In this document: piece after piece, positions 1 through 64,000 of the stretch | Numbering within the stretch: position 1 is the first letter of the stretch | How the letters are laid out: each line of letters opens with the position of its first letter | Origin: Luscinia megarhynchos | Lineage: Eukaryota; Chordata; Aves; Passeriformes; Turdidae | Direction of reading: 5' to 3' | Assembly: GCA_034336665.1 (NCBI GenBank) | Contig: CM067592.1 | Coordinates: 39,249,889-39,313,888 of the forward strand | DNA length: 64,000 nucleotides | Program-made: the position numbers and the translations under genes | The notes under the pieces: generated by a model | What the model saw: only the letters and a program-made list of their open reading frames with translations | Databases searched by the model: none | Told to the model about the DNA's origin: nothing

Positions 1-2943
1 ATAAAATTATTACTTTTTGACATCTGCATTAGAAATAGAAGAAAAAACATAAACTCTAATTTCTAAATAAGGAAAGAGAAAAAAGTACCTTTGCTATCTT
101 TCTACTGGTCTGTAAGAAATTTTGTAGTTTTTACAGTACAAATACACAAGTTGAATTGTAAGATTTTATTTTGTCTCTCTCAGTTTATGAATTTCCAACT
201 ATATATAGCAACAAGATCTGTATAGGGTAGGATATCTAAATATACTATACAATGCCATTTTAGATGAAGTTATATTTTTAGGTCAAATTGGAAAACTACC
301 CAAAAGGCTATAAATAGATAGGTAGTGATCCATGGCTCTGTTTGCTGTAATAAAATGAACATAAATACTTTAATTCCTCATATATGTAATTCATGACAGT
401 GTTTTACAGTCAGGAATATTCATCTGAATATGAAAATATTCACTCTGAATTAAATCACTGCACATTTTTCCACTTATTTTCCAACTTTAGTGTAATATTC
501 TGCATCTTTAACCCCTACAGATTTCTCTCTTATTGTTATCATGGCAATGATGTGTTTCAATACAGCATTTAGGGAGTTAAATCTATATACTGCTTTGCAT
601 AATCATTGCTTCCATATTGTTAACACAAACTTATGAAATAGAAATTATGTAGAAGAATAATTAACAAATATGTCTTTTAAATGGTATAAAGAGGGTTCAT
701 AGTTCTCAGATTTTAGTGGAAAAACCATGCTACTGTAAGCTATAAAGGTGTCATATTTTTCCTTTAAATCAGTTTCACAAGTGGAAAGGAAATTATGACA
801 ATTTAGTACAAATTATTCTGTCATTTTCTTATTGTCCATATTCTTATGTATCTGAATTTTTTTTTACATAAAATTTATAGCAATTTTTAATCACAATTTA
901 ACTGTGATTATTCAGTACTGTATGATTTTATCATGTCAAACTTAATGAGATCCTGCTTCTGTGAAATCTAGTGACTAAACAATTGTTAGCATAATCGAGG
1001 GCAAGTCTGCCATGTTGTAATTCTGAAGGCAGTTGAACAGGTAGAGATTTATGTATGTGCATAAGATAAAAAAAAGCATCTTAGATTCTGCATCTCATAA
1101 ACAATCACAGCAGATCAAACCTTGGAACTTAGAAAAACTGGAAAGGTAAAGAGGACAGGCTAACAGAGAGACTATTTATGAGAGGGTGACCAGAGCACAG
1201 TGCTGTGAATCAAAGATCAGAAAAGATAGAGCCTCATAGAAATACTTCCAAAATAAATATATATCTGTGTCTGCAAGCAATTACTATCTTAGCTACACAG
1301 ACTAAATTGATGACCTCATATGTGGCAGCTGTGAAATTACCTGGTGCTAACTGTCTAGAATGTCAGATCCTTATGTACTCTTCTGATCTGAGTGGCTGGA
1401 AAATGGCAAATGTTGAACAAAATCAAAGAATTCTTTAGGCACAGTAAAGACTGTAATGATCACTTGCCACCTCACTTTCACTGCTCAAAGAAAATGTTGA
1501 CCTTCAAAAACAGCAGAGGCTATCAAAAATTCTTGCTTCCATGTCCTTCTTGAAATGTCAGAGGTGAAGTAATTGTTTGAGGAACAGAAATTAAATGCAA
1601 AATGATTTTTGAAAGCAATAGAAACAAAATGAGAATTTACAACTTAAATATCCAGTCTGCATTGCATTGGAAGCACACAAATCCATGATGATGAATTCTT
1701 CAAATGGTCATACTGTGAGGGTAGTATAAATTTTAAATACAATTAACACTTAAGATTAACTTTAATTCATAACTCAATTCTATATTTGCTCCTGATTTCT
1801 CAGAAATATTTCCTTATAATATTTTCTATTCTTATTTTTTTAAACATGGAAGTGTTAAAAGTATAAAATTACAGTAACAGTAATATAGAAAGAGTTATGA
1901 ACTAAAAAGAAGACAAAAATATGGAAAAACCTGTAAAATCAAAGCATAATTAAATAATTTAACCTCCAAAAAAAATCCAATCCTGGTCTAAAATTTCTAA
2001 ACACTGCAATATGTGTATATCAAAGTGCCACAATCCTAGTAAATACTTCAAAAAGGACACATAAGGCACGTAAATGAATTGTTTCCTTTGTACTGATGCT
2101 TAAATAGTATCTTAATGTATTTGGCTTTAGTTCTTTCAAATACTGAGAAAAGCTAAAATTCTATCCTCTTGGCTGTACTTTGTTGATTTTACCTGCTTCT
2201 CTTGCAGCAGAAGAATTTCTGAAGTTCATTTTAAGTTCAGTTTAAGTTTCTCTGGCTGACTCTGATATTTTTTTTATTCAAAGACCAAAGTAAAAAAGAG
2301 AAGTACTCTAATTCCTCCTCATCGTTCTCTATGTAGCACAGTACTAACTAAAACTTTATTGTAGTTGAAGTCTGTTCATTTTTAAAACAGTGCATGAAAG
2401 TGCATTGAGCTGTGCCTAAATTTGGTGTTTTCCAGTCTTAGGCATAAATGTTAGGTCTTGAGAACATTTATATAATATTTCTTCTGATGCAGAGAAAGAC
2501 CCTGAGCCTCAGTGGACCTCAGTTAATATATCTCTACTATTCCTCTTCTCCTTCAATGTAATTCTCGCAGCTCCAACAGTTTTCCTCCCCTACTGGTTTT
2601 CTAACCTATTGCAAAGAAGCACATTTGAAACATAAAATAAAGAGCAAGATGAAACATCAACTGCTTGCCTATTCAAAATTTAAAAATCACTCCTGACTGA
2701 TGCTGAACTGAGAATTGAATAAGAGAAAACTCATATGCTGTTCAAACCTAGTTATTTTTCATACCAAGTCAAAACTGTATGTTGCCTTGCGTGTGACTCG
2801 AGAGGAGATGAACTCGCTTTGCATTGAGTTGAGAAGTGTAGAATGAACATCTTTCAAAATTCAACTGTCTCATACTTTACCATAAAATATGAAGAAGGGG
2901 ATAAGACAAAACACAGAAGCTGTATTTGGTTTAACTGCTGAAG
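1..2943. other. AT-rich non-genic DNA
   Basis: No supported gene. The sequence is strongly AT-rich with frequent stops in all frames. The longest open frame (1205-1438, 77 codons) has no recognisable domain or codon structure. I see no repeat family, RNA gene or long simple repeat in this stretch. Confidence 0.7.
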
Positions 2944-3600
2944 TGTTGGCAGGGGGGTGGGACGGCTGCAGGGGTGGTGTCTGTGAGGAGTGACTGGTGC
3001 TGCTCAGTGCTGGACACAAACTACAGCTGGCTCAAAAGAGTCACTGCAAGTCTCACCTGGGACCCTCAGCCAAACTGTGTCTGTATGAAAACATCTGCAA
3101 ATCCCTGCCCACCAGTATGAGGAATGAAGGAAAAAAAGTCTGAGAGAACTCTGAAGGCACCAAAGTCAGATGAAGTAGGTGAGGAGGAGCACTATCTGTG
3201 GAAAGCACCTGCTCAAGCAAGGGAAAAGTGCAAGAAGAGAGGAAGTGCTGTAAACTGACCACAGTCTCCATTTCCCATCCTCCTGTGCTGCTTGGAGGAG
3301 GGAAGATGTAGAAGCTGGGAATGAAAAAGAATGAAGTCGAGCCTGTGAAGATGTAGGGGGTGAGAGGAAGGTATTGCAGTTCTTGGTTTTCATCCTTTTC
3401 ACCTGACTAAAGTTTTAGGTTATAATAAATTAAATTAATTCTCCCAACTTCAGTTTGTTATCCTTGTCACAGCAACTGGCAAAAGACCTCTCTGTCATTA
3501 ATTTGACTTGTCAAAGCTTTTTATCATATTTCCTACCCCTGTCCTGCTGAGGAAAGGAAACGAGAGACTAACTGGGTGGGGGTTTGGAAGCCAGCCGGCA
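2944..3600 (+). mobile_element. Solo LTR, ERVL-like avian family (short, diverged copy)
   Basis: The block starts TGTTGGCAGG and ends ...CCGGCA, so it has TG...CA ends. It is richer in GC and CpG than its flanks. Its 3' half has the same order of landmarks as the LTR at 45027-46651: a purine-rich GAGGAGG segment, a polyadenylation signal AATAAA at 3424-3429, a segment aligning to the AAGTTGAGTCTGTTTTGCC-like stretch, and a terminal GGAAGCCAGCC-like end. From memory this resembles LTRs of an ERVL-like family common in passerines; the family name needs a repeat-library search. No internal retroviral genes flank it, so it is best read as a solo LTR. The flanking pentamers TGAAG and TAAAA agree only weakly as a target duplication. 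It is about 650 bp, clearly shorter than the second copy, with the central part missing or never expanded. Confidence 0.7.
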
Positions 3601-3915
3601 TAAAAGGCTTCCAAGAGAAAAAACTCCTGTTATCTGTGTGTTTCATGTACATGAAAATTCTACTAATAGTCCATAAAACATAGAGAAATCCCTAAATATA
3701 GTCAGTATAGGTTTAATACAACTACATAATATTAGTTTGAACAAAGTATTTCATCCTACCTGTTCTATATTATAATTTTAATAGCAAAAATATAATCCAA
3801 ATTATTATTAACATTTACATACTTGGTGTTATTCACCAACAAACAGCACCTGCATTCTAATATTATTCATATATGGTGCCAGCTCCCCTCCCCTCGCCAA
3901 AATTTTCAGATATTA

Positions 3916-4081
3916 GAATGGGCTACTCAGGGTGGTGTCACTCGGGGAGTTACTGTCCCTGGAGGTGCTCAAGAAGCAGCTGGCTATGGCACCTAATGCC
4001 ATGGTCTAGTTGACAGGGTGCTGATCTATCAAAGGTTTTTTCAACGATCATGTGTGTCTTTTCCAATCTAAATTATTCTGT
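3916..4081 (+). mobile_element. CR1 LINE 3' end, 5'-truncated
   Basis: This matches the 3' end of avian CR1. It contains GTCCCTGGAGGTGCTCAAGA (the coding end of ORF2, SLEVLK-like), then a TGCCATGGTCTAGTTGACA segment, and ends with TTTTCCAATCTAAATTATTCTG, a decayed form of the CR1 terminal octamer repeat. CR1 copies are normally 5'-truncated, as here. Divergence from the expected consensus suggests an old insertion. It is followed only about 40 bp later by a CR1 3' end in the opposite orientation. Confidence 0.8.
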
Positions 4082-4121
4082 TAAATTGGCTGACTAATCT
4101 GTAATTCTGAGCAACTGCTGT

Positions 4122-4208
4122 ATCACAGAATCATAGAATCATTTATATTTAAAAATACCTTTATGATCAAGTCCAGCTGTTAGCCTAGCACTGTCAAGTC
4201 CACCCTTA
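4122..4208 (-). mobile_element. CR1 LINE 3' end, very short
   Basis: Read on the minus strand this is a CR1 3' terminus. The plus strand begins ATCACAGAATCATAGAATCA, the reverse complement of two CR1 terminal octamers. It continues with a decayed 'aaaagacctttaagatca' segment and GTCCAGCTGTTAGCCTAGCA, which is typical of the CR1 3' UTR. Only about 90 bp remain. It lies tail-to-tail with the CR1 at 3916-4081. Confidence 0.85.
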
Positions 4209-6702
4209 GAAATCAAGATGAACAGCAGAAACATGATTTATGTATATTTGGGTATGATTTCATGCAAAAACATTGTTTTATAGTGCAGTGAGCTGCAATA
4301 AAAGCCTCATACATTTTCTAACAATTTTACCAAAAGCAAATTGTAACAGAAACTTTGTGAAATATAAACATAATACAGGTGTGTGCATTTAAACACACTG
4401 AATTTCCTTTCCTGAGATCTGACAACTTACTTGCAGTGTGTCATTCTACCATGGAGAAAGACAATAAATAAACCCTTCTGATAACCATGACCTTGTGGAG
4501 TCAAAAACTATATTGCTTGTTTGGAATATTATTGTTAATATCACAGAATAGAAGATTTATCCACTTAAATAGAGAAAATAGTTCCCAGTAAAGCAAGATT
4601 CATATTATCATATTTTGCAAATCTTGCTAGAACTCAGTATATCTTTTAATATTGCGCATTCCAGTTAGCGCAGTACTGGATTAATATTTAAAAATAATCA
4701 AAAATCATTCAGACCACTTGTAGAACTGCATATAAAGTAGTTCTCAAGTGCTGGTATAGCTGACATATATTAGCAAAAATGTTTATTTAAACCCCAGGAA
4801 GCTGTCTATAAAAATATTCTCACAAAGAGAAATGGAAAGTGCTGGAAAATATGTAAGCACTAACTGATATACTTGAGTAAAATGAGGACATGAATTCATT
4901 GGTTTACTGTATAATTACCAAGAGAAAAGCTGCAGCATTAATATGTTACTAAGTAATTATGTTTTTTTTCTAATGGAGATATTGCATTGTCACTGATAAA
5001 TAATACATATTTTATATCATGGTGATAAAGCAATTAATTCATGTCACCAGCATCCTCGTATTACTTGCTGTTATACTCTGGGATAACAAGTGTCTTCCTA
5101 TTAGCTACTGAATATTCAAAAGGATGTCTTGAACTTCATTGATTAAAATGTTTTAATTGACTATGAAAAGCCCTTATGAAAATTGCTATTGTGATAAGAG
5201 TGGCAAAGCCTTTCATACTGCAATCATATAGTTTTTCTTCATGAACCCCTTTCTTCAGGAAGTAGGGAATTGATCTAGTTTCTAGGAGTGGAAAGAGTTA
5301 ATAGGATCTCAAAAGTAAATGTCTACTGGGGAAAAACCTACATCACTACTTATTGATTCCTTCACATTAGATTGCTGGCAAGCAAAATTCAGCTAGAATG
5401 GAAGCATATGGTTGTTAATACGCAGTTTATGGAATTTTTTCTTTAAAGCATTTTGACAATTAAACCATGATGCATGGGTGGGTGGAGTTGTGGGATTCTC
5501 TAACATTAGAGCAAATGACTTAGACTGTGATACACTTTCTGTCAAAAATCAAGATATTTAAGAAATAAAGGTAAAGGTAAGATTTCCAGTTGGGATATAA
5601 CCCTCATGGAGGATTTAGGAGTTTGCAGTCACTGAATATGTCGCTCATATGACTGAACATTTTAGGAGTGCTGTTTCTTCTCAGAAGATTTCCACAAGAA
5701 TCATCTTGTGAGTGGATAGCAATTCTTTGAAGGTTTTGAGTTCCATCTGCAGATCAAAACTCCAAGTTTTAAACTCATCACATAATTTAAATTTTGGCTC
5801 AACTTCATTTAGTACCAACCCTGCTTCTTGCTGTTCCTGGTTATGTATTTATAAAACAACGCAGGTGTATTCTAAGTCTTGTGCCTGTAATTCACTAAAA
5901 GTGTCTCTCTGTTATTAGCAATTTCTTGTTCAAGTTTAGAATTACATCAATCTTTAATAAAAGGAGATCTGAGATTTCATGGATTTTATGTACAAAAAAT
6001 AGAAAGAGTGAAGGTTATATCAAGTCAGTTTTATTTTGGCTTTGCATACTGGTATATAAGAAACCTACAATTCAGTAAGTAATGTAAGAGAAAGATAACT
6101 GCTTCCCTTTCTCATTTATATTATTACATCCTGGTCCATGTCATCCCTTAATAAAATTAAGTTTAAGGACAGAACCAAGAATGGAGAAAAATGTAGCTCA
6201 AATAAGGTCTGAGTTGCCTTGATTTGAATCAATATTTTGAAAAATAATGTTTGAAAATGTGAACAGCATCCAAAGAGGCCACCTTAAGAATATAACTGAG
6301 AAAACTGCTTTCTGTGTATTGTAAACAACCATTTCATTTCAATTTAAGGCTGGTTTCTGGTAGGTTACTCTTGTCTTTTACATCAGCCTAACTACTCTGG
6401 CGTATTTTGAAGGACTGAGATTGAATCACAGCTACTCGGTTCAGACTTTTTCTATATTTGCAGACTGCATTTTCAGACTGCTCTTTCCAGATAGCTGCTT
6501 ATGGAAGCATTTAAACAGGCTATGAACTTTCATGAGTACAGAACGGTAGATGAGTTAGCTTGTTGAAGAAGAGAGATGCTGTTTCACCGGCAGAGACTGA
6601 GTAGTGGTTCTCACAGCAATTTGGGAAGCTCTGCTACCACTGCTCTGTTCTGTGCAATCATGCATTAGGTTTACAGTTCCCTAATTCATTACCAGTTTAC
6701 TT
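4209..6702. other. Non-genic DNA up to assembly gap
   Basis: AT-rich DNA with no gene or recognisable repeat. The open frame at 5712-5918 (68 codons) has no domain and no supporting features. Slightly higher GC from about 6400 to the gap could mean that a repeat lies within the gap, but the visible bases do not identify one. Confidence 0.65.
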
Positions 6703-6802
6703 NNNNNNNNNNNNNNNNNNNNNNNNNNNNNNNNNNNNNNNNNNNNNNNNNNNNNNNNNNNNNNNNNNNNNNNNNNNNNNNNNNNNNNNNNNNNNNNNNN
6801 NN
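6703..6802. other. Assembly gap (100 N)
   Basis: Exactly 100 N characters. A run of this length is a common placeholder for a scaffold gap of unknown size, so distances across it should not be trusted. Open frames that read through it on the minus strand are artefacts of undefined bases. Confidence 0.98.
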
Positions 6803-9800
6803 TGTCATGGGAGGCATGCGCCTCCCATTGGCTGGCACTCTTGATAATACCAAAGGTCTGCAGCAACACCAGCTAATATTGCCTTCAAAATTACGTCTAA
6901 GTCTTGCCAAATTTCACACAGGGAAAAGGTCAAAAGCATTCATGGATTCCCTTTAAATCAAGCATGATGTACTACTTCAGTATAATATTCTGTGGTCATT
7001 ATGGTACTATCAATAGATCTTTTACAAACTCTGTTGCTTTTTTCTTTTTAATTTATACTATTGATATCCATGGCAGTATAAATAACCGTAAAGTTATAAG
7101 AACTTATGAACTTTTCAAATCCCTGGAACTCTGAAGGATTTGCAGCACTGTATTTCTGAAAAGTTTCTCTAAAGCTGGTACTTGTGAGCTTGGAGCTGGG
7201 ACTCTCTTTCTGTGATCTGGGAGCTGAAGTGTTTACCTGATGATACTGTATGCCAGAAGCCTTCAAGATCTCACACAGTCACCTAAAGGTGATTTAGTTC
7301 TTCAGGCCCTTGTGATGGTATATCTCTGGCTTGTTTGCTAATGGAAATGGACTCAATCTTCCAGGTCCTGCTTCTTAAAATAATCAAATCCTCGAAATAT
7401 AAACGCCCATCTGTAATGCAGTTACTTCAAATTACGCATAATCCCAAATTAAGACAAATGTCATATATAAACTACCTGTATTATCTAAACCATACAGCAT
7501 CATTCAAAATACTTATAAAATCCTTAAGCAAACAAAACAAATTCCACAGCTTAACTGAAATTGCAACAGAAGGACTCTTCCTTTCCTGAAAAAGTGTCAG
7601 TCATGATTTCTACTTGGATCTAAGAATCTTTACTCCATGGAAATTGGACCTGATCTCTACGGATAGCACAGAGGATTTGAAGTGATAATCATTCTTGACA
7701 AAAATCAGTGTTCGCACTTTCCCCCCTCCACCTTAGTTAGAGGAGATGCTTTTTCTATTTCTAATTAAATTGTTCATCTGCCATAGTTAATTATACATTT
7801 ATCATCTGCTTGCATTTCACCTCTCAAAAATGCCCCATTTTTTTCCTAGGAGGTGTAAAACTCCCTTTCCTCCCTTTCATTACTAGTTAGCATTGTTCAT
7901 GTAATTCTTTCCACAATATCTTATACTCAGTAGCCATTTGGAGATTAGACAAATATATGATTCAAGGATAAATGTTTTCTGCTGTCTATCTAAAGCAATA
8001 AATTAGAAAAACAAACAAACAAAAAAGAAAGCCAAAAGAGATGCTGTTACATTCCATTCAGAAACTGACTCTGTACTTCTCTTCAACTCATTATCAAGAG
8101 ACAATAAATTAAAATTATTCATGAATAAATTAAAAGATTGTGGGATTTTCTGTCTCTCAACTAGAATATTTTCCTACAGTTAGCCTTACAAATATGTGGA
8201 AGGGAAATAGTTGTTTATAATTAAACTTAAAATTCAAAGGTCAACTCAAATGATTCTGTGGTTTTTTTCTCCAAAGAATTAAATAAAACCCAACCAAACA
8301 AAAAACCCCTGATACTTACAATCTGAAGTTGCCCTGTAGATAGTGTTCTAAAGAGAAAACATAGGGTGTCACTATAAAATGGCATTTAAAAAGCAGTTTA
8401 AAAAACTAATTTAAAAATTAAGTAGCCACCATCTTTACTTGAAAACCATGCACTTAAACTGAATTTTTCAAGCCTTTTATGAAATATATACAAACTTTCT
8501 TATTGTTTGATTGTCTTAACACCAATTTTTGTTCATGCTTGAAATTTCCATCCCTGGTCTGTGCTGCTCCAGTCCTTATAGTCAGATGCTCCATCTTTTC
8601 TGAATGGTGGAAGTGAAATACTCTTGTAAAGAAAAGACAGCTCTTGTGAAATGCCTCTGATGACAGCCAATATATGCAATTTTAGCCAGCCCTAAAAGCA
8701 CTTTCCCACCCGCCACATGGAAAGGTTTCAGGATTAAGCCAAATCAGGGAATATCCACCACAGGTAGGAAGTATAATGCCACAGCTATTCGGCATACTCC
8801 CTAGAGTTCAATTCTCCAGGCTGAATGCCATGTCAAAAATGTCACAGTTAAGGGACCTGCTGGAGTCAAAGAGGATGTACCCAAGGATTGAGTTCTTGTG
8901 GAGTATTGTATAGAGCTGGGCAAAAGTAAAAGGCTTGGCATAAGAGTTGTATAACTATCAACCTTAAGTCACAGAATGTATAGAGAGAAGCATGATGGCT
9001 ATTAATTCCCCACAACAGCATTTGAATTAGATACATGGAGGTACAAAACCTGACCCACTGCTCAGCATTGTGCCGACTGTGTTAGTCAGATTATATTGAG
9101 AATGGAATTCTAAATTCTAGGCTGTCTGTTCTGATTCATCATATTGTGTGAAAGGCACTGCTCATTCAGAAGATCCTAAATGAGCAAAAATCAAGATTGG
9201 TAGTGGGATCAGGTCTGATGTCAGATTCTAGCGAGTAAAGCTTCTTGGTTCCTGCAAATCCAAGAGCATGAAGGAGGTGATACATACATGCCTTAGGGTG
9301 AGAATCTTGCTGAACTGCACAGAATCAGGAAAAGAGTTTGGCATGAAACTTGTCACTGCACAGGAAGACAGTCTTTCAAAGTAAGTGCAGCAGGTACATC
9401 ACCATCTGTCTAAAACCTCTTGTGCATAGCAACAGAGCAATGTCTGTGTGTTAAGTGCTGATACAGTGATTATGGGCATGCATGGCATGGAGGAGTCTCC
9501 TGACTTTGTTCATCTGACTAGGGTGACGTGGCAATCGCTTCATCCTTGGGTAGTACAGGTTCAGAATGCGGAAGAAGTAGGAATGGATAAAGGGAAGCTT
9601 CTTCCACTAACTTCCAGCAGGATAACTTTTTGTCTCTGGAGTGAGCATGATAAAAATTAGGCCCATCTAGGTCATGGATCAGGGAGGATGTAAGAAATGA
9701 TCATATGTTAAATTTCAGCTGTTGTGGGCAACTGACACTTGCGATGATACAGAAATATGGACAGCTACCCACCTGAGGCAGAGTTGTGTGGGATGTGTTT

Positions 9801-12800
9801 TGGATAGTGATTGGTTCCCCATATCATCAGATTTTTGTATCAGTCTTGACCCCAAAGACAGAGCACAGTCCCAGGTAATTTCATTTACAGATACAGTAAG
9901 TTGAATTTTTTTTTTTTCTTCGGGATGAACACCAGAATTATATTCTTCCTGTCACAGGGCAAGATTTGTCCCCTAGTGTCAAACTATAGATATGCAAATA
10001 AGTGGCAGCTGAGTTAACATGATTAACAACTACAGGCAAAAGTACTGGCCTTATGCTGTAAGAGCTTCTTCCATAACACAAAGACAACTGAAAAATCAGA
10101 GAAATAGAATTTCATGAAAACAACCACCACTGATTACAGAACACTCAATCTCTAGATTCTCCCTGGCATGTGAATTCCATATTTCCTCAATGGAAAAATC
10201 TGAATTGTGACAAAGAATATTGCAGACAAATGCTAACCTAGCACACATTATAAAAAAGAAAAGTGTTAACAGTGCAGGTGACAGAACAGCATACCATACT
10301 TTTATTCATGCAAGAACTTTTATATTTATACATTTCTTCATATACATATTCAAATGCTATAGCAAAAATACAAGTCAATCAGGCCTATCAATACTCAACA
10401 GAGAAAAAAATCAAACAACCTGGCTCCAAAAAACAAACAAAAAAGCCCCAAAATAAACCAAAATAAAACTGTAAAACCTTGCTGCTATGTCCTAAACTAA
10501 GAAAGTGGGTTATTAAAGATACTTGACTCAGATAAGAAGATAAACAAAGTGAACCATGGAAGGGAGTAGAATAAACCTGAAATACTTTAATTATGTTAAT
10601 TTCTCTTGCTTGTAGCTTCAGGCATCTGTAACAATCTAGTAGTTAATACCTTTACAACTATAAAATGTGCAGGGAGAAGCAAAATTATCCATATATCCTA
10701 GAAAAAGGAATTTCAACAATCAGATGCTTTTATTGCCTTATTTTCCACATTTTCTTTCTGACTGGGGGCAAATACAACATTTTCCAAACGCTACTTTTTA
10801 GCATTTTCTTCATCTGATACATACATATAATTTTTGTTAACAACCTGAGCACGTTCATACTTATATGTCATAAAATAAACTAACTACAAACAGCAGTCCC
10901 TGTCCCTGAAATCACATCCCACTTTACTTTCTGCTGCCTGCCTGGAGAGCTGTTGTGATGCACAGAAGAGCATACACCTGGTTTACTACCCTGACAGGTG
11001 GTTCCTGTCTCATTTCTTTCTTCCCAGTAGCAAAAAGGGCACTTCAGCTACCTGTTGGTAGCTAAAGGCCCCATGGAGTTACACTAATGTTCAGTAAATT
11101 GCCATGAATAAATAGACTAAATTACATCTATCGTAACAATTCTTCCTAAGATGCATGTGCCACATTACACAACCAGCATAAGCAATTGCTGATGGGAAAG
11201 CAGAATTTAGAGCAATTCATATAATAAACCCATGCCTAGAAATGCTAAAATCTTCAGTAACTGCCACTTTCAAGAAGAACTGCAATGCAGGTGGAATCCT
11301 TTGTATAAACTCCACATTTATAGAAATGGGCAGTGAACTGAACCTTGGGCTGACTGAGTGCACAGAAAATCTGATTTATATAGTGATTACTTCTTCCACA
11401 TTTTTTCTGTAGAAAAAATTCTCCACTAATTCCCTATCACAGACTGGGTCCCTCTTTCCCTTAATTGTTAATCTAAAGTTGCCATCTTTTTGGTGGAAAG
11501 ACATAATCTTCTCAGGAAACTACTCAAATTACTTCTCTCATCAAATGGATTTTAAAAACCTGCCAAAAAACAACAAACCAAACCAACCATCCAACCAACC
11601 AACCTACCTACCTACCAAAAAAGCAAAACCTCGAACAAGAGAAGGGAAGAAGATACTTAAGAGCATACCCACAATAATCTTTTCAGCAAGCAAAACTATG
11701 CAGGTTAATTACACATAGTCTTTATATTCTCCATGCATACTCTGAGTTTGTTTAATTTGAGGGGCTCTTTAATTTCTTTTCATGCTATGAGATTAGGGCC
11801 AATTTTCATAGATACAAATGTAGACACATATTTGTAACAAATTCACAGATGTTCCTGATGGATCTTGTCTACAGAGATCACTGTCACAATCTGGAAAATT
11901 TATGTAATTGAATAAAAGAATTCATGTCCTATTGAAGGTACATAGCATATTTTCCAGTGTCCAATTTCCTGGCACATTTTTCATTCTGAAAGCCAGCATT
12001 TCTAGTTTCACAATTTAATTTCTAATGTTAGCTCTCCCTAGCAAATAATAAGTGTTTCTGATTATTTAGGCTATAATTCATAAATCAGGAGAACCACCTA
12101 AGTTGCTAAAACCTGTGAAAAATATGGTGAGTATATTGAAGATAAACTTTTTTTTACAATCCAGAAAAGGAAAATAAAATTTCTTTATTCTTATACTCCT
12201 TAAAATGCATTAGAGAAATTCCAATACTCCCTCTGAGCGACACAAATCCAGATCTTAGAAATAGGTGGATCTTGGAATTCTAATTCATTTTGAACTTAGG
12301 ACATGTACTTCATATGTATTCAAACCTAAGTATTCCACATTCCTTCATGTGAAGGAAACAGGATTGCTATTCACAATCGTTATCACTGTCTGTATTTCAA
12401 TATATAAAAAGCTATCAAATGAGGAATAAAGGTTTCTGAGAATTTAATTATATAGAAATATATCAAATGCAGTAATAACTACAATTAACTATAGAAAAAA
12501 TAGAAGATTATTTAAACAGGTGTATATTATTGTTGCTATTATAAAAGAAAGGTAAATGCAAGATGTAGATTATAAAACTACAAGGTAGTACCCTAAATAA
12601 AATGCTAGGTAAACACCTTTGAAACTAAAATTTCTGACAAAAAATATGTTTGGAAAAATTTAAATATATATTGCTTTCCATGTATTTTTAAAGCAAAGTA
12701 GAATCATTCCAAAAAATGGAAATTGCATTTTGATAACACATTTTTTTTTCATAATTAGTTTTCAAAGATCTGCATTACATAATTTTCTGATATCTTATCA

Positions 12801-13912
12801 AGAAATTGTACATTTCCTTTTTCATTTTCAAGGGAAAAATTCGTACAGCAATACCTGTATGAGCAAAAATTGTGTGATTATACCATTCCCTCACCAAGAA
12901 AATTGTTCCAAGTTAAAAAGTAATAGTTTGCATATCTGGCAACTGGTATTTCTGAATACTTGACAGCAGATATTTACAGTAAGCCCTAGGTACTCCTTTA
13001 TTCTTATTAAATAATATACATCAATATTCAGAAAAAAAATAAACTAGCACAGAATTAAAACCTGTATATTAACAACCAATTCAGACACTTCTTCTGGTAA
13101 AACAGGTTAAGGAAAAGTCTAAATCTTAAAAAAATTTAAAAAATATAAATTTGCCTTTATTTGCTTAGAGGGATAGCTAAAAGAAGGCTTTTCAAATACT
13201 AAACTATGAACAATCCCATTAAAATTACACAGTTTCATAGATAGGTCCATACTATTTGTAAGGGATTACAAAGTACACAGATAATACTTTTACTAAAGAA
13301 ATTCGCCAAGTTACAATCCACTGAAAATTAATTCATTAAGAATATTACTATATACTCTGTACACTATATTGAGGTTACATCCAGTTCCTCTCTGAATATC
13401 TTTTTGAACTCCCACCTCTAGCAGTAGCTTCAATCCTGCATTCAATCTTCATTCAATAAACTGATTTTTCAGCACATCTAACTAAAGCTTAGCATCCTGC
13501 TGCTTCTTCCCTTTCCATCTTCTTTTTTGTCTCAGCACCTGAACTGTCACTAAACTGACTTCATTCTATTAGTGTGATTTCCATGTTAACTGGAGTGACT
13601 ACCACTGCATGCTTAGCAGTCTTCAATTATTTGAAATATTTTTCTCACTGTTAGGTTTTTATGAATAGACAGAACTTACATAATTAGCCTGAATGTAGAC
13701 AGAACCATGGAATGCTCTAGGGCCGTCTTCCTTCTATGAACTTTTGCTGCAGTTTGTTTGAATGCAGTGAACTGATAGTACACGTTTATTCTGAGAATGA
13801 GGCAGTGTCCCATAACACTACTTGAGTCTTGCACTACTAAAAAGAAGAGAATCATACCCAAGTACTAGTTACATTTAAGGCACAGGAAATGGTGTATACT
13901 TCTTGGCAAAAA
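6803..13912. other. Non-genic DNA
   Basis: No gene is supported. About 8680-9700 is a little richer in GC and holds several short open frames (for example 9448-9660 and 9722-9904). None shows a known domain, splice-bounded exon structure or homology that I can recognise. A T-rich run sits near 9906-9918, and a CCAA/CCTA repeat is listed separately. The rest is ordinary AT-rich sequence. Confidence 0.65.
11570..11618. repeat. CCAA/CCTA tetranucleotide microsatellite
   Basis: A run of CAAACC, CCAA and then CCTA tetranucleotides is directly visible. It is an impure simple repeat with a motif switch. The open frame across it (11479-11718) is proline/threonine/asparagine-rich only because of this repeat. 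Confidence 0.85.
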
Positions 13913-14015
13913 TATCACAGGATGGGTAAGGTTGGCAGGCACCTCATTGAGTCATCGTTTCCAACATCCCTGCTGGAGAAAAGTCATCCTAGGGTACATT
14001 GCAAGTCTTGGGAAG
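13913..14015 (-). mobile_element. CR1 LINE 3' fragment, old
   Basis: The plus strand begins ATCACAGGATGGGTAAGGTT, a decayed reverse complement of the CR1 3' terminus. It continues through GGCACCTCATTGAGTCATC and CCAACATCCCTGCTGGAGAA, which match the avian CR1 3' UTR in order. The far edge near 14015 is uncertain because the match fades. The open frame at 13889-14089 is derived from this element. Confidence 0.7.
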
Positions 14016-14904
14016 TGTCTTGGAAACACTTGCTATGCTGGGTAATAGGATCATTTGTAGACATGAGAAGATTTGGATATATTCATTGACTCTTTACTTT
14101 AGTAAAAGTTCTGTATCTGCATATCTTTCATACTTCATCATATATCTGGCTTTAAGGCCATAATGTATTATGCTTTTACTTTCTTTATGTATGACCGACC
14201 CTATAAAACAAATATGTTCTATATTCTACTCTTGTGTTCCGTTTTTTTGTGTCAAATTCAATGAGATTCCTATGAGGATATTGTGATAATCATGATATGG
14301 TGATCAGGTCAAAATCACATACCTTTTTTGCAGTAATTTTTATTACTGCAGATATATTTTTACTTATATCATTATTTTTCAGCTGCAAGGTTTTCTTTAA
14401 GTCTTTCTAAGAAGAAAAATTTAATGATTCAGAGAATGAAAATACCTGTCAGTGTTTTGGGATGAAAAGATAAAACAGGAACCAGTAGCAAATAACTCCT
14501 CCCTCACATCCTCAATCAGATTTTGTCAGTGTTGCCTCACAGGCTAATGTGTAAATCAAAGATGGCATGACCTTCCTTGAACTCACAGATTTATTTATAT
14601 TGCATGGAGTTGACTTTTTTACCTAGTTGTTGTTTGGCGAATTCTGCCACTCATAAATTATGTGTCTAATATTTCTTGGAAGGTCACAATAGGAGAGTAT
14701 ATATCCTGATCCTGCTCAGCACACTAGACATGCAGAAAATAGTTATTTAAAATAGCATGCACGAAGAAAAAAGATCAGGCAGAATATGTTTTTCCCCATT
14801 TTTCTCTGAATTTGCTTAGTATTGTAACACAGTGTTAAAGGATTTATAAAAATTAGCACCTGTAAAATCCCTCATGTATTTTTCATTAGAAAACCCTGCA
14901 TTTT

Positions 14905-14932
14905 CTTAGAAGTTAGCATATTAACTTCTAAG
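14905..14932. repeat. Perfect 11-bp inverted repeat (hairpin)
   Basis: CTTAGAAGTTA at 14905-14915 is exactly reverse-complemented by TAACTTCTAAG at 14922-14932, around a 6-base GCATAT loop. There is no T-run, gene end or other context that gives it a role. Palindromes of this size do arise by chance in AT-rich DNA. Confidence 0.8.
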
Positions 14933-17900
14933 TCAAGTTTCCTAATTTTCAAAATTTCAGTTTTCACACAAGTGAGGAACAAGAAACAATGTTCAGATAT
15001 CATCCCTGGAAATAATCCAGACCTCTGTCATGTACTTGTTAAAGTTTTCCACTTCCTTGGTCTATTTGTCATTTACTTATGTCAAAACATTACAATCTAT
15101 TGTCAACCCCAACTTCAATATCTATTCTCTCTCCCAAGATCTCAGATGTTCTGCCAGTCTTGTTTAAAATCACTGAGGATCTGGCAATGGTACCATTTTT
15201 CACTCTCTTCTATATTGTTAGAAAACAATGGGAGGTGACCTGGTATTTGAAAAGTTATTTTAGAAATTTTATTTTTTAGAAAGAATCAGTAGGTCTACAA
15301 ATTTGATCAGCCTTTATGGTCATCTCATGGAAGCACAGTAAACTAATATGCAAGTTCACATCCCTGCTTACACATAATGACTGAGTTGGCAGAATTACAT
15401 CTAAATCCTTCATTTCTTCCCCTTCTATGTGTTCTTGGTGACAGTGAATTTTCTCCCTTGAAGCCAAGATTTCACTAGGTCTGGGCAGAAAAGTTTAAAA
15501 TAAAACATAGAATGTGAAAAATTGAAAAAAAAATTATGAAAACCAGGAGAAAAATGCAATTGAGTGTGCACGAAGCCAGACTTGTTCTCACTTCAGTGAG
15601 TTTCTTTGGTGTTTCCCCTAACCCATTCATATTTAAGGTAGTCTAGAGCCTCTTGTAATTTACTTTTATCTATATTCAGCTACTCTTTACTATATCAAGT
15701 GTGATAAAATTCATCCTACTGCTCATATAAAAACTTCAATATGCTTTTATTTTCACACTTGTAAATAAAGAATGGTTAGCCGAATATGTGGCGAAATTAC
15801 TTTCCATGAAAAACTGGCTGATAAAGGTGAAATCAGATTGGTAACACAGGAATTTAGTGAAACATCAGGATGAATAATTTCCATTATATTTTTTCATTTT
15901 CCCTCTAAATTATGAATGGTCAGAGGACCTGTGACTGTATGCATAATTCAACTTAGGTGACTTTATTCTTTTCTGCATTTTATCCTGAGAATAATTTTTT
16001 CATACTTGTGTATAAAATTCTGTAAAATCTCTTTCCATGTTCTCAGGTGTTTTTTTGTGTTTACTTGTAATCTTTTGGTAGCCAAGTGTGACAAGATTTT
16101 TGTGAGAATACTTTTTCCGTATATAAAGATTTCCTATTACATGATATATCTTACAAACCAGATTCTTACCTGCTACTATTTCAACATAAGTAAGACTGAA
16201 ATGAAATAATTGATCATGGAGCTTTAAATGTCATAACTTGATATGTCTTCATTAAATTTCAAAAGTTACGGTTAAGTCACACACAAAGGTTGTCCCGTAA
16301 CCAGGGGCAGCCAATGTCACTGAAAAGTCTAGACCCTGTAGAATGGCAGGCTTGAGGGTGACAGCCTTGCTCAGAAGCAGGACAGGGAGAAGCTGGCCTG
16401 AAACCCAGACCAGGCAATTCTGAAGTTTCCTGGCAGGTAAAAATTTTGAGCATGGCCTAAACAAAAATTCTTTTATGAAACCTCTAGGTTTTGACAAGAA
16501 ACGCTGTAGAAAGACAACTAACTTAAAGAGAAAATTCTGAATCAGATTTAGGAATGAACAACAGTGCATCCAATTCTGTATTGCCCTTGGAGCTAGTGTC
16601 TATGCACCAAAAGGGTCCAAATTTACCCAGTGTAATGTGTTTATATCTACAATGTTTTTTAAATGACCATGCTGTTTGAAGAGATCATGACTCTGCTGCA
16701 GTGTAGAAAGAGAGAAAATAAAGTTGTATATTGACTAATATTCCTAAAGTTGAAATCATCTGCCATTTGGAATATTGCTTAAGAATCCCTCTTACTGTAT
16801 TTGTAACAATATTGAGAATTTCAGAACCATGGAGCACTTATTATGTAAAATAAGGGTGCACTAGGGTTAATGAGAATGTCTCAAAACGTAATAATAAATT
16901 AGGGCATTACAAAAATTTCAGATACTTAATACATTTTAATAAAAATTGTGCTACAAACAAACTGTATCATTAATATGTTTGTTATCTTACAACAAGAGAG
17001 CTTTTAAAATATAAAAAATTCAAGTTTTTGAATGTCCAGGTGACACCTGTATTTTTTTCCCACTTCGTAATAATGTTCAAAGGTGATGAAAAAATCTAAA
17101 GGAAGTTCCTGTACACCTACTTATGAAAAGTCTTTCCTAGTATGACTATTTTAATGTATAAAAGTAGAATCCATTTAACTTTTTGTCAGACATCAGAACA
17201 TGACATTGATGACAACTCAAAGATGGTATACATTTTTTATTTCAAATTAATGTTGGAACAAGCCAGGGATTTATATCCTGCACTTAAATGCCTTTTCTCC
17301 TACACTTTCATCATCTGCACTGTTACAGCCTGTTTGGAGCTCTCAAATTCGCAGGGCAATGTACTCTGTCAACTGAGCTTTACTTTGTGAGTTCATCAGG
17401 AAAGAAAACAAGCACAAGGCAGAAGGGCTCAATCCCCTCCATAAAGGTTAATCTAATATGCATTCACTTAACTCATGAGGTTTCTATCTCACAATTTCTT
17501 TGCTTACTGACCCCAACTCACAGTTTGTATCTTCCATTTTGTAACTAATGTGTAAGCCTAGGAGCAAAACCATAGCCTAGCTGAGGGTGAGAGTGCCTGT
17601 CCCTCTTCCTCATCAGCGTGCAGCCATCCCGTGTATGACACTGAGAGCACCAAAAGCCTCTGCACTCTTACTGGATCCAGCTCAAAAGTTTATTTTCAGT
17701 AAGCTGACATCCATGTCTTGCAGCTTGGAAGGTTGGCTACACCGTTAAGTTAGTAGATTCTGAAATAACTGCACAACAATCAGCCTACAGGGATGGTGGC
17801 TCCAGGAGACAGAAAATTGCAGGTGACAGTGGCTGCAAAATGACCTTCAGTCCTTCTAAGCCATCGTGTCCTATAGGTGTTGCTGTCTCACGGATCTGAT

Positions 17901-20691
17901 GGTGCTGCTCTCCTCAAGCATACACCAAGCTTTAGCATGGGCTGTGTTCAGCCAAAACATGAGCATGAGCTGAATAAAGTCACAGGCACCAATTCCTTAT
18001 CACTGACCCAGCAACTGCAAAAGTTTGACAGCAGAAGGAACAAGTTGTTGATATGGTAAATCAAAACCAAACCTGATCCCCATAAATCCAAATTTTTAAC
18101 TGTAGAGTGTACACTGAAACCGCAGTCATGTTCTACTTTACTATTAATCATAGTATCACAATATTTATTTTTAAAATGTTTTGTTATACCCAAATAAATT
18201 TTATTACAGTGTTTTATAAAGTTAGTATTTAATGTGCAATATGATATTTTATTACAACTTTTCATATTTGTCACAACTAGATTAGACACAATGTGCATAT
18301 TGATGAAATTTTCTAAAAGCAACCGTATGTCTTAGATGTCTACAAATGCACCTTGCTTAATGTATTCATTCTTACAAATGAAAAAATATAGTTCATAGAC
18401 ATGTCAAACACATAGGAGTTAAAAAAATACCCCAATTACCCTGGCTTCTTATTGGTAACACCTGCAACTTGCTTGGAAAATACTCCAGCATTGGAGGCTT
18501 CTTTTGAAGGAAATCATTGCAAGTAGCAAAATGGAGAGATGTAAATGCATAAATTTTACCATTCTTTGAAACCAGAAAATGCTGTAGCACCCAACAAAAC
18601 CTTTCACACAGATTCCTGGGCTTAGGTGAAATAGTGTCACGGGGTGAAACCTACCTGAAAGCATTGTTCAGATGAAATAAACCTGGACTTTATTTGCCTC
18701 TGTTCCGATCAGTTAGCCAATCCTGCTATTCACTGGAAAAGGAAAGAATCACAAGTAAGCATTATGGGAGAAAACTGCCTGAAAGCACTACATCTAGCTG
18801 GCTTTATTTGTTGGATTTTGTGTGGGAGAAAGAAAAAAAAAAAAATCCCACAGATGAATCACTAACATACACATTGCATCCATTTAACATACTCAGGATG
18901 GGGAGCCAGAGGGTGATAACACCTTAGGGAACAGCCAGCAATACTGATGGGCAAAATCAAAGATATTAGCATGGGGCTTTACACTCTTCAAGGTCACTGG
19001 TTGTTTATGCCAGCAACTGAATTAGAAAGCAATGAATGGTGGAGAACAGTCACCCCTCAGTGCAACCATAGCCACATCCATCCAACAGCCATGCAAAAGC
19101 TGTGCAAGTCTAGAGTTCCTTCACAGAGAAACCAGTCTCAATGTGCTCGCTGATTGAATGCTCTGTTTCCCCAACTCTGTGGTACTGGTTTTAAAAGAAC
19201 TTGGAGGAGTGGGGACCTTGGTTTCTGCCAGTGTCTTTAAAACTATTGCCTCTGTGTGTGACAGGACAGTTAGGTCTGATAACAGGAAGTTATTTCTATC
19301 TTCCTTCTGCACCACTCATCCTTGGAAAATAGCCTCCACAGTTTATCTCAGAGGGCAGTATGTTTGTGTCCTTGCAACTTCCCTACTCTAAAATCCCCAG
19401 AGAAAATCTGGAAAAAGTATGCTGCCTGAATAGAAATTTGGAAGGACTCAAGGTGATACACACCTGCCCATCTCCATTTCATATACAATCAATACATCCA
19501 TGAAGTGATCTTGTTCTTCAAAAGCTGGTAAACCTATGTTAAAAGAAGTGCAATGTGACTGAATTCCTGAAATTTCCTCTTAGGCACCTATCTATTTAGA
19601 TGTCAAAATAAACTGATTTCAGTGTGAGGAGTCTCCCCACACCTACCCACATTATTTAATATTTTATGTATTTTGAGAACTGACAGGCATGTCAGTTCCA
19701 TTTAGAAAAATCAGCTCTTCTTAAGAGTGAATCTTAAAAAGTGGGCTAAATTGTACAATTTTAGCCACTGGGTATTTGCAACCACAAGATTCAGGTCGAG
19801 ATGGCAAATAAACGATGACATGTTCTGCTGTAAGGAGCTTACCTTGAATGAAGAGTTCCTGACAGTGTGTGATCTTTGTTTTAGTAATGGTAATGGAGAA
19901 AGGGTGTCGTGTATCACTGCACAGACATGGCTGAGAACTAGCATACCCTTCCCTCCACTTTTTCTATGCAGTATCTATTCACAGAGTCTAGAATGCAATT
20001 AATGATTCATTTTTGGAATCTGAACAGGTCACATGGCAATTGTGACTACTTTTTTACACTTTTTTCTCAAAGGACTCAGTACTTCCTGGCATGTTCTATT
20101 CTCAATGAGTCAACTTGTGTTGCAGTGACTGGGAGCTATTTCCTTTGCAATATTTCTTGGAACACTTCAATTATTAATCTCTAAAGAATGTTTCTCTTTG
20201 CAGAATATTTATGGATTTATATGACAATAGCTGATGCTTTTGTCATTTCCACAAAAATATACAATAATGGTGCAACGTACAAAAAAACTAATCTGTTCAA
20301 GGTTGTACCCAGATATATTACTGTATCTGTTAAACTCATGTATCATGTTAACATGAGCTGTACAACCTGGAGCTGTTTTCCTAGAGATTTTCATAAATAT
20401 CCCTTTTTTCCCGGGATCTGATATCAGGATGTCAGCAGTAGGAAAGTCCAGGATTGACTCTATTTTGGAGATCTGAAATACTAGCTACAGAAAGACACTT
20501 TCAGTTGCATGCTAATACCATTAAGCCAGGGTAACATTTTATTAATTATCTAAAGGCATACTTTAGTCATAAGTGCAAATAATTTGTAAACAGCATCTGC
20601 ATGAAATGTGTTTGAAAAGGAATAGAGAGTGTCTGTACTAATATGCTATTGGAATGAAACAGTTTTATTCTTGAAAAAGGACACCTAGATT

Positions 20692-20725
20692 TAACATAAC
20701 TCTGACAGTAACATAATTCTGACAG
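20692..20725. repeat. 17-bp tandem duplication
   Basis: TAACATAACTCTGACAG is immediately followed by TAACATAATTCTGACAG, two 17-bp units with one C/T difference. This is a small local duplication, probably replication slippage. Confidence 0.85.
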
Positions 20726-23700
20726 TAGATCAACATAGTATTAACAGAGTATTCTTTTGCTGATAAAGACCATGCTACATAAAATGCAGACAGAATGGCA
20801 GTTTAAAATAAAGGTATTAAACTAACATGCCATGTACTAGAGCTCTACCTAACCAATTGCTGTGTTAGTCACTGCAGAACAAGAATAATAATGCCTTCAA
20901 ACTATTTTCTCTTGTGAAATATTTTCTCTTTCCATCAATATAAACATTGCTGAGACTTCAAATTATTAGTTCCATTGAAATAGGTTAACATTGAATGATG
21001 CCCATCCCTAACAGAAAAGTTTGTAGCCCATGGTTTGTGGTGTATTATCAAAGTTTTAGAGAGGATGAATTGTCTCCAGCAACAGATAAGAATTTTTTAT
21101 TTTCTTGGTTTGGAATAAAATACATAAAAGCTATATTTACATAAAATTACATTATAATAAACACACAGTTATGCATAAATTCAAGCAATAAGCTTGATAA
21201 ATACCAAGAAACAAAATAAATGTTTTCAAATAACACTATTAAGGATTAATAAAATAATCACATTATCTTTTTAGCCTATGTTAAATCTTTTCAGCATATG
21301 ATAAGAACACACAATGGACAATAATTTAGATGAAATATAATTGTCTATTCAAATTCTAAAAGATCTGATATGATCTGGTGCAAAATATTTCTACACATGC
21401 TCAAGTGTGTAACACTACCTGAAAGACAAAATATATTTTTTGTGAGTAGTGGTGACCTAGAAAGGGTATTCCAGCATTTTATCTTATATTGATTTAAATA
21501 ATCAATTACCAAAACGATTTGCAGAGTGATCGTGAAACATTTCTTGCATAATTTAACAAATCTCCTACTGAGTTTTAAAGAAACTACATGACAGTTCAAC
21601 CTCTCTATTAAATTTTTTTCCAATTGCAAAAAAATCTCATTTCATTATGTGAAGATCCCCATTGGGAGGATTCTCATTTAGATGGGGCTCTGTGTTCCTT
21701 TGTGCTGCATCTTTATTGCCCACTCCCCATTCTTTGAAGATCTCCAAGAAACTTCTGAGATTCTCTTAACTTGTAATGTTGTTATATACTGTGTAAATTC
21801 ACAGAAATTTAATGTTTGCTGCTATTGATACAACTTATCAAATCATGTTGTACTTATTGACAGAACTGTACAAGTCATCTTATTTCTACATGCTTACAGT
21901 GACATAAGATAATGATTGTATAAGGTGGAGAAGTTCTAATCCTTCTGATCTCATTTCTTGGACTGTAAGAAAGACACTTGAAAGCCTAAATTAAATCTAA
22001 AGTTTTTCCTATTCATTCTTTCTGAGTTTAAGGTATACTTCTTCGAAAGATTAAATTCTTTCTTTCTTCCTTTCTTCTTTTGGGTCACTAAAAAAAGGAG
22101 AGAAATCCTTAATTTCTCCTGCGTATTTTCTTGTTATTTTATTTTCAGAAGAAAATTGATTTCTTCCTCTTACTGGGCTTGTGTGTTAACTGCTAATTCC
22201 TTACATCATCTGGCTTGCATTTCATCTTTAATTTGCCACTGGAATGCTTACTTAAAAGGTGATTTAAGTTCTTACTTAGGATGAATGAATTTCAAAGCAT
22301 TATTTTCTAGTTCCTTCCTTGATCTAATTTATATTATTTTGCACAGTCCTTTCTGTCATGCTTTCAAATAATTTCAGGTGACAAACACACTCTGTGGATT
22401 TGTTCTCTGTGGATAAGTAATAAATTGCCAATCTTTTTTATGTTCATCTGGTTAAGCAAACATTCCAATGAAGCAATATTTCTAGTAAGTTGATTTTTCA
22501 TTTAACAGTTTTATCAATTCACATTTTAAAAAAGCACGACCAAAATGTTTATCAACTGTTAAATACTAGTTCATGAACTATTAAATATTAGGCTGAAATG
22601 TTACTAATCAAGTGCATAAAGAGAAAACAAAACTTTTTTTTTTTAAACTGGATCTTTTGATGAGCACTTTCTCATAGATGTAGATAGAAAAGATTGACTC
22701 TATTGCCACAATGAGGGCTGGCTGACTTTGTTTTTCTTTATGGGGCAGGTCTTAAGTTATAGTATATTGACAGTACTGAATATATGTGGAAAAAAATATC
22801 TCTTTTTTTCTATAGGAGTTGCTTTCCATGTTGCACTAAAGCAATTATTTAGAAGAATTGAGATAACTTATGAACAGAATTACAAGGTAGATTATTATAT
22901 CTATTAGCAACACAGCAATCAGCTGACCCTTTATGAAGTTATTGACCAAATTCACTGACAATATAGCACTGGAAATGACTCTGTTGAATCTGTGTTAAAT
23001 CTCTATTGTATTGTTTTGTTTTCGTGCAACATAAGTCCACTGACATTTGAAAAATTATGTCAGCATAAAACTAGGGTAACAGGGAATTGTGTCCAGTTTT
23101 AACTGGTAGTCCAGCATATTTAATATCTTTTTTTTTCCTAGATTATTTTCTGCAGAAACATAAGAAGTATCATTTCTTAGAGAAAAGAGAAGGATTTGTT
23201 GCTAATGTATTTCATCTCAACTGAATTGATGTATTAAACATCCATTAGGGGAGATAAGAAATCTGTAATATATGATCCATCAGTATATACAAACAAGTAT
23301 AAATACACACATATATTTTGAAGTTCCTTTCCATTCTTACACGTCTCAAACCGTTGCTTTGTGATTTTATATAAAACAACCATGATCTACAGAAAAGGCA
23401 GACAGGCTTATAGATTCCTGCTGTCTGATTCATGACTTGTTAGTAGATCCAGGATGCCACACAGGGCTCCTTGGCTGTACAGGCTGGCAGGCAAAGGAGA
23501 CAAGGAGATACATTCACTTCAAACAAAAGAAGCTGCAGAGGCATCAACTCAGCAGGTCAACAGTTTTCTTTTGATATTGAGCTTACTCACAGAGACATTA
23601 GCTGGATTAGTGGACATGACATTACCTTTAGCAGTGCTAAAATAACAACCAGGAAAAAAATGTGGGAATTATTTCATATTCATCATTTTGATTTTAGTCA

Positions 23701-26700
23701 CATTTGTATCAAGCGTGCCACGTTTAGATGGTAAAAAGAGCAATATTTTTCCAAACTGGTACATCTCAGAACAATGAAATGAGAAAATCTAGTTTCAGTT
23801 TTGATTGTATGATGAAATGGAAAATAATTATGAAACATTGGATGCCTTTCTTTCAATTTAATTCTGTATGAATAGAATGTGCACAGAATAGTTAACAATA
23901 TAATGTACACTAATTACTGTCCTGCTACTGGAAATTTGCATTGATTGATAAACTGCACTTGCATTACTCTAAGTTAAGAAAGTAACCCCATTGGTCAGCT
24001 TCTACTTTTTACCAGATTCTGGCCAAATAGTTGAAGATTTCAAAAACTTATGTTGAAATTATTACCCTAAATGATATTTACGTTTTTAGAAACATAATGT
24101 GTTTTCATTAAAAAGTTAGGCACTTTGGAGGCTGGAAGAAAAAGAGCAAAGCAAGTTAGAATTCTAGAGATTTGATTTTCCTGGTATTGTAATAATTTTT
24201 CTTTGAGTATTTTCTTACTCTTATAAGATATTAATGTTAACTTTCAGATGGACTTTTGGTCCCTTGTGGGTAAAAGAAGCAAAGGAACCTCATCTTATTT
24301 TGCAAAGACAATCTCATTTGATCATGTGTACCTAACTTTGAAAAGAAGATGAATCACAGAAAAAAATTAATTAACTATTGTTATATGAGCTACTTTGTTT
24401 AACTTAGCCAATAGAGTTGGAGTGCCAATTGTTGAAGAAATCAAGTATTATTGCCCTTGTGATACATTTTTGAAAAACCGTCCCTATTGACAGTTCACTT
24501 ATAAGTGTAAACTCGCACACCCAAAAGCCTCTTTAAGGGGTTGTGTGTTTGTTGGGATTTTTGCCTAGCCTTATACCAATTTTTAGAATAGCTCTCCAGG
24601 AACAGTTGTAATATTTCCTTAAATCTACACTACAAAATCTCCCACCGCCCGAGTGAACTCTGATCTTTCCTCCCTTCCCCTGCCCTCTCCTCCCCTCCTT
24701 TGCAGCCTTTCTGCTGTCTCTTGTAGAAATCCTGGTGTGAGAACAAGGTAGAATTTTATATCAGATAGATATGGTGGCAAAGTTTACTGCTAGTCCTGAG
24801 AAACAAAAGGACAAATATGGGGTATATGATGTAAAACACATACTAGGCATGTCCTAGAAGAAATGAAGCTAATGTTTTAGTTATTACTACACTAAATGCT
24901 CAGCATGCTTGTTAAAACATGTCAGAGGAAGATGTAAGATTGTACTGAAAATCGTGTGATTGCTATTACAGACAATGTTGATATAATAGATACTATTTTT
25001 TTGATGGTGGAGGAGTTTTTTGCAGGTTTTTTTTTTGTTGTTGTTCTTCAAGGGTGTTTGTAAAAAGAATAAAGCCTAAATATGAATTTAGGCTTATATA
25101 ACACCATTTTAGGTTATTAGAATTAAATTTATTGATAAATGAATATACTTCAAAATATTCCTAAAAAATTTCATTCAGACCTTAGGCAGTCCATTCGTCT
25201 TCTTCAGGCCAAACAATCTGCTGTGCCTTGCATGAGCTGTCTTTCAATAGCAGAAACACATGTGCCATTTTTAACCTCTCAGCTTTTCAGTAATAAACTC
25301 TATAAAATATATTTTAAGAACTTTCAGGATTTTTTTTAATCTACAAAAATACAGGTCACCCTTGTCACAAATTAGGCTAAGACATGAACCAGGAAATAAA
25401 ATATAAGGCATTTGTAAAGGAATGTAGTGGAAGCAAATAATGAATCAACACTTGACCATCAGTCTGATACAAGAACAAACAAGATATATGTACTTGTCTT
25501 AAGATAGAATACATGCAAGTGGAATAAAAGAGAAACTCCAGTTCTGATTGCAGACTTAGTCTCATGTAAATACTCCCATCTGGCAGACTCCCTAAGAACA
25601 TAATTTAAAAGCTACCATTTTTTACCAATGTTAGGCAATCCTTTATTTTATTACTTGTCAAAATTATTTTATAATTTATAAAAGAGTTTATAGCAATTAC
25701 CTGAATCTATTTATTTGCCATACCTTATTGACATGAAATTATTTTTTATTCTCTTTATTATAGTTAACTTCAGTTAAGATAGTGAAATATATTTCAAAAA
25801 CTATTTTGAAAACTATTTTTTCTCTGCATTGCAATCACTTGTTCTCCAAATCTGGCCTGAGGTCTACACAATCCAGCTGAAAAATTTCAATTCAAAACAA
25901 AAAATTAAAAATCCCAGTTCTAGAAAACATTTTAGATTAAAATTTTGTCTTCAATCTTTAATATTTTATTAAAGTAGAGGAAAATGGAAAGGCATAAATT
26001 TATAATAGATTATAACCATAATTTACAAAGTCTAAAAGGAGGAAAGAAGAGGATTTGCTGCTATTCATACTTAAATCAGCTCAATAGTTAGGGACATCTT
26101 GTCCAACTGAAAGAGAACTCTGAAATCAAGATCTACAGACACACAGTTCCTCAAGAGCACCATGCCATGGCCAGAGGAAACTGGAATCAGAGCAAAGCTG
26201 CTTTTTTATTATCACTTACACAGACCTATCCCACCACATGGAAGAGAAGTGGACATACCATCTTCTCAAAGCCTCATCAGTGGCGTATGGAATATCTGAA
26301 AAATAGAACTCTCCATCTCCAAGCCTGAGTGGACTCAAATATGTGTACTTTTGAAGAGGCAGAAATTTTTGCCGACTAAATTATATACCACATCTGACAC
26401 AAATTCCAAAGCTAGGAGTTCTTTTAAGCAGATAAATATTTTCCAAAAGTCTCTCAAAATCAATGCTCTTTGACATGAGCTACCTGCTCAAAGTCAGGAA
26501 TCATGCCCAGGAAACATGAAAACAGCATTGGTATGATATTATACATACATCACATGTAGATAGGAGAGCCAAGAGAGATGGTATTATCATAATCACCAGC
26601 AGAGAGAGGAATATATTCTCCTCAATTTCTTCCAAAACAAATAATAGAGTTTTCCAAATTGAAAGAGAAGTCAGGTTAGGACAAAGCAGTGCAGAAGACC

Positions 26701-27579
26701 CTCCTAAAAATGTGTGGTAAAGCTAAGGAACTCCTTGCAGAAGGATAACACAAATGCTAAGATGTAACAACAGCACAAGAAGAGGCTAAACAATTTGTTA
26801 AAAATGAGCAAGTCTGTAGAATCTCTATGTGTAACCAGAGTGATATATAAGAACACTGGGAAATGAAATAATTTCTTTTTGTTCTGTTTCACCACACTGT
26901 GTTAGGCATCACTTTGTTTGCAACCAGAAACAGGTTAGATGGACCATCACAGTGATGCATTATGTTTACCATTCAATTTTTTAACAGCATTCTGAACTCA
27001 AAATATCACCATCTTGCAGAATTCTCACCTATCTAAATAGCAAACCTAATGGTCCACTGTAGATCAGTCTGTTTCCGAAAAATTAGACTTACCTTCTTTC
27101 CATCAAAAATTCTTTTGACCTTAAAGATGTTTTAATACAACAGATAAGTCAGTCCATAGCATTAATTTGTTTAGATCTCAGATGAATTAAACAAATACTG
27201 AGATTAATAGAAGGGGAGGAAAAAACTTCTCTACTAATCATCAGCTCTGAGATCACTCATCATATGATCAGCACTGAGAAGAGCCACATTTCCAGCTTCC
27301 ATCAGTGCATGTTCATAACCTTTGTCTTCTCCAGTTTCATTGTTCCCAGCTTCACTGGATCAGATCCAGAGATCTTGCTAGCAATGACCTGAAGAATGAA
27401 ATGCTGTAAATCAAATGTTAATCAGGTTTGCAGATGACATGGAATAAGCCCTCCTTGCCCAGGTTGAGGTCATAATCAGCCCAAATTTTCCATTGTTCTG
27501 ATGATTATGCTCTTATTCCTTCAATCCCATTGCACCTTGAACTTGAGTGGGAAAATAAACCAACAACAAGAAAACACAA

Positions 27580-27671
27580 AACAAAAAAACCCCAACAACA
27601 GCAAGAAAATGACAACAACAAAAAAACCCCAACAGCAACAACAAAATGACAACAACAAAAAAACCCACACC
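27580..27671. repeat. A-rich 37-bp tandem repeat, about 2.5 units
   Basis: Units start at 27580, 27617 and 27654, 37 bp apart, each beginning AACAAAAAAACCC. The first two units differ at only a few bases; the third is partial. The repeat generates lysine/asparagine/glutamine-rich open frames on the plus strand and cysteine/phenylalanine-rich frames on the minus strand (27505-27702, 27521-27733). Those are artefacts of composition. Confidence 0.85.
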
Positions 27672-27742
27672 AAAAATCCGAACAGCAATATGAAAATGTC
27701 AAATGTCACAAAATGCCACATTTCGGTCAACAATTAAAATTT

Positions 27743-27745
27743 CCC

Positions 27746-27788
<43 letters not shown>
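27743..27788. repeat. C6-T40 homopolymer run
   Basis: Six C are followed by an uninterrupted run of 40 T (27749-27788). It is by far the longest homopolymer in the window. It could be a poly(A) tail of a minus-strand retrocopy whose body would lie to the right, or a slippage-expanded tract. Avian CR1 does not usually leave poly(A) tails, and the 250 bp to the right show no recognisable transcript. Confidence 0.9.
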
Positions 27789-27790
<2 letters not shown>

Positions 27791-30700
27791 CACAAAGCAC
27801 CTACATTTATGCAAACAGTGTCTGACTCCAAGTACTCTATTTTAGTACCTGGTGATAAACCAAACACAAACTTTGTAATAGATATATGTTTAATTTAACT
27901 ATAATGCAGAAGATTTATTTTATGTTTGTAGAAACCTTAACTGTAAAAAGAAAAAGAAAGTTTTCCAGTTAGTTCAGTGTTAAAATACTTGATAACTGTA
28001 CGTATGAGTACATCACAGAGCAAAATATTTATTGAACATGTATGAGCTATATTTAAATCACCAGTTTGTGCAGATAAGGTCACTAACAAATTACTTTTGA
28101 TTGTGGGTAGCCATATGCTTCCTTTCTGCATTTTCATGTTATTTTCTTGTCTTTCATCTGCTAAACCAAATAATAAAAAGATAGGGCAACATTTTCATAA
28201 TACTGTGAAGCAGATCCTGCAAGTATCATATTCTGTATTCACACACCTCATTCAGAGATAACTCAGATTCTACGTCTATGGAAATAAAAGTGCTCTGGCG
28301 CTGCTGTCTTTAAATTGACTGTCAAATGGGCATTTCTACTCTCTGGAGATCTAATTAGACTTGCAGTGTTTTATGCACCATTCCTAAGGGGGTGGGAGCT
28401 ACACAGCCCCTTCTGTCTCTGCTACTGGTGCGGCTGATCTTCTGTTTCAGAAATGGTGCTGTCATAAGTAGGATTATACTCTCCCTCTATAGAAGAAATT
28501 TTCATTACTTTTATTAATTTATATGAGCTTATTCAACTATGTTTTCTAATGCATAGCATACTTTAATACATCTCTGCATATTAAAAAGATACCAGAGAAA
28601 AGTACAGAGAGGAAAAACTATCAGTTTTTAAAATATATCTCAAGGTACAAAAGAAGCTTCCAGCTATCACTAAGGAATTAAACTGAGAACTAGTTGTAAA
28701 CAATTTTTTGAGTAGCAGCCTCTTTTTTTGCTTCTTTTTGTGCTCAGAGTCTTACATGTATTAAGTGTAACATTTGGTCTGGCGATCCAGTTTTCTGAAA
28801 GGCACAAAGCATGAGCAAGTAACAAAATAACACTGGCTTTCAACTTACGGATACATTGTTCTCGGCTTTGTGATGTACAGCAGAAAGAATCGAAAAGAGA
28901 CAGGTCATCAACCGAGAACTAGGAGAGGGAAGGGAAGGCATGGGCCTTGTAGTAGTAAAACCAAGAAACTTGTTTCATCTGAGAAAAATCAATTCAAGAG
29001 CAAGAACACTTGAGATGTCTCCAGAAAGATATTTTTGATAGACTATTAGACTATCTCAAAAAGGGCACAGAAGAAGTCTTTTTCACCTCTTATGACCTTT
29101 CTTTCTGTATACTTTGACTGCTGTGTAGCCACAACACAGAGATGAAAAGCAAAAAACTACTGTAGAGACATTTTTTGTTGTTCTGTAGGCCGAAGCCAAG
29201 CAAAATTAAGGCCTTGTGTATTTTCAGTATTAAGACTCTTCTTATCTTTACATAATTCCATGACTAATTAAGGAAAAGTGAAAAGGAGTAAGCATCCTCA
29301 TAATTTTTCTTCTTTTTCATTCTTTTTTTCCCCAGAAGACTGCATTGCATTTTCCAGTGCTTGAAGGACGTCTCTTTGAGGACAGCAGAGCCTTACACAG
29401 CCCTTAATAACTTTCTGTGGAGGCCTTGTTTAACATGCTCCTAGTTGGATTTCACAGCAACCAGCTGAGCCTTAGCAGAAAAAGACTGATCCCTTTTATG
29501 GACTTCACATGTGTCATTTGAAAGTTAATGGAGTAGCTTCAAAAAGGGGCAAAAGCACCTTGCTTACACCTGACAGTGGTTTGTTTTAACAAATAAGTGA
29601 TTTTTTGTCTCCAATATCATTATTTCTTGCTGATGCCAGATTTCTCAAATTAAAATACAGTATTCTGAGCTGTAAGAAAGAGAATGAGCAGTTTGGAACC
29701 AAGGCTGTTCTATGCCAGTATGACTAATCACAGGCTGCAACCCTTATACAACTTTTCCAAACGTCTTTTTGACACTAAGCAGAGTGTTTTGCATCCAATT
29801 GGGAATTCTGTAACCTTGGAATTTGCAGACACACTAATAAAAATCTACCTGATTATACAATGAGCAACAGTGGGAGTCCTGATTGACAAGAAGAGAATAC
29901 CTAAACAGCAGAAACTCAATAGACTGGAAACCTGAGACAACATATTTCTCCAGTAGATGCAGAGTGCTTCACATTTTGCAACACTTCTGTAAAATATCTC
30001 AAGTGCAATGGCACAATGAATATAATTTATATGGCTGTTAGAATTAACACCCTAAAATTTTAGAACAAGACTACAATATATTTCCTTTTTTTTTTTTAAT
30101 AAATATTTCTGAAGCAAACACCAGGCCTTCTATGATAATAGAGTAGGGAAAAGAGAGAGAATAATTTTACAATATATGAACAGAACTGACCATTGGATGT
30201 CAAACAATTTTTAATAAGTTTCTTTGAAATTCCATGCAGCAAAATAAAATGCTGTCTGCTGGGGTTTTTTAGAAATAGAGGTGGATTTTTTTGTTGGTTT
30301 CCTTGTTCTGTAATGGCCATTGGTTGGTCAACAAGATACTCATTCAGGAATTTTGATATTTTGATATAGACTACACTGTTAGACTACGACTACTTTCTGA
30401 TTCACATCTGATCAAATCAGACAGGAGGAACAGCAGATCAGCAAGCCGAAGTCATTAAAAAACTCAGAGGTAGTAAAAATGAGGAACTGGGCATTAATTA
30501 GCCATACACAACTTAAACCACAGAAGTACTGGATCATGACACCATTCACATATTTTTGACCCTTTGTGCAATTATGCTATTGTGGCTGCTTAAACCATAT
30601 CTGGTGTAGTATAATAAGCTTGAAAGCTACTGACCTTTGCCTTAGAGTATACCCTTCCCCTCCTGCCTGCTTACTCACCACATCCTTCATGCTTAAAACT

Positions 30701-32453
30701 GAAAATTCTTCTTTACAGTGAACACCAAGTACAATATTTCGTTTTTATGAAAAAACTGCAGGCAGCTAATAAAGAGACACTGCTTGCCCCTCTCAGAAAA
30801 TCTACCTTTAGCTATTTAATCTATATGAAAAAAAAAAAAAGACCAACAAAACAACAAACCAGCAGATACATGAGCTCTTAAATTCACCCGTTAGGATCCT
30901 GTAACTAATGTAATAAGCAGTCTTACTTTCCTATAGAAAGATCAGTTCAAGAAGCAAGAGGTGTTTGCCAGAAATGACTTTTAGCACAGTCCTCAAGATA
31001 TGTTCTAGAAATGGAAAAACAAGGCTAGCAAGCTTAAGACATATTTCAGACATTGCAGGTACTGGTCTTTGTCATTTTATGACGTGTTTTGTGCCCCTGC
31101 TGCCAAAACTATTTCACATGAAACAAGTATAAATTCCCTTGTACTGGATAAATCATGGTGAGAAGAGTATAGATCTTTTTCCATAGTATGTAAAGGAAAA
31201 TAACAATATTAAGATAAATGCCATGTAGGTCAGTAGGAGTACTGACATCTTGTCAGGTTCAATTCAGATCCTGTGTTGACTAATAAGTACCTGCCTACAG
31301 TTATTCAATCTGAGCACAAGAATTCTGGTTGCTGCTAGTGCTGCTCTTCCTCTAAAATACTTAAATCAGGAAAATATTTGTTGTCTCTATGGCAAATAAT
31401 CCAATTATTTATGAGTCCCAGAAAAGGTCACAGAAATAATTTTCCCTCTATCTTACTTTCCCAGTTTTTTTTCTTTCTCTCCACTCCAGCAAATAAGAGG
31501 TGAGACTATTGCCAAAATTTCTGAAACAGGATAGTAGACTTACTTTCATGTGCACCTACAGGGACTTTATTGCAGGCAGCTGAAGTCAAAACCAGGAAGA
31601 AAAATAGCCACTTTAAACAATATTTCTTATTTGACACGACAGTGCTTACTAGCAAAGTTGCTCCCTAATTAATAAGACAGACAAAAGTGGAGTATTTGGT
31701 TCTACTTTCCTGTATTCTAGACCCATGTGTTTTTTTCCATTAGAACACATTGTACTACTCCTGTTGATATTGAAACAATACTGCAGCTCATTTAGTAAAA
31801 ATATAGCTGGAATTATTATATAATCATAAAAACTATGACAGTATCCAAAAAAAGAAACAGCCAAATTAAATCGTGCAAGGTGGAACTGGAATTCTGATAC
31901 CTTAATGAATCTTGTGTCTACATTAACTAGTAAAAGCTTCTGCTGTCAACTGCGGTGCATTAAAGGCACTCCTGCAGCTTTCTTTTTTGAGATCTTAGAA
32001 GCTTTGAAAATAACCTAAGATGCAGAATATCTTGACTGGGGACAGTGGTGAGTCTTGAGATGTGCTTGAAAATGCACTCTGATCACAACTGAGATACTAA
32101 TAAAGGCAAAATTTTAAATAGTCTGCAATTGTAATGGTTCCCACCAGTTTTAGAGAGCTATACTTTGAATATGAGAAAGAACTCAATTTACTGTAAAATG
32201 CTTTTCCCATTCCCAGTAATTAAATTGAATTAATTTTGTAGGAATTTGCTCATTATATATTAAGAATATCAATATCTAATCATTTGCATATATTTATATG
32301 CCATCAAAATAAATAAAGAAATGAATAGTACTGTGAGTGCATTATGCTGGAAGCCATGAAGTTTACCTTTCCTTTCCAATTCTGCTGCTTTGGGTGACAG
32401 TGGGAGTGCATACTTAGCTGTCAGCTTGGTTTAAAACATTACCTGTCATTACC

Positions 32454-32490
32454 TATATATACACACACACATATATAAACACACATATAC
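32454..32490. repeat. TA/CA microsatellite
   Basis: Alternating TATATA and ACACAC blocks are directly visible: an impure dinucleotide repeat of roughly 37 bp. Confidence 0.85.
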
Positions 32491-35400
32491 ATTTTAGAAA
32501 GCTAATGTAATGCACTGCCATAAGAAATACTACATCAAGTAAAACCAGATTTTTTTAAAAATTTAATAACAGAACAATACTCTAAAATTTTGTCATTTCT
32601 GGGGGATGATTTTGGATTTTTTAGGTTTTTTCCAAGTTAATGAATGGGTGGAACTATTACTTGACCAAACTTCAGTGTAATTTAAAGTGTTCCATCATCA
32701 CTATCATTGCATAAAAAGTGACAATTCTTGCTCCAAAGAATGAGGCCAAGAACACTTGCCCCATTCAGAAAATGAAGCAAGTGCCTTCCTATCTTTTTAG
32801 CATAGTCAAAACCACTATCAAAACTGAACTAGCTATTGCAGGTTTAGGCTCACCTGTCCTGAGCAGAACCAGAGTATCTTAGACTCAGCATTGCTTTGTG
32901 CACTTTGCAGATAATAAAGCATTCATTGTCTATACTATTACTACTACTGATAACTCAACCTTCATATTAACAGCTAGTTAAACACTCACACTTTGATTTA
33001 TTTGATGCTGAACAACATATGAACCCACCATATTTTTCTAGAAGCATCAGTATATGAGAGTAAATCAGTGTTATAACTCAAATCCAAGCAATACCTCTTA
33101 TTTAATATCAGACAAAAATATATGGTTCTACAGCTACTAGGCATGAATTAGTTTGAATTATCTCAAATCCACTGTGGAATAAAATAATAAATGGGAAATA
33201 GCCTGCTAATCATTATTTGGGGGATTACATTTCAAAGATATGTCAGACAAAATGTTCAAAGTCATCAGATGCATGAAGCAATTTCAGTATTTCTCATGTA
33301 CAGTGTCTTAAGTTTAAAAGACTTGTGTTATTTAAAGAGAAAACAGTATACACAGTCTAAAATTATTCTAAAATTCCTCTATTCAACTACAGTAGTAGTT
33401 AATCTTGTAAAAGAATATGAAGTTCTTGGGTAATGACTGGGTAGATAGAACTACTGGATACTAGATTTTCTTTTTGGAATGCAGCTGTGCTACTTTGACA
33501 ATACCTAAAGTCCTCTGACCTTTCCTACATGCAAAGGCCTCTTCAGTCAACACTAGGTATCTTCCCTTTTCAGTCCAGAGCAAAAAAGCTCTTACTTTTC
33601 CTCATACAAAACCTTTTCTCAAAATTTGGCCTGGAAAAGCTGCAAATCTATCCATGGAATTTCCATGCATACAGTAAGTCAATACTTAAACTACATAAAC
33701 ATGAGCCTTTCCTACACAGTAACATTTTGCCTACTCAAATGCTTCCTTATTTCCCAAGCTCTGGGAGCTGGATCTCATCCATCTACTGTTCTGGAAAGTT
33801 CCTTATCAGTTAAATAGAGAACAAGTCAAATTATCTCTCCACACCTGGGTTTTTTCATTTCAACTTTGATTCCTAAACCATTTATTTACTATTGTCTTTG
33901 CTTTATTGCTCTAGTATGTTTAATTAAACCAGAAATAAATAAGTTATATGCTTTATAAAAAGCATTTTTTTGGTCCACAAATGTATAAATTTTAATCTAT
34001 ATCACTTCAAGAAAAGTTAGAAGTGATTCATAAGGGTAAAATAAAAAAGAAACAAAAATAAAACAAAAAAACCAACTATAATCTGAGAGCAGATTTTAAA
34101 CAATTATCTGCACCAGTAGTGAAGGAAGAGAAGACCTATATGCTTATCATGAATCCTACAAAACTTGTGTTACACATTTTTCCTTAGTTACTTTTGACTT
34201 AAATTTTATATTTCTTCCACTGTAAAAACATGAGAAAAGCATCTTACTAGACCTTTTTTGTAGTCACGGCATTATGTTTATTGTTAGCTTTCTTTTCCTT
34301 TTACTTTTTATGAAGTTACTACATAAATTACCACAAATTTATGTTTTATGCTGCTTTTCAGGCATGTCCTACAGAAATTGTACTCACATTTTTTTTCTGT
34401 AAATGGAAGATAGATTCCAAGGATAACATATTCTAAAATGTCTTATTGATTATATAATCTCAACTATCTAAAGTAGTTCACAGAACTATTTCAGTAAGCA
34501 AAGGCCTTAACTATGTGGCAATTAGACTGCTATAATAACATATAGTAGTCCTTAAATTGTTTTCTTATAGTAAACCTAATGATGCAGTGAGATTTGATTG
34601 GATTGATATATAGATAAATGCAAAAGTTTTCTAAAGTTTTACTTAATAATATATCTACTAACACAGGCAAATTGCTCGGTGGAATATCAGCTAAGTTAAA
34701 AGGAGTCCTGATTTGAAATAGAGACTTAAACATTTATTATCATGCTACTCAATTACTGTGCCTTACTGAAGAGAAATGCATCAACATACTTCTCTAATAA
34801 ATGGAATGAGCCTTCCACTTAACCTGATAGCAATTATTTTTGAAATTTATTTTCTTCTGTCACAAGATACCAATTCCAGGAAATTAATAGACCATCTACT
34901 TCTAGCTGGCTTATAAAACTGTTAGGAACTGGCACTGCTTCAGCAAACAGGCAGCACTGCATTGATTGACTTTGACAGGTGTTGCTTGTAGATGAAATGG
35001 GAAAATTAACTAAAGGATTCAATGAGGAACTTGTTGTATTACACAGTGTGACTGTTCTTATTTGTCTTTTGTATTTTCCTTTTAGATTTTTTTAACGTTA
35101 TAGAAGTGTATCATATTGACTGGAAAACTGCCAACTCTTTTTTTCATTGAGCAAGAAATATCTATTTCCTTACCTCATGGATTTTTGTCACAAATTTGTT
35201 TTTTGCTATGTGCTTGTGTCATAAACACATCATAAATACATCTCTTTATAAATATTTTCAAGTTTTTGTTGAATTTTTTCATAGTGACAAAGACATAAAG
35301 CTGGATTTACATTAGCATTTCTTTTATGCAGTACTTTCTCTAGATGAAAATAAATTGATGTTTTGTAATGCCAGAGTGGGATAGCAGACAGGTAGCCTTC

Positions 35401-35640
35401 AGACTGGATATATTCTTTTCAGTATTAGAAATAGATAAATTGACAAAGATTTTTCATGGGAACCCATCTCATCTCCATAAAGTCTTCCGCTAGAAGCTGT
35501 GAAGGCTTTTGAAAATATTATTGAAAAAATGTTGCACAATTTTGACTAACCCTGTAATTTTGTGTCATTGTTTGTAATTTGATGCCGTTAAAGAACTTAA
35601 ACATCCTTGACTAAGAGGATCACCAAGAACACATGTGACA

Positions 35641-35717
35641 GCATATATATACATATATCTATATACATACATACATACATACATATATATATATATATAT
35701 GTATATACATATATATT
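35641..35717. repeat. TA / CATA microsatellite
   Basis: A compound repeat of TATA, five or so CATA units, then a run of TA pairs and a decayed flank. The isoleucine/tyrosine-rich open frame at 35607-35816 is produced by this repeat and is not a gene. Confidence 0.9.
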
Positions 35718-36794
35718 ATGTTGGCATTACAATTACATTTTATAGATAAATCACTTTGTGGAGCATGTGCTTTCTGTTCACTCCTTAGTCATATGATACA
35801 GCGCTACTATATATAAGGACTTTTTAATTTCTGCTTTTCTGTTTATTTTCTAATTTTTTTAAATATCACTGGCATTATATAGGTAAGGAAGTGATGCATT
35901 ACTGGCTTCATAATATTTTCATATTCACATTTAAATCTTACACATGTAGAGGAATTAACTTGCCTGTATCTGTCTCAGAGATGGTAATTTGAGCACTTAG
36001 TGAAGTCAAAACTTCACAAAAACTTTGTGTGTAGGAAAACATGTTTTGCTACTTTTTTATAACTGAAAGAAAAAAATTTTATTAGCTTTCAAATGCCTTG
36101 GAGAGGCAAGGAAATCAGGACAAGCTATGTACTTGGAAATATTATCTTTTACTAGAATAATTTGGTATTGTCGGAATTTTTTTCCGCCATGCCTTCTTCA
36201 GATGTGAAGTAAAATCTGCAAACTTTTAAGTTCAATAGATGGAAAGGTCAAGAGAGTAGGAGTTAAGTTAAAGATGGAGCAAATAAATGTCTGCTGGTAG
36301 TTCATGGTACCAAATTTGCAAAAAAGGGAGTGACAAGAAATGTGATTATCTTACAGGCAGCAGACAGAAAAGCATAGTTCAGAACATTTGGAATAAAATG
36401 GATTTTGTGGAGGGGAAAAGGTGGGGAACATTAATATGCAATGAAAGCAAATATGAAAGGAATGTACCATCTTATAAAAGATCATTACATGCTGTAAAAA
36501 TAATATCTGCTGCACACATAGGCCAAACACTTGCAAAATAAGCAGCAAAGACTTTGCCATTTCAACATTATCTTACTGTGCTGTTTCTAGCAGCTGAAAA
36601 CTGCTACACTTTTAGGTGTAATGAAATTTTGTTAAATTTAATAGCAGTAAAATGAGAGCTCAACAAGGCCTCCCTATTCACTGTGTGATGTACTTCATAC
36701 ACCCTGTAGGAAAGGATGTAGCCCCACAGTACCTCTCTTCTAAACCTGAGATTATTCACTGCTGCCATCCAGCAAGCCCTTTCTCCTTTTTCAT

Positions 36795-37152
36795 TGTGCC
36801 TAGTTCTGGGCCCCTCACTACAAAATGGGCTGAAGTGTCCGAGTGAATCCACAGAAGAGCAACCAAGCAGGTGAAGGGTCTGGAGCACAAGTCCTGTGAG
36901 GGGCAATCGAGGAATCTGTTTTAGTCTAGCCTGGAGAAAAGGAGTCTCGGGAGAGTCTCTACAACTACCAAAGGAAGTTGTAGCAAGGTGGGTGCCAATT
37001 TCTTCTCCCAGGTGAGAGGTGACTCTTCTCCCATAGACGTGATTAGAGAAAATATCCTTATGTTATGCCAGAGGAAGTTTAACTTGGATATTACAAAAAA
37101 AATTCATTGATAGGGTTGTCAGGCAGTGTAACAAGCTGTCCAGGAAAGTAGT
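36795..37152 (+). mobile_element. CR1 LINE, 5' portion of a copy split by R2
   Basis: From TTCTGGGCCCCTCACTACAA onward the sequence follows the 3' part of avian CR1 ORF2: GAAGAGCAACCAAGCAGGTG, GGAGCACAAGTCCTGTGAGG, TTAGTCTAGCCTGGAGAAAA, TCTACAACTACCAAAGGAAG, then GTTTAACTTGGATATTACAA and GTCAGGCAGTGTAACAAGCT. The match runs to GTCCAGGAAAGTAGT and stops abruptly at 37152, where R2 coding sequence begins. The expected continuation of the CR1 (GAGTCACYATCC...) reappears at 39367. The copy is diverged and does not encode a functional protein. Confidence 0.88.
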
Positions 37153-37153
37153 A

Positions 37154-39020
37154 TTCGTGGACATTGCCAAGGCTTTTGACACCATAAGCCACCAGCACAT
37201 CATACATGCTTTGCAGCAGAGAGAAGTGGATCCCCACATCATCGGTCTGGTGAGAGATATGTACAAAGACACCAGTACTTATATCACCGTGAAGAAAAAC
37301 ACATGCACAGATGAAATCCATTTCCGGGTTGGAGTAAAACAGGGTGACCCGATGTCACCCCTTTTATTTAATCTGGCTATGGACCCCCTGTTGTGCAAGC
37401 TGGAAGAAAGTGGCAAAGGGTACCACCAGGGCCGGAGCAGCATCACGGCGATGGCATTTGCGGATGATCTGGTCCTTTTGAGCGACTCCTGGGAAAATAT
37501 GAATACGAACATCAAGATATTAGAGACCTTTTGCAATCTCACCCGGTCTCAAAGCGCAGGGGAGTAAAGTGCCACGGCTACTACATCAAGCCCGACTAAG
37601 GACTCTTACACCGTCAGCGACTGCGCTGCGTGGACCATCAATGGCACACCCCTGAACATGATCGACCCCAGCGAAATCGAGAAATACCTCGGCTTGCAGA
37701 TTGACCCCTGGACTGGGATAGCAAAATCCAATCTCTCCACAAAACTGGAATACTGGCTTCAGAGAATTGATCAAGCTCCACTTAAACCTCTGCAGAAAAA
37801 TTGATATCCCTCAAAACATACACCATCCCTCGACTGACATACCTGGCTGACCATTCAGACCTGAAAGCCGGGTTTCTGGAAAACCTCGATCAAAAAATCC
37901 GAACAACGGTCAAGGACTGGCTGCACTTACCTTCGTGCACATGCGATGCCATCCTGTACTTTCGAGCCACCGAAGGACGGTGGTTTAGGCATCATCAAAT
38001 TGGCGGGTCTGATCCCCAGCGTGCAGGCCCGGAGACTGCATCGTATCGCTCAGTCTTCAGAGCGAAACCATGAAAGCGTTCCTGGAGAAAGATCACATGG
38101 AACAAGCGTATAAGAAATTGTGGGTACAAGCTGGAGGGAACAGGGAGAAGATCCCATCGATTTGGGATGCACCACCGGGCGAGCGAACCATCTGACAGTG
38201 CAGGCACATCTTGAGTGGGAAGCACCGACCTCGAAAACTAAATTTCCAAAACCTTGCAATTGGAGGAAAAAGCGAATTTAAAAAATTGGACTAAATTAGT
38301 GTCCCAGGGCCGTGGAATTACAAATTTTGAGGGTGATAAAATTAGCAACCATTGGCTACAATATTACAGAAGCATACCTCACAGGGAAGCTCCTCACTGC
38401 TTTACAACTCAGAGCCAACGTATACCCCACCAGAGAGTTCTTAGCTAGGGGGAGGCAAGATAAATACATCAAGGCATGCAGGCATGGCATCGGACATAGA
38501 AAGCTAAGCCCACATCGCCGGCAACTGTCTGGCTTGAGGGCGCCCGGATCAAGAGGCACAATTACATCTGCGAAGTGCTTCTTGAGGAGGCCAAAAAAGA
38601 AGGACTGGGTAGTATTCAAGGAACCGCACATAAGGGATACCACCAAGGAACTGTACAAGCCTGATCTGATATTTGTGAAGGACGCCCGTGCACTTGTGGT
38701 GGATGTGACAGTACTGACTCTGAATCAGCCAAAACATGTCGGCTAGATGATGCGCTCTTGAGGAGAAAGTGAACAAGTACAAGCATTTAGAGACTGAGGT
38801 ACGGAACCTCACCAACGCAAAGGACGTTGCTTTTATGGGCTTTCCCCTTGGAGCGCGGGGGAAATGGCATCAGAAAAACTTTGACCTTTTGGCAACTCTG
38901 GGCCTCTCTAAGTCGAGGCAAGAGAAAATCGCCAGGACTTTATCCACAACAGCGCTCATGTCATCTGTGGACATTGTACATATGTTTGCCAGTAGGGCCA
39001 GAAAATTAGGAAGTTCATGA
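37154..39020 (+). pseudogene. R2 ORF remnant: reverse transcriptase and endonuclease, frameshifted
   Basis: The protein would have primed cDNA synthesis on nicked 28S rDNA. The reading starts inside the RT palm with VFVDIAKAFDTISH (first catalytic Asp region), then GVKQGDPMSPLLFN, then AFADDLVLL with the FADD catalytic pair at 37457-37468. In-frame stops fall at 37565 and 37802. The reading then moves through different frames: TYTIPRLTYLADHSDLKAG (37814 on), a GLGIIKLAGLIPSVQARRLH segment (about 37980-38040), ETMKAFLEKD (38064 on), KNWTKLVSQGRGITNFEGDK (about 38278 on) and LRANVYPTREFLA. A zinc knuckle begins CRHG near 38477; the expected second Cys is Gly. The endonuclease core is KPDLIFVKDARALVVDVTV, with PD at 38660-38665 and the later Asp at 38702-38704. 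The C-terminus, in another frame (38769 on), ends at TGA 39018-39020. There are at least eight frame switches, so it cannot be translated. Confidence 0.85.
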
Positions 39021-39358
39021 ATAGTTAATTTTCTTTCTGTTCGTTGTTTGTAGTGTCCATTTTGTAGTATGTTTGTAATTTTGTACGTTTTTGTAATGTT
39101 TTGCATGTTTCAAGTTATTTAAAAAAAAAAACAAAAAAAACCAAAAAAACCCAAAAAAACACCACCAATAAAAAAGACAGTAGCTAGGGACGTAGGGCAG
39201 CCACAAGCCAGTTAGGTAGCTGATAGTGAGCAGGGACAGGACTTTTTATTTCATAACGCGTCAATTACCACCCGAACTGGACCAATTTACCGGATTTGTC
39301 CAAAGTGGATGGGCCACTTAACCCGGAAAAGGAACATATATTACTTATATGTGTTCGA
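39021..39358 (+). other. Putative R2 3' UTR with internal A-rich tract
   Basis: After the ORF end comes a T/G-rich stretch (TTTGTAGTATG, TTTGTAATTTTG), then an A-rich tract interrupted by C (39120-39177). About 180 bp follow with CpG-bearing sequence (ACGCGTC, CCCGAACTGG, ACCCGGAAAAGG) and an end at ...TATGTGTTCG followed by AAAA. The R2 3' UTR is the RNA segment bound by the R2 protein and ends at the target junction. I assign all of it to R2 because CR1 resumes only after it. The A-rich tract could instead mark an older tail or a separate insertion. Confidence 0.6.
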
Positions 39359-39507
39359 AAAATAGCTGAGTCACTATCCTTGGGAGCATTTAAAAGATGT
39401 GTGAATCTGGTACTGAGGGGCAAGTTACATGGTGAGCTTGACAATGCTAGGTTTATAGCTGGACTTGATTAAAAGTCTTTTCCTACCTGAATGATTCTAT
39501 GATTCTG
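39359..39507 (+). mobile_element. CR1 LINE, 3' portion of the copy split by R2
   Basis: The sequence GAGTCACTATCCTTGGGAGC resumes the CR1 consensus where the upstream part stopped at 37152. It runs through a decayed 'ttcaaaagatgtg...tggact' segment and ends CCTACCTGAATGATTCTATG plus ATTCTG, the CR1 terminal octamer repeats. Together with 36795-37152 it forms one CR1 copy of about 500 bp once the R2 is removed. This fixes the order of events: CR1 first, R2 later. Confidence 0.9.
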
Positions 39508-40274
39508 CTTTGGCACTGAAGTAGTCTTGGAAAGAGGGGGGCTATGAGATTGATTTCACACCTGCTTTAGATCCCGATAAATACCCCAAGAAGCAAACAC
39601 ATCTCATTACTATCTGTGTTCATTGTCTTGTGTTATGAGTCTGCATACTGCATGTTTTAATGTTGTCCATAAAAACACACAGTTTGGAAACAAGAACCTT
39701 GGAAATATTTATTGTCTTTGTCTTCTGATGCCGACATCTTGGCATGTGTTTATATTAATAGATAAACATCTATATCCATTAGAAAATCACACTTCATTAA
39801 AAAACTAATAAATTAAATACAGTATCTGCTTAGTAGCAGATTGCAAACTTACTGCATTGTGCATCCAGCTGATACTTATTCTTCATCTTTCTGCATCTGT
39901 ATCAGAAATCCTCTAATAAATTCCTTTTTTGCGGGTGTCAGCAGATATAGTTTCTATGATTTTTAAAACAAAAACTTGGAGTTCTCCTTCTAGTAGCAGA
40001 GATTAAAATGAGTGTAGAGAAAATTAGTTTTGTGTTAGACCAGTCTGCTGACAATTGTATTATGAAGCAAAAGGAATTTTCCTGAATAAAAAATAGAATG
40101 GCTGACAGAACTACTTCCAAATGTAAGTATATCTAATGGAAGAAACAGACAGCTAAGGTCTTGAAATGTAAATGTAAATAGATATCAAATTTTGTGATTA
40201 GATTTCTATCTGAATGGCACAGGTGTTTTAATAAGACCGTCAATAAAAAAATAAGCTAAATTTCAATAATGAGA

Positions 40275-40318
40275 TAAAGACATTAGGTCTGCAAGAGGTA
40301 AAGACACTAGGTCTGTAA
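40275..40318. repeat. 20-bp direct repeat, 24-bp offset
   Basis: TAAAGACATTAGGTCTGCAA at 40275 recurs as TAAAGACACTAGGTCTGTAA at 40299 with two transitions. A small local duplication with no evident function. Confidence 0.8.
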
Positions 40319-43300
40319 TTACAGCTATTAGAACTAAATTGTTTGAACCATCCACAGCAGAAACTCTTTGATAGGCTGTTGGATATCCTGGAAGGTAACA
40401 TGTGACACTATGAAACTTCACTTAGGATCTCTAAATTGAAAAATCAACAATTGTCTAATGTATTGTCTGACAATATTAACCTCTCAAAGACATCTATCAT
40501 AAGAGACTTAATGAGCTAGAATAATAATACTAGAAACTAAAGATACTAGAGCCATGGAGAGATCTTCGTTTTCTGAACATTAACAAGTAGACTGGAGGAG
40601 AAAAGGCAAACTGACAGATTGAAGTAGTTTGTTGTGAGATCTCTACAACTATAGATAATATTCAACACTCCATGATATTCAGCAACTTTGCTTTGGACTA
40701 CATTATTTGGTTTCAACATGCTCAAACCATGAATGTGTTCCAGAGCTATTGGGGCATAACTCACTGGTTTAGACTATTACTGCTTCATTTTAGGGTGAAA
40801 ATTATTTAGTGAGTATTTAAATTTCCTCAAAAAGTAATATATTTCACAAGAACCAAAATCACTTTGTGAGCAACATACATTAATGGGTACAATAAAGGAA
40901 ACCAGGGTACTACTGCAGGCTAAAATAAGAAAACCAGCTTATACCATGTAAAAACTTCATTTTTATTTGAAAATTAAGAGGAAAATTTAGCTGAGGGAGT
41001 AGATTAGACTAAATCCAATGCATATGTTTTGTTATTTAAAAGTCCTGATTTAAGATGCTGGTCAAAGATACAGAAGACATGAAGTTGGCTTTCTAGAGAC
41101 ATATGTAGTGCCACTGGTAATTGTAGGTTATGGTCCCTATCTCCCAGCCTAAGACTCAATGCTGGGGCTCCTTTGCAGATAAAGACAAGAGATCTGCCAT
41201 GCAATGTGGTGCAAAAGGGAGCAGAACAAGCAAATTAACCTGAAAGCCATGTTGATGACAATGGTGTGTTGTTTGGTAGTCCTGAATGAAAGCTTGTGAG
41301 CTCTCCGCTTAGAGTAAGGCACACTAGAGTAAGACAATAGATAGCTTCAAAGAAAAATAAAAACAGTATATGTCACTTGAGACACCATAGCTATATTATA
41401 TACCACAAGAGAGCCCTTCTTGGAAGTTTTGATAAATGATAATTAAGCTGCAGGCAGGAAGCCAGTTGTGTATTACAAGGACAAGTGAATAGAGATGAAA
41501 AGAAGAAAAAGCAAAGTCATCCCTGTTTTCATAAACCAGTGTAACACACATCCTCAAAATACTCTTTTTGAGACCCACACAAGTATAAATCCCCCCTGAC
41601 TACCCTTTATTCCTCACATATGTTTTTTCCTGGTTTTCCTGTGTTATTTTCCTGTTTTTCATCACACAGCTCTAACTCCGTATCCAAACCTAATGCTACC
41701 TGCTCTCTTTCTGCAACTTCCAGGACATGACTTTTCCTATTTTCCCATGAAAATGGGAGATTGCCTTGGCCCTCAGTGTGTGATTTGTCTGTCAATGTCT
41801 CAGGAAAGACAAGACCCTTGTGCTCAGCCAGTCTGTCAGCATCCCATTAGGAGGACCCTTCCCTGAGGAGTTTCTCTGAATCAGAGGGCAGTTGGACTGA
41901 CTTGTTCAAGGACACACTGACACCATAAGGGAGACCCCTCAGTGGGTCTTCCCACTTTATTCTGGAATGTTACCTGCTCACAGCAGCTTCCAGTGCCTGT
42001 GAAGGGCTCACACCAGCAATTCACACTCTTCATTAATGGGGCATCGTGACAGGTTAAGATTTGAGCATTTCCAGAGATAGTACCTGACTGCAAAATTCAA
42101 AGCAATATATGGGCAAGCCCTGATCCCTAGTGAAAGCACTCAGCACACACAGAGTTTTGTTCTTACCCAACACGGTTTTTTCCCTTATGGGAAAGAAGAC
42201 AGGTTTACAACTGATTCCAGCAGTTATGATGAAATCTTCCCTAACTTTTCCACCATTTTTGATTTAACTTTTACTATTTCTTTATGTTGAGTTTGAGTTA
42301 CTCTAGTCATACACACCTTTGCTACTGATTGGCCAATAAAATACAGAGCACATGCCCATTGAAGGGTGGTCATTCCTCGAGGTGGGTAACTTTGGGATGG
42401 GGGTGTTCATTAATGTTATTAAGCTATAACAAATTTCTATTAGGATTTGAATACAAACTCTCCTTTTCCTCTGATTGTAGCTCCAGCCATCTTTGCTCAT
42501 TTATGCATCTAAACTGGTTATAATAGCTACTTTTGGGTTAACTTCTTTGAACTATGACTAATGTTTAAGGAAAAGGTGGCATCCATTTTCAGCAAAACTG
42601 ATGAAGTCATAACTAGAAATTCACCTGAATTATGAAACCCAGTCGTATTTATGATATGTGATGGAATCACAGGAGAAGAACTACAATGAATTTCTCTAAA
42701 ATTTTCAGAAAAAAATGAGGTTTCAAAGTTCAAGCTGGCAAAAAATGCTTTCCTGCTCTTTCAGAAGAACAAAAACAGTATGTATAACAACTTTCATTTA
42801 AAAATTAAATGAATTTCATTCATTGAATTCAAGCTTTTACACAAGTCGTTTCACTGCAATGGACAGTTAGATGACAAGAATAATAAAATCAAATAACACT
42901 TGGGTCTTCACTTGTCTACAGCACTTTAAAAGAGATTTTGCATCCTTTTTCAGTATCTTTTCTTTTTTGTGTTATTTTGAAATATTTTAGTACATTTGTA
43001 TGCCAAGAAGGAACATTTCGTTCAGTTTTCAATTAAATCTAGTCTTCTAAGATTATATGCTACTAAAAATAAATCTATAAGAAAATGGTAAGGAGAAAGC
43101 ATTATAAAATATAGTTCTGAACCAGGTGTGTCAGTAGAAGATTGATATTCTAAACTTTCTATATACTCTCAGAATTATAATAATTGCAATTGTTAAAAAG
43201 GTAACCTTTACTTTTTTCCAGGAACAATTTATCATTGTTAGGTGATATCATTTGCTCTAGGTATTATTTTTTAACATACTGCTGGCTTCAGGCTGTACTT

Positions 43301-43902
43301 CTGGCAAAAACATTAATGGCATGCTATCAACACTTGCATCAGAAACCTCTTAAGTACAGCTATACTCCTACTAAATTACCAATTTACCAAATTTTCCCAT
43401 CTTGGAACAGTTCCATTAGTAATCAACGAACTTCCTTGTTAACTCAACGTTGTATGCATATCAGTGCTTCTGGGCTTTGTCTTATTTTCAATTCCCATGT
43501 GAAAGGCAGCTGATAGAATTAGTGCAGCCTGGCTCTCGGTTTTTAATCTAGAAGGACTTTTTGTTTAATAAACAGAAGCTTCCCTTTTATATTCAGATTT
43601 AATAATATTTTTCCATAATCTTTCTGATTTCATGTTGATTTTCATTAAATATGCCATTATGCTTAGCTTTGTTAAATGTTTTGAAGTGAGTTTATGAAGA
43701 ACTGTTTAGAAACTCACATCTATTTACAAAGCTAAATTTTCACATTAAAATAAAACCATCCCAGGTTTAAGAGGCCATTTCTTAGGTCTCATTAAAGTAA
43801 TCTGAAATGACACCATTTCTTGCAAAGAAGTTATATCTCATGGATGTAAACTATTACTTTCTTGACCATGTAAAATCCCATTCAATATTAGACCAGGAAT
43901 TA

Positions 43903-43978
43903 TGCATACATACATACATACATATATAAATATATATATATATACACACACACACATATATATGTGTATGTGTGTATG
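43903..43978. repeat. Compound CATA/TA/CA/TG microsatellite
   Basis: Blocks of CATA, TATA, ACAC, then TATATGTG repeats occur consecutively. The CACA...TGTG halves make it partly self-complementary. Confidence 0.9.
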
Positions 43979-44975
43979 ACTGTTGTCTGCTAGTCTAACT
44001 AATAATCATGTTGATAGTCAAAATGTATTTAACTTCCACTGATTAAAACATATAAATACATTCAAATTTGGTTTCTACCCCACATATCAAATGTTGGTGG
44101 ATGCATGGGTGAGGGGATAATGTGCAAGAGAATATCTGAAAAAAATAAAATTTTGTTAAAGTTATTCATTTGAAGAAGGAATGAACAAGTATCTTGGTTC
44201 ACTAGGATTTCATTATCAAGAACTATTCCATTTGCACTGTAGAGACCTCTGGACAGATCTTTGCCAAAAAACCTAGTGTGACACTTAGTGCTTCAACATG
44301 TGAGATATTGATACAGGAGTAGTTCATAAAAAATTTAGTTCTTAGCCACCCACAACTATTTTTTTACATTAAAAAAATTCCTCTGAAAATTTTTCCATGG
44401 AATTAAAGTTACTGTTGCAAATGTTCCAAAGAGTGCAAATAGGAGTACCATACACTTAGTCTGTAACTCTGTCAATCTTCAGAAGTTGGCCTCAATTTTC
44501 TAAACCACAGAGCTGGTTTTTCTGCTAAAATGTGTTGAAAATAACCACATTATTTATGTGCCAAAAAAATCTAAAAAAATAACAAAACAATCTCAAGATG
44601 GAGGAATTACTTTCTTAAAAGACACCCTTGATGAAAATTTAGCCCCATGCTTGTCTCACTTTCTATTCATAATCATTATTATTTTCATTCATATCACCAT
44701 ATATAAAAAGCAGCTACATGGTTTTTTCAAAAGTTCCCCTGTCTTTGGAGTTTAAAAAGGATTTTCTTTGCAAAACAGCCATGATTTCTACTTTTTTTTC
44801 TGCCCTTTGCCACAATGATTATGACCCAGATAAAATTTACTGAAATGACAAAATTATTTCCTCCCTGTCTGTTCACTGACACTCCTTACTATTTTTTCTT
44901 TCTGTTAGGATAAAGGAGGAAAGCTCAAGCTTCCCCATGCAAACAAAAATTTCTCCCTACAACAGGTTTCACTGT

Positions 44976-45026
44976 TCTAATAGTCACAAGAGGACACAAA
45001 GCTGCGCAAGGGAAGGTTTAGGTTGG
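44976..45026 (+). mobile_element. CR1 LINE, 5' portion of a copy split by an LTR
   Basis: The segment CACAAGAGGACACAAAGCTG then CGCAAGGGAAGGTTTAGGTTGG matches the avian CR1 stretch just upstream of 'atattagg'. It ends at 45026, exactly where the LTR begins. The missing continuation (AATATCAGGAGGGAGTTCTT) is found immediately after the LTR. The left edge of this short fragment is uncertain. Confidence 0.75.
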
Positions 45027-45200
45027 TGTGTTGGTTTCTTTGGTTTTTCATGGCCTGTTTTTTTGTAGCAGGGGGACCACAGAGGCGGCTGCTGTGAGAA
45101 GCTGCTGGAAGCTTCACCATGTCCAGCAGCCATCCCTGAATGCTCTGAAGATGGACTTGTTGCTTGCCCAATCAGAGAAGCTGGGAACCACTCTGTCATA

Positions 45201-45213
45201 ACATATTTAAGAA
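45201..45213 (+). promoter_or_regulatory. TATA-like box of the LTR promoter
   Basis: CATATTTAAGAAG lies about 175 bp inside the LTR, after a CCAATCAGAG motif (45169-45178) that includes a CCAAT box. A CCAAT element about 30 bp before a TATA-like element is the usual retroviral U3 arrangement. Whether it is still active cannot be told. Confidence 0.5.
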
Positions 45214-45402
45214 GAAAATCAAACCAAAGGAGGCATAGTTTTTTGTACTAGCTGGAGAAGAGGAGGATGAGAGAACATGTGAGGGAAAGAACATGGAGAC
45301 CCCAAAGTCAGTGCAGTAGGAGGAGAAGAGGTGCTCCAGGTGCCAAAGCTGAGATTCCTCTGCAGCCCATGGTTCAGGCAGACCATGGTGAAGCAGCTGT
45401 GC

Positions 45403-46016
45403 CCCTGCAGCCCATAGGGATCCATGGGGGATGCAGAGATCCACCCACAGCCCATGGGGATCCATGGGGATGTAGAATCCACCCACAGCCCATGGGGATC
45501 CATGCGGGATGCAGAGATCCACCCACAGCCTGTGGGGATCCATGGGGGATGCAGAGATCCACCCACAGCCCATGGGGATCCATGGGGGATGAGAGATCCA
45601 CCCACAGCCCATGGGGATCCATGGAAATGCAGAGATCCACCCACAGCCCATGGGGATCCATGGGGGATGCAGAGATCCACCCACAGCCCATGGGGATCCA
45701 TGGGGGATGCAGAGATCCACCCACAGCCCATGGGGATCCATGGGGATGAGAGATCCACCCACAGCCCATGGGGATCCATGGAAATGAAGAGATCCACCCA
45801 AAGCCCATAGGGATCCATGGGGGATGCAGAGATCCACCCACAGCCCATGGGATCCACAGGGATGCAGAGATCCACCCACAGCCCATGGGGATCCAGGGGG
45901 ATGCAGAGATCCACCCACAGCCCATAGGGATCCAGGGGGATGCAGAGATCCACCCACAGCCCATGGGGATCCATGGGGGATGCAGAGATCCACCCACAGC
46001 CCATGGAGGTGCCCAT
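45403..46016. repeat. 38-40-bp minisatellite within the LTR, about 16 units
   Basis: The landmark CCACCCACAG (or a one-base variant) occurs at 45441, 45479, 45519, 45559, 45598, 45637, 45677, 45717, 45755, 45793, 45833, 45872, 45911, 45950 and 45990. Spacing is 38, 39 or 40 bp, and one more unit lies before the first. Each unit also contains GCCCATGGGGATCC and CATGGGGGATGCAGAGATC. Because the units lack stops in several frames, the array creates long open frames on both strands (minus 45196-46191, 331 codons; minus 45374-46351, 325 codons). These read as GCGWISASPMDPH-like repeats. I regard them as by-products, not genes. Units are nearly identical, so the expansion is recent relative to the host LTR, and copy number is probably variable. 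Confidence 0.92.
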
Positions 46017-46466
46017 GCCAGAGCTGGTGATGCCTGGAGGAGGCTGTGGTGCAGTGGGAGACCCAGAGGAGACAGAGGGACCCTGCTTTCAGGCAGGAGC
46101 AGCCTGTCCTTGTTGGACTGCACCCCGTGGAACAGTGACCCAGGCCACAGCTGTTTTGGGGGGACTGTGTGCCTGTGGGAGGGACTGACATTGCAGCAGT
46201 TTTGGAGGACTGCTGCTCTGTCCATGAGAGTTGACCAGCTCTGGAGAAGTTTATGGAGAACTGTCCCTCCTAGGAGGCACCCCATGGTCTCACAAGGGAA
46301 GGGCTCCTCTACCAGAGCAGAGGGAGAAAATCTCAGTGATGAGCTGACCAATACCCCATGTCCTGTCTCTCTGCTCTCTCACTGGGAAGGAGGGAGGGGT
46401 TGGGGGAAGAACAGGTGGTTTTAGGGGCTTATTTTACTTCTCATTATCCTCCTCTGATTTTTTAGC

Positions 46467-46472
46467 AATAAA
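46467..46472 (+). terminator. Polyadenylation signal of the LTR
   Basis: AATAAA followed by a T/G-rich stretch (TTGAGCCTGTTTTG) in the R/U5 part of the LTR. The same signal sits at the equivalent place in the shorter LTR (3424-3429). Confidence 0.65.
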
Positions 46473-46651
46473 TTCACTTTGTACTTCTAAGTTGAGCCTG
46501 TTTTGCCCTTGGAGTATTTTCTCCCAGTCCATATCTCAACTCATGAACCCTTCATTAAATTCTTCTCTCTCCTGTGCACCACTGTGGCAGGCAAGGGTGA
46601 GTGAGTGACTTTCATAGGTGCCTGGTGTTGGGCCAGTGTCAAACCAGGACA

Positions 46652-46858
46652 ATTGAATATCAGGAGGGAGTTCTTCACAGCAAGGGTGGTTGAGCATTGG
46701 AACGGGCTGCCCAGACAGGCGGTGGAGTCAGGATCCCTGGAGGTGTTTAAGAAAAGAAATGGCAATCTGTGCTATGGTCTGGTTGATGAGCTAGTGATGG
46801 GTTGTGGGTTGATGATCTCAAAGGTTCTTAACAGTCCAGTTGATTCTGTGATTCTGTA
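46652..46858 (+). mobile_element. CR1 LINE, 3' portion of the copy split by the LTR
   Basis: It continues the CR1 from 45026. The translation of 46652 onward gives NIRREFF, then [20 protein letters not shown], characteristic of the CR1 ORF2 C-terminus. A 3' UTR ends GTTGATTCTGTGATTCTGTA, the terminal octamers. The frame is open for a short way but the element is only a 3' remnant. Its apparent start codon at 46605 lies in the LTR, so that open frame is chimeric and meaningless. Confidence 0.9.
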
Positions 46859-48467
46859 ATCAGTAGAGGTTCCCGCCAAGATCATCCATTCCCTGATTCT
46901 GCATTATTTTCAATAGAATATGTGTGTTTTAAGCTGCAAGAATTCATAGAACTAATATTCACTCTGAGCATGTTAACAAAGGCTAGATAAGTGCCCATTA
47001 TTTTGTTCATATATATAAGATAATGGATGATGACATTGGATGAGTACATCATAAGCCTCTTCAAATACATTGAAAAATATATTTTAATTAAACCTATGAA
47101 TACTGCATTGTAATATCTCACCCTATATAAAATATGAAACCACATTGAATTAAAACACAGGAATAATTATTTTTAAGAAAGAGCATGTATTTCCTGTGAC
47201 CTAAGACTTACATACAGTATATTAACACAGTTTGATGTAATCCCTTATGCATTGCCAGTGATTTGAAGGCTTCTATAAGATATGCACAACTCCCAAAGAT
47301 ACACATCCTTCCTTAAGGAAGGGTAAGCATTTGCTCAACTGAATAACTTCTTTGGGCCTTAAGTCTTCACAATGGCTCCAGTGCAGCTCTCTGCAGAGAT
47401 CACCATGGATGTATCAGCTGGAATATATTGCATACTACTTGTCTCATGATAACCCCATCTATGAGAAACTCAAATAATTGACTCTGTATCTGTACACAGC
47501 AATGCAGCTTCTAGCTTTAAGCCCTGTTCATGAGGCTAAAATAGGTGTAGCTTGGGTGTCCCTAACCAGCCTGCAGACAGCAAGAACTCTGTGACCCCCC
47601 GGCCCTACCTGGAACACAACAGGTAAAGAAGGGTTTGTTGAGAAGGCCTGCCAGCCAGCAGAAATGGCTTTGACAGCTGTCTGGGCAGCATCCAGGTTTT
47701 CATTGAGGAATATAACCATGTTAAAGAGCAAAAGGGGAAGATGAAAATCCAGCATAATGAAAAATTTTCGTTCCCTCTTGGAATACTCTAGCTAGTTTTT
47801 CCTAGGCTGTAGTTTTTGAGGGGGAAAGACAGTCTAGGAGTTATTATGAGAAGTGGTTTGGACATGACCATGCCAAACTTGATTCTCTTTCCCTTTGAGT
47901 TCTACACAGTCACTCAACAGAATCCCAGCTTGTACATTAACAATATTTGACCAGGCTATTTAAACTATTTTTATTTTTATGTTAATTAAAAAAATTGAAA
48001 TATGTTATTCTAAATACATACAATATGTTATATTTTCAAAACTTTATACTCTAAGCTAATAAGTATATAATTGATTAAAGACTAATGGTTATCTAGAACC
48101 ATGTTTACACTGCTGCATTGAGGTTACATGCATCACTATCTGAAAGGATTATTTGTGAAAGGGAGAAATTCGAGGTGAAGGGGTTTACAAAACAGAGCAT
48201 CATCCTCATTCTGCTGAAAATAAAAACTGGCTGCAGAGTAGAGATGAATTTCTGAAATGTAAATTGTTTGTCAGATCTTTGAGATACAAGTGTGGAAACA
48301 GGGAAGAGGTAGAAATATGGAAGACTATATTTTATTCCCAATTGTAATGGAGCAACATAGAGACAAACTATAGAGAATTGTCCAAAAATTAAGTTATTCT
48401 CTTCCCACATCTACTTTTGTCTAGTTTGACACATGAAAAAAATAGTCTAGCCTCTAAAAAGATAAAA
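46859..48467. other. Non-genic DNA with one GC-rich open patch
   Basis: Mostly AT-rich. At 47528-47755 the minus strand is open for 75 codons with higher GC, reading ENLDAAQTAVKAISAGWQAF and then a TTCCAGGTAGGG sequence that could be an exon end. I do not recognise the peptide and see no other exon nearby. It may be chance, an exon or a decayed retrocopy. Confidence 0.55.
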
Positions 48468-48710
48468 TCACAGAATCACAGAGTAGCTTGTGATCACCAC
48501 CTCTCTGCCATGGGCAGGAATGTCATTGACTAGACCTGGCCTTGAACACTTCCAGGAATGGGGCATCCACTACATCTCTGGACAATCCATTCCAATGCCT
48601 CACCACCTTCACAGTAAAGAATATCTACCTATTATGTAATCTATATCAGCACATCTTAATTCCCTCTTGACCTACCCCTCCCAGCCTCCTTACAAGCCCC
48701 TTACAGGATT
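48468..48710 (-). mobile_element. CR1 LINE 3' end
   Basis: The plus strand starts ATCACAGAATCACAGAGTAG (reverse-complemented CR1 terminal octamers). It continues TGGCCTTGAACACTTCCAGG, GGGGCATCCACTACATCTCT, ATTCCAATGCCTCACCACCT and AGTAAAGAATATCTACCTAT, the CR1 ORF2 end in reverse. The match fades in the CTTACAAGCCC region near 48710. Confidence 0.88.
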
Positions 48711-51700
48711 ATCATAACTCCGCATCCTGATTCCTCTGCTCTGACTGAGATTTTCACTCTATTGCAAAACATGCAGGTACACATTAGCCTTATTGTGACA
48801 AAAGACAGTTTTATTATTTTAGAGAAAGATTTTTCTATTTTTTTCCCGTAAAGAATTTCTCTATTAAACATTTAACATCAGTAGAAGATTCATTCACTAT
48901 ATTTTGCCATTTTCAGACTTGATTTTATTGGCTTGCCTTTTTCTTTCAAAATATATTTATCCAACAGCTCCCCCTCGTAAATAAGTTGAAAAATTAAAAG
49001 AAAAATAAACAAAATATGGAGAGAAATAGACTACAGTTTGGGCAGGAATGTAAGTCATTTGCTTTATTGGTGCTTTTTCTTCGTCACATTTAGCTTGAAG
49101 AAGATATTCTCTCAAGATGGGAGGTCAGTAAAAGAAAATAAAAGAATATTTAATGAAAAAAGATCTTCAAAACTCTAGATACAGATATGAGCAGGTAACT
49201 GATAAATACGGATCCTAATTTTCTATTTTTTTATTTTCTTTCTATCCTTTTCTGTCGCAGAAATGGCAATTGAAACTGCCTTTTATTAAGTTGTCTGTAA
49301 ATAAAAATGTTCACGTTTTTTCCAAAGAGCTGTTTGTATTAGCAATATGAGACTCTGTTTTGTATCCAGAGCTTTTAAACACTGTATATTAAATGATTTA
49401 AGATAAGGTAGGCTTTTCAATGCATATTTTGTGGGTTAATAATTTATTTATATGCATACACATTTAATTCATCTTGACAAAAAGCCATTCAGTTCCTGTT
49501 TAACCAGGACAGGGTAGAAAAACAGGGATAAATAAAGAAGCATGGATTATGCCATGCCCATAAATTAGGTTGGCCTACAAAACCTGAAGATACAACTGGG
49601 GTGAAGATCAATGAAGTTTTCTGGTCTCCCAAACCTACAAGGGAAATCAGATGGCAATCTCTGAGGATCAGAGTACATGTCTGCACAGGGCACCAGCCAG
49701 GGTTCCAAACTGGTAGCTGCTGTCTTAGTTATCTGTCTCCAAAACAGATTTATCTGCAGATAATTAGATCCCAACTGTATATAATTCTCATTTCTTAGGT
49801 CATCTACTATTAGTAGAATATAGTTGTAACTCTTTTAATAATGCAAAGAAAAAAGTTGATAAATAATATTAGGATAATTTTGGGGTATTCCACTTTAAAG
49901 GCATAATTTTCTGTCTAATCCAGTCCATATTTACATTTACATATTAAGGACTCCAGAGGATTTTAACTCCTGCCAGAATAATTGAATGCCAAACATCTGC
50001 CAACAATCAAATCTGCTAGAAAACCTTTCAAGTAGCCCAGAAGTAGAAGAAGGTAAGATAGTACTGCAATAGCAATTCTGATCTCAGAGGCAGGAAAGGG
50101 AATAGAAAGGCAACAACCAATTTTGGTTTGATTAAAATTTTGCATTTTACATATAATGTAAAGGTAATAATTCTCTTTTTATTTATACTTGGTGGCAGGT
50201 TTAATAAAATACTCTAAACCAGAATAGCCATCATTCATTAATTACTGAATGCCAGCAAATATAATACTGTCATAGAATGACTTTATTAAACAAAGATATA
50301 AATTATGTGAATCTTATACAGCTCTTGATAACTTTTTACATTACTTTTCTTTGAATGTAATTAAAGAGTGGCAGAAAATAGCAAATGGTGTTTTGTTAGT
50401 GGCTTTTGTTGAGAGATCTTTATGTTGGAAACAGCACCTCGATTCAAAGTATTATGAGCAATACTTGAGAAAAAATAGCTAAAATACATTTCTGGGAAAA
50501 AACCCCAAAATATATTTAAAGATTCTACTACTTTGATTTAGAGATTTCTTTTTAAAGGTATTTCATTATAAGGAGTGCTCTAATCCATGCTTGTGGACAC
50601 CACTGTAAATCAAATCTTTATGCCTTTACTTGTGCCTGGTGCCCCAGAGAACAGAGGAATGAGAAAGATTGTCAGCAATGGAAAATTACAGACAGAGCCA
50701 ACTGCTAGGAAAACACAGTTCAACCTGCTGTCGTAGGTATCAGAATGTATTTTCCTTTGCTTACACACACTGATTCTTTGGGAAAAATCATATTCAGCAT
50801 GGCCATAGGTCTCTGCTGGTGTTCCCAGCTAGCTGGAGGAGCAATCTTTGGAAGTGCCTGGTGAGCCTCGACTGGCATGTTCCTCAAACACAGCCCAGCG
50901 TTGGCATCACAAATCACTGCAATCAAGAATGCACAGTAGCAGTCACCTTCAAGTGACTTCTGCTCCAAAGGACTGTCATCAACACAGAATAGTTTCATGA
51001 CAGCACAGAAGCAATGCGCCTACCACCGTAATTAACATTCTGTCCTTAAGAAAGTGGAATCTGTGTGAAGTACAGACACAATCTAAATTTCATCTCTTTG
51101 CTGATATATAACAGAGTAGAAGTTAGAATTAAAGTTTTTATAATTTTTTTTTTAAAAGGGAAAGTACTGGAAAGTTCTGATTCTTGGCTTAAATATTAAA
51201 TATAACATTTTTCATGGTAGTGCTAAAAGCACAGAAAATCAAAATGCTTTTTTTTCCTGCTAACTTGAAGAGTAGAGACTTCACAGATTTGGTAGTACTA
51301 GAGAGAATGAAAAGCTGTGTTATCTTAGTACAGAGTTTCAAGTTCATCATATGAATGTGAACTTTTCTGAAGCTTTATGAAATTTTGTTTAAACCACAAA
51401 GGCATCAGTGAAAAACACTTTGTTCATTTTATAGATATATGGGCCATATATTTAATTCACTGAAGTATCTTGCTTGAAATGTTATTTACAACTACAATGC
51501 ACGTGCATTCCAGAAATCCTAAAATAGGGAAGTCAACATCATGGCTCTGTGCTGTAAAAGAACATCTGGAAATCTACAGTGTTGATGCCCTCATCAAATG
51601 AGATTCACTGCAGCACTGAAAAAAAATCATGCAACGGTGTCAAATGTGAAATTTGATGACTTCTTCTGTTCTCCCAATCTTTGTCTCTTGTTTCAAACTA

Positions 51701-53438
51701 CTGTTAAATTCATAGCAACCACTCACTCCAGCAGCAATCTGAAACAGTCAGATCTGAAATCTAGTTTGGCTGTAAACCACCCCCTAAAACATCTAGCAGT
51801 TTCACAGAATATGGCCCACGCAGTGGAGATGCAGAAAGCAGAATATGGGCCATAGTATGTATAGCTCATTTTATTAGATTATCGAGGTTTGAGAACAGTA
51901 TTACAAACATCACATAAGGGAAACTTTATTTTGTGGTCTATTTTCTTCCACTGCTATAAAAATGTATTTTAAGAGGCAGAACAATATTGTGTATTGAGTT
52001 ATATAACTTCCACTTCATATGCATTCATCTTGTTCTGGACGATCTTGTTTTTCTTGTTCTCTTCATTGGTCAGCATAAGAGTTTACTTTAATTGGTTTGG
52101 GATTAAATCATACTTTTTCCAGGTATGCGCACTGAAAGTTACTGCCTACAAATTATTCTAGTGGTGTCCCAGACTGCCTCTTCCATCATTCAGGATATCC
52201 ACCTTTCTCAGGACTGGAACAGACACACCAGAATAATTATTTTGGTAGGTGGTGTTAGAATTTAAATAGCCAAAAGATCCTTTTCTGGAAAAGAATCTTC
52301 ATTCTCTTTTTGCTGAATTTAACTTATCAAATTTCATGCTGAGGCAAGGGTCAACGTCAAGCCTTTCCAACAATCAAACTAAGGGACTAAAGCATCTGCA
52401 AATTTATCAAAGACTGCCCTAGTCAGTAGCAGATCTAGGTCTAACAATTTGGAAGATATCAACAACTGACCCTAGAGGTGATTGACAAGTATTGTTCAAT
52501 TGATGATTCTTAGCCTGTAAAGAGAGAATTGATGTTGTAGGCCCATGATCTGGAACAGCACATAAGTAATCATTGTCTTAATTCTGCATTTCTCAAGAAG
52601 AAAGAATCTAAATATTCACCTGGTCATTTCTTGCATTATTTCTGTGCTGGACTGCTGGAATTTCACTCCTGAGCTGTCACTTTTAATTGGATTTTCAGGT
52701 CTTGGTGCGCAGAGGAAATTTATGAGACTCACGCTATGCATTCCATTGCTTATCAAATAAGTTAATATCAAGTACAGAGCTGACTTGGTACTTCTTGATA
52801 CTTTCTGTCCTGTGGTCTATCGTCTTCCAGCCACTGTATGGCAAAGCAGGTGGCTAAATGTCCCAAGTGTGTTCTATTCCAATTGATTTATTTTACTTGA
52901 GAAATGACATTTTAGAATGGAGTAATCCTACAGTCCACACCATATCACTGCCTCTATGTCTGCAACACAGTTACTCTTCAGAAGAGTTAACTGAAATTTA
53001 GGTATTATATATATTATATAATATATTTTGGCTATATTTTGGGATTCCTGTTACTGGTTTGACACTTGTTCAAACTTTGATTTTTGAGCTGTTCTATTTT
53101 TTCCTCTGGCTTTCTTTTCAGCTTGTTTCTCTACAACATTTCTTACATTACTGCTTTCTATTTTTACTGTAGTCTTATCTGTGTGATATTTATGGCTTTC
53201 ACAGTCATTTATCCTCCTGAAGACCTCTGGGGTTTTTTCCTAGCTCTTGCACCTGATTGGTTTCTGCTTGTTAAACGTGTATCACATAGAAAACTCTAAT
53301 TTCCCTCTTGTTCACAAGTGAATACCTTATGGTGAATACCATATCTTAATGACATAACTAGAACAAGGATTACTTCTACTGTACCACATACAGTTCCTGA
53401 AGGTCAAAAAATATTAAGGGATACAAAATACTGCTATT
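48711..53438. other. Non-genic DNA
   Basis: No gene or known repeat recognised. The open frames (up to 92 codons, minus 50720-50998) lack domains. A short TA-rich tract lies at about 52988-53030. Confidence 0.65.
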
Positions 53439-53877
53439 TGTGCTGTTTCCTTTTTCCCACCATAGAAATGAAACTCGAGATAATTTTAGAAAGGAGGTGA
53501 TATCAAAGGAGACCTTTATTTGGAGGCTTTCAGGAGCAGTTACAAGAAGATGTCCACAAAAGCCCATACCCCAGGGGTGAGTATAGTTTATGGGTTTCAG
53601 GAAATTAGCAAAATTGATAAAAAGCACCAGTTAGGGGGACAAGTGGTGGTGAAATTCCCCCCAGGTCAAGCCCCTTCTCTGGAGCCCCCCTTCAGCACCA
53701 GTTGTGCTTTGTCCCTGAGGAGGTATCTCCAAGAGTTGTTCTGGACCTTGGCTCCTGGATAACCAAGATAACACCGGGGCCTTGTACCCCCTGTGGCTTG
53801 GGGCTCTGGAATTTGTTCTGCATTTCTGCCTGGGGAAAGGCCATGGAAAAGTACCGAGAAAACTAGTCACTAATACA
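53439..53877 (-). mobile_element. Possible solo LTR of a different retrovirus family
   Basis: A GC-rich island of about 440 bp in AT-rich DNA. Read on the minus strand it begins TGTATTAGTGACTAG and ends GGAAACAGCACA (TG...CA). It carries a TATA-like CCATAAACTATA and AATAAAGG (plus positions 53513-53520), about 80 bp before the end. This spacing fits U3-R-U5 of a retroviral LTR. There is no similarity to the two ERVL-like LTRs above. I could not find a clear target duplication, and the family is not identified. It could instead be another GC-rich repeat. The open frames 53520-53762 (plus) and 53631-53870 (minus) are within it and are not genes. Confidence 0.45.
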
Positions 53878-55213
53878 ACAGACTACAAATTTATGTGTGA
53901 CAAATACAGAGAACATAAAAAAGAAAAGCAGGCAAAACCTAAATGGCTTCAGACTCAGATGGCCTGTGAATTCAAATGCCTCATCTCCCTTAAGGTACTT
54001 TCCCCTCTGCTCTTCAGGGCTGTCGAATATTGCCTTTTGAGAGCTGTGGTTCTAGAACATACAAAACAGGATACCTGGACTCTGAAATGCATTGCTTAGA
54101 ACACCACGGAGGGAGACAAGCCAGCAATGATTTTGAAGAGAGAAAAATAATTATTTGATATATGATATTAATATAAAAAGCTGTTTCAAATCAATTTCTG
54201 AATTTGCTTCTTAAGTTTGCAACATACTACTCAGGACATACTATGTTTTAACTAGTAAAAGTCACTCAGCAGGATTCTCCTGTACTAATGGGCCTCCAGT
54301 CTGCAGCATCACGGCACAGAAAATTACTTAGAGTATAACAAGACAAACTGTTGACAAATCAACTTGGTTTTGTTGTGTTCTGTTGTAAGTCCAACATGGC
54401 ATTTTTTTCTTAGGTATGTCAAGAAGAAGGATGGATAATTTAAGACCCATATGTCCTTGCAGGAAGGAACCCACAGTTAGGTACTTGTAGCTGATTTAGT
54501 CTCCAAAAACCAGATTCTAAATATGGGTTTGTGGAGTATATTCTTTGACTTAGAAATTGAATTAGTTGATTTTGATGTTAAAAGTGTGTGTCCTTCCTTT
54601 ATGATCATAATGTGATGGTTAGTTGAACAACACAGTAATAACAACATTATTCCTTCCTATTGGCAGAACAGGTTGAGAGCATGCAAGATAAAACAAAAAT
54701 TTAATTTATAAATATAAATTACCCCTTATAGTATAATAAAACTCATAGTTAACATTTTTAATTATTCTAGCATGCAAATTCTTTTTTCGTATATATTTCT
54801 GTTGTCTTTCCTTGCCCCTAACAAAAAAGGACAGGTAGAAGGTAAATAACAAGGAAGACAGTACAGTTGTTTGCACTTAGTTGAGACATAAATATTCAAA
54901 ACATCACACAGAAAGGAAATCTGAACAGTTATTAAACAGTCCTAATTTAACATTTTGTAAGATAAAATCTTTGTAATTACATCTAAAGTTATTCAGACAG
55001 GTTTGACTCCTTCTGGGGTTTAGTAGATCTTGTGTTATTTCATTTATTAATAATTACGCAGCAAATAATTTTTTCTCTATCACCATTCTCTCTCACTTAA
55101 ATATTGCTGTGTGCAGTATAAGTAAAGCCACTCTTAAATAGTTTTAAAGTTTGCGACATATTATCCTTTTAAACTTAGGCTGACCAATAACATCCTTCAT
55201 TCCTACCTCAGGG

Positions 55214-55254
55214 CAAAACAAACAAACAAACAAAGAAACAAACAAGAAAAAAAA
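55214..55254. repeat. CAAA microsatellite
   Basis: A run of AAAC/CAAA tetranucleotides with one G interruption, followed by an A-run. Confidence 0.85.
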
Positions 55255-55377
55255 CCCTTCGGAACTATATAGCATATTTCCCTCATTTTTACACGGTCCT
55301 TAAATCCGTTTTTATTAAAATCAATCAGAATTGTGTTGTTTTAAGATTGCATGCTTCTAAAAAATATAATAATCTAC

Positions 55378-55490
55378 CAAAAAAACCCCACACCAAAAAA
55401 AAAAAGGAAAAAAGCCCACAAAACTAAAACCAGAACAACCCAAAAAACCCAAACCAAGCAAACAAAAAGAAAAAAAAAACCAAGAAAAAA
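55378..55490. repeat. A-rich low-complexity tract
   Basis: About 110 bp composed almost entirely of A and C with short A-runs, similar in composition to the tract at 27570-27680. Low complexity, no periodic unit that I can define. Confidence 0.8.
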
Positions 55491-56762
55491 GATATTGTTC
55501 CTACTACTTCAATTCTTCAAAAATTACTAAAATAGATATCTGTTAAATGTTTTTAAATGTTTAAATAAGTGTTCAGATACATATGTGTATATAATAAAAT
55601 ATTATTTTAAAAGTTATTAGACCTTAGTTATTATAAAGTCCTGTAACATTTTTTTGTGACCTTTAAATCCACTGTTAGGTGATTATCAATAACCCAGGAT
55701 CTGAATTTCAGTATAACAAATGGAAGATGAAAGAATGAATATTTTGAAAAGATGGTTCAGAAAAGACAAAGAAGAAAGGGAGGTGGAATTTTCTCTGTCA
55801 GTCTGCTGATCACACTGAAATAAGTTTTATGTAACACACATACAGTTCCATTTGAAGTATAAAGTGCATAGCAATAAGCTCAAGTCTAAATCTTTATGTG
55901 TCTAAGCTACACAGGTTTGGAATAGTTTTCATAACAAATTGCACTGGTAAAAGGTTCCCTGTAACTAGGCTTAAGTGTTTTAGTTTTCTGGCTTCTTCAA
56001 AAATAATCATTAAAAGTATTCTCTCGGATAACTCATTATTAGGAAAAATACATGTATAATTTACACATGAATTTGAAATCCTGAAGAAGCTGCACAAGGC
56101 AAGTACCATGCCTGGTACTGCCACCTGGTACCCTTACTTGTGCTATCACTTCCAGTATTATCTTATTGAAACTAGTTTGCTGGAGTATATGATACTGAGT
56201 CTTGCCAAAACAAAGAAAAGAAAGTTGCTGCTGTAGACCATAATAACAGGCATCACAGACAAGCTATACTTAACCTACACCAAAGGCTGTATTTAATGAT
56301 AGGAATCAAAGAAAACAGTGGGTAGTGAGCAGTTTGCTACTTCCACATAATATAGGGGAAGAAGATATTCTTTAAATGCATAAGTAAAAGATTATTTTCA
56401 GGAAGAATTTCAGCAGAATGCTAAAGGATATGCTTTAATACACTTGTCAAGAATGATTTCTTTTTCACAAACTTTTTAATTTGTTAAGAGAATAGTTCTA
56501 GAGGAAACATGATTTTGAAAATGAAATCCCAGTACCAATCCAAAAACTAGTTTCAGATGTTGATTACTGTTAAAGACAGAATTAAATTGAATTATAACTG
56601 TCACTATATCTAGATGGTGGTTATGTTCAACATAATGGATTAGTATGCTGATCTGTAATTTCGCAAAAAAATTACTCTCTAGATTTCATTATGCTGTGAG
56701 GTGGCCCAAGAGGCCACAGCAACCTCTTGCACCCTCAAATGGATGCAGGCTGCTCTGAACCT

Positions 56763-56870
56763 GAGCTCTGCACCTCTGGTCTAGGTAGAGGTGTCTTGTC
56801 CACAGCAGAGGGGTCAGAACAAATTTATCTTCAAGGGTCCCTCCAACCCAGGCCATTCTATTATTCTGTC
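56763..56870 (+). mobile_element. CR1 LINE 3' end
   Basis: GAGGTGTCTTGTCCACAGCA then GGGGTCAGAACAAATTTATC, CTTCAAGGGTCCCTCCAACC and CATTCTATTATTCTGTC match the 3' UTR and terminal octamers of avian CR1. The sequence just upstream (56690-56762) is GC-rich and may be more of the same element. Confidence 0.82.
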
Positions 56871-59800
56871 ATGGTCAGCAGAAATTCCATTGGCCTAGGA
56901 GGCTGAACTACGATTTGAAAAGGCATGACAGTACAAAAGAAGGTATCTCTTGCATCTATTTTTATTTTCAAGGTGTTTAGGGAATAAAGTTTTTCTTTAA
57001 GAAAGACAAATTATTTCTTTCAGACTGGAGATTAAGTAATTGATAGACATTTGAAACTGTTGGCCAAATAGTTGTTTGAGTGGTCAAACAAGTGAAATAC
57101 CTAAATGATTTTTTCCAAAAAACATTGTAAAGTAAGATAGAAAGCAACACTATACATTTCTGCTAATTAGTAGGATGATTTTTGAATGTGGGTGCAGTTC
57201 TGTTAGCACTTCCTTTTCCCAACCTGCAAAAGAAAACAGAGCTGGTAAAGCCAAATCAGCCACTTCAAAACTCATTAAGAGAGATTTTAGATGAATAGCT
57301 GTAACTATTGGTTTGTGATGTAGAGAACATATTGTTGTTCTGAGGTGATATTTAGAAAAAATCATGTCCAAATTTTGGAAAGGAGGACAGGGTCAAGCAC
57401 ACTATATTACAAAACATGGAAAGTCTTATTAATTTCTTGAAGTTAATTAAAAAATACACAAATAAATGTAAATTAATTTTTACAGTAGGATACTGGACCT
57501 GGAGTCTATAAAACTTTTCAACACAAATCAGATTCAGCTATATTTATATTCAGCTTAAAGTAATGAAAAATTGTCCTCAGATATTAGTCAGATATAATAA
57601 TCTGTGTCACAAAAGTCTGTAAATTGTTGCAAAGTAGGAGAAATACACTGATAGCTTAGTACTTTTGCTAACTTTTCCTGGTAAGGAGTTAATTTTTAAT
57701 TTGTTTCTTTATTTAGAAAAAACAGTTATTGGTGCTAACTAATTTAAAAAGAAATATTTTTTTTATTTCTACAAGCTCCATAAATATATCATATACCATA
57801 TATGATATCTAAAATATTTATTAGCTACAGCAAACAACAAAATGTATGATTTTAAAGAGGTATCTAAAAATATTTTTAGGGAATGGTCCTTCAGTGCATG
57901 TATTACAAATACATAATTCATTCAAATTTTGAAAAATAAACCAACTTATATTTTAGCCCTGATTTTGGTAGACCAAATAGAAAAGAGGAATGCTTTTTTT
58001 TTCTTTTGAATAATCTTATAAGTACTTATGTCATCAGTTGTTCATCATCTCTTAATTTGATGATGTGTTTCACAGTAACCCGGCTATAATAATCTTCGAG
58101 TCATGTCAAAAAAGGCAGTACCTTAATTCTAAATTTGGACAGGATATGGAAAAAGTAACCAGTCAAATGCTCTGCCTAGATGACAATGCTGAAATTTTAG
58201 TAAATTTCTTTGCATCATTCAAAGGCCAGAAATGCTGACAGCATGAAATGAAAAATTTGTCTGAATTTAAATAACCCCTGAACCTACAGAATCCTATCAG
58301 ACTCTTTCAATTAATGTAATATCTGAGAAACCACTGTCTTGTAGAAGCTCAGGTCATTTCTACAACATTGCCTTGTGCCCCTGCAATAAAAAAACCTTTT
58401 CTTCCCAGCAGATTTTTCAGATTTTCTGATTTGGCTACTAAATGGGAAAAACCTCCAAAATGATTCAGATTACAGCAAATAGATTGACTGTGTCCCATGA
58501 AAACTAAAATGTCTACATGTTTTCACTTTTTCACCTTAGCATTTACTCCTATTAACCTTTTCACATATAAGAAAACACTTTTTAAAGAAACGTGTATGCT
58601 AATTACCCATTCCGAAAAAATGTATTTCATGTTATATAGATACACACCTACTGTAGTACTTATGACTCAAAAAATTATTTTAAAATATAAAAACTAATGA
58701 CATGACTAAGCATTTAGACTAGATAGATTTAAAAACAAAAAAAAATACACTCGGGTAAGTGCATGGATGTTTTAGCATTAAATCTGTTCATAATTTTGGT
58801 AAATGCAAAAGAATACTCACAAAAGAGTTTAAACTATCAATATATAATACTGAAGTATGTTTTTCCTACGAGAATGTAATAACAATAAATATTAGAGTTA
58901 CATTATTTTTTCTGCAAGTCACAGTGTAACTGATTCATCACTTTGAGTTAGTGATTCAGTGACTAATAAATTCTTTGAAATTCTTCTGTATGCTGCTTAC
59001 ATTTTAGATCCATACTTTCCATATATAGAAAAACTATTTTAACGTTCATTGAAATAAATGTTACTGGAAAATAAATGCAAAAAAATGGAGGACTAATTTG
59101 CAGAATTAGCAAATTAACATCCCATCTGTGTTTAGTGTAGAAATAAGAAATTTAGCAGAGAGAAATTGAAATACACTTTGTGTACAAAGATTCAGAATTT
59201 AGAGTTTAAGGCTGGTGCATGAGAGTGAGTAATTCTCTGGATTTGGGAATAACATTCATTTTCTACCATGAAATATTTGTTTTCACATTGTGACAGCCAT
59301 GTTACAAGGTAAAGGCAGAATGGGTATTAAATGTAGTCCAAGGCTTTCAAAGATTTTGTAAATATTCAATTTTTTGTCAATAGAAGAGGATAATTACTCT
59401 TGCCTGCTTTTAAAATAACAATTCATTCGATTTAGGTTTTTCAAAACTATTGAGAAGGCAAATAAACATGAAAAATCAAAACAAAATGAGAGATTTTTTT
59501 TTTTCTTTTCATGTTTAATTTCTTTCCAATAATTTTCTTCATTTGATCCAAATGGGTGTACTTATTTTCTGTGTCTGCTTGAGATCTCTCTCATTCAGTT
59601 GTCCCTGTGATGAACAAGGCATGGTGAACTAGAGAAACAGATACACCTTGTAAATAGTAAATTATTGCATGCATTCTGTTATAAGATGATAGTTCAGTAC
59701 ATATCTATTTGGAACACAAAATGCATTATTTTTTGAAAACTTTCTCCATCATTGCACTTTATTTTAAAATCTGGAAGGAGATACATATTGATCTGAATGG

Positions 59801-61562
59801 CCCAAGTAGAATGCTTGAAAAAACAAGATGGCATTCTACATAAGCTTTTAGTGAATAAATGATACAGAGGAAGGTGAACCTTAAAAGTTCCTGGGTTTTA
59901 AGCAGTATCAAATCTGTGTTTTATTAATTGCTTATGATAAATAGCCCTTTTCCCTTCTTCCTCACAGTTTCCCAGAGACATGCCTTTAGCCTGCACAGTG
60001 CAACATGCACTCTCTGAAGAAAACAGACAGAAACAAAGAGAAGGGTCTTGACAGCAAATGGAAGCCAGGCTGTTCACATCCTCAAACTAAAAAAGCAAAT
60101 GAACTTCCAGTTTTTTAGGAAATTTTAGGATTTTTTTAGAAAAGAGAAGCTTAAAGGTTTAGTTCTGTGGTACTGATGATGTTAAACGGTTTGTTTTTCT
60201 CAGGTCAATAGCAATTTCATTAATTAGCACAGCAGCCAATCTGCAGAAGCCAGTGACACTGACTGGCCATAAAATACCAGTGCAGGCATGTTCATAGTAT
60301 CCTTCCAAACTCAGAGACAAACACCATTCAGACAATAGCTTCTGGGTCATTCTTGGTGTAGCTGCAGAAGGTGACACATCCTGTTAAATAAAATGATACT
60401 TAACTTTAGCTGGATACAGACATAGATGAAAGTTAGCATATTTCTGACATATATAGCTGGAACATTTTCCATGGATTATAGGGAGAAGATGATGGGATGG
60501 GCAAAAGGAGAGATTGAGGAAAGATGGAAAGAAGCAGAACAGGACACACTATCTCTTCAGTCATTCTTTGTCATTTTCTCTTTTTATTAAATTGTCCAGT
60601 CTTCCTTTGATCCTATAAAAACTCCCAGTCCTTCTAGAATAGGATTTTCTCTTGTTTGCTGCTCATTTATTTTATTCAGCTTCTGCTCCTTTATCATATT
60701 TCTCATTACTTGTTACGCAGAACTACCTACACTACAGCTGTGTTCACACAGTTCAACATAGTGCCTGCTCTCACGAAAGTGTCTTTCCCTCTGACCACTT
60801 CTCCAATTTGCCAAAGCCATTTTCAATTATAATGTTGCCCTCCAATGGCCTTGCACCTTCTTCATATTAGTAACTTTTGTAAATCTGTTAAACATAGCTC
60901 TGTCTTGTGTTCTGTTTCATTAGTTGAAAACCATGAGTATATACGGACATTTGAGCCACAAAGGTTGCACCCACCATAACAGTTCTTTAATCTAGACCCA
61001 TCTTTTACAGCTTTCTTATAAGAATGCCATCTTAAAAGCATATTAAATATCTGCTGCTTTTCTTCTTTCTTCACAAATACTTTGCATGCTTATCTCCAAG
61101 GATGCTGCCTTGGGAAGAAATTAAACTGATTTGATAGATTTTGCTTATAACATATGCATGCTAGCTAGTTACTTGTGATCTCTTTGTACAAGCTTATAAA
61201 CAGTTTCACTATCAGTTCAGGAACATGTTTACCCTTTCCTAGCTTCAGTGATAAAAGAGATAAGTTATGAAATGTGTTTTGAAGTGAAAAGTACACTGAT
61301 TTGGGATCATGCTGTTATAAGATTTTATTTTCAATTGTCTTTTCTAAGGCTTGCACTTGCCTCGGCCAAAAGTACACTGGGCAACATCTGTGCTGAAGGA
61401 AGACTTCCTTTAATTCATTAGGTCTCTTTGTATTGTAAGACCTTGACCACTTTTAATAAATTCAGTCTGAAATCATAAAAACTTGGAGACAGACAATAAA
61501 CTTGAGCAAATACAAAACTGTCTTCAACCCAGAAAGTGCTAACACTTTCCTCCCTTTATGAT
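56871..61562. other. Non-genic DNA
   Basis: AT-rich, no gene or repeat family recognised. Open frames are at most about 73 codons with no domain. A small perfect inverted repeat is listed separately. Confidence 0.65.
57786..57808. repeat. 10-bp inverted repeat
   Basis: ATATCATATA (57786-57795) and TATATGATAT (57799-57808) are exact reverse complements around CCA. It is AT-only except for one C/G pair per arm, so chance is likely. Confidence 0.75.
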
Positions 61563-61905
61563 CACAGAATCATAGAATGGTTTGGGCTGGAAGGACCTCA
61601 AGGTCATCTAGTTCCAACTCCTCTGCCGTGCAGAAGGACACCTTCCAGTAGACCAGGCTGTTCAAATCTCCATCCAACTTGGCCCTGAACACTTCCAGGG
61701 ATGGGCCACTCACAACTTCTCTGTGAAACCTGTTCCAGTGTCTCACCACCTGCACTGCAAGGATTGTTTCCCTCATGTCTAACCTGAATGTACACTTCTA
61801 CAGTTTGAACCCAAGCCCCCTTGTCCTGTCAATGCATACTCTTGCACATAGCCTCTCTCCATCTTTCTTGTAGACTCCCTTTGGATATTGGAAGGTCACA
61901 GTTCT
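61563..61905 (-). mobile_element. CR1 LINE 3' end, best-preserved copy in the window
   Basis: The plus strand starts CACAGAATCATAGAATGGTT then TGGGCTGGAAGGACCTCAAG, a near-consensus CR1 3' terminus in reverse. On the minus strand an open frame (61776-61570) reads VVRHWNRFHREVVSGPSLEV, the CR1 ORF2 C-terminus. The match continues to TTTCTTGTAGACTCCCTTTG and fades by about 61905. Higher identity to the expected consensus suggests it is younger than the other pieces. It is strongly 5'-truncated and cannot transpose. Confidence 0.93.
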
Positions 61906-64000
61906 CATGACACAATGAAGGTTGCCAAGTTTCAGGGAACTGCTAATTGAAAGAAACAAAACAAAGCAAAAATAAAACCAAAAACAAAAAGCAAAAAAAG
62001 GCTTCTTATTTAACTGACATAAAACTGTTTAAGATTAATGAAAGGTAGATACTGCTGGCTGTAATTGCATTGCACCAAATTAGAACACAAATTTCAAATA
62101 TTTTGAAAATAAAAAAAAATTCAAAAAACAACTACAAAATACATTTAGGAATGCAAAAAAATGGAAAATAATTTTAAATTAATGGTGATAGTCTAGAAAA
62201 GAAAACAATCAAAGCATCAATGCAATAAAGTTCAGTAAAGACAGATATGATTGTCATAGGCATAAGAATTATAGCTAAAATAAAGAAATGATCAGGTAGA
62301 ACCTCAGGGACAACAATTTTGCCTCAATTTTGATTTTATAGCACATGAAGTACTGCATTAAAATTTTATTCACCACAAAGACAAAAAAATATGAGCTCAC
62401 AGGAGAATAACTCAGATTTAATTCCATGGCACTGTTCTTAATAGGCTATAGGATTGATAGAGAAGACATGCTATATCTCATTAAAATTTCGCAATATTTA
62501 TTGACTGTGGTAAAAAATTTACCCCTACACATAGTAAAAGCTGTGACAGTTCAAGCATGCTCTTCAGAATAGTTAAAGACTAAGAAAGCATGTGGTACAC
62601 ATTCCCTTATTCTATTCTCCAGATCTTTCTTTACCTCCTGATCATTGCTCTAACTTTACTTGGGATTACCATTATTGTTTTGCTAAACCAGTAAACCTAA
62701 ATCTAAAAAAAAAAAAAAAAAAAAGAAAAACCAAACTGTAGAACTAAGCTGTTTTATATCTGAACAATATAAGATAGAATGATGCATCATAGTTTTTGTT
62801 TTCAAAATATATTCTATGTCAGGTTTTTGAAAAACATCCCTTTTTTCCTTACAGGAGTTTCTCATGACATTGTAAATATTGAGTTCAGGTTTTTATTTTT
62901 TTTCACATACTGGCCTTATTATTACAAAAAAATTAATTACAAGTATGAAAAATACAAATGAATATTTTTAAGATAAAAATAGACTGGAAGAAAGAAATAT
63001 TTGGAGGACAATTTATTTTCTCCTTGCTCTAAAATTTTATGTGACTAAGCAGATAGAAATCAATTTTCTGAAAATGTTACAGTAGCTAATGAAAAGAGAT
63101 GCAAAATATTGTACTTGTACTTTTTTTTCATCTGAGAATTGATATGCACCATTTGACAGGTGTTGGTAGCTGTTAAGCTAATAAGAGCATTAGAGAAATA
63201 TCTCTCCCAGTAGAATCAAGTACTGCAAAGAAATCCATATTAAGATATTTGGTTGGTGTAAAGTCTTAGCATTTTTTTTCTGAATTTAAAATAAACCAAA
63301 CAACAAATCACAACCTAAATACATTTCTAATTCCTTTTGCACTGAAAATGCCAAAGCAAAATTGACATTTTGACTTTTTCTTCAGAAAGTAGACAGTTTT
63401 GATGGAGTGTTTTTTCAGACAAGCAGCATGATGAATTCTATACACATTCATGAATAGCTCTAACTGACAAAGCCTGGTTTTATTTTCCCATTAAAAAAAA
63501 AGAAAAATAGAAAAAAACACCCATCTTGACTTGTGTTTGAGATTTCTGCTAGTGCTTATTTAAAGGCTTTTGCTTTTTCCATCAGTATGTGAATTACCTA
63601 GTTTTGCAGATTAATATTATATATATGCATATTAAAGAGCATAATGTGTCACAATGTGAGTATCCACTGCAGTTCACTGTGTCTGATTGCTAATGTCCTC
63701 CCATTTGTGAGAAGTTAAAGAATGTGATTAAAAAATAATAAGCAAGCACATCAATAAAGCACATCAAGAATATAACGGATCAATGACAAAATGACAGCAA
63801 AGTTATAATTCAGAGCATTCTTTCCATCCCAATATTTGAAAAACAATAAAGGAAAAAGATTTATTATTTCCCATCGGGGGAACTAAAAAGTGCAAAATTT
63901 TAAAGGAATATCAACAAGAGTACTGTGAGGAATGGGTCCTAGCTACTGGATCAGCCAAAAATGTACGTTGTGACAATTAGTTTGAACTGGGTTTGCTGAA
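61906..64000. other. Non-genic DNA
   Basis: AT-rich with several A-runs, the longest 20 A at 62705-62724. No gene or repeat family recognised up to the window end. Confidence 0.65.

Follow-up and report, generated by a model that had tools for sequence, protein, structure and literature searches.

R2 elements serve as a model for site-specific insertion, and tools for gene insertion in human cells are being built from avian R2 proteins. R2Tg, the R2 of the zebra finch (avian A clade), has a 3′ UTR of 325 nt and a printed junction ...TTCGATAAA/TAGCCAAATGCC, in a longer form ...GTTCGATAAA/TAGCCAAATGCC, and R2 RNA is expected to extend into 28S (PMC12222951). Off-targets of R2Tg in human cells match 4-5 nt of downstream 28S, in agreement with a structure that shows 5 bp of primer/template pairing, and upstream their likeness to 28S spans -19 to -25, where T stands out at -20; a motif also lies near -9 (PMC12222951). 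Off-targets of TaGu have little in common beyond the primer-complementary stretch (PMC11371274).

Natural copies of R2 outside 28S are known from five Drosophila species (PMC2718515), the silkworm (PMC10499050) and birds (PMC5035012). Like the copies described here, those of Drosophila (R2 and R1) and the silkworm are stray and often incomplete. Sites of Drosophila R1 reportedly share 4-9 bp with the 28S target and carry 3-14 bp duplications, and annealing of the 28S tail at non-28S sites was proposed; the junction analysis there, however, concerns R1 (PMC2718515), and in the silkworm a single site shows upstream likeness (PMC10499050). The avian R2 copies that have non-rRNA sequence around them are of the same kind as ours, and we found no junction analysis in the available sections of that report (PMC5035012). 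Searches of the open literature found no junction record of natural avian R2 strays. The kind is thus already known, and the junction record presented here is larger than any that we found in print.

An R2 copy within a CR1 repeat

The window, by which we mean the whole 64,000-nucleotide stretch of Luscinia megarhynchos DNA that was analysed, lies within a 74.4-Mb contig (C36:39249889-39313888) and carries the 3′ 2.2 kb of an avian R2 in decayed form (Table 1). Among solved-structure chains, the reverse transcriptase (RT) piece matched R2Tg best (9nl3/9dou, E about 1e-74); turtle R2 (8.5e-46), silkworm R2 (4.4e-20) and L1 ORF2 (about 1e-9) gave weaker matches. The endonuclease piece matched three distinct sequences in the same kind of search, every one an R2. 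An R2-type RT and a restriction-like endonuclease are therefore present, with R2 the best solved-structure match for both. The copy resembles R2Tg in its RT (115 of 136 residues identical), its endonuclease piece and the end of its 3′ UTR, and differs from it in being 5′-truncated, frame-broken and placed in a CR1 instead of 28S. The truncation removed the N-terminal zinc fingers and the Myb region, and several breaks leave a longest open stretch of 148 aa; in the 28S-resident copy L009 an N-terminal stretch of 566 aa is open. A Pfam search with the C-terminal piece gave no match.

Table 1 Features of the R2 copy and its CR1 host (positions in the window)
Feature	Position	Strand	Evidence or remark
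CR1 part upstream of the insertion	36795..37148	+	colinear with provisional CR1 3′ reference, to 361 of 514
GTAGT overlap	37148..37152	+	fits CR1 (GTGGT in provisional CR1 reference) and R2 (GTA GTA = V V)
R2 element, 2210 bp, 5′-truncated, frame-broken	37153..39362	+	protein and DNA alignments
RT piece with FADD	37154..37567	+	protein matches
Endonuclease-motif piece PDLIFVKDARALVVDV; zinc-knuckle part out of frame	38300..38746	+	structure-chain alignment
C-terminal coding piece, ends at stop	38751..39020	+	covered at DNA level by R2 copies of the same genome
R2 3′ UTR, 342 nt	39021..39362	+	aligned copies
A-rich tract within 3′ UTR; length varies between copies	39123..39164	+	
Terminal RNA module	39305..39356	+	GUGG/CCAC stem, possible GGG-CCC pseudoknot, terminal hairpin 39332-39356
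TAGC straight after R2 end, = 28S +1 to +4	39363..39366	+	
CR1 part downstream of the insertion, with CR1-like 3′ end	39367..39509	+	provisional CR1 reference and window repeat

When the R2 is removed, its flanks are colinear with a provisional reference sequence for the 3′ end of an avian CR1 (upstream 7-361, downstream 366-511 of 514). Against this reference the joined flanks score 234.5 and the best of 200 shuffles 22.0; the 3′ half is also backed by a second repeat piece in the window (4204-4126), which matches the 3′ flank at 79.7% over 79 bp. Judged against the provisional reference, the flanks thus read as one CR1 copy. The window copy has no 28S insertion site around it, and its near relatives in the same genome sit in 28S: it is a stray member of a 28S-resident R2 family. 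The original prediction of an R2 inside one CR1, outside 28S, was borne out by the protein matches (R2 being best in a translated search for both RT and endonuclease), the exact 3′ end and the colinear flanks. Its zinc-knuckle domain did not survive the structure-chain alignment, in which that region does not read through in the window copy. Its description of the copy as unusual holds only in part: among the loci retrieved, the genome has 24 or more copies outside 28S whose 3′ junction is readable, and others are reported in Drosophila, silkworm and birds.

At the 5′ boundary GGAAAGTAGT (37143-37152) is followed by ATTCGTGG from 37153. R2Tg has GVVFVD at this break, the window KVVFVD and longer copies of the same genome TGGGTGTAGTATTCG; the last CR1 and first R2 bases therefore overlap by GTAGT. 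At the 3′ boundary (CGAAAAA at 39356-39362, TGAGTC from 39367) the junction reads ...GTTCGAAAAA/TAGC/TGAGTCAC. We call this R2 end exact because the printed R2Tg junction has the same end (PMC12222951). The next four bases are the first four of downstream 28S, and the base after them is T where 28S has C. Four target-like bases thus stand on each side of the R2, TAGT before and TAGC after, which the original prediction had not mentioned. GTAGT can be read as microhomology; alternatively, TAGT and the bases at 39363-39366 may form a target duplication of 4 bp (TAGT/TAGC) that differs at a single position, unless its 5′ copy belongs to R2. At +4 the window has C and the provisional CR1 reference has T (TAGC in place of TGGT, CR1 362-365), so that TAGC may reflect a later change or have been copied from RNA.

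That an assembly misjoin or a recombination brought an rDNA-borne R2 into C36 is extremely improbable, even though the 28S-resident contigs are noisy, with 28S flanks 77-94% identical to those of L009. A misjoin with rDNA is unlikely because the contig is 74.4 Mb long, the sole N run in the window (100 bases) lies at 6703-6802 and no rRNA family in the window reaches the Rfam threshold. Moreover, both joints lie in this contig, the 3′ joint is an exact R2 end with no 28S past TAGC, and independent loci obey the same junction rule (see below).

Nested folding of the terminal RNA module predicts the GUGG/CCAC stem and the terminal hairpin (z -2.72; 3 of 200 shuffles equally stable); the possible GGG-CCC pseudoknot was read by eye after the architecture in PMC12180492. 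Elsewhere in the window, 45408-46006 is a minisatellite in which a 40-bp unit is repeated 15.2 times with 92% matches, and from which long open frames arise on both strands. Searches of viral contigs found nothing with a CR1 motif and confirmed no relative with the RT piece.

Junctions of R2 copies outside 28S

The window's own assembly (1.09 Gb, 1235 contigs) was searched with an R2 body query and a 3′ UTR query, which gave at least 43 and at least 42 match rows, respectively, and 39 regions were retrieved for study. Eight copies have 28S on both sides (L009, L011, L012, L013, L015-L018); L020 has it on the 3′ side; L022 has it on the 5′ side and is followed by N. Among the retrieved loci at least 24 distinct non-28S junctions have a readable 3′ end, that of the window and 23 further ones. 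L030 and L031, which share flanks, were counted as one junction, and the set excludes L026 (eroded 3′ end) and L028 (diverged, part N). Body-query rows outside the set are C132, C447, C936:470, C997:6148, C70, C645, C633, C720, C754, C9:13815423, C858, C33:2289268, C33:2289541 and two in C776; those of the 3′ UTR query are C18:12824254 and C36:45488160. R2 ends of decayed copies were positioned by alignment or by eye.

We compared the 24 junctions with 28S TAGCCAAATG (+1 to +10), taking the window as background. Matches at the ten positions number 19, 19, 12, 15, 11, 11, 6, 4, 4 and 7 (each of 24), with p <0.002 at every position from +1 to +5 and p ≥0.12 from +6 to +10; the match above background is thus limited to the first five bases. 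Since the joint was placed after the A run, A at +1 is disfavoured, and this placement accounts for part of the T excess at that position; +2 to +5 are unaffected. TA begins 18 of the 24 junctions (background 0.078), TAG 11 (0.0138), TAGC 8 (0.00275) and TAGCC 5 (0.00051). With wobble counted, at least four contiguous pairs with UAGCC can form at 13/24 sites, against a background of 0.013; the junction is TAACC in L024, L038 and L039. The downstream 28S match of 4-5 nt known from R2Tg is therefore enriched over the 24 sites, TAGC being the form in the window. In this the copies resemble the rare off-targets of engineered avian R2 in human cells, whose joint likewise coincides with 4-5 nt shared with downstream 28S (PMC12222951, PMC11371274); unlike those, they are natural, germline and built up over time, and T at -20 is found in only one of six sites. 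A TA start is missing from six junctions: L021 and L037 (TAG one base later), L043 (CAGC), L034 (TCAGC), and L030 and L044, which have no TAG even a base or two off the joint.

We rejected the idea that TAGC comes from decayed 28S flanks: when compared with 28S from +7 onwards, the 3′ flanks of the 24 junctions score 7-16 and the decayed control L020 scores 86. The flanks that stand out most from shuffles are those of L021 (score 16; 0/300 as high) and L032 (12; 19/300). Both were kept, L021 for its target duplication and L032 because its alignment is out of register.

Besides the window, five copies have target duplications of 4 to 24 bp, counted from TAG on. In L010 the duplication is TAGCCAGGCTGCAGGCTGAACAAT (24 bp); its last seven bases fit R2 too, and the join may have used homology, since its middle resembles R2 at the break. 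That of L021 is TAGGGAAAATTGAGAG, 16 bp or 18 counting the preceding AC, with the last three bases fitting R2 as well. L019 has TAGAG (5 bp), L023 TAGA (4 bp) and L025 TAGCC (5 bp, then TAAC). Because these duplications place TAG on both sides of the R2, TAG was already in the five targets. No clear duplication was seen in L014, L024, L027 and L034-L044, and in L029-L033 none reached 4 bp when counted from +1.

L021 (C7:23875500-23885000) is a stray R2 with an internal deletion, and by eye its target is CR1-like. It was discarded as a proof of CR1 continuity: its diverged flank aligns across the joint, but shuffled joined flanks score higher (20.0 vs 18.0). Two old R2 3′ ends, L030 and L031, lie on C6 near 320 and 251 kb, respectively, in a duplicated locus whose joint lacks TAG. 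L040, L041 and L042 are stubs of 38-46 nt with an exact R2 3′ end that start beside the pseudoknot; they could be products of aborted reverse transcription and lie at the detection limit. The closeness of some 5′ ends (L019 and the window within 5 nt; L040-L042 at UTR 297-305) was considered as a sign of RT pausing and dropped, the shortest copies being at that limit.

Origin of the stray copies

Very probably, these copies arose at stray nicks whose 3′ ends paired with the 28S tail of R2 RNA and so primed target-primed reverse transcription by R2. We infer the pairing with the RNA tail, the nicking by R2 itself and the order of steps, which for the window would be as follows. An avian R2 RNA ending in read-through 28S (UAGCC...) would have served as template, and a CR1 copy would have been nicked just 5′ of a top-strand TAG. 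The 3′ end of the nicked strand would then have paired with the 28S tail, and cDNA synthesis would have begun at the exact R2 3′ end and halted about 2.2 kb on, inside the RT coding region. Joining of the cDNA end to upstream CR1 would have used the GTAGT overlap or produced a 4-bp target duplication, after which the copy would have decayed, events of this kind recurring in the lineage.

Under tail pairing one expects the 28S match to stop at +5, TAG to form part of the duplications and variants to be compatible with wobble, as found above; the 6/24 junctions that lack a TA start and the copies without clear duplication (L014, L024, L027, L029-L044) speak against it. TAGC might instead not derive from the target at all, if the RNA had ended in UAGC(C) and these bases had been copied together with the rest of the element where an unrelated nick occurred. 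The TAGC of the window, where the provisional CR1 reference has TGGT, would fit such copying, as would the downstream 28S, up to 14 nt long, that accompanies some R1 insertions (PMC2718515). We regard it as unlikely, however: TAG also stands on the 5′ side in five duplications, TAACC and CAGC junctions would require later changes, and the above-background match ends at +5.

On the upstream side, the window carries T at -20 and shares GTAAC at -21 to -17 with 28S; 16 of its 34 upstream bases match, a value that 0.39% of window positions reach. The upstream flank is defined at six sites, a small number (window, L010, L019, L021, L023 and L025). There the matches are 16, 5, 15, 2, 12 and 9 of 34, those at -19 to -25 are 4, 2, 4, 0, 4 and 1 of 7, and T at -20 occurs in the window alone. 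Recognition through T at -20, at first taken from the window, is not claimed, since five of the six sites lack that T, and for the same reason nicking by R2 draws no support from this side. A nick by chance damage or by the endonuclease of another element, with R2 giving only its reverse transcriptase and RNA, would agree with the lack of upstream 28S likeness over the six sites. The window and L019 (15/34), with the GTAAC of the former, point the other way, and on balance we hold a foreign nick to be rather unlikely, though clearly less so than copying of TAGC from RNA.

With stray nicks and tail pairing as the preferred reading, we tentatively suggest, at less than even confidence, that the 28S tail of avian R2 RNA serves as a guide of five bases: over long periods strays would have been chosen mainly by pairing of UAGCC, wobble included, with any available 3′ end and with little or no recognition of upstream DNA. 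If so, the bird genome would reveal what constrains the specificity of gene-insertion tools built on avian R2. At least 24 natural off-targets in one bird provide an evolutionary test of R2 specificity and of how 5′ ends and target duplications form.

Relative age and related copies

A tree of 18 copies, rooted at the midpoint and with several weak nodes, unites the eight 28S-resident copies (support 76) and places most chromosomal copies below them, branching one after another; L020 is placed among the older copies. An R2 subfamily that lost 28S specificity and spread from chromosomal copies would have precedents in the target-unspecific R2 families reported (PMC5035012, PMC7650587). We consider it very improbable here, since the chromosomal copies form no single clade in this tree and nine of nine non-28S copies compared (L010, L014, L019, L021, L023-L027) are 5′-truncated. 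Six 3′ UTR bases, present in R2Tg according to a printed primer (PMC12222951), are missing from 12 of the 18 copies, the window included, and kept in L019, L020, L024 and L027; this scoring leaves out L013 and L015.

Terminal branches measure 0.024 substitutions per site for the window, 0.010 for L023, 0.036 for L019, 0.044 for L027, 0.13 for L024 and 0.0003 for L009, and the node of the window copy has weak support (57). At a songbird rate of 2-3e-9 substitutions per site per year, the age of the window copy would roughly be of the order of 10 million years. As strays outside the rDNA array yield relative dates for the R2 lineage, the copy is a dated fossil, as had been proposed, in the relative sense and no further.

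A single R2 lineage was described in birds (PMC5035012); in PMC13188248 avian R2 is confined to lineage A, with two subclusters, and the section on coexisting lineages names no bird. In 28S of the bird studied here we observed a second R2 family. Two of its 3′ ends, L045 (C333:57330-57620) and L046 (C997:4560-4850), read ...TATATGTTTATTATA/TAGCCAAATGCC. Its RT part L047 (C333:55340-56080) is open over 246 aa and shares 96/138 residues with R2Tg and 92/136 with the window copy, and its terminal RNA module is nearly identical to that of the window copy's family.
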